Assembly (NCBI RefSeq): GCF_016595235.1
Contig: NZ_JAENHL010000008.1
Coordinates: forward strand, 1,758,624-1,822,623
Direction of reading: 5' to 3'
Origin: Taklimakanibacter albus
GTDB taxonomy: Bacteria; Pseudomonadota; Alphaproteobacteria; Rhizobiales; Aestuariivirgaceae
DNA length: 64,000 nt
Positions 1-64,000 of this stretch are shown one piece after another. The notes beneath the pieces are model-generated. The model saw nothing but the letters and a program-made list of their open reading frames with translations. It ran no database searches and was not told the origin of the DNA. The position numbers and the translations under genes were made by a program. The first letter of the stretch is position 1. Every line of letters begins with the position of its first letter.

Positions 1-1
1 G

Positions 2-145
2 ATCGATGAAAAGGAAATCGAAGTGGCGCGCTGGTTCTCGCGTTCAGAAGCGCAGGCGATGCTCGATGAACGCCACGCCGATGCCTTAAGCGTGCCGCCC
101 CCAATGGCGATCGCCCACAAAATTCTCATCGACGCACTGAAGTAG
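2..145 (+). CDS. nudC: NADH pyrophosphatase NudC, C-terminal fragment
   Basis: The window opens inside this gene; 47 codons and a TAG stop are present. The tail has the pattern of the NudC C-terminus: an EIEVARWF segment, a run of acidic and alanine residues, then PPPMAIAHKILIDAL, the proline-rich motif followed by an Ala-His helix that ends NAD(H) pyrophosphatases of the Nudix family. The Nudix box itself lies off the window. Known members cleave NADH or NAD and decap NAD-capped RNA. The gene converges on pheA, and the gap between them is filled by two palindromic repeats. Identification rests only on the tail. Confidence 0.75.
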   Translation: MDEKEIEVARWFSRSEAQAMLDERHADALSVPPPMAIAHKILIDALK

Positions 146-168
146 CTAACACCCGCGCATTTCGTGGA

Positions 169-189
169 TGGCCGGGTCAAGCCCGGCCA
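169..189. repeat. GC-rich palindromic intergenic repeat
   Basis: TGGCCGGG and CCCGGCCA form a perfect 8-bp inverted repeat around a 5-nt loop, 24 bases after the nudC stop. The GTGGATGGCCGGGTCAAG wording resembles a palindrome commonly dispersed in intergenic DNA of rhizobial genomes; that likeness is from memory. It may end or stabilise the nudC transcript, but no T-run follows. Confidence 0.6.
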
Positions 190-219
190 CATGCTTTTCG
201 GGCCGATGTTTTGTCTTGC

Positions 220-264
220 GCATCGGCTTATCCGAAAACCGCTGCGCACTTTTCGGGCCGATGC
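220..264. repeat. Dispersed palindromic repeat, copy A
   Basis: The element is bounded by GCATCGGC and GCCGATGC, with GAAAACCGCTGCGCACTTTTC inside as two further complementary arms. Related copies lie at 6449, 11304 and 30603, and half copies at about 191-208 and 46951. This copy fills the convergent nudC/pheA gap and its last base is the first base of the CTA that encodes the pheA stop on the other strand. It is a plausible bidirectional terminator or REP-like element. Confidence 0.75.
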
Positions 265-1130
265 TACTTCCCGAAATTCGCCATGCGACGCGCGATTTCG
301 GCGCGGTACGGGCTCGCTTTGTAGACACCCAGAACGCGCAGATGCGAGGTGAAGAATTCGAGCTCCTCGAGCGCCAGCCTGACATTGCGCTCGGACGGAT
401 GGCCCTCGACATCGGCATAGAACTGCGTCGCCGAGAACTGGCCTTCGAGCTGGTATGATTCCAGCTTCGTCATGTTGACGCCATTGGTGGCGAAGCCGCC
501 CATCGCCTTATAGAGAGCGGCGGGAACGTTGCGCACACGAAACACGAAGCTCGTGACCACCGGTGCGTCTTCGGGCTCGGCGTCATGCGGGGTGGCCGAC
601 AGCACGATGAAACGGGTGGTATTGTGCTCCTCGTCCTCGACATTTTCCTTCAGGATTTCGAGACCGTAGATTTCGGCGGCAAGCTTGGTGGCGATGGCCG
701 CGCGGCTCTTGTCCTTGGCCTCGGCGAGCTCGCGCGCCGCACCCGCCGTGTCGGCGGCGACAACGGGTTTCAGCTTCATCGCGCGGATCACCTTGCGGCA
801 TTGGCCCAGCGCATGGACATGGCTGTGAACGGAGGTCAATCCTTGCGGATCGGCGCCCGGCACCAGGAGCAACTGGTGATGGACGCGCAGGAAGTGCTCG
901 CCGACGATGTAGAGATTGGAGGCGGGAAGAAGATGGTGGATGTCGGCGACGCGGCCCGCCACCGAATTGTCGATCGGGATCATTGCGAGATCGACTTCAC
1001 CTTCCTTCACCGCGGCGAAGGCGTCTTCGAAAGTGCCGCAGGCCACCGGCTCGTGATCGGGATAGGCTTCACGGCAGGCAATATGCGAATTGGCGCCGGG
1101 CTCGCCCTGATAGGCGATCTTGGATGTCAT
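264..1130 (-). CDS. pheA: Prephenate dehydratase
   Basis: This 288-residue protein should convert prephenate to phenylpyruvate in phenylalanine biosynthesis. The prephenate dehydratase domain fills about residues 4-180, with the NTTRF segment at 170-174 that carries the catalytic Thr-Arg-Phe. An ACT regulatory domain follows at about 195-275, containing the ESYQLEG stretch where the phenylalanine-binding ESRP motif lies in other families. There is no fused chorismate mutase, as is usual in alphaproteobacteria. kdsB lies 21 bases upstream on the same strand, so the two are probably cotranscribed. Feedback inhibition by phenylalanine is expected from the ACT domain. Confidence 0.95.
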   Translation of the reverse strand: MTSKIAYQGEPGANSHIACREAYPDHEPVACGTFEDAFAAVKEGEVDLAMIPIDNSVAGRVADIHHLLPASNLYIVGEHFLRVHHQLLLVPGADPQGLTSVHSHVHALGQCRKVIRAMKLKPVVAADTAGAARELAEAKDKSRAAIATKLAAEIYGLEILKENVEDEEHNTTRFIVLSATPHDAEPEDAPVVTSFVFRVRNVPAALYKAMGGFATNGVNMTKLESYQLEGQFSATQFYADVEGHPSERNVRLALEELEFFTSHLRVLGVYKASPYRAEIARRMANFGK

Positions 1131-1151
1131 CTTGATTCAGTCCCTAAAAAT

Positions 1152-1904
1152 TCAAAAACGGCCTGCCTTCAGCATCTGGCGCGCCGCTTCGAGATCGGCC
1201 GGCGTATCGACGCCGAGCGGTACCGAGTCCACGCGCACCACCGCGATGCTCATGCCGTTATCGAGGGCGCGCATCTGCTCGAGGCGACGCTCGATCTCGC
1301 GCGCGCTCTGCGGCAGCTTGACGAAACGCTCGAGCGATTCGCGGCGATAGGCATAGATGCCGATGTGATGCCAGTAACGGGGCCCGAACTCAGGCCCCGG
1401 CAGGCGCTGGAAGTCGCGCGCGAAGGCGACCTCGCGCTCATCGGTCAGCGGCGCGATCGCCTTGACGATATTCGGATTGGCGACATCGGCCTCCTCGGTG
1501 ATGGGGGCGGCGATGGTCGAGATATCGATCGTCTCGTTGACCAGGCCGCCCAGGCAGCGCTGCACATCGAGGGGCGTGACGGTGGGCAGATCGCCCTGCA
1601 GATTGACGATGAAGCGGTAACGGCGCTCGGGGTCGCGCAAGGCGAGCGCCGCCAAGATGCGGTCCGAGCCCGAGGCGAGGCTCGGCTCGGTCACGATGGC
1701 GTCGCCGCCATGCGCCTTGATGGCGCGCGCGATCTCCATCTCGGCGCAGGCCACCAGGACCTGGCCGACATTGGCCTCGATGGCGCGTTTCCACACATGG
1801 ACGATCATGGGGACGCCATGGATATCGGCCAAAGGTTTGCCGGGCAGCCTGGTCGAGGCCATCCGGGCGGGGATAATGACAATAGTATTCTGGTGTTCGA
1901 TCAT
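1152..1904 (-). CDS. kdsB: 3-deoxy-manno-octulosonate cytidylyltransferase
   Basis: The 250-residue product activates Kdo as CMP-Kdo for the inner core of lipopolysaccharide. The N-terminus reads IIPARMASTRLPGKPLADI, the nucleotide-binding signature of the CMP-Kdo synthetase family, and the length is normal for the family. It is cytoplasmic. It probably forms a two-gene unit with pheA downstream and is divergent from cycM, with about 124 bases between the two start codons that must hold both promoters. Confidence 0.95.
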   Translation of the reverse strand: MIEHQNTIVIIPARMASTRLPGKPLADIHGVPMIVHVWKRAIEANVGQVLVACAEMEIARAIKAHGGDAIVTEPSLASGSDRILAALALRDPERRYRFIVNLQGDLPTVTPLDVQRCLGGLVNETIDISTIAAPITEEADVANPNIVKAIAPLTDEREVAFARDFQRLPGPEFGPRYWHHIGIYAYRRESLERFVKLPQSAREIERRLEQMRALDNGMSIAVVRVDSVPLGVDTPADLEAARQMLKAGRF

Positions 1905-2028
1905 GGGCTTAAGGCGGGGCGCGGCAAATTGGTCAGGCGAGCTTTAACGTATTGCGAGCCATTCGAGAACCAATTAGTTTCCGCGGCGAATAGCGAAATA
2001 GAGGGAACCGGGGAGCCGGCCTACCAAT

Positions 2029-2571
2029 ATGAACAGTTTTGAATTCAATAAGATTGCCGGCGCGGTCCTCGCCACGGCGCTCGTGGTGTTCGGCCTCAAC
2101 CAGGCCAAGAGCATGATCTATCACGCGGAAAAGCCGGAAAAGCAGGGCTATGCCATCGAGGTCGCCGAAACTGGCGGCGGGACCGGCGGTGGTGAAACCA
2201 CGCCGACCGAATCGCTGGGCACCCTCCTCGCCAAGGCCGATCCCGTGAAGGGCCAGGCGCAGGCCAAGGCCTGCCTCGCCTGCCATGTCTTCGAAAAGGG
2301 CGGCCCGAACAAGACCGGTCCGGATCTCTGGGACCTGGTCGACCGCCCGATCGCCGCGCATGAGGGCTTCGCCTATTCGGATTCGATGAAAGAGCATGCC
2401 AGCGACAAGTGGACCTTCGAGAACCTGAACAAGTTCATCACCAACCCGAAGGGCTTTGCGCCGAAGACCAAGATGACTTTCGGCGGCATCAAGCGCGATC
2501 AGGCGCGCGCCGACCTGCTCGCTTATCTGCGCACGCTCTCGGACAGCCCGAAGCCGTTCCCGGCGCCGTAA
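2029..2571 (+). CDS. cycM: Membrane-anchored cytochrome c, CycM type
   Basis: The protein has an N-terminal uncleaved membrane anchor (about residues 9-30), a Gly/Thr-rich linker, then a class I cytochrome c domain. The haem-binding motif is CLACH at 82-86, and Met149 in KTKMTFGG is the probable sixth ligand. CycM-type cytochromes carry electrons from the bc1 complex to an aa3-type oxidase at the periplasmic face of the inner membrane. The 180-residue length and the position next to kdsB and pheA agree with rhizobial cycM. A terminator follows directly. Confidence 0.9.
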   Translation: MNSFEFNKIAGAVLATALVVFGLNQAKSMIYHAEKPEKQGYAIEVAETGGGTGGGETTPTESLGTLLAKADPVKGQAQAKACLACHVFEKGGPNKTGPDLWDLVDRPIAAHEGFAYSDSMKEHASDKWTFENLNKFITNPKGFAPKTKMTFGGIKRDQARADLLAYLRTLSDSPKPFPAP

Positions 2572-2602
2572 ACGGCTGAATTTATTGATCTTATTGCCCA
2601 AG

Positions 2603-2628
2603 AGGCCGACGGAAACGCCGGCCTTTTC
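2603..2628 (+). terminator. Rho-independent terminator of cycM
   Basis: AGGCCG pairs with CGGCCT across a short loop and is followed by TTTTCGTTTT. It lies 32 bases after the cycM stop and separates it from the Yej operon. Confidence 0.75.
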
Positions 2629-2753
2629 GTTTTGCCGCGGAAATAACGCAAATCTCACAAAGATTTAACCGCTATCGCGGGGTGCTGAGGTTTTGCTTTC
2701 CGGCCAGGAATGCGTATCTTCGGGGAAACCAAATCAGCGGAGTGCCGTCAGCA

Positions 2754-4631
2754 ATGATCCTAACCCGGCGTGGCCTTATTAAAACGGCATCCCTCTTGGG
2801 ATTGGGGTCTGTCTCCGGATTGAAGATACTCTCGGTCGAGCCGGCAAGGGCTCAGGAGAAGGTTTTCAGCCACGGCAACAATATCTATGGCGAGCTCAAA
2901 TATCCAGCCGACTTCAAGCATTTCGACTATGTGAATCCCAACGCGCCGAAAGGCGGCAGGCTCCGGCTCGGCACCACCGGCTCTTTCGATAATTTCAACG
3001 TTTTCATCATCAAGGGCGATCCCGCCGCCTATGCCGGCACCGTCTTCGAGACGCTCACCTCATCCGCCCTCGACGAGGTGACCTCGGCCTATGGCCTGAT
3101 AGCCGAAAGCATGTACCAGCCTGAGGATCATTCCTATGTGATCTTCCGGCTGCGTCCCGAGGCGCGCTGGCAGGACGGCCAACCTCTCACCGTCGCCGAC
3201 GTCATCTTCGCCTTCGACTTCCTCAAGGGCGCCCATCCCTTCTATCAGGCTTATTACAAGAATGTTCAGAAGGCCGAGCAGACCGGGCCCAACGAGGTCA
3301 CCTTCGTCTTCGACAGCAAGGGCAACCGCGAATTGCCCGGCATCATGGGCCAGACCTATGCCCTGCCGAAGCATTACTGGGAAGGCAAGGACGCGTCCGG
3401 CAAGCAGCGCGACATCAATAACACGACGCTCGAGCCGCCGCTCGGCTCCGGTCCCTATCGCGTCAAGAGCTTCAAGGCCGGGCAATCCATCCTGTTCGAG
3501 CGGGTCAAGGATTATTGGGGCGTCAATCTGCCGGTCAATGTCGGCCAGGATAATTTCGACGAGATCGAAATCATCTATTTCCGCGATCGCGGCGTCATCT
3601 TCGAGGCCTTCAAGGGCGACCAGCTCGATGTCAGGACCGGCGCCGGCACTAAGGAATGGGAAACCCAGTATGATTTCCCGGCGGTGAAGAAGGGCAATGT
3701 CATCAAGGCGACATTCTTCACCAAGGACGCCGAGCAGATGCAAGGCTTCGTCTTCAATACCAGGCGGGCCAAATTCGCCGACCCCAGAGTGCGCCACGCC
3801 TTCAATCTCGCTTATGATTTCGAAGGCCGCATGCGGGTGCTGTCCTTCGGCGACTACAACAAGCGCACCCAGAGCTTCTTCCAGAATTCCGAGCTCTCCG
3901 CCACCGGCCTGCCGCAGGGCCGCGAGCTGGAGATCCTCACTCAATTCAAGGGCCAGATTCCGGAAGAAGTCTTCACGACGGAGTACAAAAATCCCGTCAA
4001 CGGCACGCCGCAGAATATCCGCGACAATCTGCGCAAGGCGGTTGGGCTGCTGAAAGAGGCGGGCTGGTCGATCAAGGGCAACGCGCTCACCAATGACACG
4101 ACCGGCGAGCGGATGACGATGGAGTTCCTGCTCGACGATCCATCCTTCGAGGACATGAACCTCGCTTACAAGCCGGGCCTCGAACGTCTCGGCATCCAGG
4201 TCACGATCCGCACCGTCGATTCGGCGCAATATCAGAACCGGATCCGCGAATTCGATTTCGACGTGATCACCTCGGTCTTCGCCCAGTCACTTTCGCCCGG
4301 CAACGAGCAGCGGGAATTCTGGGGAACGGCGGCAGCCGACCAGAAGGGCAGCCGCAATGTGATCGGCATCAAGAATCCGGTGGTCGACAAGATCATCGAT
4401 CTCATCATCTTCGCCAATAACCGCGCCGAGCTCATCGCCGCAACCAAAGCGCTCGACCGCGTTCTGTTGTGGAACTATTACATGGTGCCCGACTTCTACC
4501 GGGCCGAGCAGTGGCTTCCGCATTGGAACCGCTTCGGCTATCCCGATCCCACCCCGCCCTACAGTGTCGGCTTCCCATCGCTGTGGTGGTGGGATGAAGA
4601 GAAAGCCAAGCAGACGGCGGCCAATAAATGA
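2754..4631 (+). CDS. yejA: Peptide ABC transporter binding protein, YejA type (Tat signal)
   Basis: This is a family 5 extracellular solute-binding protein of about 625 residues, the periplasmic receptor of a Yej-type importer. The ATG at 2754 is preferred over the upstream in-frame ATG at 2682 because it opens directly with MILTRRGLIKTASLLGL, a twin-arginine signal peptide with an Ala-rich cleavage region (PARAQ). The mature protein begins with the HGNNIYGELKYPADFKHFDY segment, which is shared almost word for word by the next gene. Known Yej systems import microcin C-like peptides and other oligopeptides. It overlaps the next gene by four bases, so the two are coupled. Confidence 0.9.
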   Translation: MILTRRGLIKTASLLGLGSVSGLKILSVEPARAQEKVFSHGNNIYGELKYPADFKHFDYVNPNAPKGGRLRLGTTGSFDNFNVFIIKGDPAAYAGTVFETLTSSALDEVTSAYGLIAESMYQPEDHSYVIFRLRPEARWQDGQPLTVADVIFAFDFLKGAHPFYQAYYKNVQKAEQTGPNEVTFVFDSKGNRELPGIMGQTYALPKHYWEGKDASGKQRDINNTTLEPPLGSGPYRVKSFKAGQSILFERVKDYWGVNLPVNVGQDNFDEIEIIYFRDRGVIFEAFKGDQLDVRTGAGTKEWETQYDFPAVKKGNVIKATFFTKDAEQMQGFVFNTRRAKFADPRVRHAFNLAYDFEGRMRVLSFGDYNKRTQSFFQNSELSATGLPQGRELEILTQFKGQIPEEVFTTEYKNPVNGTPQNIRDNLRKAVGLLKEAGWSIKGNALTNDTTGERMTMEFLLDDPSFEDMNLAYKPGLERLGIQVTIRTVDSAQYQNRIREFDFDVITSVFAQSLSPGNEQREFWGTAAADQKGSRNVIGIKNPVVDKIIDLIIFANNRAELIAATKALDRVLLWNYYMVPDFYRAEQWLPHWNRFGYPDPTPPYSVGFPSLWWWDEEKAKQTAANK

Positions 4632-6442
4632 GAATCGCGCTCACCGCCTGCGTGGCGCTCGGCCTTCTCTCCATCACTGCGCAGGCCGAGCCCCGGCACG
4701 GGCTTTCGGCCTTCGGCGACCTCAAATATCCGCCTGATTTCAAGCATTTCGACTATGTGAATCCGGACGCGCCGAAAGGCGGCAGGCTGGCCAGCCGGGG
4801 CATCCTGGCGCGCGACACGTTCGATTCGTTCAACGGCTTCATCCTCAAGGGCACCTGGCCCGAGAATATCGGGCTCCTGTTCGACACGCTGATGGCGCGC
4901 GCCACCGACGAGCCCGATGCCATGTATGGGCTCGTCGCCAAGACCGCCGATCTCGCCCCCGACAAGAAGAGCGTCACCTTCCAATTGCGCGAAGAGGCCC
5001 GGTTCTCCGACGGATCGAAGCTCACCGGCGACGACGTGTGCGACAGCTTCCGGCTGATCAAGGACTATGGCGACGAACGCATCCGCATCGCCATTCGCGA
5101 CATCGAGAAATGCGATGTGCTGGCGCCCTACGAGGTCCGCTATTCGTTCAAGGGCGACAATACGCGCGACCTGCCGCTCAGCGTCGCCGCCTTGCCGATC
5201 CTCTCCAAGGCCTATTACGCGACGCATGACTTCACCAAGACCTCGCTCGATCCGCCGCTAGGCTCGGGGCCTTACAAGATCGGCAGCTTCAAGACCGGTC
5301 AGTATGTTTCCTATGTGCGGCGTCCGGATTATTGGGGCGCCGACCTGCCGGTCAACAAGGGCCGCTACAATTTCGACGAGGTGCGCAACGAATATTTCAA
5401 GGACCGCACCGCCGTCGTCGAAGCGCTGAAGGCCGGCGTCCTCGATCTCCACGAGGAATTCACCTCGCGCGACTGGGCCACCGCCTACAACACGAAATCG
5501 GTAGAGGAAGGCCGCCTCATCAAGGAGGTCCTGCCCGACAATACGCCATCCGGCGCGCAAGGTCTCTATTTCAACATGCGGCGCGAGAAATTCCAGGATG
5601 TGCGCGTGCGCAAGGCGTTCGATCTTGCCTTCGACTTTGAATGGATGAACACCAATCTCTTCTACGGCTCTTATAAGCGCACCACGAGCTTCTTCGAGAA
5701 CTCGGCCCTGATGGCCAAAGGCAAACCTTCACCGGAAGAGCTCCAGATCCTGGAGCCGTTCCGCAAGGAGCTCCGGCCGGAGGTCTTCGAAGACGCCTAT
5801 CTCCCACCCATCTCGGACGGCTCGGGACAGGACCGCAAGCTCCTCAGGCAGGCTTCACAACTTCTCGCCGAAGCGGGCTGGAAGCGCGAAGGCACCTTGC
5901 TCGTGAATGCCAAGGGTGAGAAGTTCACCGTCGAATTCCTCATCGATGGCCCGACCAGCGAGCGGATTCTCGCCCCCTATGCCAAGAACCTGCGGCTGCT
6001 CGGCATCGATACGACGTTGCGCGGCATCGATCCCGCCCAGCAGGAACAGCGGATGAAGGATTTCGATTTCGATGTCGATATCGTGCGCCTGGTCGGCGGC
6101 CAGACGCCCGGCGACGAGCTCAAGGCCCAGTTCAGCTCGGACGCCGCCAAGACCATCGGCAGCTACAATCTTTCCGGCATTGCACTCCCCGCCGTCGACG
6201 GGCTCATCGACAAGATGGTTGCCGCGAAATCGCGCGAGGAGCTGATGTATGCCGGACGCGCCCTCGACCGGGTGCTCAGGGCTGAGCATGTATGGGTGCC
6301 GAACTGGGGCAAGGCCAGTCACTGGATCGTGCACTGGGATATCTTCGAAAAGCCCCAAATCAAACCCGAATATGACAGAGGGATCACCGATACTTGGTGG
6401 GTCAATGCCGAGAAGGCGAAGACATTGAGGCGTGGTAACTAG
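4628..6442 (+). CDS. Second YejA-type peptide-binding protein (Sec signal)
   Basis: This 604-residue paralogue of the preceding binding protein starts at an ATGA overlap. Its N-terminus, MRIALTACVALGLLSITAQA, is an ordinary Sec signal peptide without twin arginines. The mature part repeats FGDLKYPPDFKHFDYVNP and NGFILKGTWPENIG, as in family 5 solute-binding proteins. Two receptors feeding one YejBEF permease suggests that they differ in peptide preference; that is inference. A palindromic repeat separates it from yejB. Confidence 0.9.
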   Translation: MRIALTACVALGLLSITAQAEPRHGLSAFGDLKYPPDFKHFDYVNPDAPKGGRLASRGILARDTFDSFNGFILKGTWPENIGLLFDTLMARATDEPDAMYGLVAKTADLAPDKKSVTFQLREEARFSDGSKLTGDDVCDSFRLIKDYGDERIRIAIRDIEKCDVLAPYEVRYSFKGDNTRDLPLSVAALPILSKAYYATHDFTKTSLDPPLGSGPYKIGSFKTGQYVSYVRRPDYWGADLPVNKGRYNFDEVRNEYFKDRTAVVEALKAGVLDLHEEFTSRDWATAYNTKSVEEGRLIKEVLPDNTPSGAQGLYFNMRREKFQDVRVRKAFDLAFDFEWMNTNLFYGSYKRTTSFFENSALMAKGKPSPEELQILEPFRKELRPEVFEDAYLPPISDGSGQDRKLLRQASQLLAEAGWKREGTLLVNAKGEKFTVEFLIDGPTSERILAPYAKNLRLLGIDTTLRGIDPAQQEQRMKDFDFDVDIVRLVGGQTPGDELKAQFSSDAAKTIGSYNLSGIALPAVDGLIDKMVAAKSREELMYAGRALDRVLRAEHVWVPNWGKASHWIVHWDIFEKPQIKPEYDRGITDTWWVNAEKAKTLRRGN

Positions 6443-6448
6443 TTTCAT

Positions 6449-6492
6449 GCATCGGAACTCCGCAACGCCGCGCGCGGCTTTCGGGCCGATGC
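6449..6492. repeat. Dispersed palindromic repeat, copy B, inside the yej operon
   Basis: GCATCGG and CCGATGC bound a diverged copy of the repeat seen at 220 and 30603. It begins seven bases after the stop of the second binding protein and ends 15 bases before yejB. A hairpin here could protect the binding-protein part of the mRNA or reduce read-through into the permease genes. Confidence 0.65.
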
Positions 6493-6507
6493 CGTAGGAC
6501 GGCAGGA

Positions 6508-7623
6508 ATGGGCGCTTATATCATCAAACGCTTGCTTCTCATGATCCCGACCTTGTTCGGGATCATGGTGATGACCTTCGCCATCGTGCAATTCGTGCCG
6601 GGCGGGCCGATCGAGCGCATCATCGCGCAGATCCAGGGCACCGCCGTCGATGCGACGGCGCGCTTCGGCGGCGGCCAGGGCGGCGACAGCGGGGTCCGGA
6701 GCGCCGAGCCCGGCTCCTTCGGCGATGCCGGGATGGCCGTCAAATATCGCGGCGCCCAGGGCCTCGATCCCGAATTCATCAAGAAGCTCGAAGTCCAGTT
6801 CGGTTTCGACAAGCCGCCGATCGAGCGCTTCGTGCTGATGATGAAGAACTACCTCACCTTCAATTTCGGCGACAGCTACTTCCGCGACCGGCCGGTGGTC
6901 GATCTCATGCTCGAGAAGATGCCGGTGTCGATCTCGCTCGGCATCTGGCTGCTCCTCATCACCAATTTCGTGTCCATACCCTTGGGCATCCGCAAGGCGG
7001 TGAAGGACGGCACCAATTTCGACATCTGGACTTCGGCCGTGATCGTCATCGGCTACGCCATTCCGGGCTTCATTCTCGCCGTCCTTCTGATCGTCGTCTT
7101 CGCCGGCGGCAGCTATTTCTCCTGGTTCCCCTTGCGCGGCCTGACCTCGGACAACTTCGCCAGCCTGTCGTTCTTCGGCAAGATCGCCGACTATGCCTGG
7201 CATCTGGTGCTGCCGCTCATCGCCATGGGCATCGGCGGCTTCGCCACCACGACGCTGCTCACCAAGAACTCCTTCCTCGACGAGATCCGCAAGCAATATG
7301 TCGTCACCGCCAGGGCCAAGGGGCTCACCGAACGGCGCGTGCTGTACGGCCATGTCTTCCGCAATGCGATGCTGCTGGTCATCGCCGGCTTTCCCGGCGC
7401 GTTCCTCGGCGCCTTCTTCACCGGCTCGCTCCTCATCGAGCAGATCTTCTCGCTCGACGGCATCGGCCTTCTCACCTATACCGCCGCGCTCAATCGCGAC
7501 TATCCGGTGTTCTTCGCCAATGTCTACATCGTGGCGGTGGTCGGTCTTTTGATAGCGCTCATCAGCGATCTCACCTACACCTTCGTCGATCCCCGAATCG
7601 ATTTCGACTCCCGAAGTCTCTAA
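6508..7623 (+). CDS. yejB: Peptide ABC transporter permease YejB
   Basis: This 371-residue inner-membrane permease of the DppB/OppB family starts MGAYIIKRLLLMIPTLFGI, the usual first transmembrane helix. A Gly-rich periplasmic insert at about 45-80 is typical of YejB relative to DppB. The binding-protein-dependent transport domain spans about 130-360, with the EAA loop around LTERRVLYGHVFRNAMLL contacting the ATPase. It is separated from yejE by three bases, and with yejE it should form the translocation pore. Confidence 0.93.
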   Translation: MGAYIIKRLLLMIPTLFGIMVMTFAIVQFVPGGPIERIIAQIQGTAVDATARFGGGQGGDSGVRSAEPGSFGDAGMAVKYRGAQGLDPEFIKKLEVQFGFDKPPIERFVLMMKNYLTFNFGDSYFRDRPVVDLMLEKMPVSISLGIWLLLITNFVSIPLGIRKAVKDGTNFDIWTSAVIVIGYAIPGFILAVLLIVVFAGGSYFSWFPLRGLTSDNFASLSFFGKIADYAWHLVLPLIAMGIGGFATTTLLTKNSFLDEIRKQYVVTARAKGLTERRVLYGHVFRNAMLLVIAGFPGAFLGAFFTGSLLIEQIFSLDGIGLLTYTAALNRDYPVFFANVYIVAVVGLLIALISDLTYTFVDPRIDFDSRSL

Positions 7624-7626
7624 TCA

Positions 7627-8730
7627 ATGCCATTGATCAAGCTCTCCGGACTGAACGAGCGGCGCCTGCACCTGTTTCGGGTGAACAAGCGTGGCTACTG
7701 GTCGTTCTGGATATTCCTCGTGCTGTTCGTGATCAGCGTCTTCGCGCCCCTCCTCGCCAATGACCGCCCGATCCTCGCCTCCTACAAGGGCGAACTCCTG
7801 TTCCCGACCTTCACCGAATATCCGGAGGAGAAGTTCGGCGGCTTCCTGGCGCGCACCGACTTCCGCGACCCCTTCATCCAGGACGAGGTCAAGGCCAATG
7901 GCTGGATGATCTGGCCGCCGCTGCGCTATACCTATGACTCGGTCAATAACGAGCTGCCGACACCCGCCCCGTCGAAGCCCGCCTTCCAGATGAGCCGCGA
8001 GGAGGCGTGCGCCAAATATCCGCTAGCGGCCCAGGATCCCAACTGCGTCGCCGGCAATCTCAACTGGCTCGGCACCGACGACCAGGGCCGCGACGTCATC
8101 GCCCGGCTCATCTACGGCTTCCGCATATCGGTGTTCTTCGGTCTGATCCTTGCCGGCATCTCTTCCATCATCGGCATCGCCGCCGGCGCGGTGCAGGGCT
8201 ATTTCGGCGGCTGGACCGATCTTCTGTTCCAGCGCTTCATCGACATCTGGACGGCGATCCCCAGCCTCTACCTGCTCATCATCCTGTCCGCCTTCATCGC
8301 ACCGACCTTCTGGATCCTGCTGTTCATCCTGGTGCTGTTCTCCTGGACGGCGCTCGAGGGCCTCGTCAGGGCGGAATTCCTCAGGGGACGCAATCTCGAA
8401 TATGTGCGGGCGGCACGCGCTCTCGGCCTCTCGAACACCAAGATCATGTTCAAGCATCTTTTGCCCAACGCGCTCGTCTCGACGGTCACCTTCATGCCGT
8501 TCATCGTCGCTTCCTCGGTGACGACATTGACGGCGCTCGATTATCTGGGCTTCGGCCTGCCGCCGGGCTCGCCGTCGCTGGGCGAGCTTCTCAACCAGGG
8601 CAAGCAGAATCTGCAGGCGCCGTGGCTCGGCATCACCGGCTTCCTGGTGCTCGCCATCATGCTATCGCTCCTTGTCTTCATCGGCGAGGCGGTGCGCGAC
8701 GCGCTCGACCCCAGAAAGACCTTCCAATGA
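7627..8730 (+). CDS. yejE: Peptide ABC transporter permease YejE
   Basis: The 367-residue product is the second pore subunit. It has an N-terminal helix at about 24-45, a long periplasmic segment (about 50-150), and then the permease domain after WLGTDDQGRDVIARL, a signature of DppC/YejE proteins. The EAA loop lies near YVRAARALGLSNTKIMFKHL. The stop overlaps the yejF start (ATGA), so translation is coupled. Confidence 0.93.
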   Translation: MPLIKLSGLNERRLHLFRVNKRGYWSFWIFLVLFVISVFAPLLANDRPILASYKGELLFPTFTEYPEEKFGGFLARTDFRDPFIQDEVKANGWMIWPPLRYTYDSVNNELPTPAPSKPAFQMSREEACAKYPLAAQDPNCVAGNLNWLGTDDQGRDVIARLIYGFRISVFFGLILAGISSIIGIAAGAVQGYFGGWTDLLFQRFIDIWTAIPSLYLLIILSAFIAPTFWILLFILVLFSWTALEGLVRAEFLRGRNLEYVRAARALGLSNTKIMFKHLLPNALVSTVTFMPFIVASSVTTLTALDYLGFGLPPGSPSLGELLNQGKQNLQAPWLGITGFLVLAIMLSLLVFIGEAVRDALDPRKTFQ

Positions 8731-10355
8731 GCGCGCCCCTTCTCGAGGTCAAAGATCTCTCGGTCGCCTTCACCCAGGGCGGCAGGACGACGCTCGCGGT
8801 CGACCATGTCTCTTTCAGTGTCGACAAAGGCGAGACGCTGGCGCTGGTCGGTGAATCGGGCTCGGGCAAATCGGTCTCGGCGCTGTCGGTGACCAAGCTC
8901 CTGCCCTATCCGCCGGCGTCGCATCCGTCGGGCGAGATCCGCTTCAAGGGGCAGGAACTGCTCCATGCCGACGAGAACACCTTGCGCAAGGTGCGCGGCA
9001 ACGACATCTCGATGATCTTCCAGGAGCCGATGACGTCGCTCAACCCGCTCCACTCGGTCGAGCGCCAGATCGGTGAGATATTGGAAGTGCACCAGAATCT
9101 CGGCGGCGCGGCGCGGCGCAACCGGATCATCGACCTGCTCACCAAGGTCGGCATCCGCGATCCCGAGACGCGGCTCCAGGATTTCCCGCATCAACTCTCC
9201 GGCGGCCAGCGCCAGCGCGTGATGATCGCCATGGCGCTCGCCAACAATCCCGACCTCCTCATCGCCGACGAGCCGACCACGGCGCTCGACGTCACGGTGC
9301 AGGCGCAGATCCTGAAGCTCCTGAAGGAGCTCCAGGCCGAAACCCAAATGGCGCTTCTTCTGATCACCCATGATCTCGGCATCGTCCGGCATATGGCGAA
9401 CAAGGTCTGCGTGATGCAGCGCGGCAAGATCGTCGAAGCGGGCGAGACGGAGAAGATCTTCACCGATCCGCAGCATGCCTACACAAAGATGCTGCTCGCC
9501 GCCGAGCCCAAGGGCAAGCCGCCCACAAGCGATACGACGGCGCCGGTCGTCGTGTCCGCCGACAAGCTCAAAATCTGGTTCCCGATCAAACGCGGCTTCT
9601 TCCGCAAGGTGGTCGGCCATATCAAGGCGGTCGACGGTGTCGACGTGACGGTGAGAGCCGGCCAGACGCTCGGCGTCGTCGGCGAATCGGGCTCCGGCAA
9701 AACCACGCTCGGCCTGGCGATCCTGCGCCTCATCGCCTCGGAAGGGCCGATCACCTATGCCGGACAGCGCATCGACGGCTTCAATGCGCGCAGCATGCGG
9801 CCGCTGCGCAAGGAGATGCAGGTCGTGTTCCAGGACCCATACGGGTCGCTGTCGCCCCGGCTCTCGATCCGTCAGATCGTCGAAGAGGGCCTCATCGTAC
9901 AGGGTAAGGCGTTCAGCGCGGATGAACGGCGCGACCGCGTCGCCCAGGCGCTCAGCGAGGTCGGCCTAGATCCCTCCACGATGGAGCGCTATCCGCATGA
10001 ATTTTCAGGCGGCCAGCGCCAGCGCGTCGCCATTGCGCGGGCCTTGGCGCTGCAGCCCAGATTCGTCGTCCTCGACGAGCCGACCAGCGCCCTCGACATG
10101 TCGGTGCAGGCGCAGATCGTCGACCTCCTGCGCCAGATCCAGGAGACGCATAATCTCGCTTACCTGTTCATCAGCCACGACCTCAAAGTGGTGCGCGCGC
10201 TTGCCAATGAAGTGATCGTGATGCGCAACGGGCTGGCCGTCGAGCATGGGCCGACGGCGCAGATTTTCGATCAGCCGCAGACCGACTATACCAAGGCCCT
10301 CATCGCCGCCGCGCTGCATCTGCGCACGGCCCCCTCAGGGATCGTCAAGCAATAA
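8727..10355 (+). CDS. yejF: Peptide ABC transporter ATP-binding protein YejF (double ATPase)
   Basis: This 542-residue cytoplasmic subunit has two fused ABC domains. The first has Walker A GESGSGKS at 42-49 and signature LSGGQRQRV; the second has GESGSGKTT near residue 320 and FSGGQRQRV. The fused layout is typical of YejF. The ATG at 8727 overlaps the yejE stop; the frame is open further upstream, inside yejE, but that part is only shadow coding. The gene ends two bases before ghrA, showing that the reductase is in the same operon. Confidence 0.93.
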
Positions 10356-10357
10356 CC

Positions 10358-11302
10358 ATGGCTCTCATCTATCTCATCAATTCCTGGCCGGTCGAGGAAT
10401 GGACGACCGCGATGCGCCGGCAGGCGCCCGATCTCGACATCAGGACATGGCCGGATGCCGGGAGGCTCGAGGACATCACCTATGCGATGGCCTGGCTGCC
10501 GCCCGCCAATGTGCTGAAGAGCCTTCCCAATCTCAAACTGATCTTCTCGCTGGGCGCCGGGGTCGATGCCATATTGAAGGACCCGACACTGCCCGACGAC
10601 GTGCCGCTGGCGCGCATCGCCGAGCCCGACCTCACCATGCGGATGAGCGAATATGTCGTGTTGCAGGTGCTGCTGCATCATCGCCAGCAGCGCCGGCATG
10701 ACGAGAACCAGCGCCACAGGCGCTGGGAGCCCTTCCCGGAACGCTCCGCCTCGGCGGTGTCGGTGGGCGTGATGGGGCTCGGCGTGCTGGGCACCGATGC
10801 GGCGCAAAAGCTCAAGCTCCTCGGCTTCAAGGTGGCCGGCTGGAGCCGCAGCCGCAAATCCATTCCGGGCATCGACTGTTTCGCCGGCCCGCAAGAATTC
10901 GATTCGTTCCTGGAACGAACTGATATTCTCGTGTGTCTTCTGCCGCATACGCCGGAGACGACGGGGATCATCAACCGCGACCTCATCGCCAAGCTGTCGC
11001 GCAAAGGTCCGCTCGGCGCGCCCGTCATCATCAATGCCGGGCGCGGCAAGCAGCAGGTCGAAGGCGATATCCTGGCGGCGCTCGATTCGGGCGCGCTCCA
11101 TGCCGCCTCGCTCGACGTCTTCGCCACCGAGCCCCTTCCGGAGTCGAGCCCGTTCTGGCTCCACCCCAAGGTGACGGTGACGCCGCATGCGGCAGCCGAT
11201 TCAGATCCGGAGATGATCACCGCCTATGTGCTGCGCCAGATCCGCCGGCATCAGCAGGGCCTGTCGGTCGAAAACATCGTCGATCGCAAGCGTGGGTATT
11301 AG
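10358..11302 (+). CDS. ghrA: Glyoxylate/hydroxypyruvate reductase A family protein
   Basis: This 314-residue protein belongs to the D-2-hydroxyacid dehydrogenase family, GhrA branch. It has GVMGLGVLGTDAAQKL as the NAD(P)-binding glycine motif, INAGRGKQQVE with the catalytic Arg, a DVFATEPL segment with the Glu, and TVTPHAAADSD with the catalytic His. Known enzymes reduce glyoxylate and hydroxypyruvate. It is the last gene of the yej operon; the link between peptide uptake and this reductase is unclear. A palindromic repeat begins right after the TAG stop. Confidence 0.88.
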   Translation: MALIYLINSWPVEEWTTAMRRQAPDLDIRTWPDAGRLEDITYAMAWLPPANVLKSLPNLKLIFSLGAGVDAILKDPTLPDDVPLARIAEPDLTMRMSEYVVLQVLLHHRQQRRHDENQRHRRWEPFPERSASAVSVGVMGLGVLGTDAAQKLKLLGFKVAGWSRSRKSIPGIDCFAGPQEFDSFLERTDILVCLLPHTPETTGIINRDLIAKLSRKGPLGAPVIINAGRGKQQVEGDILAALDSGALHAASLDVFATEPLPESSPFWLHPKVTVTPHAAADSDPEMITAYVLRQIRRHQQGLSVENIVDRKRGY

Positions 11303-11303
11303 A

Positions 11304-11347
11304 GCATCGGCCCGAGAAGTGCGTGCGGTTCTCAGACAAGCCGATGC
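11304..11347. repeat. Dispersed palindromic repeat, copy C
   Basis: GCATCGG and CCGATGC bound the element, with CCCGAGAAGTGCG and GGTTCTCAGACAAG inside. It starts two bases after the ghrA stop and ends ten bases before the end of the convergent NlpC/P60 gene, so it fills most of this gap. Confidence 0.7.
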
Positions 11348-11356
11348 GTCCGCCTC

Positions 11357-12202
11357 CTAAAGCCGTTTGATCGCGGTGATCTTGCCGTAACGCTTGGCGA
11401 TGCGCTCGACCGCATCGGCCAGAGGCTCGAGCGTCACTTGCATGAAATGGCCATTGGCATGCAGCAGATGGCGCCCATCGGCCATGATCCCGACATGGCC
11501 GTCCCAGAAGATGAGATCGCCACGCCGCAGGCCGTCGAAATCATCGATCGGCAAGGCGTCACCGAGCCCGTTCTCCTGCATGTCGGAATCGCGCGGCGCG
11601 ATCCGGCCCGCCGCCTGGAGCGAGAGCTGGACCAGGCCTGAGCAATCGAGGCCCAGCACCGACTTGCCGCCCCACAGATAAGGCACATGGCGAAAGGCCT
11701 CCGCCACCGCGACGAAATCCGCTTCGTGATCGCCGAGCGGCTTCAGGTGGCGGGCGATGATGAAGCGGCCATTGGCGAGATGGGCAAAGCGCTCATCCTC
11801 GCGCAGCACCGCGACTTCGGCATTGAGCGTCACCGTCACCACCGGCTGCGCCTTGATGTCGGGAGCGGGAAACATGAAGGTCGACGGCACGGCGACCCGA
11901 TGCGTCGGTGGCGCCGTGGGCTGCGCCAGATCGTCCAGCGCCGCATAACCGACATAACCATCCTTCTCGAGCTGCAGCCACGCCCAGCCTTCACGCGTCT
12001 CGAAGACGCGCACCCGTTCACCGAGCAAGGCCTGGGTGTCGATGCGCGCGTCGAAGCGCGGCTCGCGGTGCAGCGACAGCACCGGTGCGGCCACCACGCG
12101 CGCCTCGCCATTGATGAGGCGTGCAGAGCCCGCCGCGGCGCCCAGGCGGGCATCGGCGAGATCGGAGCGGATGGCATTGAGACGCGGATCGAGCTTGTTC
12201 AT
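11357..12202 (-). CDS. SH3-NlpC/P60 family peptidoglycan hydrolase
   Basis: This 281-residue protein has SH3-like segments at about 30-155 and a C-terminal NlpC/P60 cysteine peptidase domain. The catalytic Cys187 sits in LGLDCSGLVQ, followed by His236 in WDGHVGIM and a His near 248 in HLLHANG. Known C40 enzymes cleave the D-Glu/meso-DAP bond of murein peptides. No signal peptide is visible, so it may act on imported muropeptides in the cytoplasm. It lies 11 bases after a MarR gene and below an M17 aminopeptidase, which would fit a murein-peptide recycling role. Confidence 0.88.
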   Translation of the reverse strand: MNKLDPRLNAIRSDLADARLGAAAGSARLINGEARVVAAPVLSLHREPRFDARIDTQALLGERVRVFETREGWAWLQLEKDGYVGYAALDDLAQPTAPPTHRVAVPSTFMFPAPDIKAQPVVTVTLNAEVAVLREDERFAHLANGRFIIARHLKPLGDHEADFVAVAEAFRHVPYLWGGKSVLGLDCSGLVQLSLQAAGRIAPRDSDMQENGLGDALPIDDFDGLRRGDLIFWDGHVGIMADGRHLLHANGHFMQVTLEPLADAVERIAKRYGKITAIKRL

Positions 12203-12213
12203 AAAAAGACGAT

Positions 12214-12558
12214 CTAGACCTGCTTGGCGAGCTTGCCAACCGTTTCGGCCAGGCGCTCGAGATAGAGCACACCTTTCACGGTCCGCTGCACGAGGACATT
12301 GCGGCGGTCGGCCTCGTCGCGGCGGCGCTGCAGGAGTTCGAGCTTGCCCAGCGAATCGAGCGCCCGGGTGATCACCGGTTTGGAGACGCCGAGCTTCTTC
12401 GCCAGGTCGCGCACCGTATGCGGGGGCGCTTCCAGATAAACGGTGAGCAGCAAGGTGATCTGCCGCATCGAAAGATCCGACTCGTCGTCGCGAACCAGAT
12501 GCAGATGCACGTCATGCCAGAGCTGCAGAGCCTGCGCCGCCGATAGAGTGACGCTCAT
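12214..12558 (-). CDS. MarR-family transcriptional regulator
   Basis: The 114-residue protein is on the short side for the family. Its winged helix-turn-helix is clear: TVRDLAKKLGVSKPVITRAL as helices 3 and 4, followed by the wing with LQRRRDEADRRNVLV, the DxRxxxxxLT-like pattern of MarR proteins. It sits between the aminopeptidase and the NlpC/P60 gene and may control that operon, although no operator was identified. Confidence 0.85.
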   Translation of the reverse strand: MSVTLSAAQALQLWHDVHLHLVRDDESDLSMRQITLLLTVYLEAPPHTVRDLAKKLGVSKPVITRALDSLGKLELLQRRRDEADRRNVLVQRTVKGVLYLERLAETVGKLAKQV

Positions 12559-12652
12559 GAAACCGACCTACTGCTCCGCCCGAGGATCGTTACGGAGCCG
12601 TTTCATTCTGCCTCAGTGCGGCACAGGCTGCAAGCTCCTGTTTGGCGCCGGC

Positions 12653-14044
12653 CTATTTCCCGTAACGCTCGGCGATCGCCCCGAAAAGCGCATGGATCGC
12701 CTGCGCCTCGCCCCCCTTGGGCCGGCCGGGCTTGGCGGCCGGCGTCCAGGCGAAGATGTCGAAATGGACATAAGAGCGCGCCCGCTCGACAAAACGTTTG
12801 AGGAAAAGAGCTGCGGTGACCGATCCGGCGAAGCCCGATTCCCCGGCATTGTTGAGCTCGGCGATGTTCGATTCGATCAGCGCGTAATAAGGCGCCCAGA
12901 ACGGCATGCGCCAGATGGGATCGTTCACCGCCATGGCATGGCGGGCGAGATCGGCGGCCAGTCCCTCGTCGTCGGTGTAGAAAGGCGGCAGGTCGGGTCC
13001 GAGCGCCACGCGGGCGGCGCCGGTCAAGGTCGCCATGTCGATCAGGAGATCGGGGCTTTCCTCATCGGCGAGCGCCAGCGCATCGCCCAGGACCAGGCGG
13101 CCCTCCGCATCGGTATTGCCGATCTCGACCCTGATGCCCTTGCGGCTCGTCAGTACATCGCCCGGCCGGAAGGCATTGCCCGCGATCGAGTTCTCGACCG
13201 CCGGAATGAGCACGCGCAAGCGCAGCTTCAACCGCGCCGCCATGATCATCTGGGCGAGGCCCAGCACATTCGCGGCGCCCCCCATGTCCTTCTTCATGGT
13301 CAGCATGCCGGAAGCGGGCTTGATGTCGAGGCCGCCGGTATCGAAACACACTCCCTTGCCGACCAGCGTCACTTTCGGCGCGCGCGCCGGGCCCCAGGTG
13401 AAATCGATGAGCCGCGGCCGGCGCGGACTCGCCTGACCGACCGTGTGCACCATCGGGAAGTCACGGCGCAGCTTCTCACCCGCGATGACGCGGAGCTTGG
13501 CGCGGTGGCGCGACGCCACCTGACGCGCTGCCTTCTCCAGCTCGTCGGGGCCCATATCGGCGGACGGCGTGTTGACGAGATCGCGCACCATGAAATGCGC
13601 TTCCGCGGCAGTGAGCAACGCGGCGCGGTCGAGCTCCGACGGGCAGACCAGACGCGGCGCCGGTGTGGAGGGTTTGCGGTAGCGCTCGAAACGATAGGTC
13701 TCGAGCAGCCAGCCCATGACGGCGCCGCGCAGATCAGGCAGCTCGCCGTCGATGCGATAGGCCGCATCCGGCAGGACACGCACCAGCCGCGCGAAATCGA
13801 AGGCCTCGCCCGGTTTCGCGGTCTCGGCGATGCCGTAGAACACCTGATGGAGATTGCCGGCCTTGTCCGGTACCAGCGCATGCCGGCCTGGCTGGCCGAC
13901 GAAGCCCGACGCCTTGAGCCATGTCCGCGCGGCCTTGTCGAGCGAGCGCTCGATGCCGGGCCAGGATTTGAGCGTCACCGGAAGAATGGGGATGGCGCCC
14001 TGGGCACGATTGGCGGGCAGAAGCGGAAGCGAGGTCTCTGGCAT
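12653..14044 (-). CDS. Leucyl aminopeptidase family protein (M17)
   Basis: This 463-residue cytosolic metalloaminopeptidase has the two-metal site residues Lys230 and Asp235 in VGKGVCFDTGG, Asp253 in MKKDMGG, and Asp312/Glu314 in NTDAEGRL, the strictly conserved M17 signature. The divergent N-terminal domain fills about 1-150. Members release N-terminal residues from peptides. It heads the minus-strand group with the MarR and NlpC/P60 genes, giving a coherent peptide-degrading unit. Confidence 0.92.
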   Translation of the reverse strand: MPETSLPLLPANRAQGAIPILPVTLKSWPGIERSLDKAARTWLKASGFVGQPGRHALVPDKAGNLHQVFYGIAETAKPGEAFDFARLVRVLPDAAYRIDGELPDLRGAVMGWLLETYRFERYRKPSTPAPRLVCPSELDRAALLTAAEAHFMVRDLVNTPSADMGPDELEKAARQVASRHRAKLRVIAGEKLRRDFPMVHTVGQASPRRPRLIDFTWGPARAPKVTLVGKGVCFDTGGLDIKPASGMLTMKKDMGGAANVLGLAQMIMAARLKLRLRVLIPAVENSIAGNAFRPGDVLTSRKGIRVEIGNTDAEGRLVLGDALALADEESPDLLIDMATLTGAARVALGPDLPPFYTDDEGLAADLARHAMAVNDPIWRMPFWAPYYALIESNIAELNNAGESGFAGSVTAALFLKRFVERARSYVHFDIFAWTPAAKPGRPKGGEAQAIHALFGAIAERYGK

Positions 14045-14197
14045 GGAATGTCCTTGGCGAGCTGTGTGGCGGGGTTCTGCTAAAGCAAAGCCCGCTCATG
14101 GTTAATGGTTTATTGATGTCTGTTTCCGACAATGCGCGTGTAAGCGCGGATACCGGACCTTCCCCGATCGCCGCAATAAAATATCGGAGTATGGCGA

Positions 14198-14992
14198 ATG
14201 CCGGGTCCCTCACGATCCTCTCACATGCGGCGCATCAGTCTCGCCGCCCTTCTCGTCACCTCCGCTTTGGCGCTCGGCGCCTGCCAGAAGAAGGACGGGC
14301 TCGATGGCGTCGATCCCTTGACCACGGGCAGCACATCGCCAGGCTCCCTCAAGGAAACCGCCAAGCTCGGCGGGCGCTGGCAATCCGACCCCAAGAATCT
14401 GCAGCTTGGTCTTGCCTATGCCGATCAGCTGAAGAAGCTCGGCCAGAATGATCAGCAATTGCAGGTGCTGGGAACCCTCACGCAATATCATCCCAATGAT
14501 CAGAAACTGCTGACGGTGTATGGCCGCGAGCTCGTCCAGGCCGGGCAAGCGGACCAGGCGCAGACGGTCCTCAGCAAGGCGATTGAGGCCGGCAGCAGCG
14601 ATTGGAAGGCCTATTCGGCCATGGGATCGACCCTCGACCAGCAGGGCAAATATGTGCCAGCGCGCGATTATTATCAGCGTGCTCTCAAGCTTTCGCCCGG
14701 CAATGCCGCGGTGCTCAACAATCTCGGAATGTCCTACGCTCTCGAGGGTAATCTCAAACAGGCCGAGACGGTCCTGAAGGACGCTTCCGCCTCGCCGGCG
14801 GGTCAGAAGGAACCACGTCTTAGGCAAAATCTGGCGCTCGTCGTCGGACTGCAGGGACGCTTCGAGGAGGCGCGCCAGATCGCCAGCGCCGATCTTCCCG
14901 CCGATCAGGTCGAGGAGAACATGGCCTATCTGCAGAAGATGCTGGCGCAGCCCAATACCTGGCAGCAGCTCACCGACAAGCCGGCGGGCTGA
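14198..14992 (+). CDS. TPR-repeat lipoprotein, TadD type
   Basis: This protein has a lipoprotein signal with lipobox LGAC (Cys29) and tetratricopeptide repeats over about 70-215, for instance the KYVPARDYYQRALKLSPGNA unit. The start at 14198 has a CGGAG ribosome site nine bases before; the in-frame ATG at 14225 (MRRISLAALL) gives a more compact signal peptide and is also possible. TadD is an outer-membrane-associated pilotin-like lipoprotein of the Tad secretion system. It converges on tadC with only nine bases between the stops, so it belongs to the locus but is not cotranscribed with it. Confidence 0.82.
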   Translation: MPGPSRSSHMRRISLAALLVTSALALGACQKKDGLDGVDPLTTGSTSPGSLKETAKLGGRWQSDPKNLQLGLAYADQLKKLGQNDQQLQVLGTLTQYHPNDQKLLTVYGRELVQAGQADQAQTVLSKAIEAGSSDWKAYSAMGSTLDQQGKYVPARDYYQRALKLSPGNAAVLNNLGMSYALEGNLKQAETVLKDASASPAGQKEPRLRQNLALVVGLQGRFEEARQIASADLPADQVEENMAYLQKMLAQPNTWQQLTDKPAG

Positions 14993-15001
14993 CCGCGCGA
15001 C

Positions 15002-15967
15002 CTATTTATTGGCCGCGAGCACCAGGATCATCGACGGCCCGAGAATCACGACAAAGATCACCGGCAGGAAGAACAGGATCATCGGCACGGTGAGCTTCGG
15101 CGGCAGGCCAGCGGCTTTCTTCTCGGCCTCTGCCATGCGCATGTCGCGGTTCTCCTGGGCCAGAACACGCAGGGCCTGGCCCAACGGCGTGCCATAGCGC
15201 TCCGACTGGATGAGGCTGGTCACGACCGACTTGACGATCGGCAGCCCGGTGCGCTTGCCCAGATTTTCGAAGGCCTTGCGGCGATCGGGCAAATAGGAGA
15301 GCTCGGCACAGGTCAAAGTCAGCTCTTCGGCCAGCGGCACCGACTGGCTGCCGATCTCGCGCGACACGCGCTGCAGGGCCGCCTCGATGGACATCCCCGA
15401 TTCGACGCAGATCAGCAGCAGATCGAGCGCATCCGACCAGGCCCGCTTGATCGACAGCTGACGCCGGCCGATCTTGTTCCTGATAAAGACGCTCGGCAGA
15501 TAAAAACCGGCGACCAGGCCGATGGCCATCGCGGCGAAACGCATATTCGAGGGAATGCTGTCGCCGAAGACCTGCACCGAATAGACGAAGAAGATCGTCG
15601 CCAGAGCGATCGGCATGACGGCCCGCGCGGCGAGGAAATAGACCAGATGATTGTCGCTGCGATAGCCGGCCTGACGCAAGCTTTCGCGCGACGTCTCGGC
15701 CTCGAAGACCTTCCTGAGGTTGAGCCCCTCGACGAGCTGCGAAATCAGTCCTGGCTTGGCGCGATCGCGCAAACGCGCACCTTCGGAGAGGGTGGCGCGA
15801 TGCGCGGCACGCAACCGTTCGCGCTCCGTGGCAATGCCTTTCATGCGCGCCTTCATCTGGTCGCCCTGCAGCAGGGGCGCGGCGATGGTCAATATCGTCG
15901 CGAAGGCGGAGAGACCGACGAGAAGAGTGATCAGTCCCTCGGGCTTCATGAAATATTCAAGATCCAT
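15002..15967 (-). CDS. tadC: Tad pilus inner-membrane platform protein TadC
   Basis: This is a 321-residue type II secretion F-domain protein. An N-terminal helix (about 10-32) and a pair of helices near 115-155 precede the cytoplasmic F domain (about 160-285, with CVESGMSIEAALQRVSREI) and a last helix. With TadB it forms the membrane platform on which the CpaF ATPase assembles Flp pili. It is the last gene of the minus-strand tad operon, 15 bases after tadB. Confidence 0.92.
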   Translation of the reverse strand: MDLEYFMKPEGLITLLVGLSAFATILTIAAPLLQGDQMKARMKGIATERERLRAAHRATLSEGARLRDRAKPGLISQLVEGLNLRKVFEAETSRESLRQAGYRSDNHLVYFLAARAVMPIALATIFFVYSVQVFGDSIPSNMRFAAMAIGLVAGFYLPSVFIRNKIGRRQLSIKRAWSDALDLLLICVESGMSIEAALQRVSREIGSQSVPLAEELTLTCAELSYLPDRRKAFENLGKRTGLPIVKSVVTSLIQSERYGTPLGQALRVLAQENRDMRMAEAEKKAAGLPPKLTVPMILFFLPVIFVVILGPSMILVLAANK

Positions 15968-15982
15968 GACAACAGCCCTTCG

Positions 15983-16999
15983 TCAGAAATCGAAATTAAT
16001 CATTTTGCGCATGATCAGCACACCCATCAGCATCCAGAATCCAGAACCGATGACCAGGACATTGCCGAGGGTCGTTTCCCAGAGCGGATTCAGATAGGCC
16101 GGGTTGAGCACCGTCAGCGCGCCCATGATGAAAAACGGCAATGAGCCGATAATCGCCGCCGAGGCCTTGGCCTCCTGGCTCATCGCCTTGATCTTGCCCT
16201 TCATCTTCTTACGGTCGCGCAGGACCTTCGACAGGTTGTTCAAGGCTTCGGCAAGGTTGCCGCCGGTCTTCGACTGGATGTTCATGACGATGCCGAGGAA
16301 GTTCACCTCCGCCAGCGGCATGCGTTCATACATGCGCTCGATGCCCTGATCGATGGCAATGCCGACCCGCTGGCCCTCGACGATCTCGAGGAACTCAGGA
16401 CCGACCGGCGGCGCCGTTTCGCCGGCGATGACCTTCATGGCATCGTTGATCGGCAGGCCGGATTTGAGACCGCGCACCATGATGTCGATGGCGTCGGCGA
16501 AGTCATTGAGGAAGATCTGCTGGCGGCGTTTGACCAGGAACTTCAATACCCAGCGCGGAAGCCCAAGGGCGCCGGCGATGCCGGCGACGAGCGCCACATA
16601 CCACGGCACGCCGGCGACGAGCGTGCCGAATCCGATCAGTGCGCCAACGATCAGAGAAAGCACGTAGAAGACGCGGGGCGAGCTCTCTATTCCCGCCTGC
16701 GAGAGCATGACGCGCAAGGTCCGCTTCTGACGGCGCTGGCGCTCGCGCATTTCGAGCTGTTGCAGGGATTCCTGAAGCTGCTTGCGGCGGGTATCCTTCG
16801 GATCCTCCGTCATCAGACGGGCGCGCAGGCCCTGGCGCGCCGGGGCCTTGGCATCGGTCGTTATCGACTTGACGCGCTTCTCCGTCTGCTTGGCGCCGGA
16901 GAAATATGGAAACAGGACAGCCAGCAGAAGACCGCCGACGGCGAGCGCCACCAGAGCGAGGAAGCCCATTTGCTGCAGACCGTCAGGCAACTCCATCAA
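15983..16999 (-). CDS. tadB: Tad pilus inner-membrane platform protein TadB
   Basis: This 338-residue protein is paralogous to TadC. It has an N-terminal helix (about 12-32), a basic cytoplasmic stretch with RERQRRQKRTLRVML, a helical pair near 110-150, the F domain around GLKSGLPINDAMKVIAGE, and a C-terminal helix. It is 26 bases downstream of cpaF. Its role is assembly-platform partner of TadC. Confidence 0.92.
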   Translation of the reverse strand: MMELPDGLQQMGFLALVALAVGGLLLAVLFPYFSGAKQTEKRVKSITTDAKAPARQGLRARLMTEDPKDTRRKQLQESLQQLEMRERQRRQKRTLRVMLSQAGIESSPRVFYVLSLIVGALIGFGTLVAGVPWYVALVAGIAGALGLPRWVLKFLVKRRQQIFLNDFADAIDIMVRGLKSGLPINDAMKVIAGETAPPVGPEFLEIVEGQRVGIAIDQGIERMYERMPLAEVNFLGIVMNIQSKTGGNLAEALNNLSKVLRDRKKMKGKIKAMSQEAKASAAIIGSLPFFIMGALTVLNPAYLNPLWETTLGNVLVIGSGFWMLMGVLIMRKMINFDF

Positions 17000-17025
17000 C
17001 GCACTCCCTAACGCCGGCCCCTAAC

Positions 17026-18567
17026 CTAGATTTGACCATCATTGCGCGACTCGGCGCGCTCAAGCGCGTCTGCCAGGCGTTTCTCTTCATTGTAGTAGCG
17101 GGCACGATCCCAGAAATGCGGCCGGGCGATGCCGGTCGAACGATGCCGGCCCATGATGCGCCCGTTCGCATCCTCACCGACGATCTCATAGACGAAGAGA
17201 TCCTGGGTGATGATCACCTCGCCCTCCATGCCGATAACCTCGGTGATGTGGGTGATGCGGCGCGAGCCGTCGCGCAGGCGCGAGGCCTGGATGATGACGT
17301 CGATCGAGCCGACGATCATCTCCTTGATCGTCTTGGACGGCAAAGCGTAGCCGCCCATGGTGATCATCGATTCGAGACGTGAAATGGCCTCGCGCGGGCT
17401 ATTGGAGTGCAGCGTTCCCATCGAGCCGTCATGGCCGGTGTTCATGGCCTGCAGAAGATCGAAGGCCTCGGGTCCGCGGACCTCGCCGACGATGATCCGC
17501 TCGGGCCGCATACGCAGGCAGTTCTTGACGAGATCGCGCATCGTCACCTCGCCCTCGCCCTCGAGATTGGGCGGCCGGGTTTCGAGGCGGACGACATGCG
17601 GCTGCTGGAGCTGGAGCTCCGCGGCGTCTTCGCAGGTGATGACGCGCTCATCCAGGTCGATATAACCGGTGAGACAATTGAGCAATGTCGTTTTGCCGGA
17701 GCCGGTGCCACCAGAGATCAGGATATTGCAGCGCACCCGTCCGATGATCTCCAGGATTGTCGCGCCTTCCGGCGTGATGGTGCCGAATTTCACCAGGTCG
17801 GGAAGCTTGAGCCGGTCCTTCTTGAACTTGCGGATGGTGAGGGTCGGACCATCGATGGCGAGAGGCGGCACGATCACATTGACGCGCGAACCGTCGGCGA
17901 GGCGCGCGTCGCAGATCGGTGAAGCCTCGTCGACGCGGCGGCCGACCTGGCTCACGATGCGCTGGCAGATATTGAGCAACTGGGCGTTGTCGCGGAAGCG
18001 GACGCCGGTCTTCTCCATTTTGCCGCCGACTTCGATGAAGCAGGTATTGGCGCCGTTGACCATGACGTCGGCGATGTCGTCACGTGCCAGGAGAGGCTCC
18101 AGGGGGCCGTAGCCCAGCACGTCGTTGCAGATGTCCTCGAGCAGGTCCTCCTGCTCGGCGATCGACATCGCCACGTCCTTGAGCGTGATGATCTCGTTGA
18201 CGATGTCGCGGATTTCGTCGCGTGCCCCTTCGCGATCGAGCTGGCTGAGCTGGGTCAGATCGATGGCGTCGATGAGCGCGTTGAAGATCGTCGACTTGAT
18301 GTCGTAATAATTGTCCGAGCGGCGCGGTGGAGCTCCGGCAAGCGGCTTCGGTGCCGCCGGCGCGATGGTCTGCGGCAGGCCGGCGCGAGGAGCCTGGGAC
18401 AGCGTTGGCGCGGCGCGTGGCGCCTGCGGCACAGCGCCGGGCTGGACTTTCAGATCCGGCATGGGCGGATAGGATGCGCCCGCTTGGGTGAACTGCCCGT
18501 TCGCCGGATGAGGCGGCCTTATCCCGCCTTGCGGGACTTGGGGTTGATCGCCGCGTTTGCCGAACAT
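17026..18567 (-). CDS. cpaF: Tad pilus assembly ATPase CpaF/TadA
   Basis: This 513-residue secretion ATPase of the GspE/VirB11 superfamily has a Pro/Ala/Gln-rich N-terminus (about 1-80) before the catalytic core. Walker A is GGTGSGKTT near residue 285, and the [25 protein letters not shown] stretch contains the Walker B and His box. It powers pilus extension, and retraction in Caulobacter-type systems. The start codon overlaps the cpaE stop by one base. Confidence 0.94.
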
Positions 18568-19847
18568 TACTTCTTCCTCGACAGCATGCCGGCAAAGGGC
18601 AACGAGAACTTCGTCGGCTTGACCGGTTTCTCCTGGCCGATGAGTGTCTGCGCCAGGCTCGCGACGGCATCCGAGGCCTTGGCCTTGGCCGAGACCTCGG
18701 CCAGCATCTGGCCGTTGCTGGCCGCGGTGCCGAAAGTCTGCGCGTCATGGGCAATGATCAAGGTCGGCTCCAGGCCGATCGCCTTGGCAAAGTCGGCGAC
18801 GGGTATCTCCGGCCGCTTGGGGATCCCGACCTGGTTCATCACCAGACGCGGCGGGCGGTCGTTCGGGCGCGCCTGCTTGAGCAGGTCGACCATGTTCTTA
18901 GTGTTGCGCAGGCTGGCCAGCTCCGGCGTCGCGGTGATGACCACCTCGTCGGCCGCCAGCAGCGTATATTTGATCCACGGCGCCCACATGTTCGGCACGT
19001 CGACGATCACGCAGGGCACGCTGTGGCGGACCGTGTTGAGAATAACCTCGACGGAGGAGGCGTCGATATGAACGTCGCGATCGATAGCGCCGGGCGAGGC
19101 GAGCAGGCTCAGCTTGTCGCCGCATTTGGTCAGAAGACGGTCGAGCAGTGTCTGGTCGACGCGATCCGGCTGGCCCAGCGCCTCGGCAATGCCCTGAGAG
19201 GTTTCCTGATTGAAATTGAGCCCGGCAGTGCCGAAGGCCAGATCGAAATCGGTAATGACCGTGTCGGTATCGAGATGGCGCGACAGATACCAGCCGACAT
19301 TGTGCGCGAGCGTGCTCGATCCCACCCCCCCTTTCGAGCCGACGAAGGCGAATATGCGGCCGAGCGGCTTCGCATGGGGGTCGTGGAACAGCGCGGCGAT
19401 CGTTTCGATCAGCTGAAGCTGATGAACCGGCGCCACCATATATTCGCTCACCCCTTGGCGCATCAGCTCGCGGTAGAGCAGCACGTCGTTCAAGTGGCCG
19501 ATGACGACGACCTTGGTTTCCGGCCCACAGACCTGCGCCAGGTGCCCCAGCTCCGCCAGGACCGTGTCGCGGTTGCCGGCGGTCTCGACGATCAGGACAT
19601 TCGGGGTCAGCTCGCTCTGGAAAGTCTGAACGGCAGCACCGACACCGCCCATATGCATCTGGACATGGGCACGTGCCATGCGCCGGTCGGCGGCGGCGGC
19701 CTGGACGGCCTGGATCGTGCGCTGGTCCTCGCAGAAGGCGCGGATATTGATATGGGGCACCAATGCCACGACCGGCGAGGCGAGATGAGGGTCATACTCG
19801 GTGTTCAATACAGCCTGGTTCATATCGTATGCATCCTTGCCCGTCAC
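18567..19847 (-). CDS. cpaE: Pilus assembly localisation ATPase CpaE/TadZ
   Basis: The 426-residue protein has a degenerate receiver-like N-terminal domain (about 25-160) and a ParA/MinD-type C-terminal ATPase with deviant Walker A KGGVGSST near residue 170. CpaE/TadZ proteins mark the pole for pilus assembly. The chosen start gives a four-base overlap with cpaD; an in-frame ATG eight codons later is the alternative. Confidence 0.92.
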   Translation of the reverse strand: MTGKDAYDMNQAVLNTEYDPHLASPVVALVPHINIRAFCEDQRTIQAVQAAAADRRMARAHVQMHMGGVGAAVQTFQSELTPNVLIVETAGNRDTVLAELGHLAQVCGPETKVVVIGHLNDVLLYRELMRQGVSEYMVAPVHQLQLIETIAALFHDPHAKPLGRIFAFVGSKGGVGSSTLAHNVGWYLSRHLDTDTVITDFDLAFGTAGLNFNQETSQGIAEALGQPDRVDQTLLDRLLTKCGDKLSLLASPGAIDRDVHIDASSVEVILNTVRHSVPCVIVDVPNMWAPWIKYTLLAADEVVITATPELASLRNTKNMVDLLKQARPNDRPPRLVMNQVGIPKRPEIPVADFAKAIGLEPTLIIAHDAQTFGTAASNGQMLAEVSAKAKASDAVASLAQTLIGQEKPVKPTKFSLPFAGMLSRKK

Positions 19848-20281
19848 TTGGCGACGTCGGCGATCTTTGATTTCTCTTGTTGTTGTTCAGTTGCGGCCGA
19901 CGTCGCTTCTCCGGTCCTATAGTTATCGATGACCTTCGAGCGCCGCATCGGATCCGACGGAGTCGGTATCCTCGGCCTGATCAGATCTTCCGGATTAGCG
20001 ACCATTGCGGCGATATTGTTCTGCTGCGCGCAGCCGAAATTCTGATATTCATTGTTTTGCGCGTCGCGGGTCAGGTCCTTCGGCCAATTGCCACATTCCC
20101 TGGCATGAGCGCCCGACTTCGTCACGACGATCGGGTGGCGCTGGTAATATGCCTCCTGCGGCGCATAGAGGTCATCGAGGGTCGGGCCGTCCTTCTTGCA
20201 TCCGACGGCCAGCAGTGCCACCCCGGAGAGCGCCAGCGCTTTCACAAATCCATCAACCGAGATCAGCATGTTCATGTTCAT
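19844..20281 (-). CDS. cpaD: Shortened CpaD pilus lipoprotein
   Basis: The signal ends in a lipobox (LLAVGC, Cys28), then YYQRHPIVVT matches the start of the CpaD family, and the C-terminal part has CGNWPKDL, NFGCAQQNNIAAMVANPEDLIRPR, the family's closing motifs. At 145 residues it is clearly shorter than the roughly 220 residues usual for CpaD. RHPI and CGNWP, normally about 100 residues apart, are separated by only about 13, so the central domain is missing in frame. It sits between cpaC and cpaE as usual. Whether it still works as the secretin's partner is unknown. Confidence 0.85.
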   Translation of the reverse strand: MNMNMLISVDGFVKALALSGVALLAVGCKKDGPTLDDLYAPQEAYYQRHPIVVTKSGAHARECGNWPKDLTRDAQNNEYQNFGCAQQNNIAAMVANPEDLIRPRIPTPSDPMRRSKVIDNYRTGEATSAATEQQQEKSKIADVAK

Positions 20282-20297
20282 AGCTCTCTACTTTGCG

Positions 20298-21755
20298 TCA
20301 CTCGACGATGTATCCGACATTGCCGTGATAGACGCCGTCAGGCTTCTTGCCTGCCGCGCCATAGACCCGGTTGAGACGGCCGAAGAATATGCCTTGCGTG
20401 TCGGTGGCGTTGGATAGGCCGTCGGTCGGCATGGCGAGCTGCTGCTCATTCACCGGATTGACGATGTAAGGCGTCACGATGACGACGAGCTCGGTCTGAT
20501 TCTGCTGGAAGTCACGGCTGCGGAACAGGACACCCAGAATGGGAAGATCCTTGAGTCCCGGTGTGCCGGTGATATCGGCGCGCGCGCTATCCTTGATCAG
20601 GCCGGCCATCGCGATCGACCCGCCGCTCGGCAGTTCGACGGTTGTCTCGGCGCGGCGCACGCTCAGGCCCGGAATGGTGATATCTTGCAAGACAATCGAA
20701 ACGTCCTTCGAGATTTCGCTGACCTCGGTGCTGATCTTGAGCGATATCCTCCCCTCCGACAGGACGAGTGGCGTGAAGCCCAGGCCGACGCCGAATTTCT
20801 TGAACTCGATCGTGATCTTATTGTCTTCCTGCCCGACAGGAATCGGGAACTCGCCGCCGGCGAGGAAATTCGCCGCCTCGCCCGACACCGCCGTCAATGT
20901 GGGCTCAGCCAAGGTGCGCAAGAGACCATCACGTTCCATGGCACGGACGAAGGCATCGATAGAGTCGCCGCCGCTCGAGAACCCGCCCTGATAGACACCA
21001 AGCGGACTGATGGGCAGGGTCGGGAACGGATTGACATTGGCGAGATTGAAAGCAAATTTGCCGATCGAGAACACCGCCGTCGTATCGATCCCGAACTGCT
21101 TCAGCACATTGCGCTGAACTTCCGCAATACGCACCTTCAGCATGACCTGCTCGCTGCCACGCACATTGATGCTGGAGATCACTTTCTTCTCGTCGCCGGT
21201 ATATCTGACCGCAAGATCAAGAGCGAGTTTGGCCTCTGCCGGACTCTTAGCCGAGCCGCTCAAGACGACGTTTTCGCCGATCGTGTCGACCACGATGCGC
21301 GAGCCCGGGATGGTGCGGCGCACCAGCTTCTGCAACGCCGTCATGTCCTGCGCGACTTCGAGATCGAGCGCCAGGATCTGCTGTCCACTGGCGTCGAAGA
21401 AGAAGATGTTGGTCTGGCCGACGGCGCGGGCAAAGAGATAGGCGGTGTTCTTGGTGCGCACCACCGCATCGACGATGTCGGGATTGCCTACCAGCACGTC
21501 GCGCGCCTGGCCCGGCAGCTTGATGACGATGGATTTGTTGAGACCGATGCGCACCAGGCGTCCGCCGTCGCCACCGGCAGCCGATGCGCCATAATCGCCG
21601 GCGCTAGCCGGTGTGACGGTCGCCAAAGACGGTGCGAGCAAGAGAACAGCCGCCAGGACAAGGCCACCGACCAGTCTGCGCGCGAGCATGGCCACCCCGG
21701 GCCAGCTCGTATTCGATAGATACTTCCTCATCCCTGCCATGTCCCAACCATTCAA
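20298..21755 (-). CDS. cpaC: Tad outer-membrane secretin CpaC/RcpA
   Basis: This 485-residue protein has a signal region (the frame opens with a four-base overlap with cpaB), an N-terminal pilus-and-secretin domain (about 65-140, IVIKLPGQARDVLVGNPDIVDAV), a BON-like segment, and the C-terminal secretin domain with VPVGQEDNKITIEFKKFG and the closing ELVVIVTPYIV. It forms the outer-membrane channel for Flp pili. Confidence 0.93.
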   Translation of the reverse strand: MNGWDMAGMRKYLSNTSWPGVAMLARRLVGGLVLAAVLLLAPSLATVTPASAGDYGASAAGGDGGRLVRIGLNKSIVIKLPGQARDVLVGNPDIVDAVVRTKNTAYLFARAVGQTNIFFFDASGQQILALDLEVAQDMTALQKLVRRTIPGSRIVVDTIGENVVLSGSAKSPAEAKLALDLAVRYTGDEKKVISSINVRGSEQVMLKVRIAEVQRNVLKQFGIDTTAVFSIGKFAFNLANVNPFPTLPISPLGVYQGGFSSGGDSIDAFVRAMERDGLLRTLAEPTLTAVSGEAANFLAGGEFPIPVGQEDNKITIEFKKFGVGLGFTPLVLSEGRISLKISTEVSEISKDVSIVLQDITIPGLSVRRAETTVELPSGGSIAMAGLIKDSARADITGTPGLKDLPILGVLFRSRDFQQNQTELVVIVTPYIVNPVNEQQLAMPTDGLSNATDTQGIFFGRLNRVYGAAGKKPDGVYHGNVGYIVE

Positions 21756-22573
21756 TTCAATGTCACACGCCGCGGAATGCCATATCTGATGATGGTCATC
21801 TCGTTGCTTTCCGTTCCATTCGCGTATTTGTCGCTAAGCTTGGGAACGATATCGGCGAGCGGAACGCCGTCATTCTCGCGGATCGAGCGAAGGGTCAGGG
21901 AAAGCTGTCCGACATCCTGCGCCATAGAGATCACTTCGGTCTGGCGCGGATCGAGCTCGAGCGTCGCCGTCTTGTCGGCGACGACAAATTCCTTGTCGTC
22001 GTCGCCCTTCGGCCGGAAGGTCTGGTCGATGGCCAGGACGCGCACATTGGTGAGCACGGTTTCGCTGATCGCGGATTTCTGATTCGTGCCATCGTCGATC
22101 TTGCGGGTCACCAGCACGTCGACGCGATCATTGGGAAGAATGAAGCCGCCGGCGCCGGTTTCAGCGGAGACCGGGACCGAGATCGCCCGCATGCCCTTGG
22201 GCAGGATGGCCGACATGAAACCGTTTTCGGTCGGCATCACGAGCTTCTTATCGTTGATCGGTTCGCCCTCATAGATCGCGGCGCGGGCACGCGCCGTCTC
22301 GTATTTTGTCTGGGCGTCGGGCTGCGCCTCGTTGGTGATCATGGTCGCCGCGACGCTCGACTTCGGCCAGGACTGCCAGCCGATCGAGCCGGCGATCAGC
22401 TTCTCGCCCATTTGCACATTCTTGGTGGCGACCAGGACGTCGACGGTTTCGACCTTGGTGACTTCGACGGTCTGGACTTCGGTCTTCGTGCCGACGAGGC
22501 CTTTCGCCATATAGATGGCCAGGCCGGCGGAACCGATCGCCACGGCCAAGACAAGAAGACGCGTCCTGTTCAT
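21752..22573 (-). CDS. cpaB: Flp pilus assembly protein CpaB/RcpC
   Basis: The ATG at 22573 is chosen because a GAGGTG ribosome site stands seven bases before it; a GTG four codons earlier is in frame but overlaps that site. The roughly 273-residue protein has one N-terminal membrane helix and an SAF-like domain (about 45-125), then the RcpC domain. CpaB is a periplasmic component thought to gate or align the secretin. Confidence 0.9.
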   Translation of the reverse strand: MNRTRLLVLAVAIGSAGLAIYMAKGLVGTKTEVQTVEVTKVETVDVLVATKNVQMGEKLIAGSIGWQSWPKSSVAATMITNEAQPDAQTKYETARARAAIYEGEPINDKKLVMPTENGFMSAILPKGMRAISVPVSAETGAGGFILPNDRVDVLVTRKIDDGTNQKSAISETVLTNVRVLAIDQTFRPKGDDDKEFVVADKTATLELDPRQTEVISMAQDVGQLSLTLRSIRENDGVPLADIVPKLSDKYANGTESNEMTIIRYGIPRRVTLN

Positions 22574-22677
22574 TTTACACCTCACTCACCCGCTCATCGA
22601 TCACGATGGCGCGCTTTATCCCTGACAATCGCCGTGAATGGTCAAATTACCGTTAAGCTTTTGCTGTCTTTTGAAAC

Positions 22678-23178
22678 TTATGACGCGAGCGGCATCCACC
22701 AGCTGCCGGGAAAGGCAAGAATGGTTCCCGCGGCGATCGCGATGCCATAGGGCAGGTCGATCTTGCGGCCGAACAGGCGTTTGGCCCATCCGATCTCGTG
22801 CACTTCCCCCTCGACCCGGAACAAATGCCAGCTCTGCACGATGACGGCCAGGACACCACCGGCGATCGCCGTGTAAATGAGAAACTGTGGAAGTTGCGCC
22901 CAGCCGAGCCAGAGCGCTGCCGAGGCGAAGAGCTTGGCATCGCCGCCCCCGATGAAACCAGCTGAGAAGAGACCGAACCCGACCCCTAGGACGGCAACGG
23001 CCGCGAGACAGTGCCATAACAGCGCCTCCATCGGCATGCCGGTCGCCAGCGCCATAGGGAAGAAGGCCAATGCGATCAGGATATTCAACCAGTTGGGGAT
23101 GCGCATCGTCAGGAGATCGCTGACGCCCGCGGCCACCACCAGGAAAGGAAGAAGTATCTGGCCCAGAAAACTCATCAT
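22678..23178 (-). CDS. cpaA: Prepilin peptidase CpaA/TadV
   Basis: This 166-residue A24-family inner-membrane aspartic protease has its catalytic Asp residues in SDLLTMRIPN and GGGDAKLFA, the two conserved A24 motifs. The start at 23178 (ATGATG) has an AAGGA ribosome site at good spacing; the frame upstream is shadow. It should process both Flp prepilins. A terminator separates it from the pilin genes, and 104 bases separate it from cpaB, so it may have its own promoter. Confidence 0.9.
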   Translation of the reverse strand: MMSFLGQILLPFLVVAAGVSDLLTMRIPNWLNILIALAFFPMALATGMPMEALLWHCLAAVAVLGVGFGLFSAGFIGGGDAKLFASAALWLGWAQLPQFLIYTAIAGGVLAVIVQSWHLFRVEGEVHEIGWAKRLFGRKIDLPYGIAIAAGTILAFPGSWWMPLAS

Positions 23179-23300
23179 GCTCTGCGTCCTTTCGGCCTTG
23201 CCCCGTGTCTGTGTGCTGGGGAAGTCAAACTCTGGTTTCGCCCACAGTTTCATGGCCGGCGTAAAAACGGCGTTACCGCACAGGCCTGCAACACAAAGAA

Positions 23301-23328
23301 AAAACCGCCGGCGGTCGCCGGCGGTTTT
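23301..23328 (-). terminator. Strong stem-loop after the second Flp pilin gene
   Basis: AAAACCGCCGGC and GCCGGCGGTTTT form a perfect 12-bp stem with a 4-nt loop; read on the minus strand it is followed by TTTCTTTG. It lies 49 bases after the pilin stop and should limit read-through from the abundant pilin message into cpaA. Confidence 0.85.
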
Positions 23329-23377
23329 CCGAGCCTCCCTGTAAAGCGGCTCTTATCAACTGTGGTCGCGAAGCCGG

Positions 23378-23563
23378 TTACGGCGAAACGGTGCCCACGC
23401 CGGTCGTGATGCCGGTATAGACGCCGCTGAGGGCGTCACGCAGGCCCGGCAGCACGGCGACGAGCATGAGGCCGATGGCGGCGGCGATCAGGCCATATTC
23501 AATGGCGGTCGCACCGGATTCGTCTTTCAAAAAGCGCACAAACTTATTCACCCGATTCTCCAT
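23378..23563 (-). CDS. Flp/PilA-type pilin, copy 2
   Basis: This is a 61-residue type IVb prepilin. After a short charged leader (KDESG) comes ATAIEYGLIAAAIGLML, the Flp motif, with cleavage expected between Gly and Ala and with the conserved Glu5 and Tyr6 of mature Flp. From residue 13 on it differs from the neighbouring pilin only at one residue. It is the structural subunit of the Tad pilus. Confidence 0.93.
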   Translation of the reverse strand: MENRVNKFVRFLKDESGATAIEYGLIAAAIGLMLVAVLPGLRDALSGVYTGITTGVGTVSP

Positions 23564-23629
23564 TTTGGCTTAGTTGTCCGTCTACCTGTCTCACTCTCGC
23601 CTGCGTTATCCGCAGCTGTCTTCGTGAGC

Positions 23630-23665
23630 ACTTGAGGCCATCGGACAATGCCAATGGCCTCAAGT
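23630..23665 (-). other. Perfect 12-bp stem-loop between the two pilin genes
   Basis: ACTTGAGGCCAT and ATGGCCTCAAGT are perfect complements around a 12-nt loop. No T-run follows in the minus direction, so it is more likely an mRNA-stabilising or processing hairpin after pilin copy 1 than a full terminator. Confidence 0.7.
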
Positions 23666-23699
23666 CGTAAGATTCCGCTGGTGTGGCCAGCGAGCTCGA

Positions 23700-23873
23700 T
23701 TACGGCGAAACAGTGCCCACGCCGGTCGTGATGCCGGTATAGACGCCGCTGAGAGCGGTACGAAGGCCCGGCAGCACGGCGACGAGCATGAGGCCGATGG
23801 CGGCGGCGATGAGGCCGTATTCGATGGCGGTCGCGCCGGATTCGTCTTTCACAAAACGCATAAGAGTGTTCAT
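23700..23873 (-). CDS. Flp/PilA-type pilin, copy 1
   Basis: This small gene encodes 57 residues: MNTLMRFVKDESG, the cleavage site, then ATAIEYGLIAAAIGLML and a tail ending in GVGTVSP. It lies first in the tad operon and is nearly identical in DNA and protein to pilin copy 2, so the pair arose by recent duplication or is kept alike by gene conversion. The overlapping longer open frame in this spot is a shadow. Confidence 0.93.
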   Translation of the reverse strand: MNTLMRFVKDESGATAIEYGLIAAAIGLMLVAVLPGLRTALSGVYTGITTGVGTVSP

Positions 23874-24486
23874 CTGATTCTCCAGTTAGCTTCTCTGTAA
23901 ACAGCACCGGCTCACGTCAGGATGCGTTTTGCACGGCTGTTTTCGTGAACCGAGGACAACCCTAGGCTCCACCCTTTAACGGGTAGTAAATCGGGCGGCT
24001 TTGCGGCCTTCCAAGTGCAGGTTCTAAGATAAATGGTTAGCCCCTGGTTTCCGGAATATCTAAAATTTGAATAATCTACTTGATACACCATTCATTTATA
24101 TGAATATCTATTTCAGCTCTTCAATTTATTCTAGTATTTACTTGGTAAATATTCTGTTCTCTCTCAATTTCCTGAATATATACTTCAGTTACTTCAATAT
24201 TCGCTGAAATGAAGCTCGTAACCAGGAAGATCAGTCACCAGTCGATCCGGTGAAGAGGACTGTTTGCCGCAACGCAAAGTTCTCGGATAGTCCGGCCAAT
24301 TCTTTGCCGGACCTTGCGGCCAGGGCTCATGGACAAAATAAAACCGCTGCAGACCTGGTCCAGGATGCGATCGTCGGCGTGAGGGCTGTAACAGAGGCTT
24401 GAACCGCGGCGCGCTCTGGCTATAGTGCGCCCCGAATTCGGGCGGCACGCCCGTCCGGCAGGACATGGATATGACCTGCCGTTTGC
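23874..24486. other. AT-rich upstream region of the pilin operon
   Basis: This 613-base gap between pilin copy 1 and tRNA-Ser holds no convincing gene. Bases about 24040-24215 are far richer in A+T than the rest of the window. Three related words occur: GGAATATCTA at 24053, TGAATATCTATTTCAG at 24101-24116 and TGAATATATACTTCAG at 24173-24188, the last two exactly 72 bases apart. It probably contains the tad promoter and regulator sites; no single promoter can be assigned with confidence. Confidence 0.6.
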
Positions 24487-24576
24487 GGAAGGGTGGCCGA
24501 GTGGCTTAAGGCGCACGCCTGGAAAGTGTGTATACGTGAAAGCGTATCGAGGGTTCGAATCCCTCCTCTTCCGCCA
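24487..24576 (+). tRNA. tRNA-Ser (anticodon GGA)
   Basis: GGAAGGG pairs with CTCTTCC as the acceptor stem, followed by G and an encoded CCA. The anticodon loop CTGGAAA lies on a CACGC/GTGTG stem, giving anticodon GGA. A long variable arm (TATACG TGAA AGCGTAT) marks it as a class II tRNA, and GAGGG TTCGAAT CCCTC is the T arm. It reads UCC and UCU codons. Confidence 0.97.
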
Positions 24577-24690
24577 AAATTCATAAGCTATTTGATTGAT
24601 TTGTAATGGAAAATGGATTTCCTCCCGTTCGCGTCCTAATTTCAGCGCCCGGATGAGTCAGCCTGTCATGCCACCGTCGGGCCCGGCGCA

Positions 24691-25230
24691 ATGACGACCG
24701 CCAGCGAGGCGACATCCAACGGTCCGCAGCCGTTTCGACATCTTTCTTTCATGCTGACACGCGCCGACGCCTTAGCTTACGAGACACTCCCGCGGGAGAT
24801 CGGAGGCTGGCGCCTCATCCTGCTGTTCGTCTGGGTCGGTCTTGGGGGCTTGGCCGTGGCGATGCTTCCTGAGGGCTGGGTCGGGGAGGAAGGCGGCTGG
24901 CGGTTCTGGGCCTTCATAGCCGCAAGCGGATTCGCCCAATATGGCCTGGCAATGGTCGTCATGCATCTTTATGCACATTGGCGAGCGGCGCGGCGCCTGC
25001 CGCATCCCATTGCCGTGGAGGTGCTGGATCACGTCGACCATCTCGAATGGCGTGAGAATGGAGTTCCATTTTTCGTTGCACCCGAGACAATCAACGCAAT
25101 CATCAAGACACCAACACACGTATTCATTTGCGTCAGTGGCCGTGTCTTGATCCTCCCCACGCGCGCCTTCGGGAGCGGGCGCGACATGACGGCCTTCGCC
25201 GAGGAGCTTGAGAGGCGTAGCGGCGACTGA
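24691..25230 (+). CDS. Membrane protein with YcxB-like C-terminal domain
   Basis: This 179-residue protein has two membrane helices (about 42-62 and 71-93), then a soluble tail. The tail pattern, a WRENGVPFFVAPETINAIIKT segment and then VFICVSGRVLILPTRAFGS, resembles the YcxB-like domain, in which a short beta segment precedes an LIIPxRAF motif. Function of this family is unknown. The gene stands alone after tRNA-Ser. Confidence 0.6.
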   Translation: MTTASEATSNGPQPFRHLSFMLTRADALAYETLPREIGGWRLILLFVWVGLGGLAVAMLPEGWVGEEGGWRFWAFIAASGFAQYGLAMVVMHLYAHWRAARRLPHPIAVEVLDHVDHLEWRENGVPFFVAPETINAIIKTPTHVFICVSGRVLILPTRAFGSGRDMTAFAEELERRSGD

Positions 25231-25301
25231 ATTATCGCCACCTCCTTGAGTGCTCAATCAAGATATGGTCGTCGCCACAGGGATCACACGATCGGAGCGA
25301 G

Positions 25302-25556
25302 ATGCGGGCCGGAACATTGGCGGCACGCTGTCGTTATCTTCCCATGACAAGACGAACCGATATTCTCGTCACCGTGAACAAGATCAAGCTGACCCGGAAG
25401 CTCGAGGCGAATCTGACCGATTTCGTGCGCGTCGCCCGGGCGATCGGCTATCAGCCGAAACACGCGGAAACGACGCTGCAGCGGTTTCGCGACCAGCTGG
25501 CGTCCTATCGCGAAGATCTCAAACGGTTGACCCTGGAGCAGCCGCGGCCGCATTGA
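25302..25556 (+). CDS. Small hypothetical protein
   Basis: The 84-codon frame has a GGAGCGAG ribosome-like site before its ATG; alternative starts are the ATG at 25344 and the GTG at 25374, the latter giving a tidier protein beginning NKIKLTRKLEANL. The body is charged and helical (Arg, Leu, Gln, Glu rich). I do not recognise it. It converges on the outer-membrane protein gene. Confidence 0.45.
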   Translation: MRAGTLAARCRYLPMTRRTDILVTVNKIKLTRKLEANLTDFVRVARAIGYQPKHAETTLQRFRDQLASYREDLKRLTLEQPRPH

Positions 25557-25598
25557 CCGGCCTCTGTTCGGGAGTCAAAGCGAGCAAAAAACGGGAAA

Positions 25599-25628
25599 AG
25601 CCCGGCGGCCTGTTCCGGCAACCGGGCT
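25599..25628 (-). terminator. Terminator of the outer-membrane protein gene
   Basis: AGCCCGG and CCGGGCT form a 7-bp stem; in the minus direction it is followed by TTTTCCCGTTTTTT. It lies about 65 bases after the stop of the convergent barrel protein gene. Confidence 0.7.
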
Positions 25629-25693
25629 CCCCGGCGACACGCCATCCCGCCGCCCCCCGGCGGAGCGAGACTGTGTGGTCGCTGTCGAGAGAT

Positions 25694-26473
25694 CTAGAAG
25701 TGCCAGCCGAGGCCGGCGCGCACGGCATGGAACGACAGATCGGATTCGACCTCGCCGCTCGTCGCTTCGTCACCGGCCGCGATACTTCCAAGATAGGTGT
25801 AACGATATTCGACGCGCGCCGTGAGATTGTCGGTCAGCGCGTAGTCGAGTCCCGCGCCGATGGTCCACCCCCATCTGGTGTCGTTATTCTCCGCGACCTT
25901 GCCGTTCAGATCATGGAGCGAAAGATCCGCCCCGCCGACGGCCAAACCGCCGGTGACATAGGGCAACACACGATCGAAGGCATACCCCGCCCGCAATCTC
26001 AGCGAGCCCAGCCAGTCGATCTCCTTATCGATCTTGCCGATCTTTGCGCCCGTATCGTCGACAAGATCGGTGTCGCCTTTCAGACCGGCGAATTCAATGT
26101 CGCCCTCAATGCCGAGAACGACATTGTCCATCTGCCACGCATAGCCGGCATTCAAGCCGCCGACAAAACCCTCAAGGCCGATCGAGCCCTTTCCGGAATT
26201 CAGCGTCACATCGGCGCTTCTGCCGGCCAGGAGCAATCCGCCTGAGCCGCCACCGCCGCAGAAGTCGCTCGGAACCGACAACAGGCCGCCGCTACTGCCG
26301 CCGGTGCTGCACGTCGTCTCGGTATCGTCACCGCCATCCCAGGCATAACCGCCCTGAAGCCCGATTGAGGCCCCCGCCCAGTCAAACGCCATGGGCTCGG
26401 CCAGATCCGCCGCTTTCACCGCGCCACCGAAAGCGATCGCGGCAACCATCACCAAAAGAACTCTCTTCAACAT
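25694..26473 (-). CDS. Omp25/Omp31-like outer-membrane beta-barrel protein
   Basis: The ATG at 26473 gives MLKRVLLVMVAAIAFGGAVKA, a clean Sec signal; the frame is open 15 codons further up. The mature part has alternating aromatic beta strands (WAGASIGLQGGYAW, LRLRAGYAF, VEYRYTYLG) and ends GLGWHF, with the terminal Phe typical of barrel proteins. A Gly/Ser/Cys-rich loop lies at about 50-80, with two Cys that could pair. The family is abundant in rhizobial and Brucella outer membranes. Confidence 0.85.
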   Translation of the reverse strand: MLKRVLLVMVAAIAFGGAVKAADLAEPMAFDWAGASIGLQGGYAWDGGDDTETTCSTGGSSGGLLSVPSDFCGGGGSGGLLLAGRSADVTLNSGKGSIGLEGFVGGLNAGYAWQMDNVVLGIEGDIEFAGLKGDTDLVDDTGAKIGKIDKEIDWLGSLRLRAGYAFDRVLPYVTGGLAVGGADLSLHDLNGKVAENNDTRWGWTIGAGLDYALTDNLTARVEYRYTYLGSIAAGDEATSGEVESDLSFHAVRAGLGWHF

Positions 26474-26854
26474 TCCCCGGACTCCAAAGAATTGACAGCC
26501 GAAATAACCGCGCCACATCCCCGACAGTCAAACACTCTCACGCGCATCACGTCGATTTTCTCGACTATGTATCATATAAGCAACAATATCGCATGGTAAG
26601 ATCATCGAATTATCATCTACTCATCGTGCATGCCGATCACAGTCATTGATCAGCCCACGCACTAATGCACGGCGCATGTGACTGGAGATCTCGTACCGCC
26701 AGATCCGCACCGAATCATGCCGATCGTCATTCATCGGATGCTCCGATATCTGAAATCGTCGGATGCCGAGTTGCTGCCGACCGGCAGATTCGATATAGCG
26801 TCCGCGCCGCGCCGGGCCGGCGCTCTCAGCCATCAGGAGTTCCATCGCTTGTCC
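26474..26854. other. Intergenic region between OMP and LysR genes
   Basis: This gap of about 380 bases separates divergent genes and must hold both promoters. Bases about 26555-26640 are AT-rich (ATGTATCATATAAGCAACAA). Several short ATGCACG/GCATG-like words occur near 26630-26685 but form no clear palindrome. The open frame starting at 26678 adds 59 codons to the LysR gene with no regulator-like sequence and is not accepted as coding. Confidence 0.4.
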
Positions 26855-27793
26855 ATGGATATGTTCGCCGCGATGCGCGTGTTCGTCAGGGTCGTGGAGC
26901 GGAGGAGCCTGTCGGCCGCCGCGCGGGACCTGGGCATGGGTCAGCCGGCGGTCAGCGAGCGCATCACGCGCCTCGAAGCCCATCTCGGACAACGTCTCCT
27001 TCATCGCAACACCCGCTCGATCGTACCGACGGATATCGGCGCTACCTTTTATGAGCGGAGCAGGAAGGCCCTCGATGCCGCCGCCTATGCTGAAAGTGTC
27101 GGCGATACCGACGCCCCGTCGCTGCGCGGGACCTTGCGCGTGGCGGCGCCGCATGGCCTGGGCGAAATGGTCCTGCCGCCGATCCTGATGCGGTTCCGGA
27201 AGAAACATCCCCATCTCAATATCGATCTGTTCCTGAACGATCGGATCGCCGACCCGGTCACCGAAGGCGCCGACCTCTCCGTGCGGCTGGGCGATGCTCC
27301 CGCCGGCGGGTGCGTTTCCGAGCGGATCGGCCTTGTGCAGCGCATGCTTGTCGCTTCGCCGGAATATCTGACGACATGCCGGACGCTGGAGACCCCGAAC
27401 GATCTCAAAGCGCATCCGTTCCTGCGGGTCGCCGGCATATTCAACGACAATGTTCTTCCGCTGCAGCGTCGCGACGACATGATCCGCGTCGCGATAAACA
27501 CGACATGGACGGTCAGCAATTGGCGGCCGCTGCATTCCCTGCTGTTGGCGGGTGCCGGGATCGGGGTCCTGCAAATGCCGAGCTGTGCCGAGGCGCTGGC
27601 CGCCGGACATCTGAAGCGCGTTCTCCCGGACTACGACGTCCCCGGCTTCAATCTGCGGCTTCTCTATGCGCGATCCGAAAAGGTTCCCGACAAGACACGG
27701 CATCTCGCCAGCTTCCTGCGCGAGGAGTTGGGAATCTTCCGCCAAGCCGACCCGCAGAGTGCTTCATCGACCTCATTGAATGAGAACTTTTAG
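26855..27793 (+). CDS. LysR-family transcriptional regulator
   Basis: This protein of about 312 residues starts MDMFAAMRVFVRVVERRSLS, the normal opening of LysR proteins of the PecT/CrgA-like group. The helix-turn-helix is LSAAARDLGMGQPAVSERIT, and the effector domain follows from about residue 90. CAGGAG at 26834 is a good ribosome site for a TTG at 26849 and only loosely placed for the ATG at 26855, so the start is uncertain by two codons. Its neighbours give no clear target; the divergent OMP gene is a candidate. Confidence 0.88.
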   Translation: MDMFAAMRVFVRVVERRSLSAAARDLGMGQPAVSERITRLEAHLGQRLLHRNTRSIVPTDIGATFYERSRKALDAAAYAESVGDTDAPSLRGTLRVAAPHGLGEMVLPPILMRFRKKHPHLNIDLFLNDRIADPVTEGADLSVRLGDAPAGGCVSERIGLVQRMLVASPEYLTTCRTLETPNDLKAHPFLRVAGIFNDNVLPLQRRDDMIRVAINTTWTVSNWRPLHSLLLAGAGIGVLQMPSCAEALAAGHLKRVLPDYDVPGFNLRLLYARSEKVPDKTRHLASFLREELGIFRQADPQSASSTSLNENF

Positions 27794-27854
27794 GCAACAC
27801 CGACTGCGTGCGTCCCCGCCCGGTTCCTGACAGCTTCTGGCAAAGCGGCGCTTT

Positions 27855-28088
27855 ATGGAACGGCATGCGAAACTCAGCATGCGGATCATGGATCGAATCG
27901 TAAGGGACCTGCATCTCGGAAAGAGGCCCGCCGTCGCCATCGCTTATGCGGGCCTGCGCAAGCGGGGCTATATCGTGCTCGGCGACGCGACCAGCACCTC
28001 TCTCTATTGGGTGAACGGCAACCGGCTCACCACCTTCCAACTGATGGCGCTGGCGATCAGGCGCGGCGTGCGGCTCACACGGCGATAG
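27855..28088 (+). CDS. Small hypothetical basic protein
   Basis: The frame encodes 77 residues rich in Arg and Leu, including HLGKRPAVAIAYAGLRKRGYIV and a closing TTFQLMALAIRRGVRLTRR. The wording suggests a helical DNA- or RNA-associated protein, but I recognise no family. There is no strong ribosome site. The coding look (Gly/Ala/Arg with third-position GC) makes it plausible. Confidence 0.45.
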   Translation: MERHAKLSMRIMDRIVRDLHLGKRPAVAIAYAGLRKRGYIVLGDATSTSLYWVNGNRLTTFQLMALAIRRGVRLTRR

Positions 28089-28188
28089 GCTAGAGGTCGA
28101 GAAACAAAATACGTTCGTGCGGCATTTCCATTCCGCCCGAGATGAGGGGATTTTTTCGCAAGGACCGCCGCCGGCACGATTGAGGCGA

Positions 28189-28599
28189 ATGGTTTTCATC
28201 GCTAAGATGGCGCGCATGAGCACATGCAAGATCATCCGCCGCAATCGCAGCGAAGGCTTCCACGGCAAGCAAGGCCTCGATTATTTCTCCGGCGTCTCGG
28301 CCGAGACGGCCGGCGCCAAGGCCATCTGCCTGCATCTTCTCGCCATGCCGCCAGGTGCGGAGGCCAAACCGCATTACCATGAGTCGCACGAGACGGCGAT
28401 CTACATGCTCGAAGGCGCGGCTGAATTCCGCCACGGGCAGCAGCTCGAATTTGTCGACCGCGTCGAAGCCGGCGACTTCATCTATATTCCGGCCGGCGTT
28501 CCGCATCAGCCCTATAATCCGACCGAGCAGATCGCTCGCGCGCTCATCGCGCGCACCGACCCCAATGAACAGGAAAGTGTCGTATTGTTGCAGACCTGA
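28189..28599 (+). CDS. Cupin-domain protein
   Basis: This is a single-domain cupin of about 136 residues. Metal-binding motif 1 reads HYHESHETAIYMLEG and motif 2 reads GDFIYIPAGVPHQPYN, with His and Glu ligands in place. The start could be ATG 28189, 28207 or 28216; earlier codons lack cupin character. Substrate is not evident. It ends six bases before a convergent small gene. Confidence 0.8.
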   Translation: MVFIAKMARMSTCKIIRRNRSEGFHGKQGLDYFSGVSAETAGAKAICLHLLAMPPGAEAKPHYHESHETAIYMLEGAAEFRHGQQLEFVDRVEAGDFIYIPAGVPHQPYNPTEQIARALIARTDPNEQESVVLLQT

Positions 28600-28605
28600 A
28601 GCGGC

Positions 28606-28881
28606 TCAGCTCTTCAGTGGCGGCGGCACGTCGGGAATATGCAAGGCCTTCTGCATCGCCTTGACCGCTTCGAGGAAATCCTGAAACTCGTCCGGGCTCA
28701 ATTCGGCGTGCTTGTAGTTCGTGGCGGCAACCAGTCCCAGCACCACATATCTTTCGTGCGTGAGCCTGTCGCGCTTGAGGCGCATCGTCAGGCGGACATT
28801 GCCGTCATCGATCGGTACCGCCGTCTTTTGCAGAAGCTCGCCCAGAACGGCCCGCTTGAGAGACCTGATGAAGCCCGCCAT
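28606..28881 (-). CDS. Conserved-looking small protein of unknown function
   Basis: This 91-residue soluble protein has a clear secondary-structure rhythm: a basic N-terminal helix (FIRSLKRAVLGELLQK), a beta portion with VRLTMRLKRDR, then a C-terminal acidic helix, SPDEFQDFLEAVKAMQKAL. I cannot name a family. A 16-base perfect palindrome lies directly upstream of the ATG and contains its probable ribosome site (GAGGA). Confidence 0.6.
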   Translation of the reverse strand: MAGFIRSLKRAVLGELLQKTAVPIDDGNVRLTMRLKRDRLTHERYVVLGLVAATNYKHAELSPDEFQDFLEAVKAMQKALHIPDVPPPLKS

Positions 28882-28897
28882 GTGATCCTCGGATCAC
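28882..28897 (-). promoter_or_regulatory. Palindrome covering the ribosome site of the 91-residue gene
   Basis: GTGATCC TC GGATCAC is a perfect 7-bp inverted repeat touching the start codon. On the minus-strand message it contains the only GAGGA ribosome site, so it could be a repressor operator or a hairpin that hides the site. Confidence 0.45.
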
Positions 28898-28940
28898 GCC
28901 AGCCCCGGCATATAAGCTGGAGGCCACCGCGCATTCCGCT

Positions 28941-29035
28941 CCTCTTAAGACGCGCCCTCTCAAGATAGGTGGCGGCCTACAGGAGGTGGCGCGCGAAGGC
29001 AAGACGGCCTGATCCGCAAACGCGGATATTTTTTT
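28941..29035 (+). ncRNA. Candidate structured small RNA
   Basis: The region can fold into a stem-loop at 28951-28993: CGCGCC pairs with GGCGCG, then CTC with GAG across a 2x2 internal loop, then TAGG with CCTA around a 6-nt loop. A second hairpin, ATCCGC AAAC GCGGAT, is followed by A and seven T (29028-29035), a textbook terminator. No plus-strand gene lies close upstream, so the terminator needs another transcript. TATAAG at 28911 is a possible -10. I do not match it to a known family. Confidence 0.5.
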
Positions 29036-29255
29036 GCTCCGGCTGAGCTTTTGCACATGACGAAATTTTCATGTGCGACCGGCGAAACGCCGCGCCGGGC
29101 AAGCCCCGGAAATTGAATAGAAATCGTCACAAATGTGGCATCCGGGCCTCCACAATTCCGCCAAGGTGTTGGAGGCTTTTCAACCCCGGCCGGGAACCGG
29201 CGGGCCGCCAGACCGTTCTGGTAGATGGAATAAACTCAAAATAAGGGACTACCTC

Positions 29256-29738
29256 ATGAAAAAATGGATGATTTCCGCGGGCGCCGCCGCCGTGGCCATG
29301 GCACTCCTCGCCGCCAGCCCTGCTTCGGCGAAGAGCGGCATCAAGATCGGCTCGCTGAACTGCACCGTTTCGGGCGGCGTCGGCCTCATCCTGGGCTCGT
29401 CCAAGAAGATGAAGTGCAAGTTCGTCTCGGTGACCGGTCGCAAGGTCGAGCGTTATACCGGCTCGATCACCAAGATCGGCATCGATATCGGCTTCACCAA
29501 GAAGAGCTATATCACCTGGGCGGTTTTTGCCGGCGGCAACACCAAGCGTGGCGCGCTGGCGGGCTCCTATGGCGGCGCCTCGGCCGAAGCGACCGTCGGC
29601 GTCGGCCTCGGCGCCAATGTGCTGGTCGGCGGCTTCAAGAAGACCATCGCGCTGCAGCCGGTCAGCATCCAGGGCCAGAAGGGCCTCAATGTCGCGGCGG
29701 GCATCGCCGGCCTCCACCTGAAATATGCCGGCCGCTGA
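29256..29738 (+). CDS. DUF992 family secreted protein
   Basis: The ATG at 29256 has AAGGGA eight bases before and gives MKKWMISAGAAAVAMALLAA, a Sec signal ending at SASA-like PASAKS. The mature part of about 135 residues matches the DUF992 pattern: IGSLNCTVSGGVGLILGSS, CKFVS, RYTGSITKIGIDIG, GALAGSYGGASAEATVGVGLGANVLVGGF and ALQPVSIQGQKGLNVAAGI. The family is nearly confined to alphaproteobacteria and its role is unknown. The frame is open upstream to 29133 without coding character. Confidence 0.9.
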   Translation: MKKWMISAGAAAVAMALLAASPASAKSGIKIGSLNCTVSGGVGLILGSSKKMKCKFVSVTGRKVERYTGSITKIGIDIGFTKKSYITWAVFAGGNTKRGALAGSYGGASAEATVGVGLGANVLVGGFKKTIALQPVSIQGQKGLNVAAGIAGLHLKYAGR

Positions 29739-29768
29739 CCTCCAGCGACCGACTCTGTAGTGATTGAA

Positions 29769-29797
29769 ACGCATGGAGCTTTGCAGGCTCCATGCGT
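29769..29797. other. Perfect 11-bp stem-loop after the DUF992 gene
   Basis: ACGCATGGAGC and GCTCCATGCGT are exact complements around a 7-nt loop, 30 bases after the DUF992 stop. No T-run follows. It may stabilise or end the message. The first in-frame ATG of the next gene lies in the right arm, which argues against that ATG as a start. Confidence 0.6.
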
Positions 29798-29866
29798 ATA
29801 ATCATGTCTGAAGGTCATGATCGCTCGAGGTCGATTCGGCCGGGAGCAAATGGTGCGGAGGATCGG

Positions 29867-30556
29867 GTGTTGCGTGGATATCTGGGCAGGACGGGACTGT
29901 CGCTTGTGTTCCTCGGCCTCTTCGTTCAGGCGGCGGATGCTGGCTGCAAGGAAGGACCGGCGCCGGCGGTCGACTGGTCGAATTGCAACAAGCAGCTTTT
30001 GCAGCTCGACGGCAGCGATCTGACCGGTGCCAATCTCGAGGGTGCCTTCCTGTCGGGGACCGGTCTCACCTCGGTGCGTCTCGCCAAGGCCAATATGCAA
30101 CGCAGCGAACTGGTCCGCACCTCGCTGAAGCAAGCCGACCTCACCGGCGCCAATCTCGAAAAGAGCCTGTCGAGCCGCGCCGACTTCCAAGGCGCCACGC
30201 TCAAGGGCGCGCGCCTGGTGAAGGCCGAATTCCTGCGGGTGAGTTTCGACGGCGCCGATCTCACCGGCGCCGACCTGTCCGACGGCGAATTCTCGCGCAA
30301 CAGTTTCGTCAAGGCCAATCTCTCCGGCGCCAATCTCTCCGGCGCCATGCTGCAGCGGGGCAATTTCAAGGACGCCACGCTCGCCGGCGCCTCCTTCAAG
30401 CGCACCTATCTCTATTGGACGCGTTTCGAAGGCGCCGATCTCAGCCAGGCCGTCGACCTGACCCAGACGCAGCTCAACATGTCCTGCGGCGATGCGCAGA
30501 CGAAATTGCCGGCCGGGCTCACGATGCCGACCAACTGGCCCTGCGGCGCGGACTAG
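29867..30556 (+). CDS. Secreted pentapeptide-repeat protein
   Basis: The GTG at 29867 is preferred because a GGAGGA ribosome site stands just before it and the product opens with a Sec signal, LRGYLGRTGLSLVFLGL, cleaved near ADAGC. About 30 tandem A(D/N)LxG pentapeptides follow from DLTGANLEGAFL to the DLSQAVDLTQ region, predicting a right-handed quadrilateral helix. A Cys pair near each end (GCKE, NCNK, SCGD, PCGAD) may form disulfides. The first ATG, 29792, lies in a hairpin. Function unknown; such secreted repeat proteins may be structural or bind partners. Confidence 0.8.
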   Translation: MLRGYLGRTGLSLVFLGLFVQAADAGCKEGPAPAVDWSNCNKQLLQLDGSDLTGANLEGAFLSGTGLTSVRLAKANMQRSELVRTSLKQADLTGANLEKSLSSRADFQGATLKGARLVKAEFLRVSFDGADLTGADLSDGEFSRNSFVKANLSGANLSGAMLQRGNFKDATLAGASFKRTYLYWTRFEGADLSQAVDLTQTQLNMSCGDAQTKLPAGLTMPTNWPCGAD

Positions 30557-30602
30557 AGCACCGGGCATAGAAGCGCTCCGGCGCTCTATCTCAATTTTAT
30601 GC

Positions 30603-30647
30603 GCATCGGATTAGCCGAAAACCGCTTCGCACTTTTCGGTCCGATGC
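30603..30647. repeat. Dispersed palindromic repeat, copy D
   Basis: GCATCGG and CCGATGC bound the best full copy, with CCGAAAACCGCTTCGCACTT inside. It fills the gap between the convergent pentapeptide and adenosine kinase genes and ends nine bases before the latter's stop. The short palindromic run AGCGCTCCGGCGCTCT just before it (30571-30587) may be a diverged flank. Confidence 0.75.
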
Positions 30648-30655
30648 TCTAAACC

Positions 30656-31651
30656 CTATAAGAGTCCATTCGCCTTGGCATGCGCGTTGAGCGCGATCTC
30701 CGGGCGGGCACCCACATGCGAGATCACTTCGGCTGCCGCCAGCGCGCCGAGCCTGGCGCATTGGACCAGAGACAGGTCGCGGGTGAAGCCATAGAGAAAA
30801 CCCGAGGCAAAGAGATCGCCGGCACCCGTCGCATCGACGACCTTGTCGACCGGATGCGCCTCGACGACATGGACCTCATCACCCTTGACGATGACGCAGC
30901 CGGCTTCCGAACGCGTCAGAGCGGCGATGGCGCAATCCTTGCGCACGCGCTGCAACGCCTCGTCGAAATGCTCGACCTGATAGAGCGAGGTGATTTCCTT
31001 CTCATTGGCGAAGACGATGTCGATGTCGTTGCGGATCAGCTCGAGGAAGCTGTCGCGATGACGGTCGACGCAGAAGGAATCGGAAAGCGTGATGGAGACG
31101 AGGCGCCCCGCCGCGCGGGCGATCTGCGCCGCTTTCTTGAAGGCCTGCTTGGCGAGCGGCGGGTCCCACAGATAGCCTTCGAGATAGGTGACCTTGGCGG
31201 CGGCGACGACGGCCTCGTCGATGTCGCCGGGCGACAGATGCACGCAGGCGCCGAGGAAGGTGTTCATGGTGCGCTCGCCATCGGGCGTGATGAGGATGAG
31301 CGAGCTCGCCGTCCCTGGACCTGCGGTGGCATGCACGGTATCGAAATGGACGCCGGCCGAGCGGGTGTCATGGGTGAAGACCCGGCCCAGCTCGTCGGCC
31401 TTGACCTTGCCGATGAAAGCCACCGAGCCTCCGAAAGAAGCGACGCCGACCGCCGTATTGGCGCCCGAGCCGCCGGAGATCCGGGTCGAGGGCCCCATGT
31501 CCTCGAAAAGCTCGGAGGATTCCGTCTCGTTGACGAGCCGCATCATGCCCTTGGTGACATTGTGGCGGCTGAGGAAATTCTCCTCCACACGCGAGAAGAC
31601 ATCGACAATGGCATTGCCAATGGTCAGGACATCGAAAGTCGGCTTGGTCAT
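30656..31651 (-). CDS. Adenosine kinase (PfkB family)
   Basis: This 331-residue sugar/nucleoside kinase has the N-terminal SGGSGANTAVGVASFGG motif of the PfkB family at about 60-76 and the C-terminal DATGAGDLFASGFLYG signature holding the catalytic Asp. Length and motifs match the alphaproteobacterial adenosine kinase group, which phosphorylates adenosine to AMP and so drains adenosine left by SAH hydrolase. It stands as a single gene after the RND genes. Confidence 0.88.
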   Translation of the reverse strand: MTKPTFDVLTIGNAIVDVFSRVEENFLSRHNVTKGMMRLVNETESSELFEDMGPSTRISGGSGANTAVGVASFGGSVAFIGKVKADELGRVFTHDTRSAGVHFDTVHATAGPGTASSLILITPDGERTMNTFLGACVHLSPGDIDEAVVAAAKVTYLEGYLWDPPLAKQAFKKAAQIARAAGRLVSITLSDSFCVDRHRDSFLELIRNDIDIVFANEKEITSLYQVEHFDEALQRVRKDCAIAALTRSEAGCVIVKGDEVHVVEAHPVDKVVDATGAGDLFASGFLYGFTRDLSLVQCARLGALAAAEVISHVGARPEIALNAHAKANGLL

Positions 31652-31731
31652 GATTTCCTATGGGAAAAATGGGCGGGAAACCGAGCCCCTACAGGATCGG
31701 TCCGGTCGCCGCAAGACGGCGGTTTTCGCCG

Positions 31732-34700
31732 TCATGCCTCAGGTTTGGGGGCTGGCGGAGCCTCCTCGGCCGCGGGTGCCACGGGGGTTTTGGCCCCGCG
31801 CCCGACGAGGCGATGGGTGAATTCGCGCCCGCTCTGGGCGAGGACGTAAAGCCCCGGAATGACGAAGATGCCGAGCAGGCTCGCGGCCAGCATGCCGCCG
31901 AAGACGGCGGTGCCGACGGCGCGCTGGGTCGCCGCCCCCGCGCCCGAGGCGATCACCAGCGGCACCAGCCCCAAGATGAAGGCGAAGGACGTCATCATCA
32001 CGGCGCGGAAGCGCAAATTGGCGCCTTCGATCGCGGCGTCGGCGATGCCGACGCCCTTGCGGCGCTGCTCCATGGCGAATTCGACGATGAGAATCGCATT
32101 TTTGGCGGCGAGCGCGATCAGCACGACGATGCCGATCTGGGCATAGACATTGTTGTCGAGGCCGGCAAACTTCAGCGCCAGCATGGCACCGAGGAGGCCA
32201 GCCGCCACCGAGACGATCACCGCCAGCGGGACGGTCCAGCTTTCATAAAGCGCCACGAGAAAGAGATAGGCGAAGAGCACGGCGAGCATCAGGATGCCGG
32301 CCGTCTTGCCGCCGGCTTCTTTTTCCTGAAGCGCGGTGCCCGTCCATTCATACCCATAACCAACCGGCAGTGTCGCCTTGGCCACCACCTCCATCGCGGC
32401 GATGGCCTCGCCCGAGGAGCGGCCGGGCGCCGGCGCGCCATTGATGGTGACGGAGCGCAGATTGTTGTAGCGGGTCATGCCGGCGGGCGCGAAGGAGAGC
32501 TCGACATCGGCAAGTGCCCGCAGCGACACGAGCTCGCCAGAGGAGCTGCGCACCCGCACCAGATAGATATCGTCGGGCGTCATGCGGCTCGCCGCATCGG
32601 CCTGCACCTTGACCTGCCAGGTGCGCCCGAACAGGTTGAAGTCGTTCACATAGGTGCCGCCGAGGGCGACTTGCAGCGCGTTGTAGATGTCGACGACGGC
32701 CACGCCCAAGGTCTGGGCGCGCTCGCGATCGACCTTGACGGTCAATTGCGGCGTCGCCGCGCTGAAGGTGGTGAAGACGCCGGCGAGGCGCGGATCCTGA
32801 TTGGCGGCGATGCTCAAGCCACGAGCCACGGCGGCGATGTCGGCGGGTGGCGCGCCGGTATTGCTCTGCAGCTGGAACTCGAAGCCGGAGCCGGTGCCGA
32901 GGCCCTGGATCGGCGGCGGGTTGAACGGGAAGATGCTGGCGGCGGCAATCGATTGCAGGTCGCGACGCAATTCCGCGATGGCCGCGAAAGCCGACATGTC
33001 GGGCGCCTTGCGTTCCTCGAACGGCTTCAGCAGCACGACGAAGAAGGCCTTGTTGGGGAGCGCCAGGCCGTCGAGGATGCTGTAGCCCGACACCGTGAAA
33101 TAGGCTTCCGCCCAAGGTTTCTTGGCGATCAGTTCCTCGACGCGCTTGACGACGGCGGCGGTGCGCTCGGTCGAGGCCGAATCCGGCAGCTGGATCTCAC
33201 CCATGAAGGCGCCCTGGTCCTCATCGGGCAGGAAGCCGGTCGGGATCGTCTTGGCGAGCCAGCCGGCGCCGCCGGCGAAGAGGCCGACCAGCAGAAGCGC
33301 CAGGAGGGCGCGGCGCGCCAAGGGCCTGACCAGCGCTACATAACCGCCCTTGGCGCCTTCGACGCCGCGGTTGAAGAACTTGAAGATGCCGCGCGGGGGA
33401 CCGCGATGCTTGAGCAGCAGTGAGCACAGTGCCGGCGACAAAGTGAGCGCGTTGATGGCCGAGATCACCATCGACACCGAAACGGCGACGGCGAATTGCA
33501 TATAAAGCTGGCCGGTGATGCCCGGAATGAACGCCGTCGGCACGAAGACCGACAGCAGCACCAAAGTGATGGCGATGATCGGGCCGGTGATCTGGCCCAT
33601 CGCTTTCTCGGTCGCCTCGGCGGGGGTGAGCTCGGGATGCTCCTGCAGCACATGCTCGACATTCTCGACGACGACGATCGCGTCATCGACGACGATGCCG
33701 ATGGCCAGCACCAGCGCCAGGAGCGAGATGGTGTTGAGCGAGAAGCCGAAGGCCAAGAGCACCGCCATGGTGCCGATGAGAGCGACCGGCACGGCGATGA
33801 TCGGAATGAGCGTGGCGCGGAAATTGCCGAGGAAGACCAGGACGACCAGCGCCACCAGCACGAAGGCCTCGCCCAGCGTGTGCATGACGCTTTCCATCAT
33901 CTTCTCGACGAAGACGGTGGAGTCGTAGGCGACGGCATAGTCGACGTCGTCCGGGAAATCCGCCTTCAAGGTCTCGAGCGCCTTGCGGACATTCGCGGCG
34001 GTCGCCAGCGCGTTGGCGCCCGGCGCCTGATAGATGGCGACGCCGGCGGTCGGGCCGCCATTGAAGCTCGCATCGGAATCGAGCGTCTTGGCGCCGAGCT
34101 CGACGCGGGCGACGTCCTTGACGCGCACGAGGCCGCCGCTCTCGGTGGCGCGGATGACGATGTTCTCGAATTCGGCCGGATCGCTGAGCCGGCCCTTGGC
34201 GTTGAGATTGATCTGCAGCGCCGTGTCCTTCACCAGCGGTGCGGCGCCGATGCGGCCTACGGCGGCCTGGACATTCTGCTGCTGGATCGCCGTCACCACA
34301 TCCGCGGACGTCAGGCCCAGGCTGGCCAGACGATCCATGTCGAGCCAGATGCGCATCGAATAGTCCTTGGCGCCGAATAGCATGACCTCGCCGACGCCCG
34401 GCACGCGGGCCAGGCGGTCGAGAATGTTGATGGTCACGTAGTTCGACAGGAAGAGTCCGTCGCGCGAGCCCTTGGGCGAATAAAAGCTCATCACCTGCAA
34501 CATCGCCGATGACTTCTTCTTCACCACGATGCCGTTGCGCTGCACCTCCGCCGGCAGTTGCGAAAGGACCTGATTGACGCGGTTCGAGACGTTGACGGCG
34601 TTGAGATCGGGATCGGAACCGACCGAGAAGCTGACGCTCAGGCCATAGGTGCCGTCGGCGCCCGAGGTCGACTTCATATAGATCATCTTGTCGACGCCAT

Positions 34701-34911
34701 TGACGGCGGGCTCGATGATCTGCGCGACAGAGGCCTCGACGGCGGCGGCATCGGCGCCCGGATAGACGCCGGAAACCTGCACCTGCGGCGGCACGATGTC
34801 AGGGAACTGGGCGACCGGCAGTGCGTAATAAGCGATGAGGCCGGCGATGGAGATGACGATCGAAATGACGAAGGCCAGGCGTGGCCTGTGGATGAAGACG
34901 GAGGAGATCAT
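31732..34911 (-). CDS. RND multidrug efflux transporter (HAE1 family)
   Basis: The 1059-residue inner-membrane antiporter has two six-helix halves and two large periplasmic loops. The proton relay is intact: paired Asp in [12 protein letters not shown] near 407 and Lys in [13 protein letters not shown]. The N-terminus reads [19 protein letters not shown], as in AcrB/MexB-like pumps. It follows the membrane-fusion gene by nine bases. No outer-membrane factor or TetR regulator is next to it, so it probably shares a TolC encoded elsewhere. Confidence 0.94.
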
Positions 34912-34920
34912 CGCCCGCTC

Positions 34921-36081
34921 CTAGTTAGAGGCTTCGGCACGCTGCGGCGCGACGACCATGCCCGCCCGCACGCGCTGCAGGCCCTCGACGATGACGAGAT
35001 CGCCGTCCTTCAAACCTTCGGTAACGGCGATCCGGCCGTCGCGCTGCTGGCCGGTCTTGACCCGGCGCTGCTCGACCTTGTTGGCGGTGTCGACGACGAA
35101 GACATAGGAACCCGCCTGGTCGGCGGCCAGCGCCGCCTGCGGCACGGTGACCGACGGCGCCTCCTGCGCACGCTCGAGGACGACGCGAATCGTCTGTCCA
35201 TCGGTGAGGATGCGGTCGGGATTGGGAAACACCGCGCGCACCAATTGACTGTCAGTCTTCTGATCGACCACCACGTCGATGAAATCGAGCTTGCCCGGCT
35301 TGTCGTAGAAGCTGCCGTCGGCGAGCCGCAGTTTGACGTTCACCTCACCGCCACCGCTTTTCTTGTATTCGAGAATCTCGCGCTGAGTGACGTTGAAGAG
35401 CGCCCGCACCTCGTCGTCGCGCACGATCGTCGCCAGGACACCCGAGGATGGATCGACGAGATTGCCTTCCGTGAAGGTCGTTCTGCCGATGCGGCCGGGG
35501 ATCGGCGCCTTGATCGTCGTGTAGGAGAGCTGGATCTCGGCCTCGCGCAGGGCCGCTTGCATCTGCATGACCGCGGCGCGGGCTTTGTCGGCATCGGCCT
35601 GGCGCTGGTCGACCTGGGCTTTGGCGAGCGCATTGGTCTTCACGAGGTCGAGGCCGCGCTGGAGATTGAGATTGGCATTCTGGGCATCCGCCTGAGCGGA
35701 AGCGAGTTGGGCCTGACTCTGGTCGATCGTCGCCTGGAACGAATCGGGCTCGATCTCGAACAACGTCTGGCCTTCCTTGACGTCGTCGCCGTCCTTGAAA
35801 TCGACCTTCTTGATGAAACCCGTCACCCGGGCGCGCAGTTCGACCTTCTCGATCGCCTCGATGCGGCCGACGAAATCCACCCGCTGGGCGATCACCTCCA
35901 TCCGGGCCGGCTCGACGACCACGGCCGGCGGTGGCGCTGCCTGCTGCTGGGCATAGGAAGGAATAATGGAAAGAGCCACCGCGAAGAGCAGACCGCTTGC
36001 CAGCTTTCTCAATTTCGCCTCACTTCCGCACCGCGCCACATTTATGGCCTTGAAGCTAAGCGATAAAGCCATTCTCCGCAA
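34921..36081 (-). CDS. RND efflux periplasmic adaptor subunit
   Basis: This membrane-fusion protein of about 386 residues has a signal ending near PSYAQQQ with no lipobox Cys, so it is not a lipoprotein. The biotinyl-like half (VELRARVTGFIKKVDFKDG), an alpha hairpin of about 95-165, the second half (YTTIKAPIPGRIGRTTFTEG) and a beta-barrel domain follow in order. It bridges the RND pump to an outer-membrane channel. An ATG three codons inside is a possible start. Confidence 0.92.
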   Translation of the reverse strand: MRRMALSLSFKAINVARCGSEAKLRKLASGLLFAVALSIIPSYAQQQAAPPPAVVVEPARMEVIAQRVDFVGRIEAIEKVELRARVTGFIKKVDFKDGDDVKEGQTLFEIEPDSFQATIDQSQAQLASAQADAQNANLNLQRGLDLVKTNALAKAQVDQRQADADKARAAVMQMQAALREAEIQLSYTTIKAPIPGRIGRTTFTEGNLVDPSSGVLATIVRDDEVRALFNVTQREILEYKKSGGGEVNVKLRLADGSFYDKPGKLDFIDVVVDQKTDSQLVRAVFPNPDRILTDGQTIRVVLERAQEAPSVTVPQAALAADQAGSYVFVVDTANKVEQRRVKTGQQRDGRIAVTEGLKDGDLVIVEGLQRVRAGMVVAPQRAEASN

Positions 36082-36147
36082 CTTTAGGGATTACAGCATG
36101 CTTACCGGCCCTTCAAACCGGGGCGCCGGTCGATTATCTATGCCGCC

Positions 36148-36810
36148 ATGATCAAAGCCGCCTTCACCGCCCTTGGCGATGTCCTCTCCCCCGATTTCCG
36201 CAGCGTTCTCTTCAAGGCGGTCGGGCTGGCCATCGTGCTGCTCATCGCCATCGTCGCCGGAACGGTGTTCCTGCTCGACATGCTGAAGCTCACCCCCTGG
36301 GGCTGGGGCAACAGCATCATCGAAGTGGTGGGCGGCCTCGGCGTCGCGGTGCTCGCCTTTTTCATGATCCCGCCGGTCACTGCCCTCTTCGCCGGCCTCT
36401 ATCTGGATCACATCGCCGGCCTCGTCGAGCGCAAGCACTATCCGTCAGATCCACCGGGCAGTGAATTGCCGACCACCAAGGCGATCCTGCTTGGCGTGCA
36501 ATTCGGCCTCCTGGTGCTCCTCGTCAATCTGGCGGTGCTGCCGATGCTGCTCTTCGGCGTCGGCGCGATCGTGCTGCTCATCGTCAACGCCTATCTGATC
36601 AGCCGCGAATATTTCGAGATGGCGGCGATGCGCCACATGGCGGTGGACGAGGCCAAGGAACTGCGCCGGCAGAACACGCCGCATATCTTCATCGCCGGCT
36701 TCGTTCCCGCAGCACTTGCCCTTGTGCCCTTCGTCAACCTCACCGTGCCCTTGTTCTCGACGAGCTACTTCGTGCACATCTTCAAGGGACTGAAACGGTC
36801 TTCTCCTTGA
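36148..36810 (+). CDS. EI24/CysZ-like integral membrane protein
   Basis: This 220-residue protein has four or more membrane helices, at about 30-55, 65-90, 115-145 and 175-205, with AYLISREYFEMAAMRH between the last two, a segment typical of the EI24/CysZ family. CysZ proteins take up sulfate; many alphaproteobacterial members are uncharacterised. The 3' end overlaps the convergent nth gene by 29 bases. Confidence 0.8.
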   Translation: MIKAAFTALGDVLSPDFRSVLFKAVGLAIVLLIAIVAGTVFLLDMLKLTPWGWGNSIIEVVGGLGVAVLAFFMIPPVTALFAGLYLDHIAGLVERKHYPSDPPGSELPTTKAILLGVQFGLLVLLVNLAVLPMLLFGVGAIVLLIVNAYLISREYFEMAAMRHMAVDEAKELRRQNTPHIFIAGFVPAALALVPFVNLTVPLFSTSYFVHIFKGLKRSSP

Positions 36811-37438
36811 ACAGGCAGAGATCGTTGATGAGACAGCGCGGGCATTCGGGCTTGCGCGCCTTGCACACATAACGGCCGTGCAGAATGAGCCAGTGATGGG
36901 CGTGGCGCTTATATTCGGGCGGCACCACCTTTTCGAGCTTGAGCTCGACCTCGAGCGGCGTCTTGCCGGGCGCCAGCCCGGTGCGGTTGCCGAGCCGGAA
37001 GAGATGCGTGTCGACGGCGATGGTGGGCTCGCCGAAAGCGATATTGAGCACGACATTCGCCGTCTTGCGCCCGACCCCCGGCAGTTCCTCGAGCGCGGCC
37101 CGATCACGCGGCACTTCGCTGCCATATCTGTCGATGAGGATCTGCGACAGCGCGATCACATTCCTGGCCTTCATCCGATAGAGACCAATGGTGCGGATAT
37201 AGGAGATGAGCTCCGCCTCGCCGAGCTCGACCATCTTTTCCGGCGTGTCGACGAATTTGAACAGGGGACCGGTGGCGCGGTTGACGCCGACATCGGTCGC
37301 TTGCGCCGAAAGCACCACGGCGACGAGGAGCGTGTAAGGATTGACATAATCGAGCTCGCCCTCGGGTGCGGGATCCGCCGCCTGGAAACGGCGGAACATC
37401 TCCGTGATCTGATCCGGTTTGAGCCTGCGCGGCGCCAT
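36782..37438 (-). CDS. nth: Endonuclease III
   Basis: This 218-residue bifunctional DNA glycosylase/AP lyase has the helix-hairpin-helix LPGVGRKTANVVL with catalytic Lys, Asp in AVDTHLFRLGNR, and the C-terminal 4Fe-4S loop spaced C-x6-C-x2-C-x5-C (CKARKPECPRCLINDLC). It removes oxidised pyrimidines in base excision repair. It is divergent from the DUF2244 gene. Confidence 0.95.
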   Translation of the reverse strand: MAPRRLKPDQITEMFRRFQAADPAPEGELDYVNPYTLLVAVVLSAQATDVGVNRATGPLFKFVDTPEKMVELGEAELISYIRTIGLYRMKARNVIALSQILIDRYGSEVPRDRAALEELPGVGRKTANVVLNIAFGEPTIAVDTHLFRLGNRTGLAPGKTPLEVELKLEKVVPPEYKRHAHHWLILHGRYVCKARKPECPRCLINDLCLFKEKTVSVP

Positions 37439-37493
37439 GATTCTCTCATCTGTTTCAGGTGACCTGAGCCCAGTTGGAGCCTAAGATCAAGCC

Positions 37494-37958
37494 ATGCAGC
37501 AGACCTTCCGCGCCACGCTCAAGCCCTATCGCTCGCTGAGCCAGAAAGGCTTTCTGATTCTGATGAGCGTGTTGATCGGCCTCAATTTCGCGGCCGGCAC
37601 CGCCTTCTATCTGCTCGGCGCCTGGCCGATCGCCCCGTTTCTCGGCCTCGATGTCGCGCTCGTCTGGTGGGCCTTCCGCAAGAATTACGCCGATGCGCTG
37701 AAGGAAGAGCAGATCGAGGTGACGGACCATGAGCTGATCCTCAAGCGTTTCGACCATGACCGGCAACACGAGGAGCTGCATTTCACCCGCGGCTGGGTCA
37801 AGGTCGAGCTGGAAGAGGACCATGACCGCGAATTGATCGGCAGCCTTTATTTGCGCTTCAAAGGTCGGCGCACCGAGATCGGCCAGTTCCTCGCCGCCCA
37901 TGACCGCAAGGCCTTCGCCGATACGCTGCGCGGCGCGCTGGCTCGACCGCGTATTTGA
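37494..37958 (+). CDS. DUF2244 membrane protein
   Basis: This 154-residue protein opens TLKPYRSLSQKGFLILM and has two membrane helices at about 20-60 followed by a soluble domain (VTDHELILKRFDHDRQ to FLAAHDRKAFADTLRGAL), the layout of the DUF2244 family. The family often neighbours nth or cytochrome oxidase genes in alphaproteobacteria. Function unknown. Confidence 0.88.
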   Translation: MQQTFRATLKPYRSLSQKGFLILMSVLIGLNFAAGTAFYLLGAWPIAPFLGLDVALVWWAFRKNYADALKEEQIEVTDHELILKRFDHDRQHEELHFTRGWVKVELEEDHDRELIGSLYLRFKGRRTEIGQFLAAHDRKAFADTLRGALARPRI

Positions 37959-38035
37959 AAGTACCGTGATTACAATGGCTTAGATTGCGCAAGAATCGGG
38001 TGGTTTCGGCGCCCGGAGCTTCCTAGATTCCGATC

Positions 38036-38908
38036 ATGACAACCGAGATCGAAACCCTGTCCACCCCCGCCCGCGACTATGAGATCGTGAAGAAGACGCT
38101 CGCCTTCATTCACGAGACCTGGCGCGAGCAGCCCTCGCTCGAAGAGATCGCCGAGCAGGCGCAACTGAGTCCGACCCATCTGCAGCGGCTGTTCACCCGC
38201 TGGGCCGGCCTCTCGCCCAAAGCCTTCCTGCAGGCGGTGACGCTCGACCATGCGCGCGGCCTCCTGCGCGAATCCGCATCGATCCTCGACACGGCCTATG
38301 AAGTGGGCTTGTCTGGACCGGGGCGGCTGCACGACCTCTTCGTCACCCATGAAGGCATGACCCCCGGCTTCTACAAAGCGGGCGGCAAGGGCCTCACCTT
38401 GCGCTTCGGCTTCCATGACTGCCCCTTCGGGCGCGCGCTGGTGATGATCACCGACCAGGGCCTCGCCGGCCTCGCTTTCGCCGATGACGGGGCGGAGAAG
38501 GACGCGCTCATCGACATGCAGTCGCGCTGGCCGGGCGCCGCCTATATCGAGGACTGGCTCGCCACCAAGCCTTATGCCGACCGCATCTTCAAGCCGGAGA
38601 ACTGGCGCCGCGACGAGCCCTTGCGCGTCGTCTTCATCGGCAGCGATTTCGAGATCCGCGTCTGGGAGACGCTGTTGCGCATCCCGCTCGGCAAACGCTC
38701 GACCTATTCCGACGTCGCCGCCCATATCGGCAACCCCAAAGCGGCGCGCGCGGTCGGCGCCGCGGTCGGCCGCAATCCGGTCTCCTTCGTGGTGCCCTGC
38801 CACCGGGTGCTCAGCAAATCCGGCAGCCTGTGCGGCTATCACTGGGGACTTACCCGCAAACGCGCCATCCTCGGCTGGGAGGCCGGGATCAGCGCCAAAG
38901 CGGCGTGA
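38036..38908 (+). CDS. AraC-type HTH fused to O6-methylguanine-DNA methyltransferase
   Basis: This 290-residue protein has an AraC-type double helix-turn-helix (about 15-110, PSLEEIAEQAQLSPTHLQRLF) joined to the alkyltransferase domain with the acceptor Cys in VVPCHRVL. It lacks the N-terminal Zn domain of Ada that senses methylphosphotriesters, so it should repair O6-methylguanine directly but cannot be switched on in the Ada manner. It resembles the Ada-like proteins common in proteobacteria. Confidence 0.92.
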   Translation: MTTEIETLSTPARDYEIVKKTLAFIHETWREQPSLEEIAEQAQLSPTHLQRLFTRWAGLSPKAFLQAVTLDHARGLLRESASILDTAYEVGLSGPGRLHDLFVTHEGMTPGFYKAGGKGLTLRFGFHDCPFGRALVMITDQGLAGLAFADDGAEKDALIDMQSRWPGAAYIEDWLATKPYADRIFKPENWRRDEPLRVVFIGSDFEIRVWETLLRIPLGKRSTYSDVAAHIGNPKAARAVGAAVGRNPVSFVVPCHRVLSKSGSLCGYHWGLTRKRAILGWEAGISAKAA

Positions 38909-38916
38909 TCAGCTGA

Positions 38917-39537
38917 TCACCCGTTGAGTATCTCGATCTTCTCGGGGCGTGAATCGGCCTTGAGGCGATAGAAGACCGGTACGCCGGTCTCGAGTTCGCG
39001 CTTCAGGATTTCCGCCGGCGTCAGGCCTTCGATGGCCATGATCAGAGAACGCAATGAATTGCCATGCGCCGCCACCAGAACGCTTTTGCCCGACAACACA
39101 TCCGGCTGGATGTGTGTCATGTAATAAGGCAGGGCGCGCGCCAGCGTGTCCTTGAGGCTCTCGCCGCCGGGCGGCGGCACGTCATAGGAACGGCGCCAGA
39201 CGAGGACCTGCTCCTCGCCCCATTTCTTGCGTGCATCGTCCTTGTTGAGGCCGGTCAAGTCGCCATAGTCGCGCTCATTCAGCGCCTGGTCCTTGACGGT
39301 CTTGAGACCGGTCTGGCCGAGCTCGGCCAGCATCAAATCGAGCGTGTGCTGGGCGCGCGTCAGCACGCTCGTATAGGCGATATCGAATTTGAGACCTTTG
39401 CGCTTCAAGCGCTCGCCCGCCGCCTTGGCTTCGGCGATGCCCTTCTCGGTCAGGCCCGGGTCTTTCCAGCCGGTGAACAGATTCTTCAGATTCCACTCAC
39501 TCTGTCCGTGGCGGACAAGCACCAATATGCGATCCAT
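38917..39537 (-). CDS. gpmA: 2,3-bisphosphoglycerate-dependent phosphoglycerate mutase
   Basis: This 206-residue enzyme interconverts 3- and 2-phosphoglycerate. [19 protein letters not shown] contains the phosphorylated His; [15 protein letters not shown] and PPPGGESL are family motifs, and VAAHGNSLR holds the second His. The short form is typical of rhizobial GpmA. It lies three bases after dapB and is cotranscribed with it. Confidence 0.95.
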
Positions 39538-39540
39538 CGA

Positions 39541-40341
39541 TTACTCCAGTCCCAATACGTCGGCCATCGAATAGAGACCGGGTTTCTTGTCTTGCGCCCA
39601 AAGGGTGGCACGCACGGCGCCGCGCGCAAAGAGGTCGCGGCTCGCCGCCCTATGAGTGAGCTCGATGCGCTCGTCCGGCCCGGCGAACATCACCGTGTGC
39701 TCGCCGACGACGCTGCCGCCGCGCAAGGTGGCGAAGCCGATATGGCCTTCAGGACGGGCGCCGGTGTGACCGTCGCGCGCGCGCACCGAGGATTTCGTGA
39801 GATCGAGCTTGCGGCCTTCGGCCGCCGCCTGGCCCAGCAGCAAAGCGGTGCCCGAGGGCGCGTCGATCTTGTGCTTGTGATGCATTTCGAGGACCTCGAT
39901 GTCGAAATCGGGGCCCAAGGTCGCCGCCACCTTGCGCACCAGGGCGGCGAGCAGATTGACGCCTAAGCTCATATTGCCCGATTTCACGATGCGGGCATGG
40001 CGGGCGGCCGCCTTGATCTTCTCGTCACCCTCCTTGTCGATGCCGGTGGTGCCGATGACATGGACGATACGGGCTTGCGCCGAGAGCTCGGCCAGCGCCA
40101 GCGTCGCCTTCGGGACAGTGAAGTCGATCAAGCCTTCGATCCTGGTGAACAGCGCCAAGGGCTCGTCGGTGATTTTGACGCCGAGCGGTCCCAAGCCGGC
40201 AAGCTCGCCCATATCGGCGCCGACGGCACTCGAGCCTTTCGGCTCGATGCCGCCCGCGACTTCGAGACCTTCCGTCTCATGCACGATGCGGGTGAGAACG
40301 CGGCCCATGCGGCCGGCCGCTCCGGCGATGGCGATCTTCAT
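39541..40341 (-). CDS. dapB: 4-hydroxy-tetrahydrodipicolinate reductase
   Basis: This 266-residue enzyme of lysine and diaminopimelate synthesis has the N-terminal dinucleotide motif [12 protein letters not shown] and the active-site block [19 protein letters not shown] with its His pair, Lys and Ser/Gly/Thr substrate site. It overlaps the DUF1330 gene upstream by four bases, so the run DUF1330, DUF1330, dapB, gpmA is one operon. Confidence 0.96.
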
Positions 40342-40640
40342 GACACTCCCTCGACAATGACGACGTCGCTCTCGGCACAGGTCTCGAAGATCTTCAGCGC
40401 CGCCTGATATTCGGGCGAACGGAAGCAGGCCTTGGCGGCTTCGAGAGACGGAAATTCGAGGATCACATGGCGGTCACGCGACGATCCCTTGACCACTTCA
40501 TAAGGACCACCGCGCACCAGGAATTTGGCGCCATAGGTCTCGAGCGGCATCTTGTTGGCGGCGACATAGTCCTTGTAGCGCTCAGGATCCTTCACCGTGA
40601 CGCGCACCATCCAATAGCCCTTAGCGGAACCGGCCATCAC
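40338..40640 (-). CDS. DUF1330 protein, second of a tandem pair
   Basis: This 100-residue dimeric alpha-beta barrel protein has [55 protein letters not shown], all conserved DUF1330 phrases. Its ATGATG start overlaps the stop of its paralogue. The family's activity is unknown. Confidence 0.88.
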
Positions 40641-40924
40641 ACACCCTCGACGATGACGATATTGGCCGACCCGGCGCCCTGACGCTTGGCCTTGGCGGAC
40701 TGATATTCGGGGGAATTGTAGCAGGCGACCGCGTCCTCATAGGACGGGAATTCGATCACCACATTGCGCGGACGCCCCTCGCCTTCCATCTGGCCTGAGC
40801 GGCCGCCGCGCGCCAGGATATTGGCGCCATATTTCTTGAACGCCAGGGGCGCGCTTTCGGCGTAAAGCTTATACTGCTCGGGATTGGACACGACGACTTG
40901 CGCAATCCAATAGGCCTTGGGCAT
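40637..40924 (-). CDS. DUF1330 protein, first of a tandem pair
   Basis: This 95-residue paralogue of the next gene (KAYWIAQVVVSNPEQYKLYA, ILARGGRSGQMEGEG, NVVIEFPSYEDAVACYNSPEYQ) is the first gene of the operon running to gpmA. The two copies share the fold but are well diverged, so the duplication is old. Confidence 0.88.
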   Translation of the reverse strand: MPKAYWIAQVVVSNPEQYKLYAESAPLAFKKYGANILARGGRSGQMEGEGRPRNVVIEFPSYEDAVACYNSPEYQSAKAKRQGAGSANIVIVEGV

Positions 40925-40983
40925 GCTGCCTTCTCCCCTTCAAGTTCGGGGACAGGCTCTAAGTTAAAGGTTCGGACTGGTCA

Positions 40984-41751
40984 ATGGCGCTGAAAAACTT
41001 CGTTCGGGAACTCTATGAAGGGGCCTCGAGCCGGGCGCACCGCTTCCGCTACGGCCTCATCACCTTCGATATCGCGACAATCGTCTTTCTCGTGGTGTCG
41101 TCCTTCCTGCCGCGCACGCCGCTGATCGGCGTGATCGACGTCATTATCGGCATCATCATCCTCACCGACTTCCTGGCGCGCTTCTGGATCAGCCGCGACC
41201 GCCTCGGCGATCTCATGCACCCCGGCAATCTCGCCGACATCGTGGTCATCGTCTCGCTCCTGGCGCCAGTCGCCGGCGAAGGCCTCGCCTTCCTGCGCGT
41301 GGTGCGGGTGCTGCGCATCATGCGCTCCCCCCTCGTTCTCATGCGCATGCGCCGTGACTCGCGGCTCTTCCGCGAGAACGAGCAGTCGGTGATGGCCGCG
41401 CTCAATCTCGGGCTCTTCATCTTCGTGACCACGGGGATCGTCTATGAAAGCCAGCGCGGCCTCAACGAGCACATCACCAACTATGCCGATGCGCTCTATT
41501 TCACCGTCTCGACGCTGACCACCACGGGCTTCGGCGACATCACGCTGCAAGGCCATTGGGGCCGCATGCTGTCGGTGCTGATCATGATCTTCGGCGTGTC
41601 CTTGTTTCTGCGCCTGATCCAGATCCTGATCCGGCCGCACAAGGTCGAGCACAAATGCCCGGATTGCGGCCTCAAACGCCATGACGCCGATGCCGTCCAT
41701 TGCAAACATTGCGGCCGGGTCCTGCATATCGAGGACGAAGGCGCGGTGTGA
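40984..41751 (+). CDS. Voltage-gated-type ion channel with C-terminal zinc ribbon
   Basis: This 255-residue membrane protein has six helices of the voltage-gated channel type. S4 carries regularly spaced arginines (LRVVRVLRIMRS), and the pore loop reads STLTTTGFGDITLQG, close to a potassium filter. A cytoplasmic tail at about 222-248 has two CxxC pairs (CPDCGLKRHD and CKHCGRVL), a rubredoxin-like zinc ribbon. It is probably a potassium channel; the metal or redox tail could gate it. Confidence 0.85.
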   Translation: MALKNFVRELYEGASSRAHRFRYGLITFDIATIVFLVVSSFLPRTPLIGVIDVIIGIIILTDFLARFWISRDRLGDLMHPGNLADIVVIVSLLAPVAGEGLAFLRVVRVLRIMRSPLVLMRMRRDSRLFRENEQSVMAALNLGLFIFVTTGIVYESQRGLNEHITNYADALYFTVSTLTTTGFGDITLQGHWGRMLSVLIMIFGVSLFLRLIQILIRPHKVEHKCPDCGLKRHDADAVHCKHCGRVLHIEDEGAV

Positions 41752-41778
41752 GCGGGACGAGAACTCGCGGACGCTCGA

Positions 41779-42930
41779 CTACGAGCCAAAACCTTCCCAG
41801 AAGGCGCGGGCCTTGGCGAAGAAGCCTTCCGATTCGGGCGAGTTGTTGCGGGATTCCTTCTCGAAATCCTTGAGCAGGTCACGCTGCTTGCGCGACAGGT
41901 TGACCGGCGTTTCGACCGTCACCTGAATATACATGTCGCCCATCTGGTTCGAGCGCAGCACCGGCATGCCCTTGCTCTTGAGGCGGAACTGCTTGCCGGT
42001 CTGAGCGCCTTCGGGGATCGATACGCGCGCCTTCTTGCCGTCGATGGTCGGCACTTCGATGTCGCCGCCGAGCGAGGCGACGATCATCGAGACCGGCACC
42101 TTGCAGAAGAGATCGGCGCCGTCGCGCTGGAAGAACTCATGCGGGCGCACCGACAGGAAGATATAAAGATCGCCGGCCGAGCCGCCGCGCAGGCCCGCTT
42201 CGCCTTCGCCGGCAAGCCGGATGCGGGTGCCGTCCTCGACGCCCGCCGGAATGTTGACCGACAGCGTGCGCTCGCGGGTGAGCCGGCCCTGGCCGCCGCA
42301 ATTGCTGCACGGATCGGAAATGACCTGGCCGTTGCCATGGCATGTGGGGCAGGTGCGCTCGACGGTGAAGAAGCCCTGGGCCGCCCGGACCGCACCCTGG
42401 CCGCCGCAGGTGCCGCAGGTCTTGGGGCTGGAGCCCGGCTTGGCGCCCGAGCCTTTGCAGACATCGCAAGCGGTGGCGGTCGGCACCCGGATCTGCGCCG
42501 TCTTGCCGGAATAGGCTTCGGTGAGGCTGATTTCCATGTTGTAGCGCAGGTCCGAACCGCGCGCCGCCGATGTCCGGCCGCCGCCCCGGCCGCGGCCACG
42601 GCCACCGCCCATGAACTCGCCGAACAGGTCCTCGAAGATGTCCGACATCGAGGAGGTGAATTCGGGACCGAAGCCCGGACCGCCGGGACGTCCGCCCATG
42701 CCGCCCTCGAAAGCAGCATGGCCGAAGCGGTCATAGGCCGCCTTCTTCTGCGGGTCCTTCAGGACCTCATAGGCCTCGGTGATTTCCTTGAATTTGTGCT
42801 CGGCCGTCTTGTCGCCCGGATTGGCGTCGGGATGCAATTGCTTGGCGAGCTTACGATAGGCGCCTTTCAGCTCCTTCTCGTCGGCGCCCTTCTGCACTCC
42901 CAGAACTTCATAATAGTCGCGCTTGGCCAT
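41779..42930 (-). CDS. dnaJ: Chaperone DnaJ
   Basis: This 383-residue type I Hsp40 has a J domain (1-70) with HPD in QLHPDANPG, a Gly/Phe/Arg-rich linker (75-125), four zinc motifs [24 protein letters not shown] and CSNCGGQG (about 145-210), and substrate-binding C-terminal domains. It delivers substrates to DnaK and stimulates its ATPase. It lies 113 bases after dnaK, with a large palindrome between. Confidence 0.97.
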
Positions 42931-42958
42931 TCTGACCCGTCCGCCCAGCTCTTCTTAA

Positions 42959-43034
42959 CCTGTTTCCGCACGCCCGAAAAAGATGCTTCTCCCCGCGGGT
43001 TGCGCGGGGAGAAGATTTTCGGGCTGGAAACAGG
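42959..43034 (-). other. 76-bp nested palindrome between dnaK and dnaJ
   Basis: Three sets of arms nest exactly: CCTGTTTCC/GGAAACAGG, GCCCGAAAA/TTTTCGGGC and a perfect 12-bp inner stem CTTCTCCCCGCG/CGCGGGGAGAAG around GGTTG. In the minus direction the inner stem is followed by ATCTTTTTCGGG. It starts ten bases after the dnaK stop and probably acts as a partial terminator or processing hairpin setting the DnaK:DnaJ ratio. Confidence 0.8.
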
Positions 43035-43043
43035 ACACGTTTC

Positions 43044-44969
<1,926 letters not shown>

Positions 44970-45109
44970 TTACAAAACCTCCTAGCGGCAGACCCTGGTG
45001 GAAGCCCTATCCGGCACTTCCGCCCCGGACTCGAAAGTGGGGTGCGGGTCCCCTATTACGTTGAACCGGACCTCCCCCGTGGGTTGGAGGTGAATCCGGC
45101 GTTCGGGGG

Positions 45110-45140
45110 CTATATAAGGTTGGAAGCCGGCCCTATCAAG
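45110..45140 (-). promoter_or_regulatory. RpoH (sigma-32) type promoter of dnaK-dnaJ
   Basis: On the minus strand the sequence reads CTTG, 18 bases, then CTTATAT, matching the alphaproteobacterial RpoH pattern CTTG-N17/18-CYTATNT. Transcription would start near 45103, leaving a leader of about 130 bases. No CIRCE inverted repeat is visible. Confidence 0.75.
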
Positions 45141-45259
45141 TTTTGGTGAGAGCTGAAGCCCAAGTTCCGAAAGGTTTCCGGGTGGCCGGAAAGGCGCCGG
45201 CGCGCCAGATTGCCGTCCCGGTCCCAGCATGGGAAAGCTAGGGCCACAGGAGTACACCC

Positions 45260-45931
45260 ATGGCGTCCCCTTACCTGCCGGATCCCGAGGATGTCGAGGA
45301 TCTTCTCATGACCCTGGAAAAGGCCTTCGAGGTCCGCTTCGTCCAGAGCGATGCCGACAAGGTCAGCACCGTGGGAGACCTGTTTGAGGTTCTTCAGGCC
45401 AAGATGGGAACCACCTCGCACCGCCGCCAGCGCTGCCTCAGTGCCGTTACCTTCTACCGGCTCAAGAAAGCGGTCGCCGCCGCCACCGGCATCGAGGTGG
45501 GGCCACGGACGGCGATTTCAGATGTCTTTCCCGCGAGGGCCCTGGCCTCCCGGATAAAGGCGCTTGGCGATCAAACCGGCCTCAGGCTGCCTCCCGTCCC
45601 CTATGCTGCAGATCAGAGCTTTCTGTTCCTGGTCGGGATCGCATCTTGTCTCACCGCCTTCTATCTCGGCGTGACGACCACTGCCGGACTGGTCGCCCTT
45701 CTCCTCGGCCTTGGCGCCTTCGGCGTCCTGCGGTTTGCCGAGTTCCCGCGCTCCATGACTCAGCATGATTTCGGCGCGCTCGCCCGCGAAACCGCCTTCT
45801 TCAATTACGGCCGCCTCGCCCGCGAGACCGGGACGCTGAGCAATGTCGACTTGTGGAATGCTCTGGAATTCATGATCCGCAAAGACGGTCTTTTCGACGG
45901 TACATTCGACAGAGAGACCCGCCTCGTATGA
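45260..45931 (+). CDS. Membrane protein with carrier-like N-terminal segment
   Basis: This 223-residue protein has AGGAG eight bases before its ATG. Its N-terminal segment (about 8-47: VEDLLMTLEKAFEVRF, then DKVSTVGDLFEVLQAKM) reads like an acyl-carrier fold, but the Ser that carries phosphopantetheine is absent. Two membrane helices span about 118-162. A C-terminal soluble part ends NALEFMIRKDGLFDGTFDR, again carrier- or helix-like. I cannot name it. It overlaps the AlkB gene by four bases. Confidence 0.65.
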   Translation: MASPYLPDPEDVEDLLMTLEKAFEVRFVQSDADKVSTVGDLFEVLQAKMGTTSHRRQRCLSAVTFYRLKKAVAAATGIEVGPRTAISDVFPARALASRIKALGDQTGLRLPPVPYAADQSFLFLVGIASCLTAFYLGVTTTAGLVALLLGLGAFGVLRFAEFPRSMTQHDFGALARETAFFNYGRLARETGTLSNVDLWNALEFMIRKDGLFDGTFDRETRLV

Positions 45932-46530
45932 GCAGCGGCCTTAAATATCTGCCGTCCTATTTCGACCGGGCGGCGCAGGAGGCCCTGATCACCGCGATCG
46001 AGGCAGCCGTCGCCCAAGCTCCCTTCTACACGCCGGTGATGCCAAGGAGCGGCCGGCCCTTCACCGTCCGGATGAGCAATCTGGGACAGCTCGGCTGGGT
46101 GTCGGACCGGGACGGCTACCGCTATCAGGCGCAGCATCCCGAAACCGGCGAGCCCTGGCCGGAGATCCCGGACCAGGTGCTGGCGCTCTGGCGCAAGGTG
46201 GCGGACTATCCGCATGATCCGGAAGCCTGTCTGGTAAACCATTATCGCGAAGGCGCCAAACTGGGCCTGCATCGCGATGAGGACGAGAAGGATTTCGCCG
46301 CCCCGGTCGTCTCGATCTCGCTCGGCGACACCGCCATCTTCCGCATCGGCGGAACCGAGCGGAGCGGCAAGACGGAAACCCTGAAGCTTTCCTCTGGCGA
46401 TGTGCTGGTGTTGGGCGGCGCCTCGCGGCTGCGCTATCACGGCATCGACCGGGTGCTCAGCGGGACCTCGACGCTTCTCAAGCAAGGCGGCCGCCTCAAT
46501 CTCACCTTGCGGCGGGTGACCAAGCCATGA
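45928..46530 (+). CDS. alkB: Alpha-ketoglutarate-dependent dioxygenase AlkB
   Basis: This 200-residue protein starts at an ATGA overlap. Fe(II) ligands are in GLHRDEDEKDF and in SRLRYHGIDRV, and the oxoglutarate-binding Arg pair is in GRLNLTLRRVTKP. It demethylates 1-methyladenine and 3-methylcytosine in DNA and RNA. Its stop overlaps the DUF3052 start, giving a three-gene unit with its neighbours. Confidence 0.93.
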   Translation: MSSGLKYLPSYFDRAAQEALITAIEAAVAQAPFYTPVMPRSGRPFTVRMSNLGQLGWVSDRDGYRYQAQHPETGEPWPEIPDQVLALWRKVADYPHDPEACLVNHYREGAKLGLHRDEDEKDFAAPVVSISLGDTAIFRIGGTERSGKTETLKLSSGDVLVLGGASRLRYHGIDRVLSGTSTLLKQGGRLNLTLRRVTKP

Positions 46531-46925
46531 GCATGGCCGGCTATTCGGGAACGCCTCTGTGGAAGAAGCTCGGCTTCAAGCCCGGCATGAAAATCGCCCT
46601 CATCCATGCCCCCGCTCATTATGCGAGCCTGATGGCGGACGCGCCCGAGGGCTTGAGCTTCGGCCAGACGGCCAAAGCGAGCGACGCCATCCATCTCTTC
46701 ATCGGTGATACCAAAGGCCTTGCCCTGATCACAAAGCTGGCCGTGCACCTGCCGCCGGCCAGCATGCTTTGGGTGTCGTGGCCGAAACTGTCTTCGCGCC
46801 TCTCCACCGGCCTCAGCGAGAACGATATCCGCAAGGTCGCGCTGGCCGCGGGCCTCGTCGATATCAAGGTCTGCGCGCTCGATCAGGACTGGTCCGGCCT
46901 CAAGCTCACCCGGCGCAAGAAATAG
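46527..46925 (+). CDS. DUF3052 family protein
   Basis: This 132-residue protein opens AGYSGTPLWKKLGFKPGMKIA, the signature of DUF3052, a family that often follows DNA-repair genes, and has the IHLFIGDTKGL and SMLWVSWPKLSSRLSTGL blocks. Structure and role are unknown. A ribosome site lies in alkB, and translation is coupled by the four-base overlap. Confidence 0.8.
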   Translation: MSMAGYSGTPLWKKLGFKPGMKIALIHAPAHYASLMADAPEGLSFGQTAKASDAIHLFIGDTKGLALITKLAVHLPPASMLWVSWPKLSSRLSTGLSENDIRKVALAAGLVDIKVCALDQDWSGLKLTRRKK

Positions 46926-46950
46926 GGCAGAGTCCTTTAGACCCCGCCCC

Positions 46951-46971
46951 TGCAACTTTTCGGGCCGATGC
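46951..46971. repeat. Dispersed palindromic repeat, half copy E
   Basis: ACTTTTCGGGCCGATGC repeats the right half of the elements at 220 and 30603. It lies between convergent genes and ends one base before the stop of the YegP-like gene, as the others do at their gene ends. Confidence 0.7.
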
Positions 46972-46972
46972 T

Positions 46973-47275
46973 TTAGCCCTTCCAGCTATTCAGGCCGGCA
47001 TTGTGCTCGCAGTTCTTCTTCGATGAGAAGGCCTCGCTGGCCTTGCCGACCTGCTTGCCGTTGGAGGCGATGCAGCGCCAGCGATGGCCACCGGCGTCAT
47101 CCTGGTAGAATTCCCACTTGTCCTTGGACGTGTCGCGCGTCGCATTGGCCTCGCAGTCGGCCTTCGACTTGTAGCCTTCCGATGACGCGCCGATGATTTC
47201 GCCATTGCCCGCCTTGCGGCGCCAGCGCCATTCGCCGGCCTTGTCTTCGTAATATTCGAGTTTGCTCTCAGCCAT
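46973..47275 (-). CDS. YegP-like protein with two DUF1508 repeats
   Basis: The 100-residue protein is two copies of one unit: LEYYEDKAGEWRWRRKAGNG, then WEFYQDDAGGHRWRCIASNG, each followed by a SSEGY/SEAFSSK tail. This is the DUF1508 tandem of YegP proteins, small soluble proteins of unknown function. The gene lies alone. Confidence 0.85.
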   Translation of the reverse strand: MAESKLEYYEDKAGEWRWRRKAGNGEIIGASSEGYKSKADCEANATRDTSKDKWEFYQDDAGGHRWRCIASNGKQVGKASEAFSSKKNCEHNAGLNSWKG

Positions 47276-47365
47276 TGAGTTGCCTCCGATCCATTCAAAG
47301 CCGGAGACGACTCATCTCCCGCCCTGTGCAGTTTCGATACAGTCGGCGGCTGTTGTCCAGAGTTT

Positions 47366-48187
47366 TCAGTCGTCGCCTTCTTCGAAAGCGCGCTTCAAGT
47401 CTTCCGGGCGCGGCGTCGAGATGATGTTGTAGCCCGAATCCACATAATGGATTTCGCCGGTGACACCGCCCGAGAGCGGCGACAGCAGGTACAATGCGGC
47501 ACCGCCCACTTCGTCGAGTGTCACGGTGCGGCGCAGCGGCGAATGACGCTTCTGGAAGTTGAACATGGCGCGCGCATCGCCGATGCCGGCGCCGGCCAGC
47601 GTGCGCATCGGCCCGGCCGAGATGGCGTTCACCCGCACCCCTTGCGGGCCATAATCGGCGGCGAGATAACGCACCGAGGATTCGAGCGCCGCCTTGGCCA
47701 CACCCATCACATTGTAATTCGGCATCACCCTGACCGAGCCGCCATAAGTGAGCGTCACCAGCGAGCCGCCATTCGGCATCAGCGCCGCCGCCTTGCGGGC
47801 GATCTCGGTGAAGGAGAAGCACGAAATGATCATCGTGCGGACGAAGTTGTCGCGGCTCGTATCGGCATATTTGCCCTTGAGCTCGGCCTTGTCGGAGAAG
47901 GCGATGGCGTGAACGACGAAATCGATGGTGCCCCATTGCTTGGCGATGGCGGCGAAGGTCTCATCGACGGTCGCGACATTCTCAACGTCGCAGGGCAGCA
48001 CCAGCTTCGAGCCGACGGTCTCGGCGAGCGGCTTCACGCGACGCCCGAACGCCTCGCCCTGATAGGTGAAGGCGAGCTCGGCACCCTGATCATGCAGGGA
48101 CTTGGCGATGCCCCAGGCAATCGAATGATCGTTCGCCACCCCCATGACGAGGCCGCGCCGGCCCTTCATCAACCCGTTCGTCATCAC
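47366..48187 (-). CDS. fabI: Enoyl-ACP reductase (NADH)
   Basis: This 273-residue short-chain dehydrogenase reduces enoyl-ACP in the last step of fatty-acid elongation. GLVMGVANDHSIAWGIAKSL is the modified NAD site of FabI and YNVMGVAKAALES holds the catalytic Tyr-x6-Lys. It follows fabB by 85 bases and completes a fabA-fabB-fabI run. Confidence 0.95.
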   Translation of the reverse strand: MMTNGLMKGRRGLVMGVANDHSIAWGIAKSLHDQGAELAFTYQGEAFGRRVKPLAETVGSKLVLPCDVENVATVDETFAAIAKQWGTIDFVVHAIAFSDKAELKGKYADTSRDNFVRTMIISCFSFTEIARKAAALMPNGGSLVTLTYGGSVRVMPNYNVMGVAKAALESSVRYLAADYGPQGVRVNAISAGPMRTLAGAGIGDARAMFNFQKRHSPLRRTVTLDEVGGAALYLLSPLSGGVTGEIHYVDSGYNIISTPRPEDLKRAFEEGDD

Positions 48188-48272
48188 TCCCCTACACTTT
48201 CCGATCGCTCCAGGCCGAAACCGCCCGGTGCGCTGAAATCAAATTCAAAGAATTGCCGCCTGCTCCCACACG

Positions 48273-49490
48273 CTATCCGTTGTAGCGCTGCAGGGCCAAA
48301 GTAGCGTTGGTGCCGCCGAAACCGAAGCTGTTCGAGATCGCCACATTCACATCCACATTGTCACGGCGCTGGCGGACGATGGGAATGTCGGCGAATTCGG
48401 GATCGAGCTCCTCGATATTGGCGCTCTCGCAAATGAAGCCGTTCTTCATCATCAGGAGGCAGTAGATCGCCTCCTGCACGCCGGTCGCGCCCAGCGAATG
48501 GCCGGTCAGCGACTTGGTGCCGGAAATCGGCGGAATGTTTTTGCCGAAGACTTCGCGAATGGCCTCGATCTCTTTCTTGTCGCCGATCGGGGTCGAGGTC
48601 GCATGCGGATTGATGTAGTCGACCTTCTCCTTCACGGTGGCGAGCGCCTGGCGCATGCAGCGCGCCGCACCTTCGCCGGAAGGCTGGACCATGTCATAGC
48701 CGTCCGAGGTGGCGCCATAACCGACGATCTCGCCATAGATCTTGGCGCCTCTCGCCTTGGCATGCTCGAGTTCTTCGAGCACCACCGTGCCGGCGCCGCC
48801 GGCGATGACGAAGCCGTCGCGATTCTTGTCATAGGCGCGAGACGCCGTGCCCGGCGTCGCATTGAACTTGGTCGACATGGCGCCCATGGCGTCGAAGAGG
48901 ACCGACAAGGTCCAATCGAGCTCTTCGCCGCCGCCGGCGAACATCACATCCTGCTTGCCCCATTGGATGAGCTCGGCGGCATTGCCGATGCAATGGGCCG
49001 AGGTGGCGCAGGCCGACGAGATCGAATAATTCACACCCTTGATGCCGAAGGGGGTCGCCAGCGTCGCCGAATTGGTGCTCGACATGGAGGCCGGCACCGC
49101 GAAGGGGCCGACGCGCTTGGGGCCTTTCTCGCGCGCCGTGTCGGCGGCGGCGACGATAGTGCGGGTGGAAGGGCCGCCCGAACCCATGATGATGCCGGTG
49201 CGCTCGTTCTTGACGTCGCTTTCCTCGAGACCGGAATCGCCGATCGCCTGACGCATCGCCACCCAGTTCCAGGCGGCGCCATCACCCATGAAGCGGCGGA
49301 CGCGGCGGTCGACCGCGCTGTCGAGATCAAGAGTGGGGGCGCCATGGACCTGGCAGCGGAAACCGAGCCTGGCGTAATCCTCGGCCTTTACCACACCGGA
49401 TTTGGCCTCCCGCAACGATGCCAGGACTTCCTGGGCATTGTTGCCAATGCTCGAAACAATACCAAGACCGGTAACGACGACACGGCGCAT
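48273..49490 (-). CDS. fabB: Beta-ketoacyl-ACP synthase I
   Basis: This 405-residue thiolase-fold enzyme has the active-site Cys in [14 protein letters not shown], and the two His in [11 protein letters not shown] and [10 protein letters not shown]. FabB elongates the unsaturated intermediates made by FabA. It begins 17 bases after fabA. Confidence 0.95.
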
Positions 49491-49507
49491 GACGGTTTTA
49501 GCCTCCC

Positions 49508-50023
49508 TCAGGCCTTTGCGGGCAAGAACAAGCCGACGCGAAGATCAGCCGCTGTATAGATAGTCTCCCCATCAGCCTTGAGAAGACCATCGGCGATGCC
49601 GAGATTGAGCTTGCGCAGAATGACGCGCTTGAGGTTCACGACATATTCGACCTTCTTGACCGTAGGTACGACCATGCCGGTGAATTTCACTTCGCCGACG
49701 CCCAGCGCGCGGCCCTTGCCGGGGGCGCCCAGCCAGCCCAGGAAGAAGCCCAGCATCTGCCAGAGGGCATCGAGGCCGAGGCAGCCCGGCATGACCGGAT
49801 CGCCCGGAAAATGCGGCGGGAAGAACCAGAGATCGGGCTTTACATCCAGCTCTGCGACAATCTGGCCTTTTCCGAATTCACCGCCGTCTTCGGAAATATG
49901 GGTGATGCGGTCGAACATCAGCATCGGCGGCAGCGGCAATTGGGCATTGCCCGGCCCGAACAGGTCTCCCCGGGCACAGGCGATCAACTCATCATAAAGA
50001 AAACGCGATTTCCGTTCGGCCAT
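49508..50023 (-). CDS. fabA: 3-hydroxydecanoyl-ACP dehydratase/isomerase
   Basis: This 171-residue hotdog-fold enzyme has the catalytic His in [20 protein letters not shown], the FabA motif. It makes the cis double bond for unsaturated fatty acids. It heads fabA-fabB-fabI and is divergent from irr, with about 175 bases between the starts. Confidence 0.96.
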
Positions 50024-50198
50024 CTGTTCCGCTATTCCGCTCCCCGCTCTCAGTCCAACACCGCGAACAGCTTCCTAACATACCGATCCCCGGCATGAAA
50101 GGCGAACGGTTCGGTCACCAAAATACCCCTTTTCGGCACCATTGCAGGCACAGGGTGATATTCGCTATACTTATTACGCTGGATTAAAAGGGTATTTG

Positions 50199-50609
50199 AT
50201 GAATTCCGAGACTGTTGCGACGAGATTGCGCGGGGCGGGGCTTCGCCCAACGCGTCAGCGTCTGGCGCTGGCCGAGATCCTGTTCGGATCAGGCGATCGC
50301 CATATCACGGCCGAGCAGCTGCATGCCGAGGCGGTCGCCGCCGCGGTGCCGGTATCGCTCGCCACCGTCTACAACACGCTCAACCAGTTCACCGGCGCCG
50401 GTCTCCTGCGCGAAGTCGCCATCGAAGGCGACCGCACTTATTTCGATACGAATACGTCCAATCATTATCACTATTATGTCGAGCGCGAGGGCCGGCTGTT
50501 CGACATCGCCTCCGACAATCTGACCATCAAGGGCCTGCCCGAGCCGCCGCCCGGCATGGAAGTCGGCCGGATCGACATCATCGTCCGGCTCAAGACCCGC
50601 CAGAACTAG
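50199..50609 (+). CDS. irr: Iron response regulator Irr (Fur family)
   Basis: This 136-residue winged-helix regulator of the Fur family reads RLRGAGLRPTRQRLALAEIL at the DNA-binding domain and SNHYHYYVEREGRLFDI at the metal/haem site, where the His cluster matches Irr rather than classical Fur. Irr represses haem and other iron genes under low iron in rhizobia and is degraded with haem. The start at 50199 is chosen because the 19 codons upstream have no family character. Confidence 0.9.
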   Translation: MNSETVATRLRGAGLRPTRQRLALAEILFGSGDRHITAEQLHAEAVAAAVPVSLATVYNTLNQFTGAGLLREVAIEGDRTYFDTNTSNHYHYYVEREGRLFDIASDNLTIKGLPEPPPGMEVGRIDIIVRLKTRQN

Positions 50610-51038
50610 AAGCTGCCGGGTACGATCCGCGCTCTCTGGCGTTCCCGATTGTCCAGATAGGATCGGGCTACTCTCGCTAATGATGTCGCTGGGATACGCC
50701 CGTAAAACGGCGAGGACGGTTTGCGACCAGGCACCGGCCGGATATCCCGGCCTGGCCAGATGAATGAGTTCGCCTCGGTCGTGACAATCCACGAGGGCAC
50801 ATCGTCCAGCCCGAGTGCGAGCTTCGTTGCGGAAGGGAGCTCCACCGCTTCTGACACCAAACGTGGCTTCACATGGGTGATCGCCAGAACAAGCACGCGC
50901 AATTGCGCGTCGTCGGCAACGACTGCCAGTGCAAGCACCAATGCCGGACGGTCGTTGATGCCTTCCTCGCGCCCGCTCGTCGGCCCAAAGATATGAATAG
51001 CGAATGACACTCCCGCGCTCGGGGCGGGGAAGTCCCAT
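50606..51038 (-). pseudogene. PemK/MazF-like toxin, frameshifted
   Basis: Two frames together give one protein. From 51038 the first frame reads MGLPRPERGSVIRYSYLWADE, the usual start of this PemK-like group; about base 50970 the family sequence moves to the other frame and continues REEGINDRPALVLALAVV, VKPRLVSEAVELP, KLALGLDDVPSWIVTTEANSF, IWPGRDIRPVPG. A one- or two-base change near GCGCGAGG explains the break. The ATG is two bases after the antitoxin stop, as in coupled pairs. Known members are mRNA interferases. It is either inactivated or a sequencing error. The 50606-51010 frame alone would miss the N-terminal strand. Confidence 0.65.
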
Positions 51039-51040
51039 TG

Positions 51041-51283
51041 CTATTTGCCCTTGGTCGCCGTGGCTTCGATATCGGCGAGAAACGCTTCCGGCGTGTCGGC
51101 AGCCAGAAAGCTCTCCTGATCCCGCCGTTTCAGTCGCTCATATTCCTCGATCGAGATCAGCACATTGCGGGCGCGACCATTCTTGGTCACGACGACGGGC
51201 TGCGCCAATGCGATATCGCTGAAATGAGAGAACTGCCGGGCGAGTTCCCCTGCCGTTGCTGTAACTCGCTTGGGTGACGCCAT
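51041..51283 (-). CDS. Phd/YefM-type antitoxin
   Basis: The ATG at 51283 has AGGGGA seven bases before. The 80-residue protein has the Phd/YefM fold signature: VTATAGELARQFSHFSDIALAQ, then PVVVTKNGRARNVLISIEEYERLKRRD, followed by an acidic tail that would bind the toxin. It is the first gene of the pair and should repress its own promoter through the array just upstream. Confidence 0.85.
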   Translation of the reverse strand: MASPKRVTATAGELARQFSHFSDIALAQPVVVTKNGRARNVLISIEEYERLKRRDQESFLAADTPEAFLADIEATATKGK

Positions 51284-51308
51284 GTGCGGATCCCCTGGAA
51301 ACAAGAGA

Positions 51309-51350
51309 TTTGCATTATACGTAAAATATGTATTCTACGCAATATACGCA
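51309..51350 (-). promoter_or_regulatory. 9-bp periodic operator array before the antitoxin
   Basis: TACGTA, TATGTA, TACGCA and TACGCA lie at 51318, 51327, 51336 and 51345, each separated by three bases, and TTTGCA at 51309 fits the register with one mismatch. The array is 26-67 bases before the antitoxin ATG in an AT-rich patch. It is a good candidate for cooperative autorepression by the antitoxin. Confidence 0.65.
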
Positions 51351-51399
51351 ATTATCCGACCGACAGGCGTCGGGCATCAGTCCAATCGCAGCTAGACGC

Positions 51400-52068
51400 T
51401 TATTTCTCGATCTGCTCGCCCGGATAGGCGCCCCAGAGCATGGCCTGGGAGATCCAGCCCTGATAGCCGGAGGCACTGAGGCTGCACCAATCGCCGGTGC
51501 AATCCTCGATCGTCGCCACCACGCCGGCCTTGACCATGGCAACCAGTCCGGCGGCATTGGTCGGGCTCGCATACATCGGTACGGCTTCCTGCTTGCGCCA
51601 GGGCGCCACCAGCGCCATGCGCTTGCCGGACAGCATGCTCTGATAGACCCAGCCCTCATCGCCGTCGCTGTCGCGGATGCGCCGCCAGTTCTCGAACTCG
51701 GCGGTGATTTCGACCGGCAGGCCCTTGCGCTGATAGACCCAGGCGACCTGGTGCTCGCTCGAGGGTCCGCGCCGGACATTGATCTTGTCGGCCTTCAGGG
51801 AAACGAATCGGGGCAGCGGCAGGCCCGAGGGACCTTTGGCCTTGTCGATCGGCGTCGTTGATCCGGTGATGTCGGCAGCCGCCTTGGCCGAGCCGGGCCC
51901 GTCAGGCTGACCGGCCGCCAGCGACCACGCCGTTGCAGCGGCGATAGCAATACATGCTATCCCCAGAATCGCAGGTCCGATTCTGCGCCGCGGCGCGGCA
52001 GTCTTGACCATATGCATTCCCCTCGGTCGATGCACGGCCGTTTCCGGCTCCGGGCTTGTCTTTGCCAT
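51400..52068 (-). CDS. SH3-domain protein with membrane anchor
   Basis: This 222-residue protein has an N-terminal signal or anchor helix (about 30-50, IGPAILGIACIAIAAATAW) and two bacterial SH3 domains: FVSLKADKINVRRGPSSEH to WVYQSMLSG (about 87-150), and a second to WISQAMLWG (about 158-212). Such proteins bind peptidoglycan peptides in the periplasm. The start may be one of the Met codons at 52017 or 52011. Confidence 0.82.
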   Translation of the reverse strand: MAKTSPEPETAVHRPRGMHMVKTAAPRRRIGPAILGIACIAIAAATAWSLAAGQPDGPGSAKAAADITGSTTPIDKAKGPSGLPLPRFVSLKADKINVRRGPSSEHQVAWVYQRKGLPVEITAEFENWRRIRDSDGDEGWVYQSMLSGKRMALVAPWRKQEAVPMYASPTNAAGLVAMVKAGVVATIEDCTGDWCSLSASGYQGWISQAMLWGAYPGEQIEK

Positions 52069-52192
52069 GCCCTCTGCTAGACAGCAAATGTCGTCTACAC
52101 GAGCCGGATAACGGTACTATAAACCTTCCGCCTAGCCTTGGCTATGCAAGGTTAAGATTATCTCAATGGCCGGCCTCGCGGAGTTACATTTT

Positions 52193-53182
52193 ATGTCCAA
52201 GCGCAAACCCCTGGTCATCGTCACCCGCAAACTGCCCGATGTGGTGGAGACCCGGATGATGGAGCTGTTCAACGCCAAGCTCAACTCCGACGACCATCCG
52301 TTCAGCCGCAACGAGTTGATCGAAGCGGTCAAGCAGGCCGAAGTGCTGGTGCCGACCGTCACCGACCGAATCGACAAGGCGGTGATCGGCCAGGCCGGCG
52401 ACCAGTTGAAGCTCATCGCCAATTTCGGCACCGGCGTCGACAATATCGATGTCGAGACCGCGGTCGCGCGCGGCATCACCGTCACCAACACGCCGGGCGT
52501 CCTCACCGAAGACACCGCTGACATGACCATGGCGCTCATCATGGCGGTGGCCCGGCGCATCACCGAAGGGGCTGCCGTCATCGGGCCCGACAACAGCTGG
52601 CAGGGCTGGTCACCGACCTGGATGCTCGGTCATCGCATCTGGGGCAAGCGGCTCGGCATCATCGGCATGGGGCGCATCGGCCAGGCGGTCGCCCGGCGCG
52701 CCAAGGCCTTCGGCCTCCAGATTCACTATCACAACCGCAAGCCGGTCCATCCCAAGATCGCCGAGGAGCTCGACGCGACCTACTGGGAAAGCCTCGACCA
52801 GATGCTGGCGCGCATGGACATCGTGTCGGTCAATTGCCCGCACACGCCCGCCACCTATCACCTGCTCTCGGCGCGCCGCCTCAAGCTCTTGCGCAAGGAC
52901 GCGATCATCGTGAACACGGCGCGCGGCGAGGTGATCGACGAAAACGCTCTGGCCCGCATGCTGGAAGCCGAGGAACTGGGCGGCGCCGGCCTCGACGTGT
53001 TCGAACACGAGCCGGCGGTCAATCCGCGCCTGCTCCGGGCCAAACGCGCCGTGCTCCTGCCGCATATGGGCTCGGCGACGATCGAGGGCCGTGTCGACAT
53101 GGGCGAGAAGGTCATCATCAACATCAAGACCTGGGTCGACGGACACAAGCCGCCTGATCGCGTTCTTCCTTCCATGCTGTAA
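52193..53182 (+). CDS. D-2-hydroxyacid dehydrogenase (glyoxylate reductase type)
   Basis: This NAD(P)-dependent enzyme of about 329 residues has the GIIGMGRIGQAVARR dinucleotide motif, catalytic Arg in VNTARGEVIDE, Glu in LDVFEHEPAVN and His in LLPHMGSAT. It resembles rhizobial D-glycerate/glyoxylate dehydrogenases; the substrate is not decided by sequence. The ATG at 52193 (MSKRKPLVIVT) fits the family better than the one at 52166. The LysE gene starts one base after its stop. Confidence 0.88.
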   Translation: MSKRKPLVIVTRKLPDVVETRMMELFNAKLNSDDHPFSRNELIEAVKQAEVLVPTVTDRIDKAVIGQAGDQLKLIANFGTGVDNIDVETAVARGITVTNTPGVLTEDTADMTMALIMAVARRITEGAAVIGPDNSWQGWSPTWMLGHRIWGKRLGIIGMGRIGQAVARRAKAFGLQIHYHNRKPVHPKIAEELDATYWESLDQMLARMDIVSVNCPHTPATYHLLSARRLKLLRKDAIIVNTARGEVIDENALARMLEAEELGGAGLDVFEHEPAVNPRLLRAKRAVLLPHMGSATIEGRVDMGEKVIINIKTWVDGHKPPDRVLPSML

Positions 53183-53183
53183 T

Positions 53184-53831
53184 GTGACCCCCGGCCTCGA
53201 AAGCCTTCTACCATTCGCCGCCTTCTGGCTGGTGGCGGTGCTGACGCCCGGCCCCAATATGCTGCTCTTCACCTGGCTCGCGGTGAGCGCGCCACGCAAG
53301 GTGGCGGTGGCGGCCGTCGCCGGCATCCAGAGCGCCATGCTGATCTGGGCCTTTGCCGGGCTGTTCGGCCTCGCCTGGTTCATCGAGCGGTTTCCCGGCG
53401 CCTTCCGCGCCGTCCAGGTGGTGGGCGGGCTCTATCTCATCTGGCGCGGTTTGGCACTCGTGCGCTCAGCCTGGACTGGCGGGCCCGGGGCGCTCAGAAC
53501 CTTGCGCCCGGCCCAGGACTTCACGCCGCAAAGCGCCTATCGCGCCGGCTTCCTCACCAACATGTCGAACCCCAAGACGCTGGCTTTCGTGGCGAGCCTG
53601 TTCGCCACCACCTCGGTCATCCACGGGCCGCTGTGGCTGGGATTCATCAGCGTCGCGCTCATGATCGCCATGTCGCTCAGCTACTATCTCGCCTGCCTGT
53701 GGCTCTTCACGAGGCCCGGTGCGCTCGCCGCCTATGCGCGCTCGGAACGCGCCATCACCGGCGGCGCCGGCGCGATCTTCGCCTTCTTCGGCCTGCAGCT
53801 ACTGGCGAACGGACTGCAGATCTGGCTCTGA
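53184..53831 (+). CDS. LysE/RhtB-family amino-acid exporter
   Basis: The GTG at 53184 immediately follows the dehydrogenase stop and opens TPGLESLLPFAAFWLVAVLTPGPNMLL, with the TPGPN motif of LysE proteins. About six helices fill the 215 residues, with GGLYLIWRGLALVRSAW and GFLTNMSNPKTLAFVASLF as family blocks. It exports amino acids or related metabolites; the substrate is unknown. Confidence 0.85.
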   Translation: MTPGLESLLPFAAFWLVAVLTPGPNMLLFTWLAVSAPRKVAVAAVAGIQSAMLIWAFAGLFGLAWFIERFPGAFRAVQVVGGLYLIWRGLALVRSAWTGGPGALRTLRPAQDFTPQSAYRAGFLTNMSNPKTLAFVASLFATTSVIHGPLWLGFISVALMIAMSLSYYLACLWLFTRPGALAAYARSERAITGGAGAIFAFFGLQLLANGLQIWL

Positions 53832-53834
53832 CGG

Positions 53835-54839
53835 CTATCCCGTCGTGTCCTTCTCTGTCGGGACCGGCTCCACGGCCGCCTGCGGCTCGGGCTCCGGCCG
53901 CGCGGGACGGATCTTCACCCGCTTGACGCGACGCGGATCGGCGTCGAGGACTTCGAATTCGACACCGCTGTTGTGACGCAGCAACTCGCCGCGCACCGGC
54001 ACGCGGCCGAACATCGAGAAGATGAGGCCGCCCAACGTGTCGGTCTCCTCGTCGCGCTCCTCGGGGAGGAAGTCGACGCCTAAAAGCTGCTCGAGTTCCT
54101 GGAGATCGGCGCGGGCGCTGGCGGTGAAGGTGCCGTCGCCATTGCTGACGACCAGTTCCTCATCCGAGTCATGTTCGTCGGAGATATCGCCGACGATCTC
54201 TTCGACCAGGTCCTCGATCGAGACCAGCCCGTCGGTGCCGCCATATTCATCGACCACGATGGCGATATGGATATGCGTCGACTGCATCTTGATGAGAAGA
54301 TCGGCGGTCGGCATCGAGGGCGGCACGAACAACACCTCGCGCACGATGCCGATTGCGTTCACCTCGATGGCGAGATCGGTCGCCGACAGCGACAGGCCGG
54401 CGAGCACCGTGTCCTTGCCGTCCTTGGCGCCCTTGCGGCGGCGCGTCTTGGCGCCCTTCTGGGCCAGCCAGCGCACCAGATCCTTGATGTGGATCATGCC
54501 GGAAAGATCGTCGAGCGTTTCGCGATAGACCGGCATGCGCGAATGATTGGCGTCGATGAAACGCTCGAGCAGGTCCTTGATGGTGGCGCTGCTCTCTATC
54601 GCCACGATGTCGGCGCGCGGCACCATCACGTCATCGACGCGCAGATCGGCGAATTTGATGAGGTTGAGCATCATCGACTTCGCCTCGGCGCGCATCATGT
54701 CGGCCGGATTCTGCGCGTCGTGGCTGGCGATGACGCCTTCGAGGCTCTGCCTCAGCGTGGCGTCGCGGTCGGGCGAGAAGAGGCCCTTCAGCCTGGAAAA
54801 CAGGCTGTCGGGCTTGGGAGAGGGGCCTATGTCGCTCAT
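53835..54839 (-). CDS. CorC/TlyC family transporter-associated protein
   Basis: This 334-residue protein has two CBS domains (about 60-125 and 155-220), DVMVPRADIVAIESSATIKDLL and DEYGGTDGLVSIEDLVEEIVGDI, then a C-terminal CorC/HlyC domain. The N-terminal DUF21 membrane part is absent, as in CorC. It is linked to magnesium/cobalt handling in known systems. The start overlaps the ybeY stop by four bases. Confidence 0.92.
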   Translation of the reverse strand: MSDIGPSPKPDSLFSRLKGLFSPDRDATLRQSLEGVIASHDAQNPADMMRAEAKSMMLNLIKFADLRVDDVMVPRADIVAIESSATIKDLLERFIDANHSRMPVYRETLDDLSGMIHIKDLVRWLAQKGAKTRRRKGAKDGKDTVLAGLSLSATDLAIEVNAIGIVREVLFVPPSMPTADLLIKMQSTHIHIAIVVDEYGGTDGLVSIEDLVEEIVGDISDEHDSDEELVVSNGDGTFTASARADLQELEQLLGVDFLPEERDEETDTLGGLIFSMFGRVPVRGELLRHNSGVEFEVLDADPRRVKRVKIRPARPEPEPQAAVEPVPTEKDTTG

Positions 54840-55299
54840 GAGTTGTACGGGTCCGGCACGCCGAGACCTTTCAGGATGGCGATCTCCGTCGCCTCCATGC
54901 GGCTGGCGTCCTGATCCTCAATATGGTCGAACCCCAGGAGATGCAGGGTTCCGTGGACGATGAGATGGGTTAAATGTGACGTCAATGTCTTTCCTTGTTC
55001 CTCCGCTTCGCGGGCCACGGTTCCGGCGGCCAAGATCAGATCGCCGAGCGGCCTCGCCTCTCCCTCAGGGAGATCATGCACGGCCGGCGCGGGAAATGAC
55101 AGGATATTGGGCGCATAGCCCTTCCCGCGCCATTGTGCGTTCATTGTAGCCGCCTCTGCGTCGCCCGCAAAGAGCACGCTTATTTCGACATTTTTGTCCC
55201 TGCCGATATGGGCCAGAGTGGCCTGGATGGCGCGTTCGGTGAGGGATCCAAGATCCGCGACACGCGCCCACGCGTCGTCGGCAATATCGATGGCGGCGA

Positions 55300-55303
<4 letters not shown>
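54836..55303 (-). CDS. ybeY: Endoribonuclease YbeY
   Basis: This 155-residue metalloRNase of 16S rRNA maturation has HLIVHGTLHLLGFDHIEDQDA, the H-G-x-L-H-L-x-G-x-D-H zinc motif, and the start overlaps the phoH stop, the normal phoH-ybeY-corC order. Confidence 0.95.
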
Positions 55304-56277
<974 letters not shown>

Positions 56278-56378
56278 GGGGCCGGATTTCTGGCCGGCCG
56301 CGTCACGGGCATTGGCGCGCGCACTCAATGAGAAGCTGCTCCTTCGGCTGGGGTTCTGGACTGGAGAATCACTGACAT

Positions 56379-57725
56379 TCAGGGATGAATATGGGCCGAA
56401 AGGGCGTTCGATCCAACTGCGTCGATGGTCACGTTCACCATGTCCCCAATAGCATGTCCCTTAGCGTCAAGATAGACGCCCTGCAGATAGGGTGAACGAC
56501 CGATCAGCTGGCCCGGATGACGGCCCGGCTTTTCCAGGAGAACCGGCATCTGGCGGCCGAGACAGGCCTGGTTGAAGTCCTTCTGCTGGGTTCCGAGCAG
56601 CGCCTGGAGCCTGGCCAGGCGATCGGACTTGACCTCCTCAGGAACCTGATCGGCCCGGTCGGCGGCCGGTGTCCCTGGCCGCGGCGAATATTTGAAGGAG
56701 AAGGCACCGGCGTAACGGACCTCCCGGGTAACCGCCAGGGTTGCCTCGAAATCGGCCTCGGTCTCGCCCGGGAAGCCGACGATGAAGTCGCCCGACACGG
56801 CGATATCGGGCCTGGCTTTGCGGATGCGGGCGATGAGCTTCAGATACTCCTCGGCGCGATGGCCCCTGTTCATCTCCTTCAGCACCCGGTCGCTGCCGGC
56901 CTGGATGGGCAGATGCAGATAGGGCATCAATTTGGGATTCTCGGCATGGGCCTCGATGAGATCGTCCGACATGTCACGCGGATGCGAAGTTGTGAAACGC
57001 AAACGTTCAATGCCATCGATGCGTGACAGATGTGTGATGAGCCCGGCGAGCGAGGAGATCTCACCGTCCGGTCCGGCGCCATGATAGGCATTCACATTCT
57101 GGCCGAGTAAGGTGATCTCGCGCACGCCCGCATCGACAAGGGCACGTGCCTCGGCCTCGATCTGCGTCACGGGGCGGGAGAATTCGCTGCCGCGCGTATA
57201 AGGCACCACGCAGAAGCTGCAGAACTTGTCGCAGCCCTCCTGCACGGTGAGGAAGGCGGTGACGCCGCGTTTGGGCAGCGTTCGCGCCAGATGCGCAAAC
57301 TTGTCCTCGGCCGGAAACTCGGTCTCGACGACGGCTTTGCCCGTCGCCACACGCGCCTTGAGGAGATCGGGCAGACGGTGATAGGTCTGCGGACCGAAGA
57401 CCAGATCGACCGACTTTTCGCGGCGCACGATCTCCTCGCCCTCGGCCTGGGCGACGCAGCCCGCCACCGCGATGACCGTTTCGCCGCCCTGCTTCGCCCG
57501 TTCCTGCTTGAGCAGGCGCAATTTGCCGAGTTCCGAATAGACCTTGTCGGCCGCTTTTTCGCGGATATGGCAGGTGTTGAGGATGATCAAATCGGCCTCT
57601 TCCGGCCCCGCCACGGCTTCGTAGCCGAGCGGACCCAGGAGATCGCCCATGCGCTGGCTGTCATAGACATTCATCTGACAGCCATAGGATTTGATGTGGA
57701 CCTTCTTCACGCGCCTCTTTTCCAT
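56379..57725 (-). CDS. miaB: tRNA-2-methylthio-N6-dimethylallyladenosine synthase
   Basis: This 448-residue radical SAM enzyme has the N-terminal MTTase domain ([14 protein letters not shown], and [10 protein letters not shown] with further Cys), the radical SAM C-x3-C-x2-C in [17 protein letters not shown], and a C-terminal TRAM domain. It methylthiolates A37 of tRNAs reading UNN codons. The lower run miaB-phoH-ybeY-corC is the usual alphaproteobacterial cluster. Confidence 0.96.
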
Positions 57726-57785
57726 CTCCGGAAGCCGCGCGTGATCTAGACCATTTCCCCCCGTCTGTGAACCGGCCCGGCCGGA

Positions 57786-59474
57786 TCAGGCCGGCGACAG
57801 CGGACGCAGGGGCAGGCCCGGGCGCTGGCGGCTCTGCCAGCCCTCCGCCAACCCGACCGGCGCATTGGAGGCCGGGAGCAGCGGGCGGCCGCGCAGAAGA
57901 TCGGCGGCGCGCTCGGCCAGCATGATGGTCGGCGCGTTCAGATTGGCATTGGGCTCGCTTGGGAAAACCGAGGAGTCGATGACCCGGAGACCGGAAAGCC
58001 CACGCACCCTGAGCTCGCTGTCGACCACCGCCATTCCGTCTTCGCCCATGCGGCAGCTGCCACAAGGATGATAGGTGGTCTCCATCGTCCGGCGCACGAA
58101 GTCATCGATCTCATCATCGCTCTGGACATCGGGACCGGGCGCCACCTCGTCACCCCGATAGGGATCGAAAGCGGGCTGCGCGATGATCTCGCGGGTGAGC
58201 CGCACACAACGCCGGAAGCCCTCGCGGTCCTCCTCGCGATCGAGATAATTGAAGAGAATGGCCGGGTGCTCATTCGGATCGGCCGAGCGCACCCGCACAT
58301 GGCCGCGGCTCTTCGGCTTATTGGGGCCGGTCAGCACCATGAAGCCATGGCCGTCGAGCGGCTGCTTGCCGTCATAGCGCATGGCGGCGGGCAGGAAGTG
58401 ATACTGGATGTCGGGCCAGGCGACGGACACGTCCGAGCGGATGAAGCCACCCGCCTCGAAATGATTGGTGACGCCGAGGCCGCGCTTGAACAACAGCCAT
58501 TCGAGCCCGATGCGCAACCGGCCCAAGGGCCCCATATGGCCGTTGAGCGTGATCGGCTGCTTGCAGGCATATTGGATGTAGATCTCGGAATGATCCTGCA
58601 GATTCTCGCCGACGCCCGGCAGTTCGTGCACGATCTCGATGCCGGCGGCATTGAGCACCTGGGCCGGGCCGATGCCCGAGCGCTGCAGGAGATGCGGCGA
58701 GCCGATCGCTCCCGCCGCCACGATGACCTCGCGCCGGCAGCGGGCCTGACGAAGTGATCCGTTGACGGAGTATTCGACGCTCTCGGCACGGCCCTCGCCG
58801 ATGATCACTCTGTGCGTCAGGGCATGGGTGACGACACGCAGATTTGGCCGCGCCATCGCGGGACGCAAATAGGCATTGGCCGTCGACCAGCGCACGCCGT
58901 TCTTGACCGTCATATGCATCGGGCCGAAGCCCTCCTGCATATAACCGTTCGGATCGGTGGTCATCGAATAGCCGGCCTCCTGCCCCGCCGCCACGAAGGC
59001 CTTGCAGAGCGGGTTGGCCATGTCGTTGCCGCTGTTGACATGGAGCGGCCCGTCTTGACCGCGATAATCGTCACCGCCGCCGGCGAAGGTCTCGGCCTTG
59101 CGGAAATAAGGCAGGCAGTTTCTATAACCCCAGTTGCGGGCGCCGAGCTTCTCCCATTCGTCATAGTCGTGAGCATGCCCGCGCATATAAACGAGGCCGT
59201 TGATCGACGACGAGCCGCCCAGCACCTTGCCGCGCGGACAATGGATGCGCCGCCCGTTAAGGCCGGGCTCGGGCTCGGTGTAATAACGCCAGTTGTATTT
59301 GCTGCCATTCATCGGGATCGAAAAGGCGCTCGGCATCTGGATGAAGATGCTGCGGTCATTGCCGCCGAATTCGAGCACCAGCACGCTCGTCGCCGCGTCT
59401 TCGGTCAGCCGGTTTGCGAGGACGCAGCCCGCCGAACCGGCGCCGATGATGATGTAATCATAGATGTCGGACAT
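57786..59474 (-). CDS. GMC oxidoreductase, choline dehydrogenase-like
   Basis: This 562-residue FAD enzyme has YIIIGAGSAGCVLANRLTED at the N-terminus, GGSSSINGLVYMRGHAHDYD as the GMC signature 1, and TYHPCGSCRMGEDGMAVVD with the catalytic His. Length and blocks resemble BetA; without a betaine cluster nearby the alcohol substrate is undecided. It is 16 bases after the NCS1 permease gene, so uptake and oxidation of one substrate is likely. Confidence 0.88.
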   Translation of the reverse strand: MSDIYDYIIIGAGSAGCVLANRLTEDAATSVLVLEFGGNDRSIFIQMPSAFSIPMNGSKYNWRYYTEPEPGLNGRRIHCPRGKVLGGSSSINGLVYMRGHAHDYDEWEKLGARNWGYRNCLPYFRKAETFAGGGDDYRGQDGPLHVNSGNDMANPLCKAFVAAGQEAGYSMTTDPNGYMQEGFGPMHMTVKNGVRWSTANAYLRPAMARPNLRVVTHALTHRVIIGEGRAESVEYSVNGSLRQARCRREVIVAAGAIGSPHLLQRSGIGPAQVLNAAGIEIVHELPGVGENLQDHSEIYIQYACKQPITLNGHMGPLGRLRIGLEWLLFKRGLGVTNHFEAGGFIRSDVSVAWPDIQYHFLPAAMRYDGKQPLDGHGFMVLTGPNKPKSRGHVRVRSADPNEHPAILFNYLDREEDREGFRRCVRLTREIIAQPAFDPYRGDEVAPGPDVQSDDEIDDFVRRTMETTYHPCGSCRMGEDGMAVVDSELRVRGLSGLRVIDSSVFPSEPNANLNAPTIMLAERAADLLRGRPLLPASNAPVGLAEGWQSRQRPGLPLRPLSPA

Positions 59475-59490
59475 GGCCTCGCTTCACTTT

Positions 59491-60927
59491 CTATGATTGC
59501 GGATAGTCGCCCCAGCCGCGCCGGCGCACCCAGGCCCAGGTCAGGAGCACATGCACGAGGCCCGCCGCCACGCAGGACGGGATCGAGGCGGTGAGATAGA
59601 CGAAGACCGGGGCATGGCTCAGCGTCTGCGGGTTGAACACCCAGACATAAACGATGAAGCCGACGGCGAGTGCGATCAGCCCGGCCGGATTGAAGCCCTG
59701 CCAGAAGCGATAGGCCGGATCATGCGGGCTGGCGAAGAGCGCTCTCAGATTGAGCCTCTGCTTGCGCAGGAGGAAGAAGTCGGCGATGCCGATGCCGGTC
59801 AAGGCGCTGTTCAAGGCCGATGTCCAGACCAGGAACTTGAAGAAGCCGTCATAGATTCCGGGCATGAACAGGACGAGGAACAGCGGCACCAGGCAGAAGA
59901 GCAGCGCCAGCACTTCCCAGCGCATGGCGCGTAAAGACCCAGTGCCGACCTGACGCAGGCCGATGACCGATGTGTAGAGGATGTTGGTCATGCTGGTGAT
60001 GTTGGCGAAGGCGACGAAGGCCAGCGCGATGATGCCGATGGTGATGCCGCCGATCTGTGCCATCCAGATGGTGGGATCACTGTTGCCGAGCGCCACCGCG
60101 GCGAGAAGGCCGACGGTTTCGCCCAAGGCGGCGGCGCCGAAGATGCCGATGAGATTGGGCCACATCGCCGTGCGCTCGGTCTTGGTGAGGCGCGCGAGAT
60201 TGCCGACATAAGGCCACCAGGACATGCCGGCGGCGATATTGACCTCGATCGCGATGATGAAGTTGACCGTGTTGTCCTCGAAAGGCGGATCAAGCGCCTT
60301 CATCGCCATCAGATCGGCGAAGGAGTGCTTCGACAGGATCAGCACCATCATCACGACCATCAGCGCGAGCAGCGCCGGCGCCACGACCATGTTGAAGAAC
60401 TTGATCGAGGTCGGCCCCTTGGCGACGATGAACCAGGTGAGCAGGATGGCGCCGACCGCGGCGACGAGCACCGAAAGGCCTGAGCCGCTTTGCGGCGTCG
60501 CCGCGGCGCCGGCCGCCAGCCCTTTGAGGCCCTCGATCGAGCGGCCGAACATAAGTCCCAGCACCGCGAGCCAGCCCATGGTGAGGAAGACCACGGCGAG
60601 GAAATAGACGACGCGGCTGCCATTGGCGCCGAACATGCTGCGCAGGAAGACGAATTGCTCGATGCCGTAACGCCCGGTCGCCACACAGGTGGCGAGCGCG
60701 GTCAGGACGACGCCGATGATGTTGCCGATCACGATGGCGGCGATGCCCTCTTTCGGGCCGACAAACAGCCCGACGGCGCCGCCGATCAGAAAGGCCCAGG
60801 TGGCGATCGCCAGGGCCGAATTCGCATAGGTGAATTCCCAGAAGCCCCAGAGTCTTTCAGAGGGCAGCAAGGGCGCATCGCCGCGCTCGGCGGCCAGCTG
60901 GAACTCGTCCGTCTCGACGCTCGCCAT
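59491..60927 (-). CDS. NCS1-family permease (cytosine/purine type)
   Basis: This 478-residue transporter has about 12 helices. RLWGFWEFTYANSALAIATWAFL and GIAAIVIGNIIGVVLTALA are the first-helix motifs of the NCS1 family, and SWWPYVGNLARLTKTERTAMWPN is typical of helix 6. NCS1 members import nucleobases, hydantoins or vitamins with H+ or Na+. The start codon is one base from the stop of a tiny membrane protein gene. Confidence 0.88.
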   Translation of the reverse strand: MASVETDEFQLAAERGDAPLLPSERLWGFWEFTYANSALAIATWAFLIGGAVGLFVGPKEGIAAIVIGNIIGVVLTALATCVATGRYGIEQFVFLRSMFGANGSRVVYFLAVVFLTMGWLAVLGLMFGRSIEGLKGLAAGAAATPQSGSGLSVLVAAVGAILLTWFIVAKGPTSIKFFNMVVAPALLALMVVMMVLILSKHSFADLMAMKALDPPFEDNTVNFIIAIEVNIAAGMSWWPYVGNLARLTKTERTAMWPNLIGIFGAAALGETVGLLAAVALGNSDPTIWMAQIGGITIGIIALAFVAFANITSMTNILYTSVIGLRQVGTGSLRAMRWEVLALLFCLVPLFLVLFMPGIYDGFFKFLVWTSALNSALTGIGIADFFLLRKQRLNLRALFASPHDPAYRFWQGFNPAGLIALAVGFIVYVWVFNPQTLSHAPVFVYLTASIPSCVAAGLVHVLLTWAWVRRRGWGDYPQS

Positions 60928-60928
60928 G

Positions 60929-61099
60929 TCAGCGCCCCCAGAGCCAGAAGCCGGCGACCAGAGCGACGCTCAGGAGAGTCATCGCCCAATAATCCAGGGC
61001 GGTCAGACGGCCGGGGAGCTTTCCCGCGGCTTCCAGGTCTTCGTAAAGGGCGATCCGGCGGTCGAGCTCATGCGACCAGGCACTGGCGGGGTCCAGCAT
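60929..61099 (-). CDS. 56-residue single-helix membrane protein before the NCS1 permease
   Basis: An overlooked short frame starts at ATG 61099 with AAGGAA seven bases before. The product begins MLDPASAWSHELDRRIALYE, an amphipathic charged helix, then LTALDYWAMTLLSVALVAGFWLW, one membrane helix, and ends GR. Its stop is one base before the permease ATG, so the two are translationally coupled. It may be an accessory subunit of the transporter, as small helices are of other importers. I recognise no family. Confidence 0.75.
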   Translation of the reverse strand: MLDPASAWSHELDRRIALYEDLEAAGKLPGRLTALDYWAMTLLSVALVAGFWLWGR

Positions 61100-61176
61100 T
61101 GCGATTTCCTTCCCTGATTTGAGGCTTAAGCCCTGTCTTTTGGGTCAGAGAAGGACAGCAAAGGTCGTTGCGTTGA

Positions 61177-61190
61177 AAAAGATATATCTT
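61177..61190. promoter_or_regulatory. 14-bp palindrome in the divergent LysR promoter region
   Basis: AAAGATATATCTTT is perfectly symmetrical. It lies 30 bases before the LysR start and about 80 before the small membrane protein, in a locally AT-rich patch. It is a candidate site for the divergent regulator. LysR T-N11-A symmetry is not obvious. Confidence 0.45.
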
Positions 61191-61219
61191 TCTACGTTTA
61201 CATATCAGATTATCTATGA

Positions 61220-62143
61220 ATGTCCGCCGCCCTGCCCAGAAGCCGCCGCACCCTCAGCGACACGGATCTCCGGCTGCTGCGGGTCTTTGCCGAGATCGTG
61301 CGCCATAATGGCTTCTCGGCCGCCCAGGACAGCCTCGGCATGACCCAGGCGACGATCTCGCTCCATATGCGAAATCTCGAGGAGCGGCTGGGACTGAGGC
61401 TGTGCGAGCGTGGCCGCAGCGGCTTCTTCCTCACCGCCGAGGGCAAGCAATTGCATGAGGCGGTGCGCGATCTTTTCGGCTCGATCGAACATTTCCTAAC
61501 CGCCGTCAGCGACATCCAGGGCGAGCTTGTCGGTCGGCTGGCTTTCGGCACGGTCGATGCGATGGAGAGCAATCGGACGCTCGGCCTCGATCAGGCGATC
61601 GGGGATTTCGCCAAAGCGGCGCCCAAGGTGCTGCTCGATATCGACATCGCCACGCCGCAGGCCTTGATGCAGGGCCTGCTCAGCGGCCGCTATCAGATCG
61701 TGCTGGTGCCGGCGCAGCCGCGCGCCCAGACCATGCAGGCGATCGACGTCTTCGCCGAGCGGCAGAATCTTTATTGCGGGCGCGGCAATTCACTCTTTTC
61801 CGTCGCCGACGCGGAGCTGACGCCCGAATTGCTCGCCGGCCAGCCTTTTGCCGGGCGTTCCTATATGCAGGAGGCGCCGATCTGCGGCGTCGACTTCCAC
61901 TGGCATGCCGTCACCGCCCATATGGAGGGAACGCTGCTGATGCTTCTGTCGGGCGCCTATATCGGCTTCCTGCCGGGCCACTATGCCGAGGCTTCGGTCC
62001 GTGCCGGTGCGTTGCGCGCGCTGGCGCCCGACCGGATGACCTATGACGACACATTCCAGATCGTGTTCAGCCGCGAGCGCGCCAATCGCGCCGCGCGGCT
62101 TCTGGCGGAAGCCATCCTGCGCCATTGCAAAGGGGCCGCGTGA
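61220..62143 (+). CDS. LysR-family regulator, divergent from the transport cassette
   Basis: This 307-residue regulator has the helix-turn-helix GFSAAQDSLGMTQATISLHM and an effector domain from about 95. It is divergent from the small protein, permease and GMC genes with 120 bases between start codons, the classical layout of a LysR regulator with its target operon. Confidence 0.92.
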   Translation: MSAALPRSRRTLSDTDLRLLRVFAEIVRHNGFSAAQDSLGMTQATISLHMRNLEERLGLRLCERGRSGFFLTAEGKQLHEAVRDLFGSIEHFLTAVSDIQGELVGRLAFGTVDAMESNRTLGLDQAIGDFAKAAPKVLLDIDIATPQALMQGLLSGRYQIVLVPAQPRAQTMQAIDVFAERQNLYCGRGNSLFSVADAELTPELLAGQPFAGRSYMQEAPICGVDFHWHAVTAHMEGTLLMLLSGAYIGFLPGHYAEASVRAGALRALAPDRMTYDDTFQIVFSRERANRAARLLAEAILRHCKGAA

Positions 62144-62146
62144 CGA

Positions 62147-62917
62147 TCAGGCGCGGACGCCCGACAAGGACTCGATGAGGCCCTTGCGCACCATATCCTC
62201 CGCCTGCTTCGCCAGAAGCTTGCGGTTGCCGGCCTCGGCGATGGTGAGAGGCTTGTGGCAGATGACGTCGACCTCGATGGGGCCGAGCGCCAGCGCCTGC
62301 CAGAGATGCGGGCCCATCTCCATGTCGCCATACCAGGCGAAATAGGGCCGGCGGCGGCGCAGCATGGGGGCGCCCCAATGGCCGCGATAAGCGAGCGTCA
62401 CCGGCTGCACCACCACATCGGGCCGTTCGGCGGCGGCGAAATAGGCGCTCTTGAACGGCAGCACGCGATAGCCGTCGCTCGATGTGCCTTCGGCGAAAAG
62501 GACGAGCGTCTCCTTGGCGGCGAGCCTTTCCTGCATCTCGTCGCGCGAGGCGCCGGTCGTGTGACGGCGGTCGCGATCGATGAAGACGGTGCGCTGCAGG
62601 CGCGCCAGCGTGCCAAAGCCCGGCCAGTTATTGACTTCCTTCTTGGCGATGAAGGAGAGCGGCGTCACCGCGCTCAAGACCGTGATGTCGATCCACGAGA
62701 CGTGATTGGCGGCAATGAGGCAGGCTTTGTCGCGCACCGGTTCGCCGATGATGTTGATCTTGACGCCGAGCCAGCGGGTGACGGCGCGATGATAGACATG
62801 CGGGAAGCGCCGGGCTCCTCGCGCCGACAGCGCAATCAGCGCGCGCTGAACCGGCAAGCCCGGAAGCGTCATGGCGACAAAGCCCGCAAGCTTCACCGCG
62901 GCGCGGAGGGTCGTCAT
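62147..62917 (-). CDS. plsC: 1-acyl-sn-glycerol-3-phosphate acyltransferase family protein
   Basis: This 256-residue membrane-associated acyltransferase has the catalytic His-x4-Asp in ANHVSWIDITVLS and the phosphate-binding block FAEGTSSDGYRVLPF. It should acylate lysophosphatidate or a related acceptor. It converges on the LysR gene (3 bases) and overlaps tsaB-rimI by four bases. Confidence 0.88.
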   Translation of the reverse strand: MTTLRAAVKLAGFVAMTLPGLPVQRALIALSARGARRFPHVYHRAVTRWLGVKINIIGEPVRDKACLIAANHVSWIDITVLSAVTPLSFIAKKEVNNWPGFGTLARLQRTVFIDRDRRHTTGASRDEMQERLAAKETLVLFAEGTSSDGYRVLPFKSAYFAAAERPDVVVQPVTLAYRGHWGAPMLRRRRPYFAWYGDMEMGPHLWQALALGPIEVDVICHKPLTIAEAGNRKLLAKQAEDMVRKGLIESLSGVRA

Positions 62918-63999
62918 GCGTCAAGCGCCTTCATCATCACGATCGCATCCTCGCGCTTGCCACCGGGCTTCTCATAATAAGCCTTGCGCCGTCCCGTCAC
63001 AGCGAATTTCTGCTCGGCATAGAGCGCGCGCGCCGCGTCATTGCCCGCCGCCACCTCGATGAAGAGCTGCGCCAGACCCGCCTGGCGTAACTCAGCGGCC
63101 AGATGAGACATGAGTTTTTTGGCGATCCCGCGACGGCGGGCGAATGGCCTTGTGCCGATGGAGAGGATTTCCGCCTCACCGGCCGCCTGGCGCGCCAGAA
63201 GAAACGCCACGGGCTCGCCGCCGTCAATGGCGACAAAGCTGAGCGCGCCCGGCATTGCCATCAGCTTGGCGAATTCGGTGGCGCTCCAGGCATTGTCGAA
63301 ACATTCGGCATGCATCGCCGCGAGGACCGGGGCCTCATTGACCGATGCGGGACGCAAGGTCACGGCAGCCGTGTCGGCGGCCACCTGATGTTGCGGCTTG
63401 GCGTCGGGCGGACGCAGATAAAGCGGCTCGGGGGCAAGCTCGGACAGAGGGCGTGTTGCACAGAGCCTCGCGAAATTCTTCGCGTCCGGCATCTCACCTT
63501 GGCTCAGCCGGATCAGCCGCCCTTCCGGCGCTGCCGCGATCAGCGCCTCGGCGCCGGTGCCGAGTACGAAGCTCCGGCCTTCCGGCAGCCGGCGCGCCGC
63601 TTCGGCGACCGGCAGCACCATCGGGGCCTCGCCGGTTGCGCGCAGAAAATAGATCTCGTCGCGGCGCGCATCGGCGGCGATCACCAACGGCGTCTTGTCG
63701 GAGCCTGCATTGGCGGCGATGGCGGTGAGCGTGTCGAGGCTCGCGATCCTCACATCGAGCGCCAGAGCGAGGCCCCGCGCCATGGCGATGCCGGTGCGCA
63801 CACCGGTGAAAGTGCCGGGTCCGAGCGTCACGCCGATGCGAGTGAGATCGCGGAAGGCGATCCCCGCCTCGTCCATGACTTGCTTGATCATCGGCGCCAA
63901 AGCATCGGCATGGCCGCGCTCCATCATCACGAAGCGCGACGCCAGCACACGGCCCGCGGCCATGTCATAGGCCGCGGCCGAGCAGGCGGCCAGGGATGT
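62914..63999 (-). CDS. Fused TsaB-RimI protein, N-terminus off the window
   Basis: The frame is open to the window edge. Its first part, from DTSLAACSAAAYDMAAGR through LGPGTFTGVRTGIAMARGLA and the EPLYLRPPDAKP end of TsaB, is the TsaD-partner needed for t6A37 in tRNA. It continues without stop or start into a GNAT domain, AVTLRPASVNEAPVLAAMHAECF to IGTRPFARRRGIAKKLMSHLA and YEKPGG, the RimI ribosomal-protein acetyltransferase. In most relatives these are two adjacent genes. No Met lies at the junction. Confidence 0.88.
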   Translation of the reverse strand, partial: TSLAACSAAAYDMAAGRVLASRFVMMERGHADALAPMIKQVMDEAGIAFRDLTRIGVTLGPGTFTGVRTGIAMARGLALALDVRIASLDTLTAIAANAGSDKTPLVIAADARRDEIYFLRATGEAPMVLPVAEAARRLPEGRSFVLGTGAEALIAAAPEGRLIRLSQGEMPDAKNFARLCATRPLSELAPEPLYLRPPDAKPQHQVAADTAAVTLRPASVNEAPVLAAMHAECFDNAWSATEFAKLMAMPGALSFVAIDGGEPVAFLLARQAAGEAEILSIGTRPFARRRGIAKKLMSHLAAELRQAGLAQLFIEVAAGNDAARALYAEQKFAVTGRRKAYYEKPGGKREDAIVMMKALDA

Positions 64000-64000
64000 A

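Follow-up and report, generated by a model that had tools for sequence, protein, structure and literature searches.

The window, by which we mean the whole 64,000-nucleotide stretch of Taklimakanibacter albus DNA that was analyzed, carries a gene for a small single-helix membrane protein of 56 amino acids on the minus strand (60929..61099), a call based on the ORF, its homologues, dN/dS in relatives, and AlphaFold2 modeling. The gene reads ATG...TGA from 61099 to 60929 (56 codons), and its product is MLDPASAWSHELDRRIALYEDLEAAGKLPGRLTALDYWAMTLLSVALVAGFWLWGR. A Shine-Dalgarno-like sequence, AGGGAAGGA (61107..61115, minus strand), lies 7 nt 5′ of the ATG. The stop codon ends at 60929 and the ATG of a permease gene starts at 60927, leaving a spacing of one base. 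The initial annotation had described a 56-residue ORF with a ribosome site, one base from the permease start, and the sequence confirmed this description. The small ORF is probably translated. In addition, a GGGGG run in its 3′ end (60935..60939, minus strand) is a possible ribosome site for the permease, which suggests that translation of the two genes may be coupled.

The permease (59491..60927, minus strand; 478 amino acids) matched PF02133 above the gathering cut-off (78.7 vs. 23.5 bits) but fell below the curated cut-off of TIGR00800 (90.5 vs. 353.1 bits), and the latter result identifies it as a divergent member of the NCS1 family. It is followed by a gene for a GMC/choline-dehydrogenase-like oxidoreductase (57786..59474, minus strand; 873.1 bits to PRK02106 and 767.8 bits to betA), apparently the next member of the operon. 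A divergent LysR-family regulator gene, matching HTH_1 and LysR_substrate, occupies 61220..62143 on the plus strand.

An AlphaFold2 model of the small protein, built from 50 sequences, contained helices at residues 4-25 and 34-55 with a mean pLDDT of 87.5, the second (membrane) helix having the highest values. The initial annotation had proposed an amphipathic head followed by one membrane helix. The two helices agreed with this architecture, but the amphipathic character of the head did not stand, as its helical moment was equaled in 248 of 1000 shuffled heads and was thus within chance. In close relatives, the head carries the motif ELxRRIxxYE and the membrane helix ends in W-G. The predicted topology is N-in, which would place the short first helix in the cytoplasm.

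No curated Pfam or NCBIfam family covered the small protein, and only weak matches were obtained. The best Pfam E-value among 50 members was 0.011. Matches to the NCBIfam models TIGR04302 (10 of 50 proteins, best E 0.0013) and NF041580 DidA (4 of 50, best E 0.001) were judged to be effects of amino-acid make-up and were set aside. When a profile of the small protein was searched against the PDB, the best and only match was a yeast protein at E 0.17.

Conservation among close relatives

Fifty relative loci were fetched from the GTDB genome collection using the permease sequence alone; their hosts include Alpha-, Beta-, and Gammaproteobacteria. A homologous ORF of ~55 amino acids was present directly upstream of the permease in all 50, so that the frame, whose absence from relatives had been named as grounds for refutation, proved to be conserved. 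The ORF was intact in 49 loci; in the remaining one (L059), an N and a duplication in the assembly interrupt the same small-gene sequence. Of the 49 intact copies, 46 have a stop codon that precedes the permease start by 1-3 bases, and in the other 3 the two overlap. In an alignment of these copies with that of the window, R15, Y19, G30, and W54 were invariant, and L12, E20, D36, Y37, T44, L47, V48, and G55 were nearly so.

The dN/dS of the small gene was 0.272 among 14 rhizobial-type sequences and 0.276 among 11 Pseudomonas sequences, compared with pN/pS values of 1.15-1.62 for its two other reading frames. This difference indicates selection on the product of the gene and not just on its frame. 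Permease values (dN/dS 0.46 and 0.56) were set aside because the pairs lacked codon alignment.

Using the small protein alone as the query (E 0.1), we obtained matches in 2 of 69 genomes of the family, one being the genome of the window and the other G055 (98% identical). One of the four other genomes of the genus matched and three gave no match, while at the order level matches were found in 8 of 297 genomes, all but the window's own being weak (E 0.008-0.09). By this query, the pair of small gene and permease is rare and patchy. The small protein by itself was too weak a query, a difficulty overcome by starting from the permease. A profile of the small protein (A1) run against 385 genomes of the class returned only the window's own copy among the candidates scored (at most 17 per genome), divergent copies being out of its reach.

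The surroundings of the pair were compared by tblastn in the 50 relative loci, accepting any position and strand and including some distant matches. LysR was found in 47, GMC in 45, SpeB/ureohydrolase in 36, and aldehyde dehydrogenase in 34. A neighborhood of LysR, ureohydrolase, aldehyde dehydrogenase, small gene, NCS1 permease, and GMC genes recurs (57786-62143 in the window; L010-L058), without every gene being present at each locus. It looks like an uncharacterized guanidino or amino-alcohol pathway. Of the four enzyme and regulator genes in this set, the window's own locus adjoins only GMC and LysR; a close SpeB relative (75%) sits elsewhere in the same genome. The SpeB query matched that genome at 15 places (E 1e-10; L208 and 14 more), suggesting that it encodes many ureohydrolases. 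Other neighborhoods within the branch contain nickel chaperones, an amidohydrolase, a porin, or a phosphotransferase, and the small gene stays in each.

Distribution across the NCS1 family

A small one-helix ORF stood in front of the permease in all 73 branch loci examined, each counted once; besides the window, these are the 50 relatives, 14 loci on plasmids, and 8 loci from surveys. Seventy copies were intact, one was broken by the assembly, and two were stopped. The initial annotation had suggested looking for the same gene before permeases elsewhere, and it was indeed found in 22 further branch members, although an in-frame stop interrupts two of these copies. The hosts belong to Pseudomonadota, apart from a single locus in Actinomycetota and another in Bacillota. 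Related permeases occurred in 42 plasmid records, and the plasmid counts cover 14 of these. Twelve of the 14 had an intact gene, which carried the annotation 'hypothetical protein' in 10 records and was missing from the annotation of L065 and L068. Annotated copies include those of Thioclava, Burkholderia, Rhizobium, Arthrobacter (Actinomycetota), Bacillus (Bacillota), and Pseudomonas hydrolytica KHPS2. Judged by annotation only, no small gene was present upstream of three more distant plasmid NCS1 genes.

The genome of the window has a second pair of small gene and NCS1 permease, of another sub-type (L168, contig C6; MARGQLEPELERRVALLEK...). For its third NCS1 gene (L163), no small ORF passed in the scan.

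We then compared a profile of the 50 close small proteins with 12 divergent ones, each set against 300 shuffled decoys that kept the make-up of its head and of its tail and membrane parts. All 12 scores were low (at most 9.8 bits). For seven proteins (L067, L065, L070, L168, L174, L182, and that of KHPS2), only 0-2 of the 300 decoys scored as high or higher, supporting their kinship with the window's family. The corresponding numbers were 7 for L069, 42 for L064, 60 for L066, 112 for L183, and 213 for L068; beyond make-up, these five show no clear resemblance to the window's family, and their kinship is suggested by position and shape. The head motif was absent from L183 and L184 (39 aa).

Two surveys extended the comparison to NCS1 carriers at large. 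PF02133 matched 48 of 199 Pseudomonadota genomes at 1e-10, in 106 places, of which 103 were examined; the exclusions were the permease of the window itself and a gene split into two parts. The filter asked for an ORF of 38-110 codons with a ribosome site and a hydrophobic stretch near its C-terminus, close to the start of the permease. The ORF with the most hydrophobic stretches was treated as the permease. Three of the 103 places passed (L168, L174, and L082). L168 and L174 fall in the window's branch in the permease tree, and the ORF at L082 was judged to be a chance hit, since it lies 100 bases from the permease and lacks the conserved head. This survey ruled out that a small gene accompanies all NCS1 carriers.

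In the second survey, a profile of 16 permeases with small genes (A2) was run against 397 genomes and gave at least 28 loci at 1e-25; members may be missing from this number, since no more than 4 candidates were scored in each genome. When the 28 listed loci were ranked by E-value, the top six (to 2.4e-51) had the small gene, including three (L182, L183, and L184) that are absent from the profile itself. Among the lower 22, only L201 passed, under a slightly looser filter, and by eye its ORF read as the end of an agmatinase-like gene. The NCS1 gene that this agmatinase-like gene seems to abut lies outside the branch, a hint that guanidino links within NCS1 may be wider. Under the same limit, this profile gave at least six loci at 1e-45 in 385 genomes of the class; all three new ones had a small ORF, with ribosome sites judged by eye and one TTG start.

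The scanned loci outside the branch thus lacked the small gene: among 101 + 22 = 123 loci (117 distinct, six genes being in both surveys), two ORFs passed the filter and neither was convincing. This is in line with the initial statement that NCS1 carriers normally act alone. The solved NCS1 carriers Mhp1 and CodB belong to the same permease family (E 6e-30 and 8e-14), but their scores, rather than a tree, suggest a position outside the branch.

In the permease tree, a single branch (SH-aLRT 99) separated 31 sequences with the small gene from 31 without, and the window's permease lay in the small-gene clade. The tree was made by a quick method and had no inferred root; its rows without the gene were 31 cluster representatives of 126 loci and included several long branches, and L063, despite its stopped copy, was counted among the rows with the gene. 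The trait required one change of state on this tree, compared with a mean of 21 after shuffling, and none of 500 shuffles was as low. One acquisition followed by lasting retention is the simplest reading.

Stopped and intact copies on metformin plasmids

The permease of the KHPS1 metformin plasmid (L063), assigned to the MetT type by its gene cluster only, falls inside the branch. The small ORF before MetT-type permeases was identified on three metformin plasmids (L063, 4768-4959; L178, 2768-2959; L179, 2768-2959). It contains an in-frame stop in those of KHPS1 and P. mendocina MET and is intact before the counterpart in P. hydrolytica KHPS2 (P0009). In PMC9800807, KHPS1 and P. mendocina MET are counted among the metformin degraders. 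Since the copies on the plasmids of these two degraders are stopped, the small protein is apparently not strictly needed for the MetT-type permeases there.

MetT itself is described as an NCS1 transporter of metformin, a biguanide, in PMC13390362. Because MetT carries a biguanide, we infer guanidino or amino-alcohol substrates for the window's sub-branch. The same source reports complementation by metT and describes the deletion for metT. This would fit a carrier with or without need of a partner, because a small gene upstream of metT, should Aminobacter NyZ550 have one, may have remained. No MetT partner is named in the sections covered, and the main text contains no word beginning with 'small' or 'hypothetical'.

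No description of a small partner of NCS1 carriers was found among the titles and abstract openings of the papers listed, a coverage that leaves out most subscription papers and all preprints, and for the terms checked none appeared in the available portions of PMC11633122. None of the literature found describes such a partner and the databases give it no name; the initial annotation had expected that a dedicated small partner would be new or little described. A possible link to PA1420/PA1419 of P. aeruginosa was dropped, as no evidence for it was present in the literature covered.

A candidate subunit of the carrier

From its sequence and distribution, the ORF is a real, conserved, and unnamed small membrane protein gene that marks one NCS1 branch. 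We consider it reasonably probable that its product is a dedicated one-helix accessory subunit of this divergent branch, stabilizing or tuning the carrier. The small gene has stayed beside the permease even where the regulator, the enzymes, or the phylum differ, and membership in the carrier is the best explanation for its product; an absolute requirement is argued against by the two natural copies that are stopped. The reading as a dedicated partner, put forward in the initial annotation, is therefore supported at the level of sequence, but a physical partnership goes beyond this evidence.

The small protein would be made just before the permease, probably through translational coupling. Its short, presumably cytoplasmic helix would lead into the single membrane helix ending in W-G, which may pack against the outside of the permease. 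There it could assist in folding, stabilizing, or cycling the permease, in a manner comparable to the action of MAP17 on SGLT2. Both binding to the permease and an effect on transport would be expected under this mechanism. We folded the natural read-through of the Pseudomonas pair as one chain with AlphaFold2; the model (pLDDT 70.8, pTM 0.68; pLDDT 56-75 for the small part, with a separate helix at 35-61) carries no interface score and gives no firm indication of docking. In Foldseek, this fused chain retrieved Mhp1 and CodB first and then many LeuT-fold carriers. The sixth row was SGLT2 from an SGLT2-MAP17 entry, the matching part being the carrier.

Small subunits are known from bacterial SSS symporters, namely DUF485/YjcH with ActP, DUF4212, and DUF997/YhdT with PanF. 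As in our case, a small membrane protein is encoded just before a LeuT-fold symporter; unlike in our case, these proteins have more helices and their partners are SSS, not NCS1, carriers. DUF485, DUF4212, and DUF997 were absent from the Pfam matches of the 50 small proteins at E up to 0.1. MAP17 is a one-helix partner whose helix contacts TM13 of SGLT2, a LeuT-fold cation (sodium) symporter, and PMC10803289 describes it as aiding folding and localization. That pair is human and involves another transporter family, and partner binding in the NCS1 branch is a conjecture by comparison.

Retention of the gene across differing regulators and neighbors also favors a part of the carrier over a protein that acts from outside the transport complex, such as a regulator or quality-control factor involved in permease turnover or a reporter of its state. 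We regard the latter role as unlikely, although known one-helix bacterial proteins act in this way and the two stopped copies indicate that loss is possible. The tight spacing in the close relatives (1-3 bases in 46 of 49, overlap in the other three) would suit a leader ORF that is translated to make the permease ribosome site accessible, with little activity of the peptide itself. Such a leader is hard to reconcile with the amino-acid conservation (dN/dS 0.27; invariant R15, Y19, G30, and W54), with a hydrophobic helix in all copies, or with gaps as long as the 67 bases annotated in Bacillus badius and the 62 bases in L182, and we think it very improbable. Equally improbable is a membrane tether that would serve substrate channeling by recruiting to the carrier a catabolic enzyme encoded in the same operon: the conserved, probably cytoplasmic helix and the LysR/SpeB/ALDH/GMC neighbors of most close relatives fit it, but within the branch the small gene persists next to varying enzymes, and the window's locus keeps only GMC and LysR of that set.

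Returning to the accessory subunit, a wider and more tentative proposal is that this three-phylum NCS1 branch, including the metformin transporter type, may consist of two-part transporters that acquired a one-helix subunit once. NCS1 carriers are regarded as single-chain symporters, and if a second gene belongs to the whole clade, some of these carriers would be heteromeric. If so, attempts to express or assay such carriers would be affected, possibly including the bacterial metformin transporter, as omitting the subunit may hinder work on the carrier alone. The three metformin plasmids, with stopped and intact small ORFs, offer a natural test of the need for the partner. If true, the branch would also give a model from bacteria for the way in which LeuT-fold symporters work with one-helix partners, as in SGLT2-MAP17.
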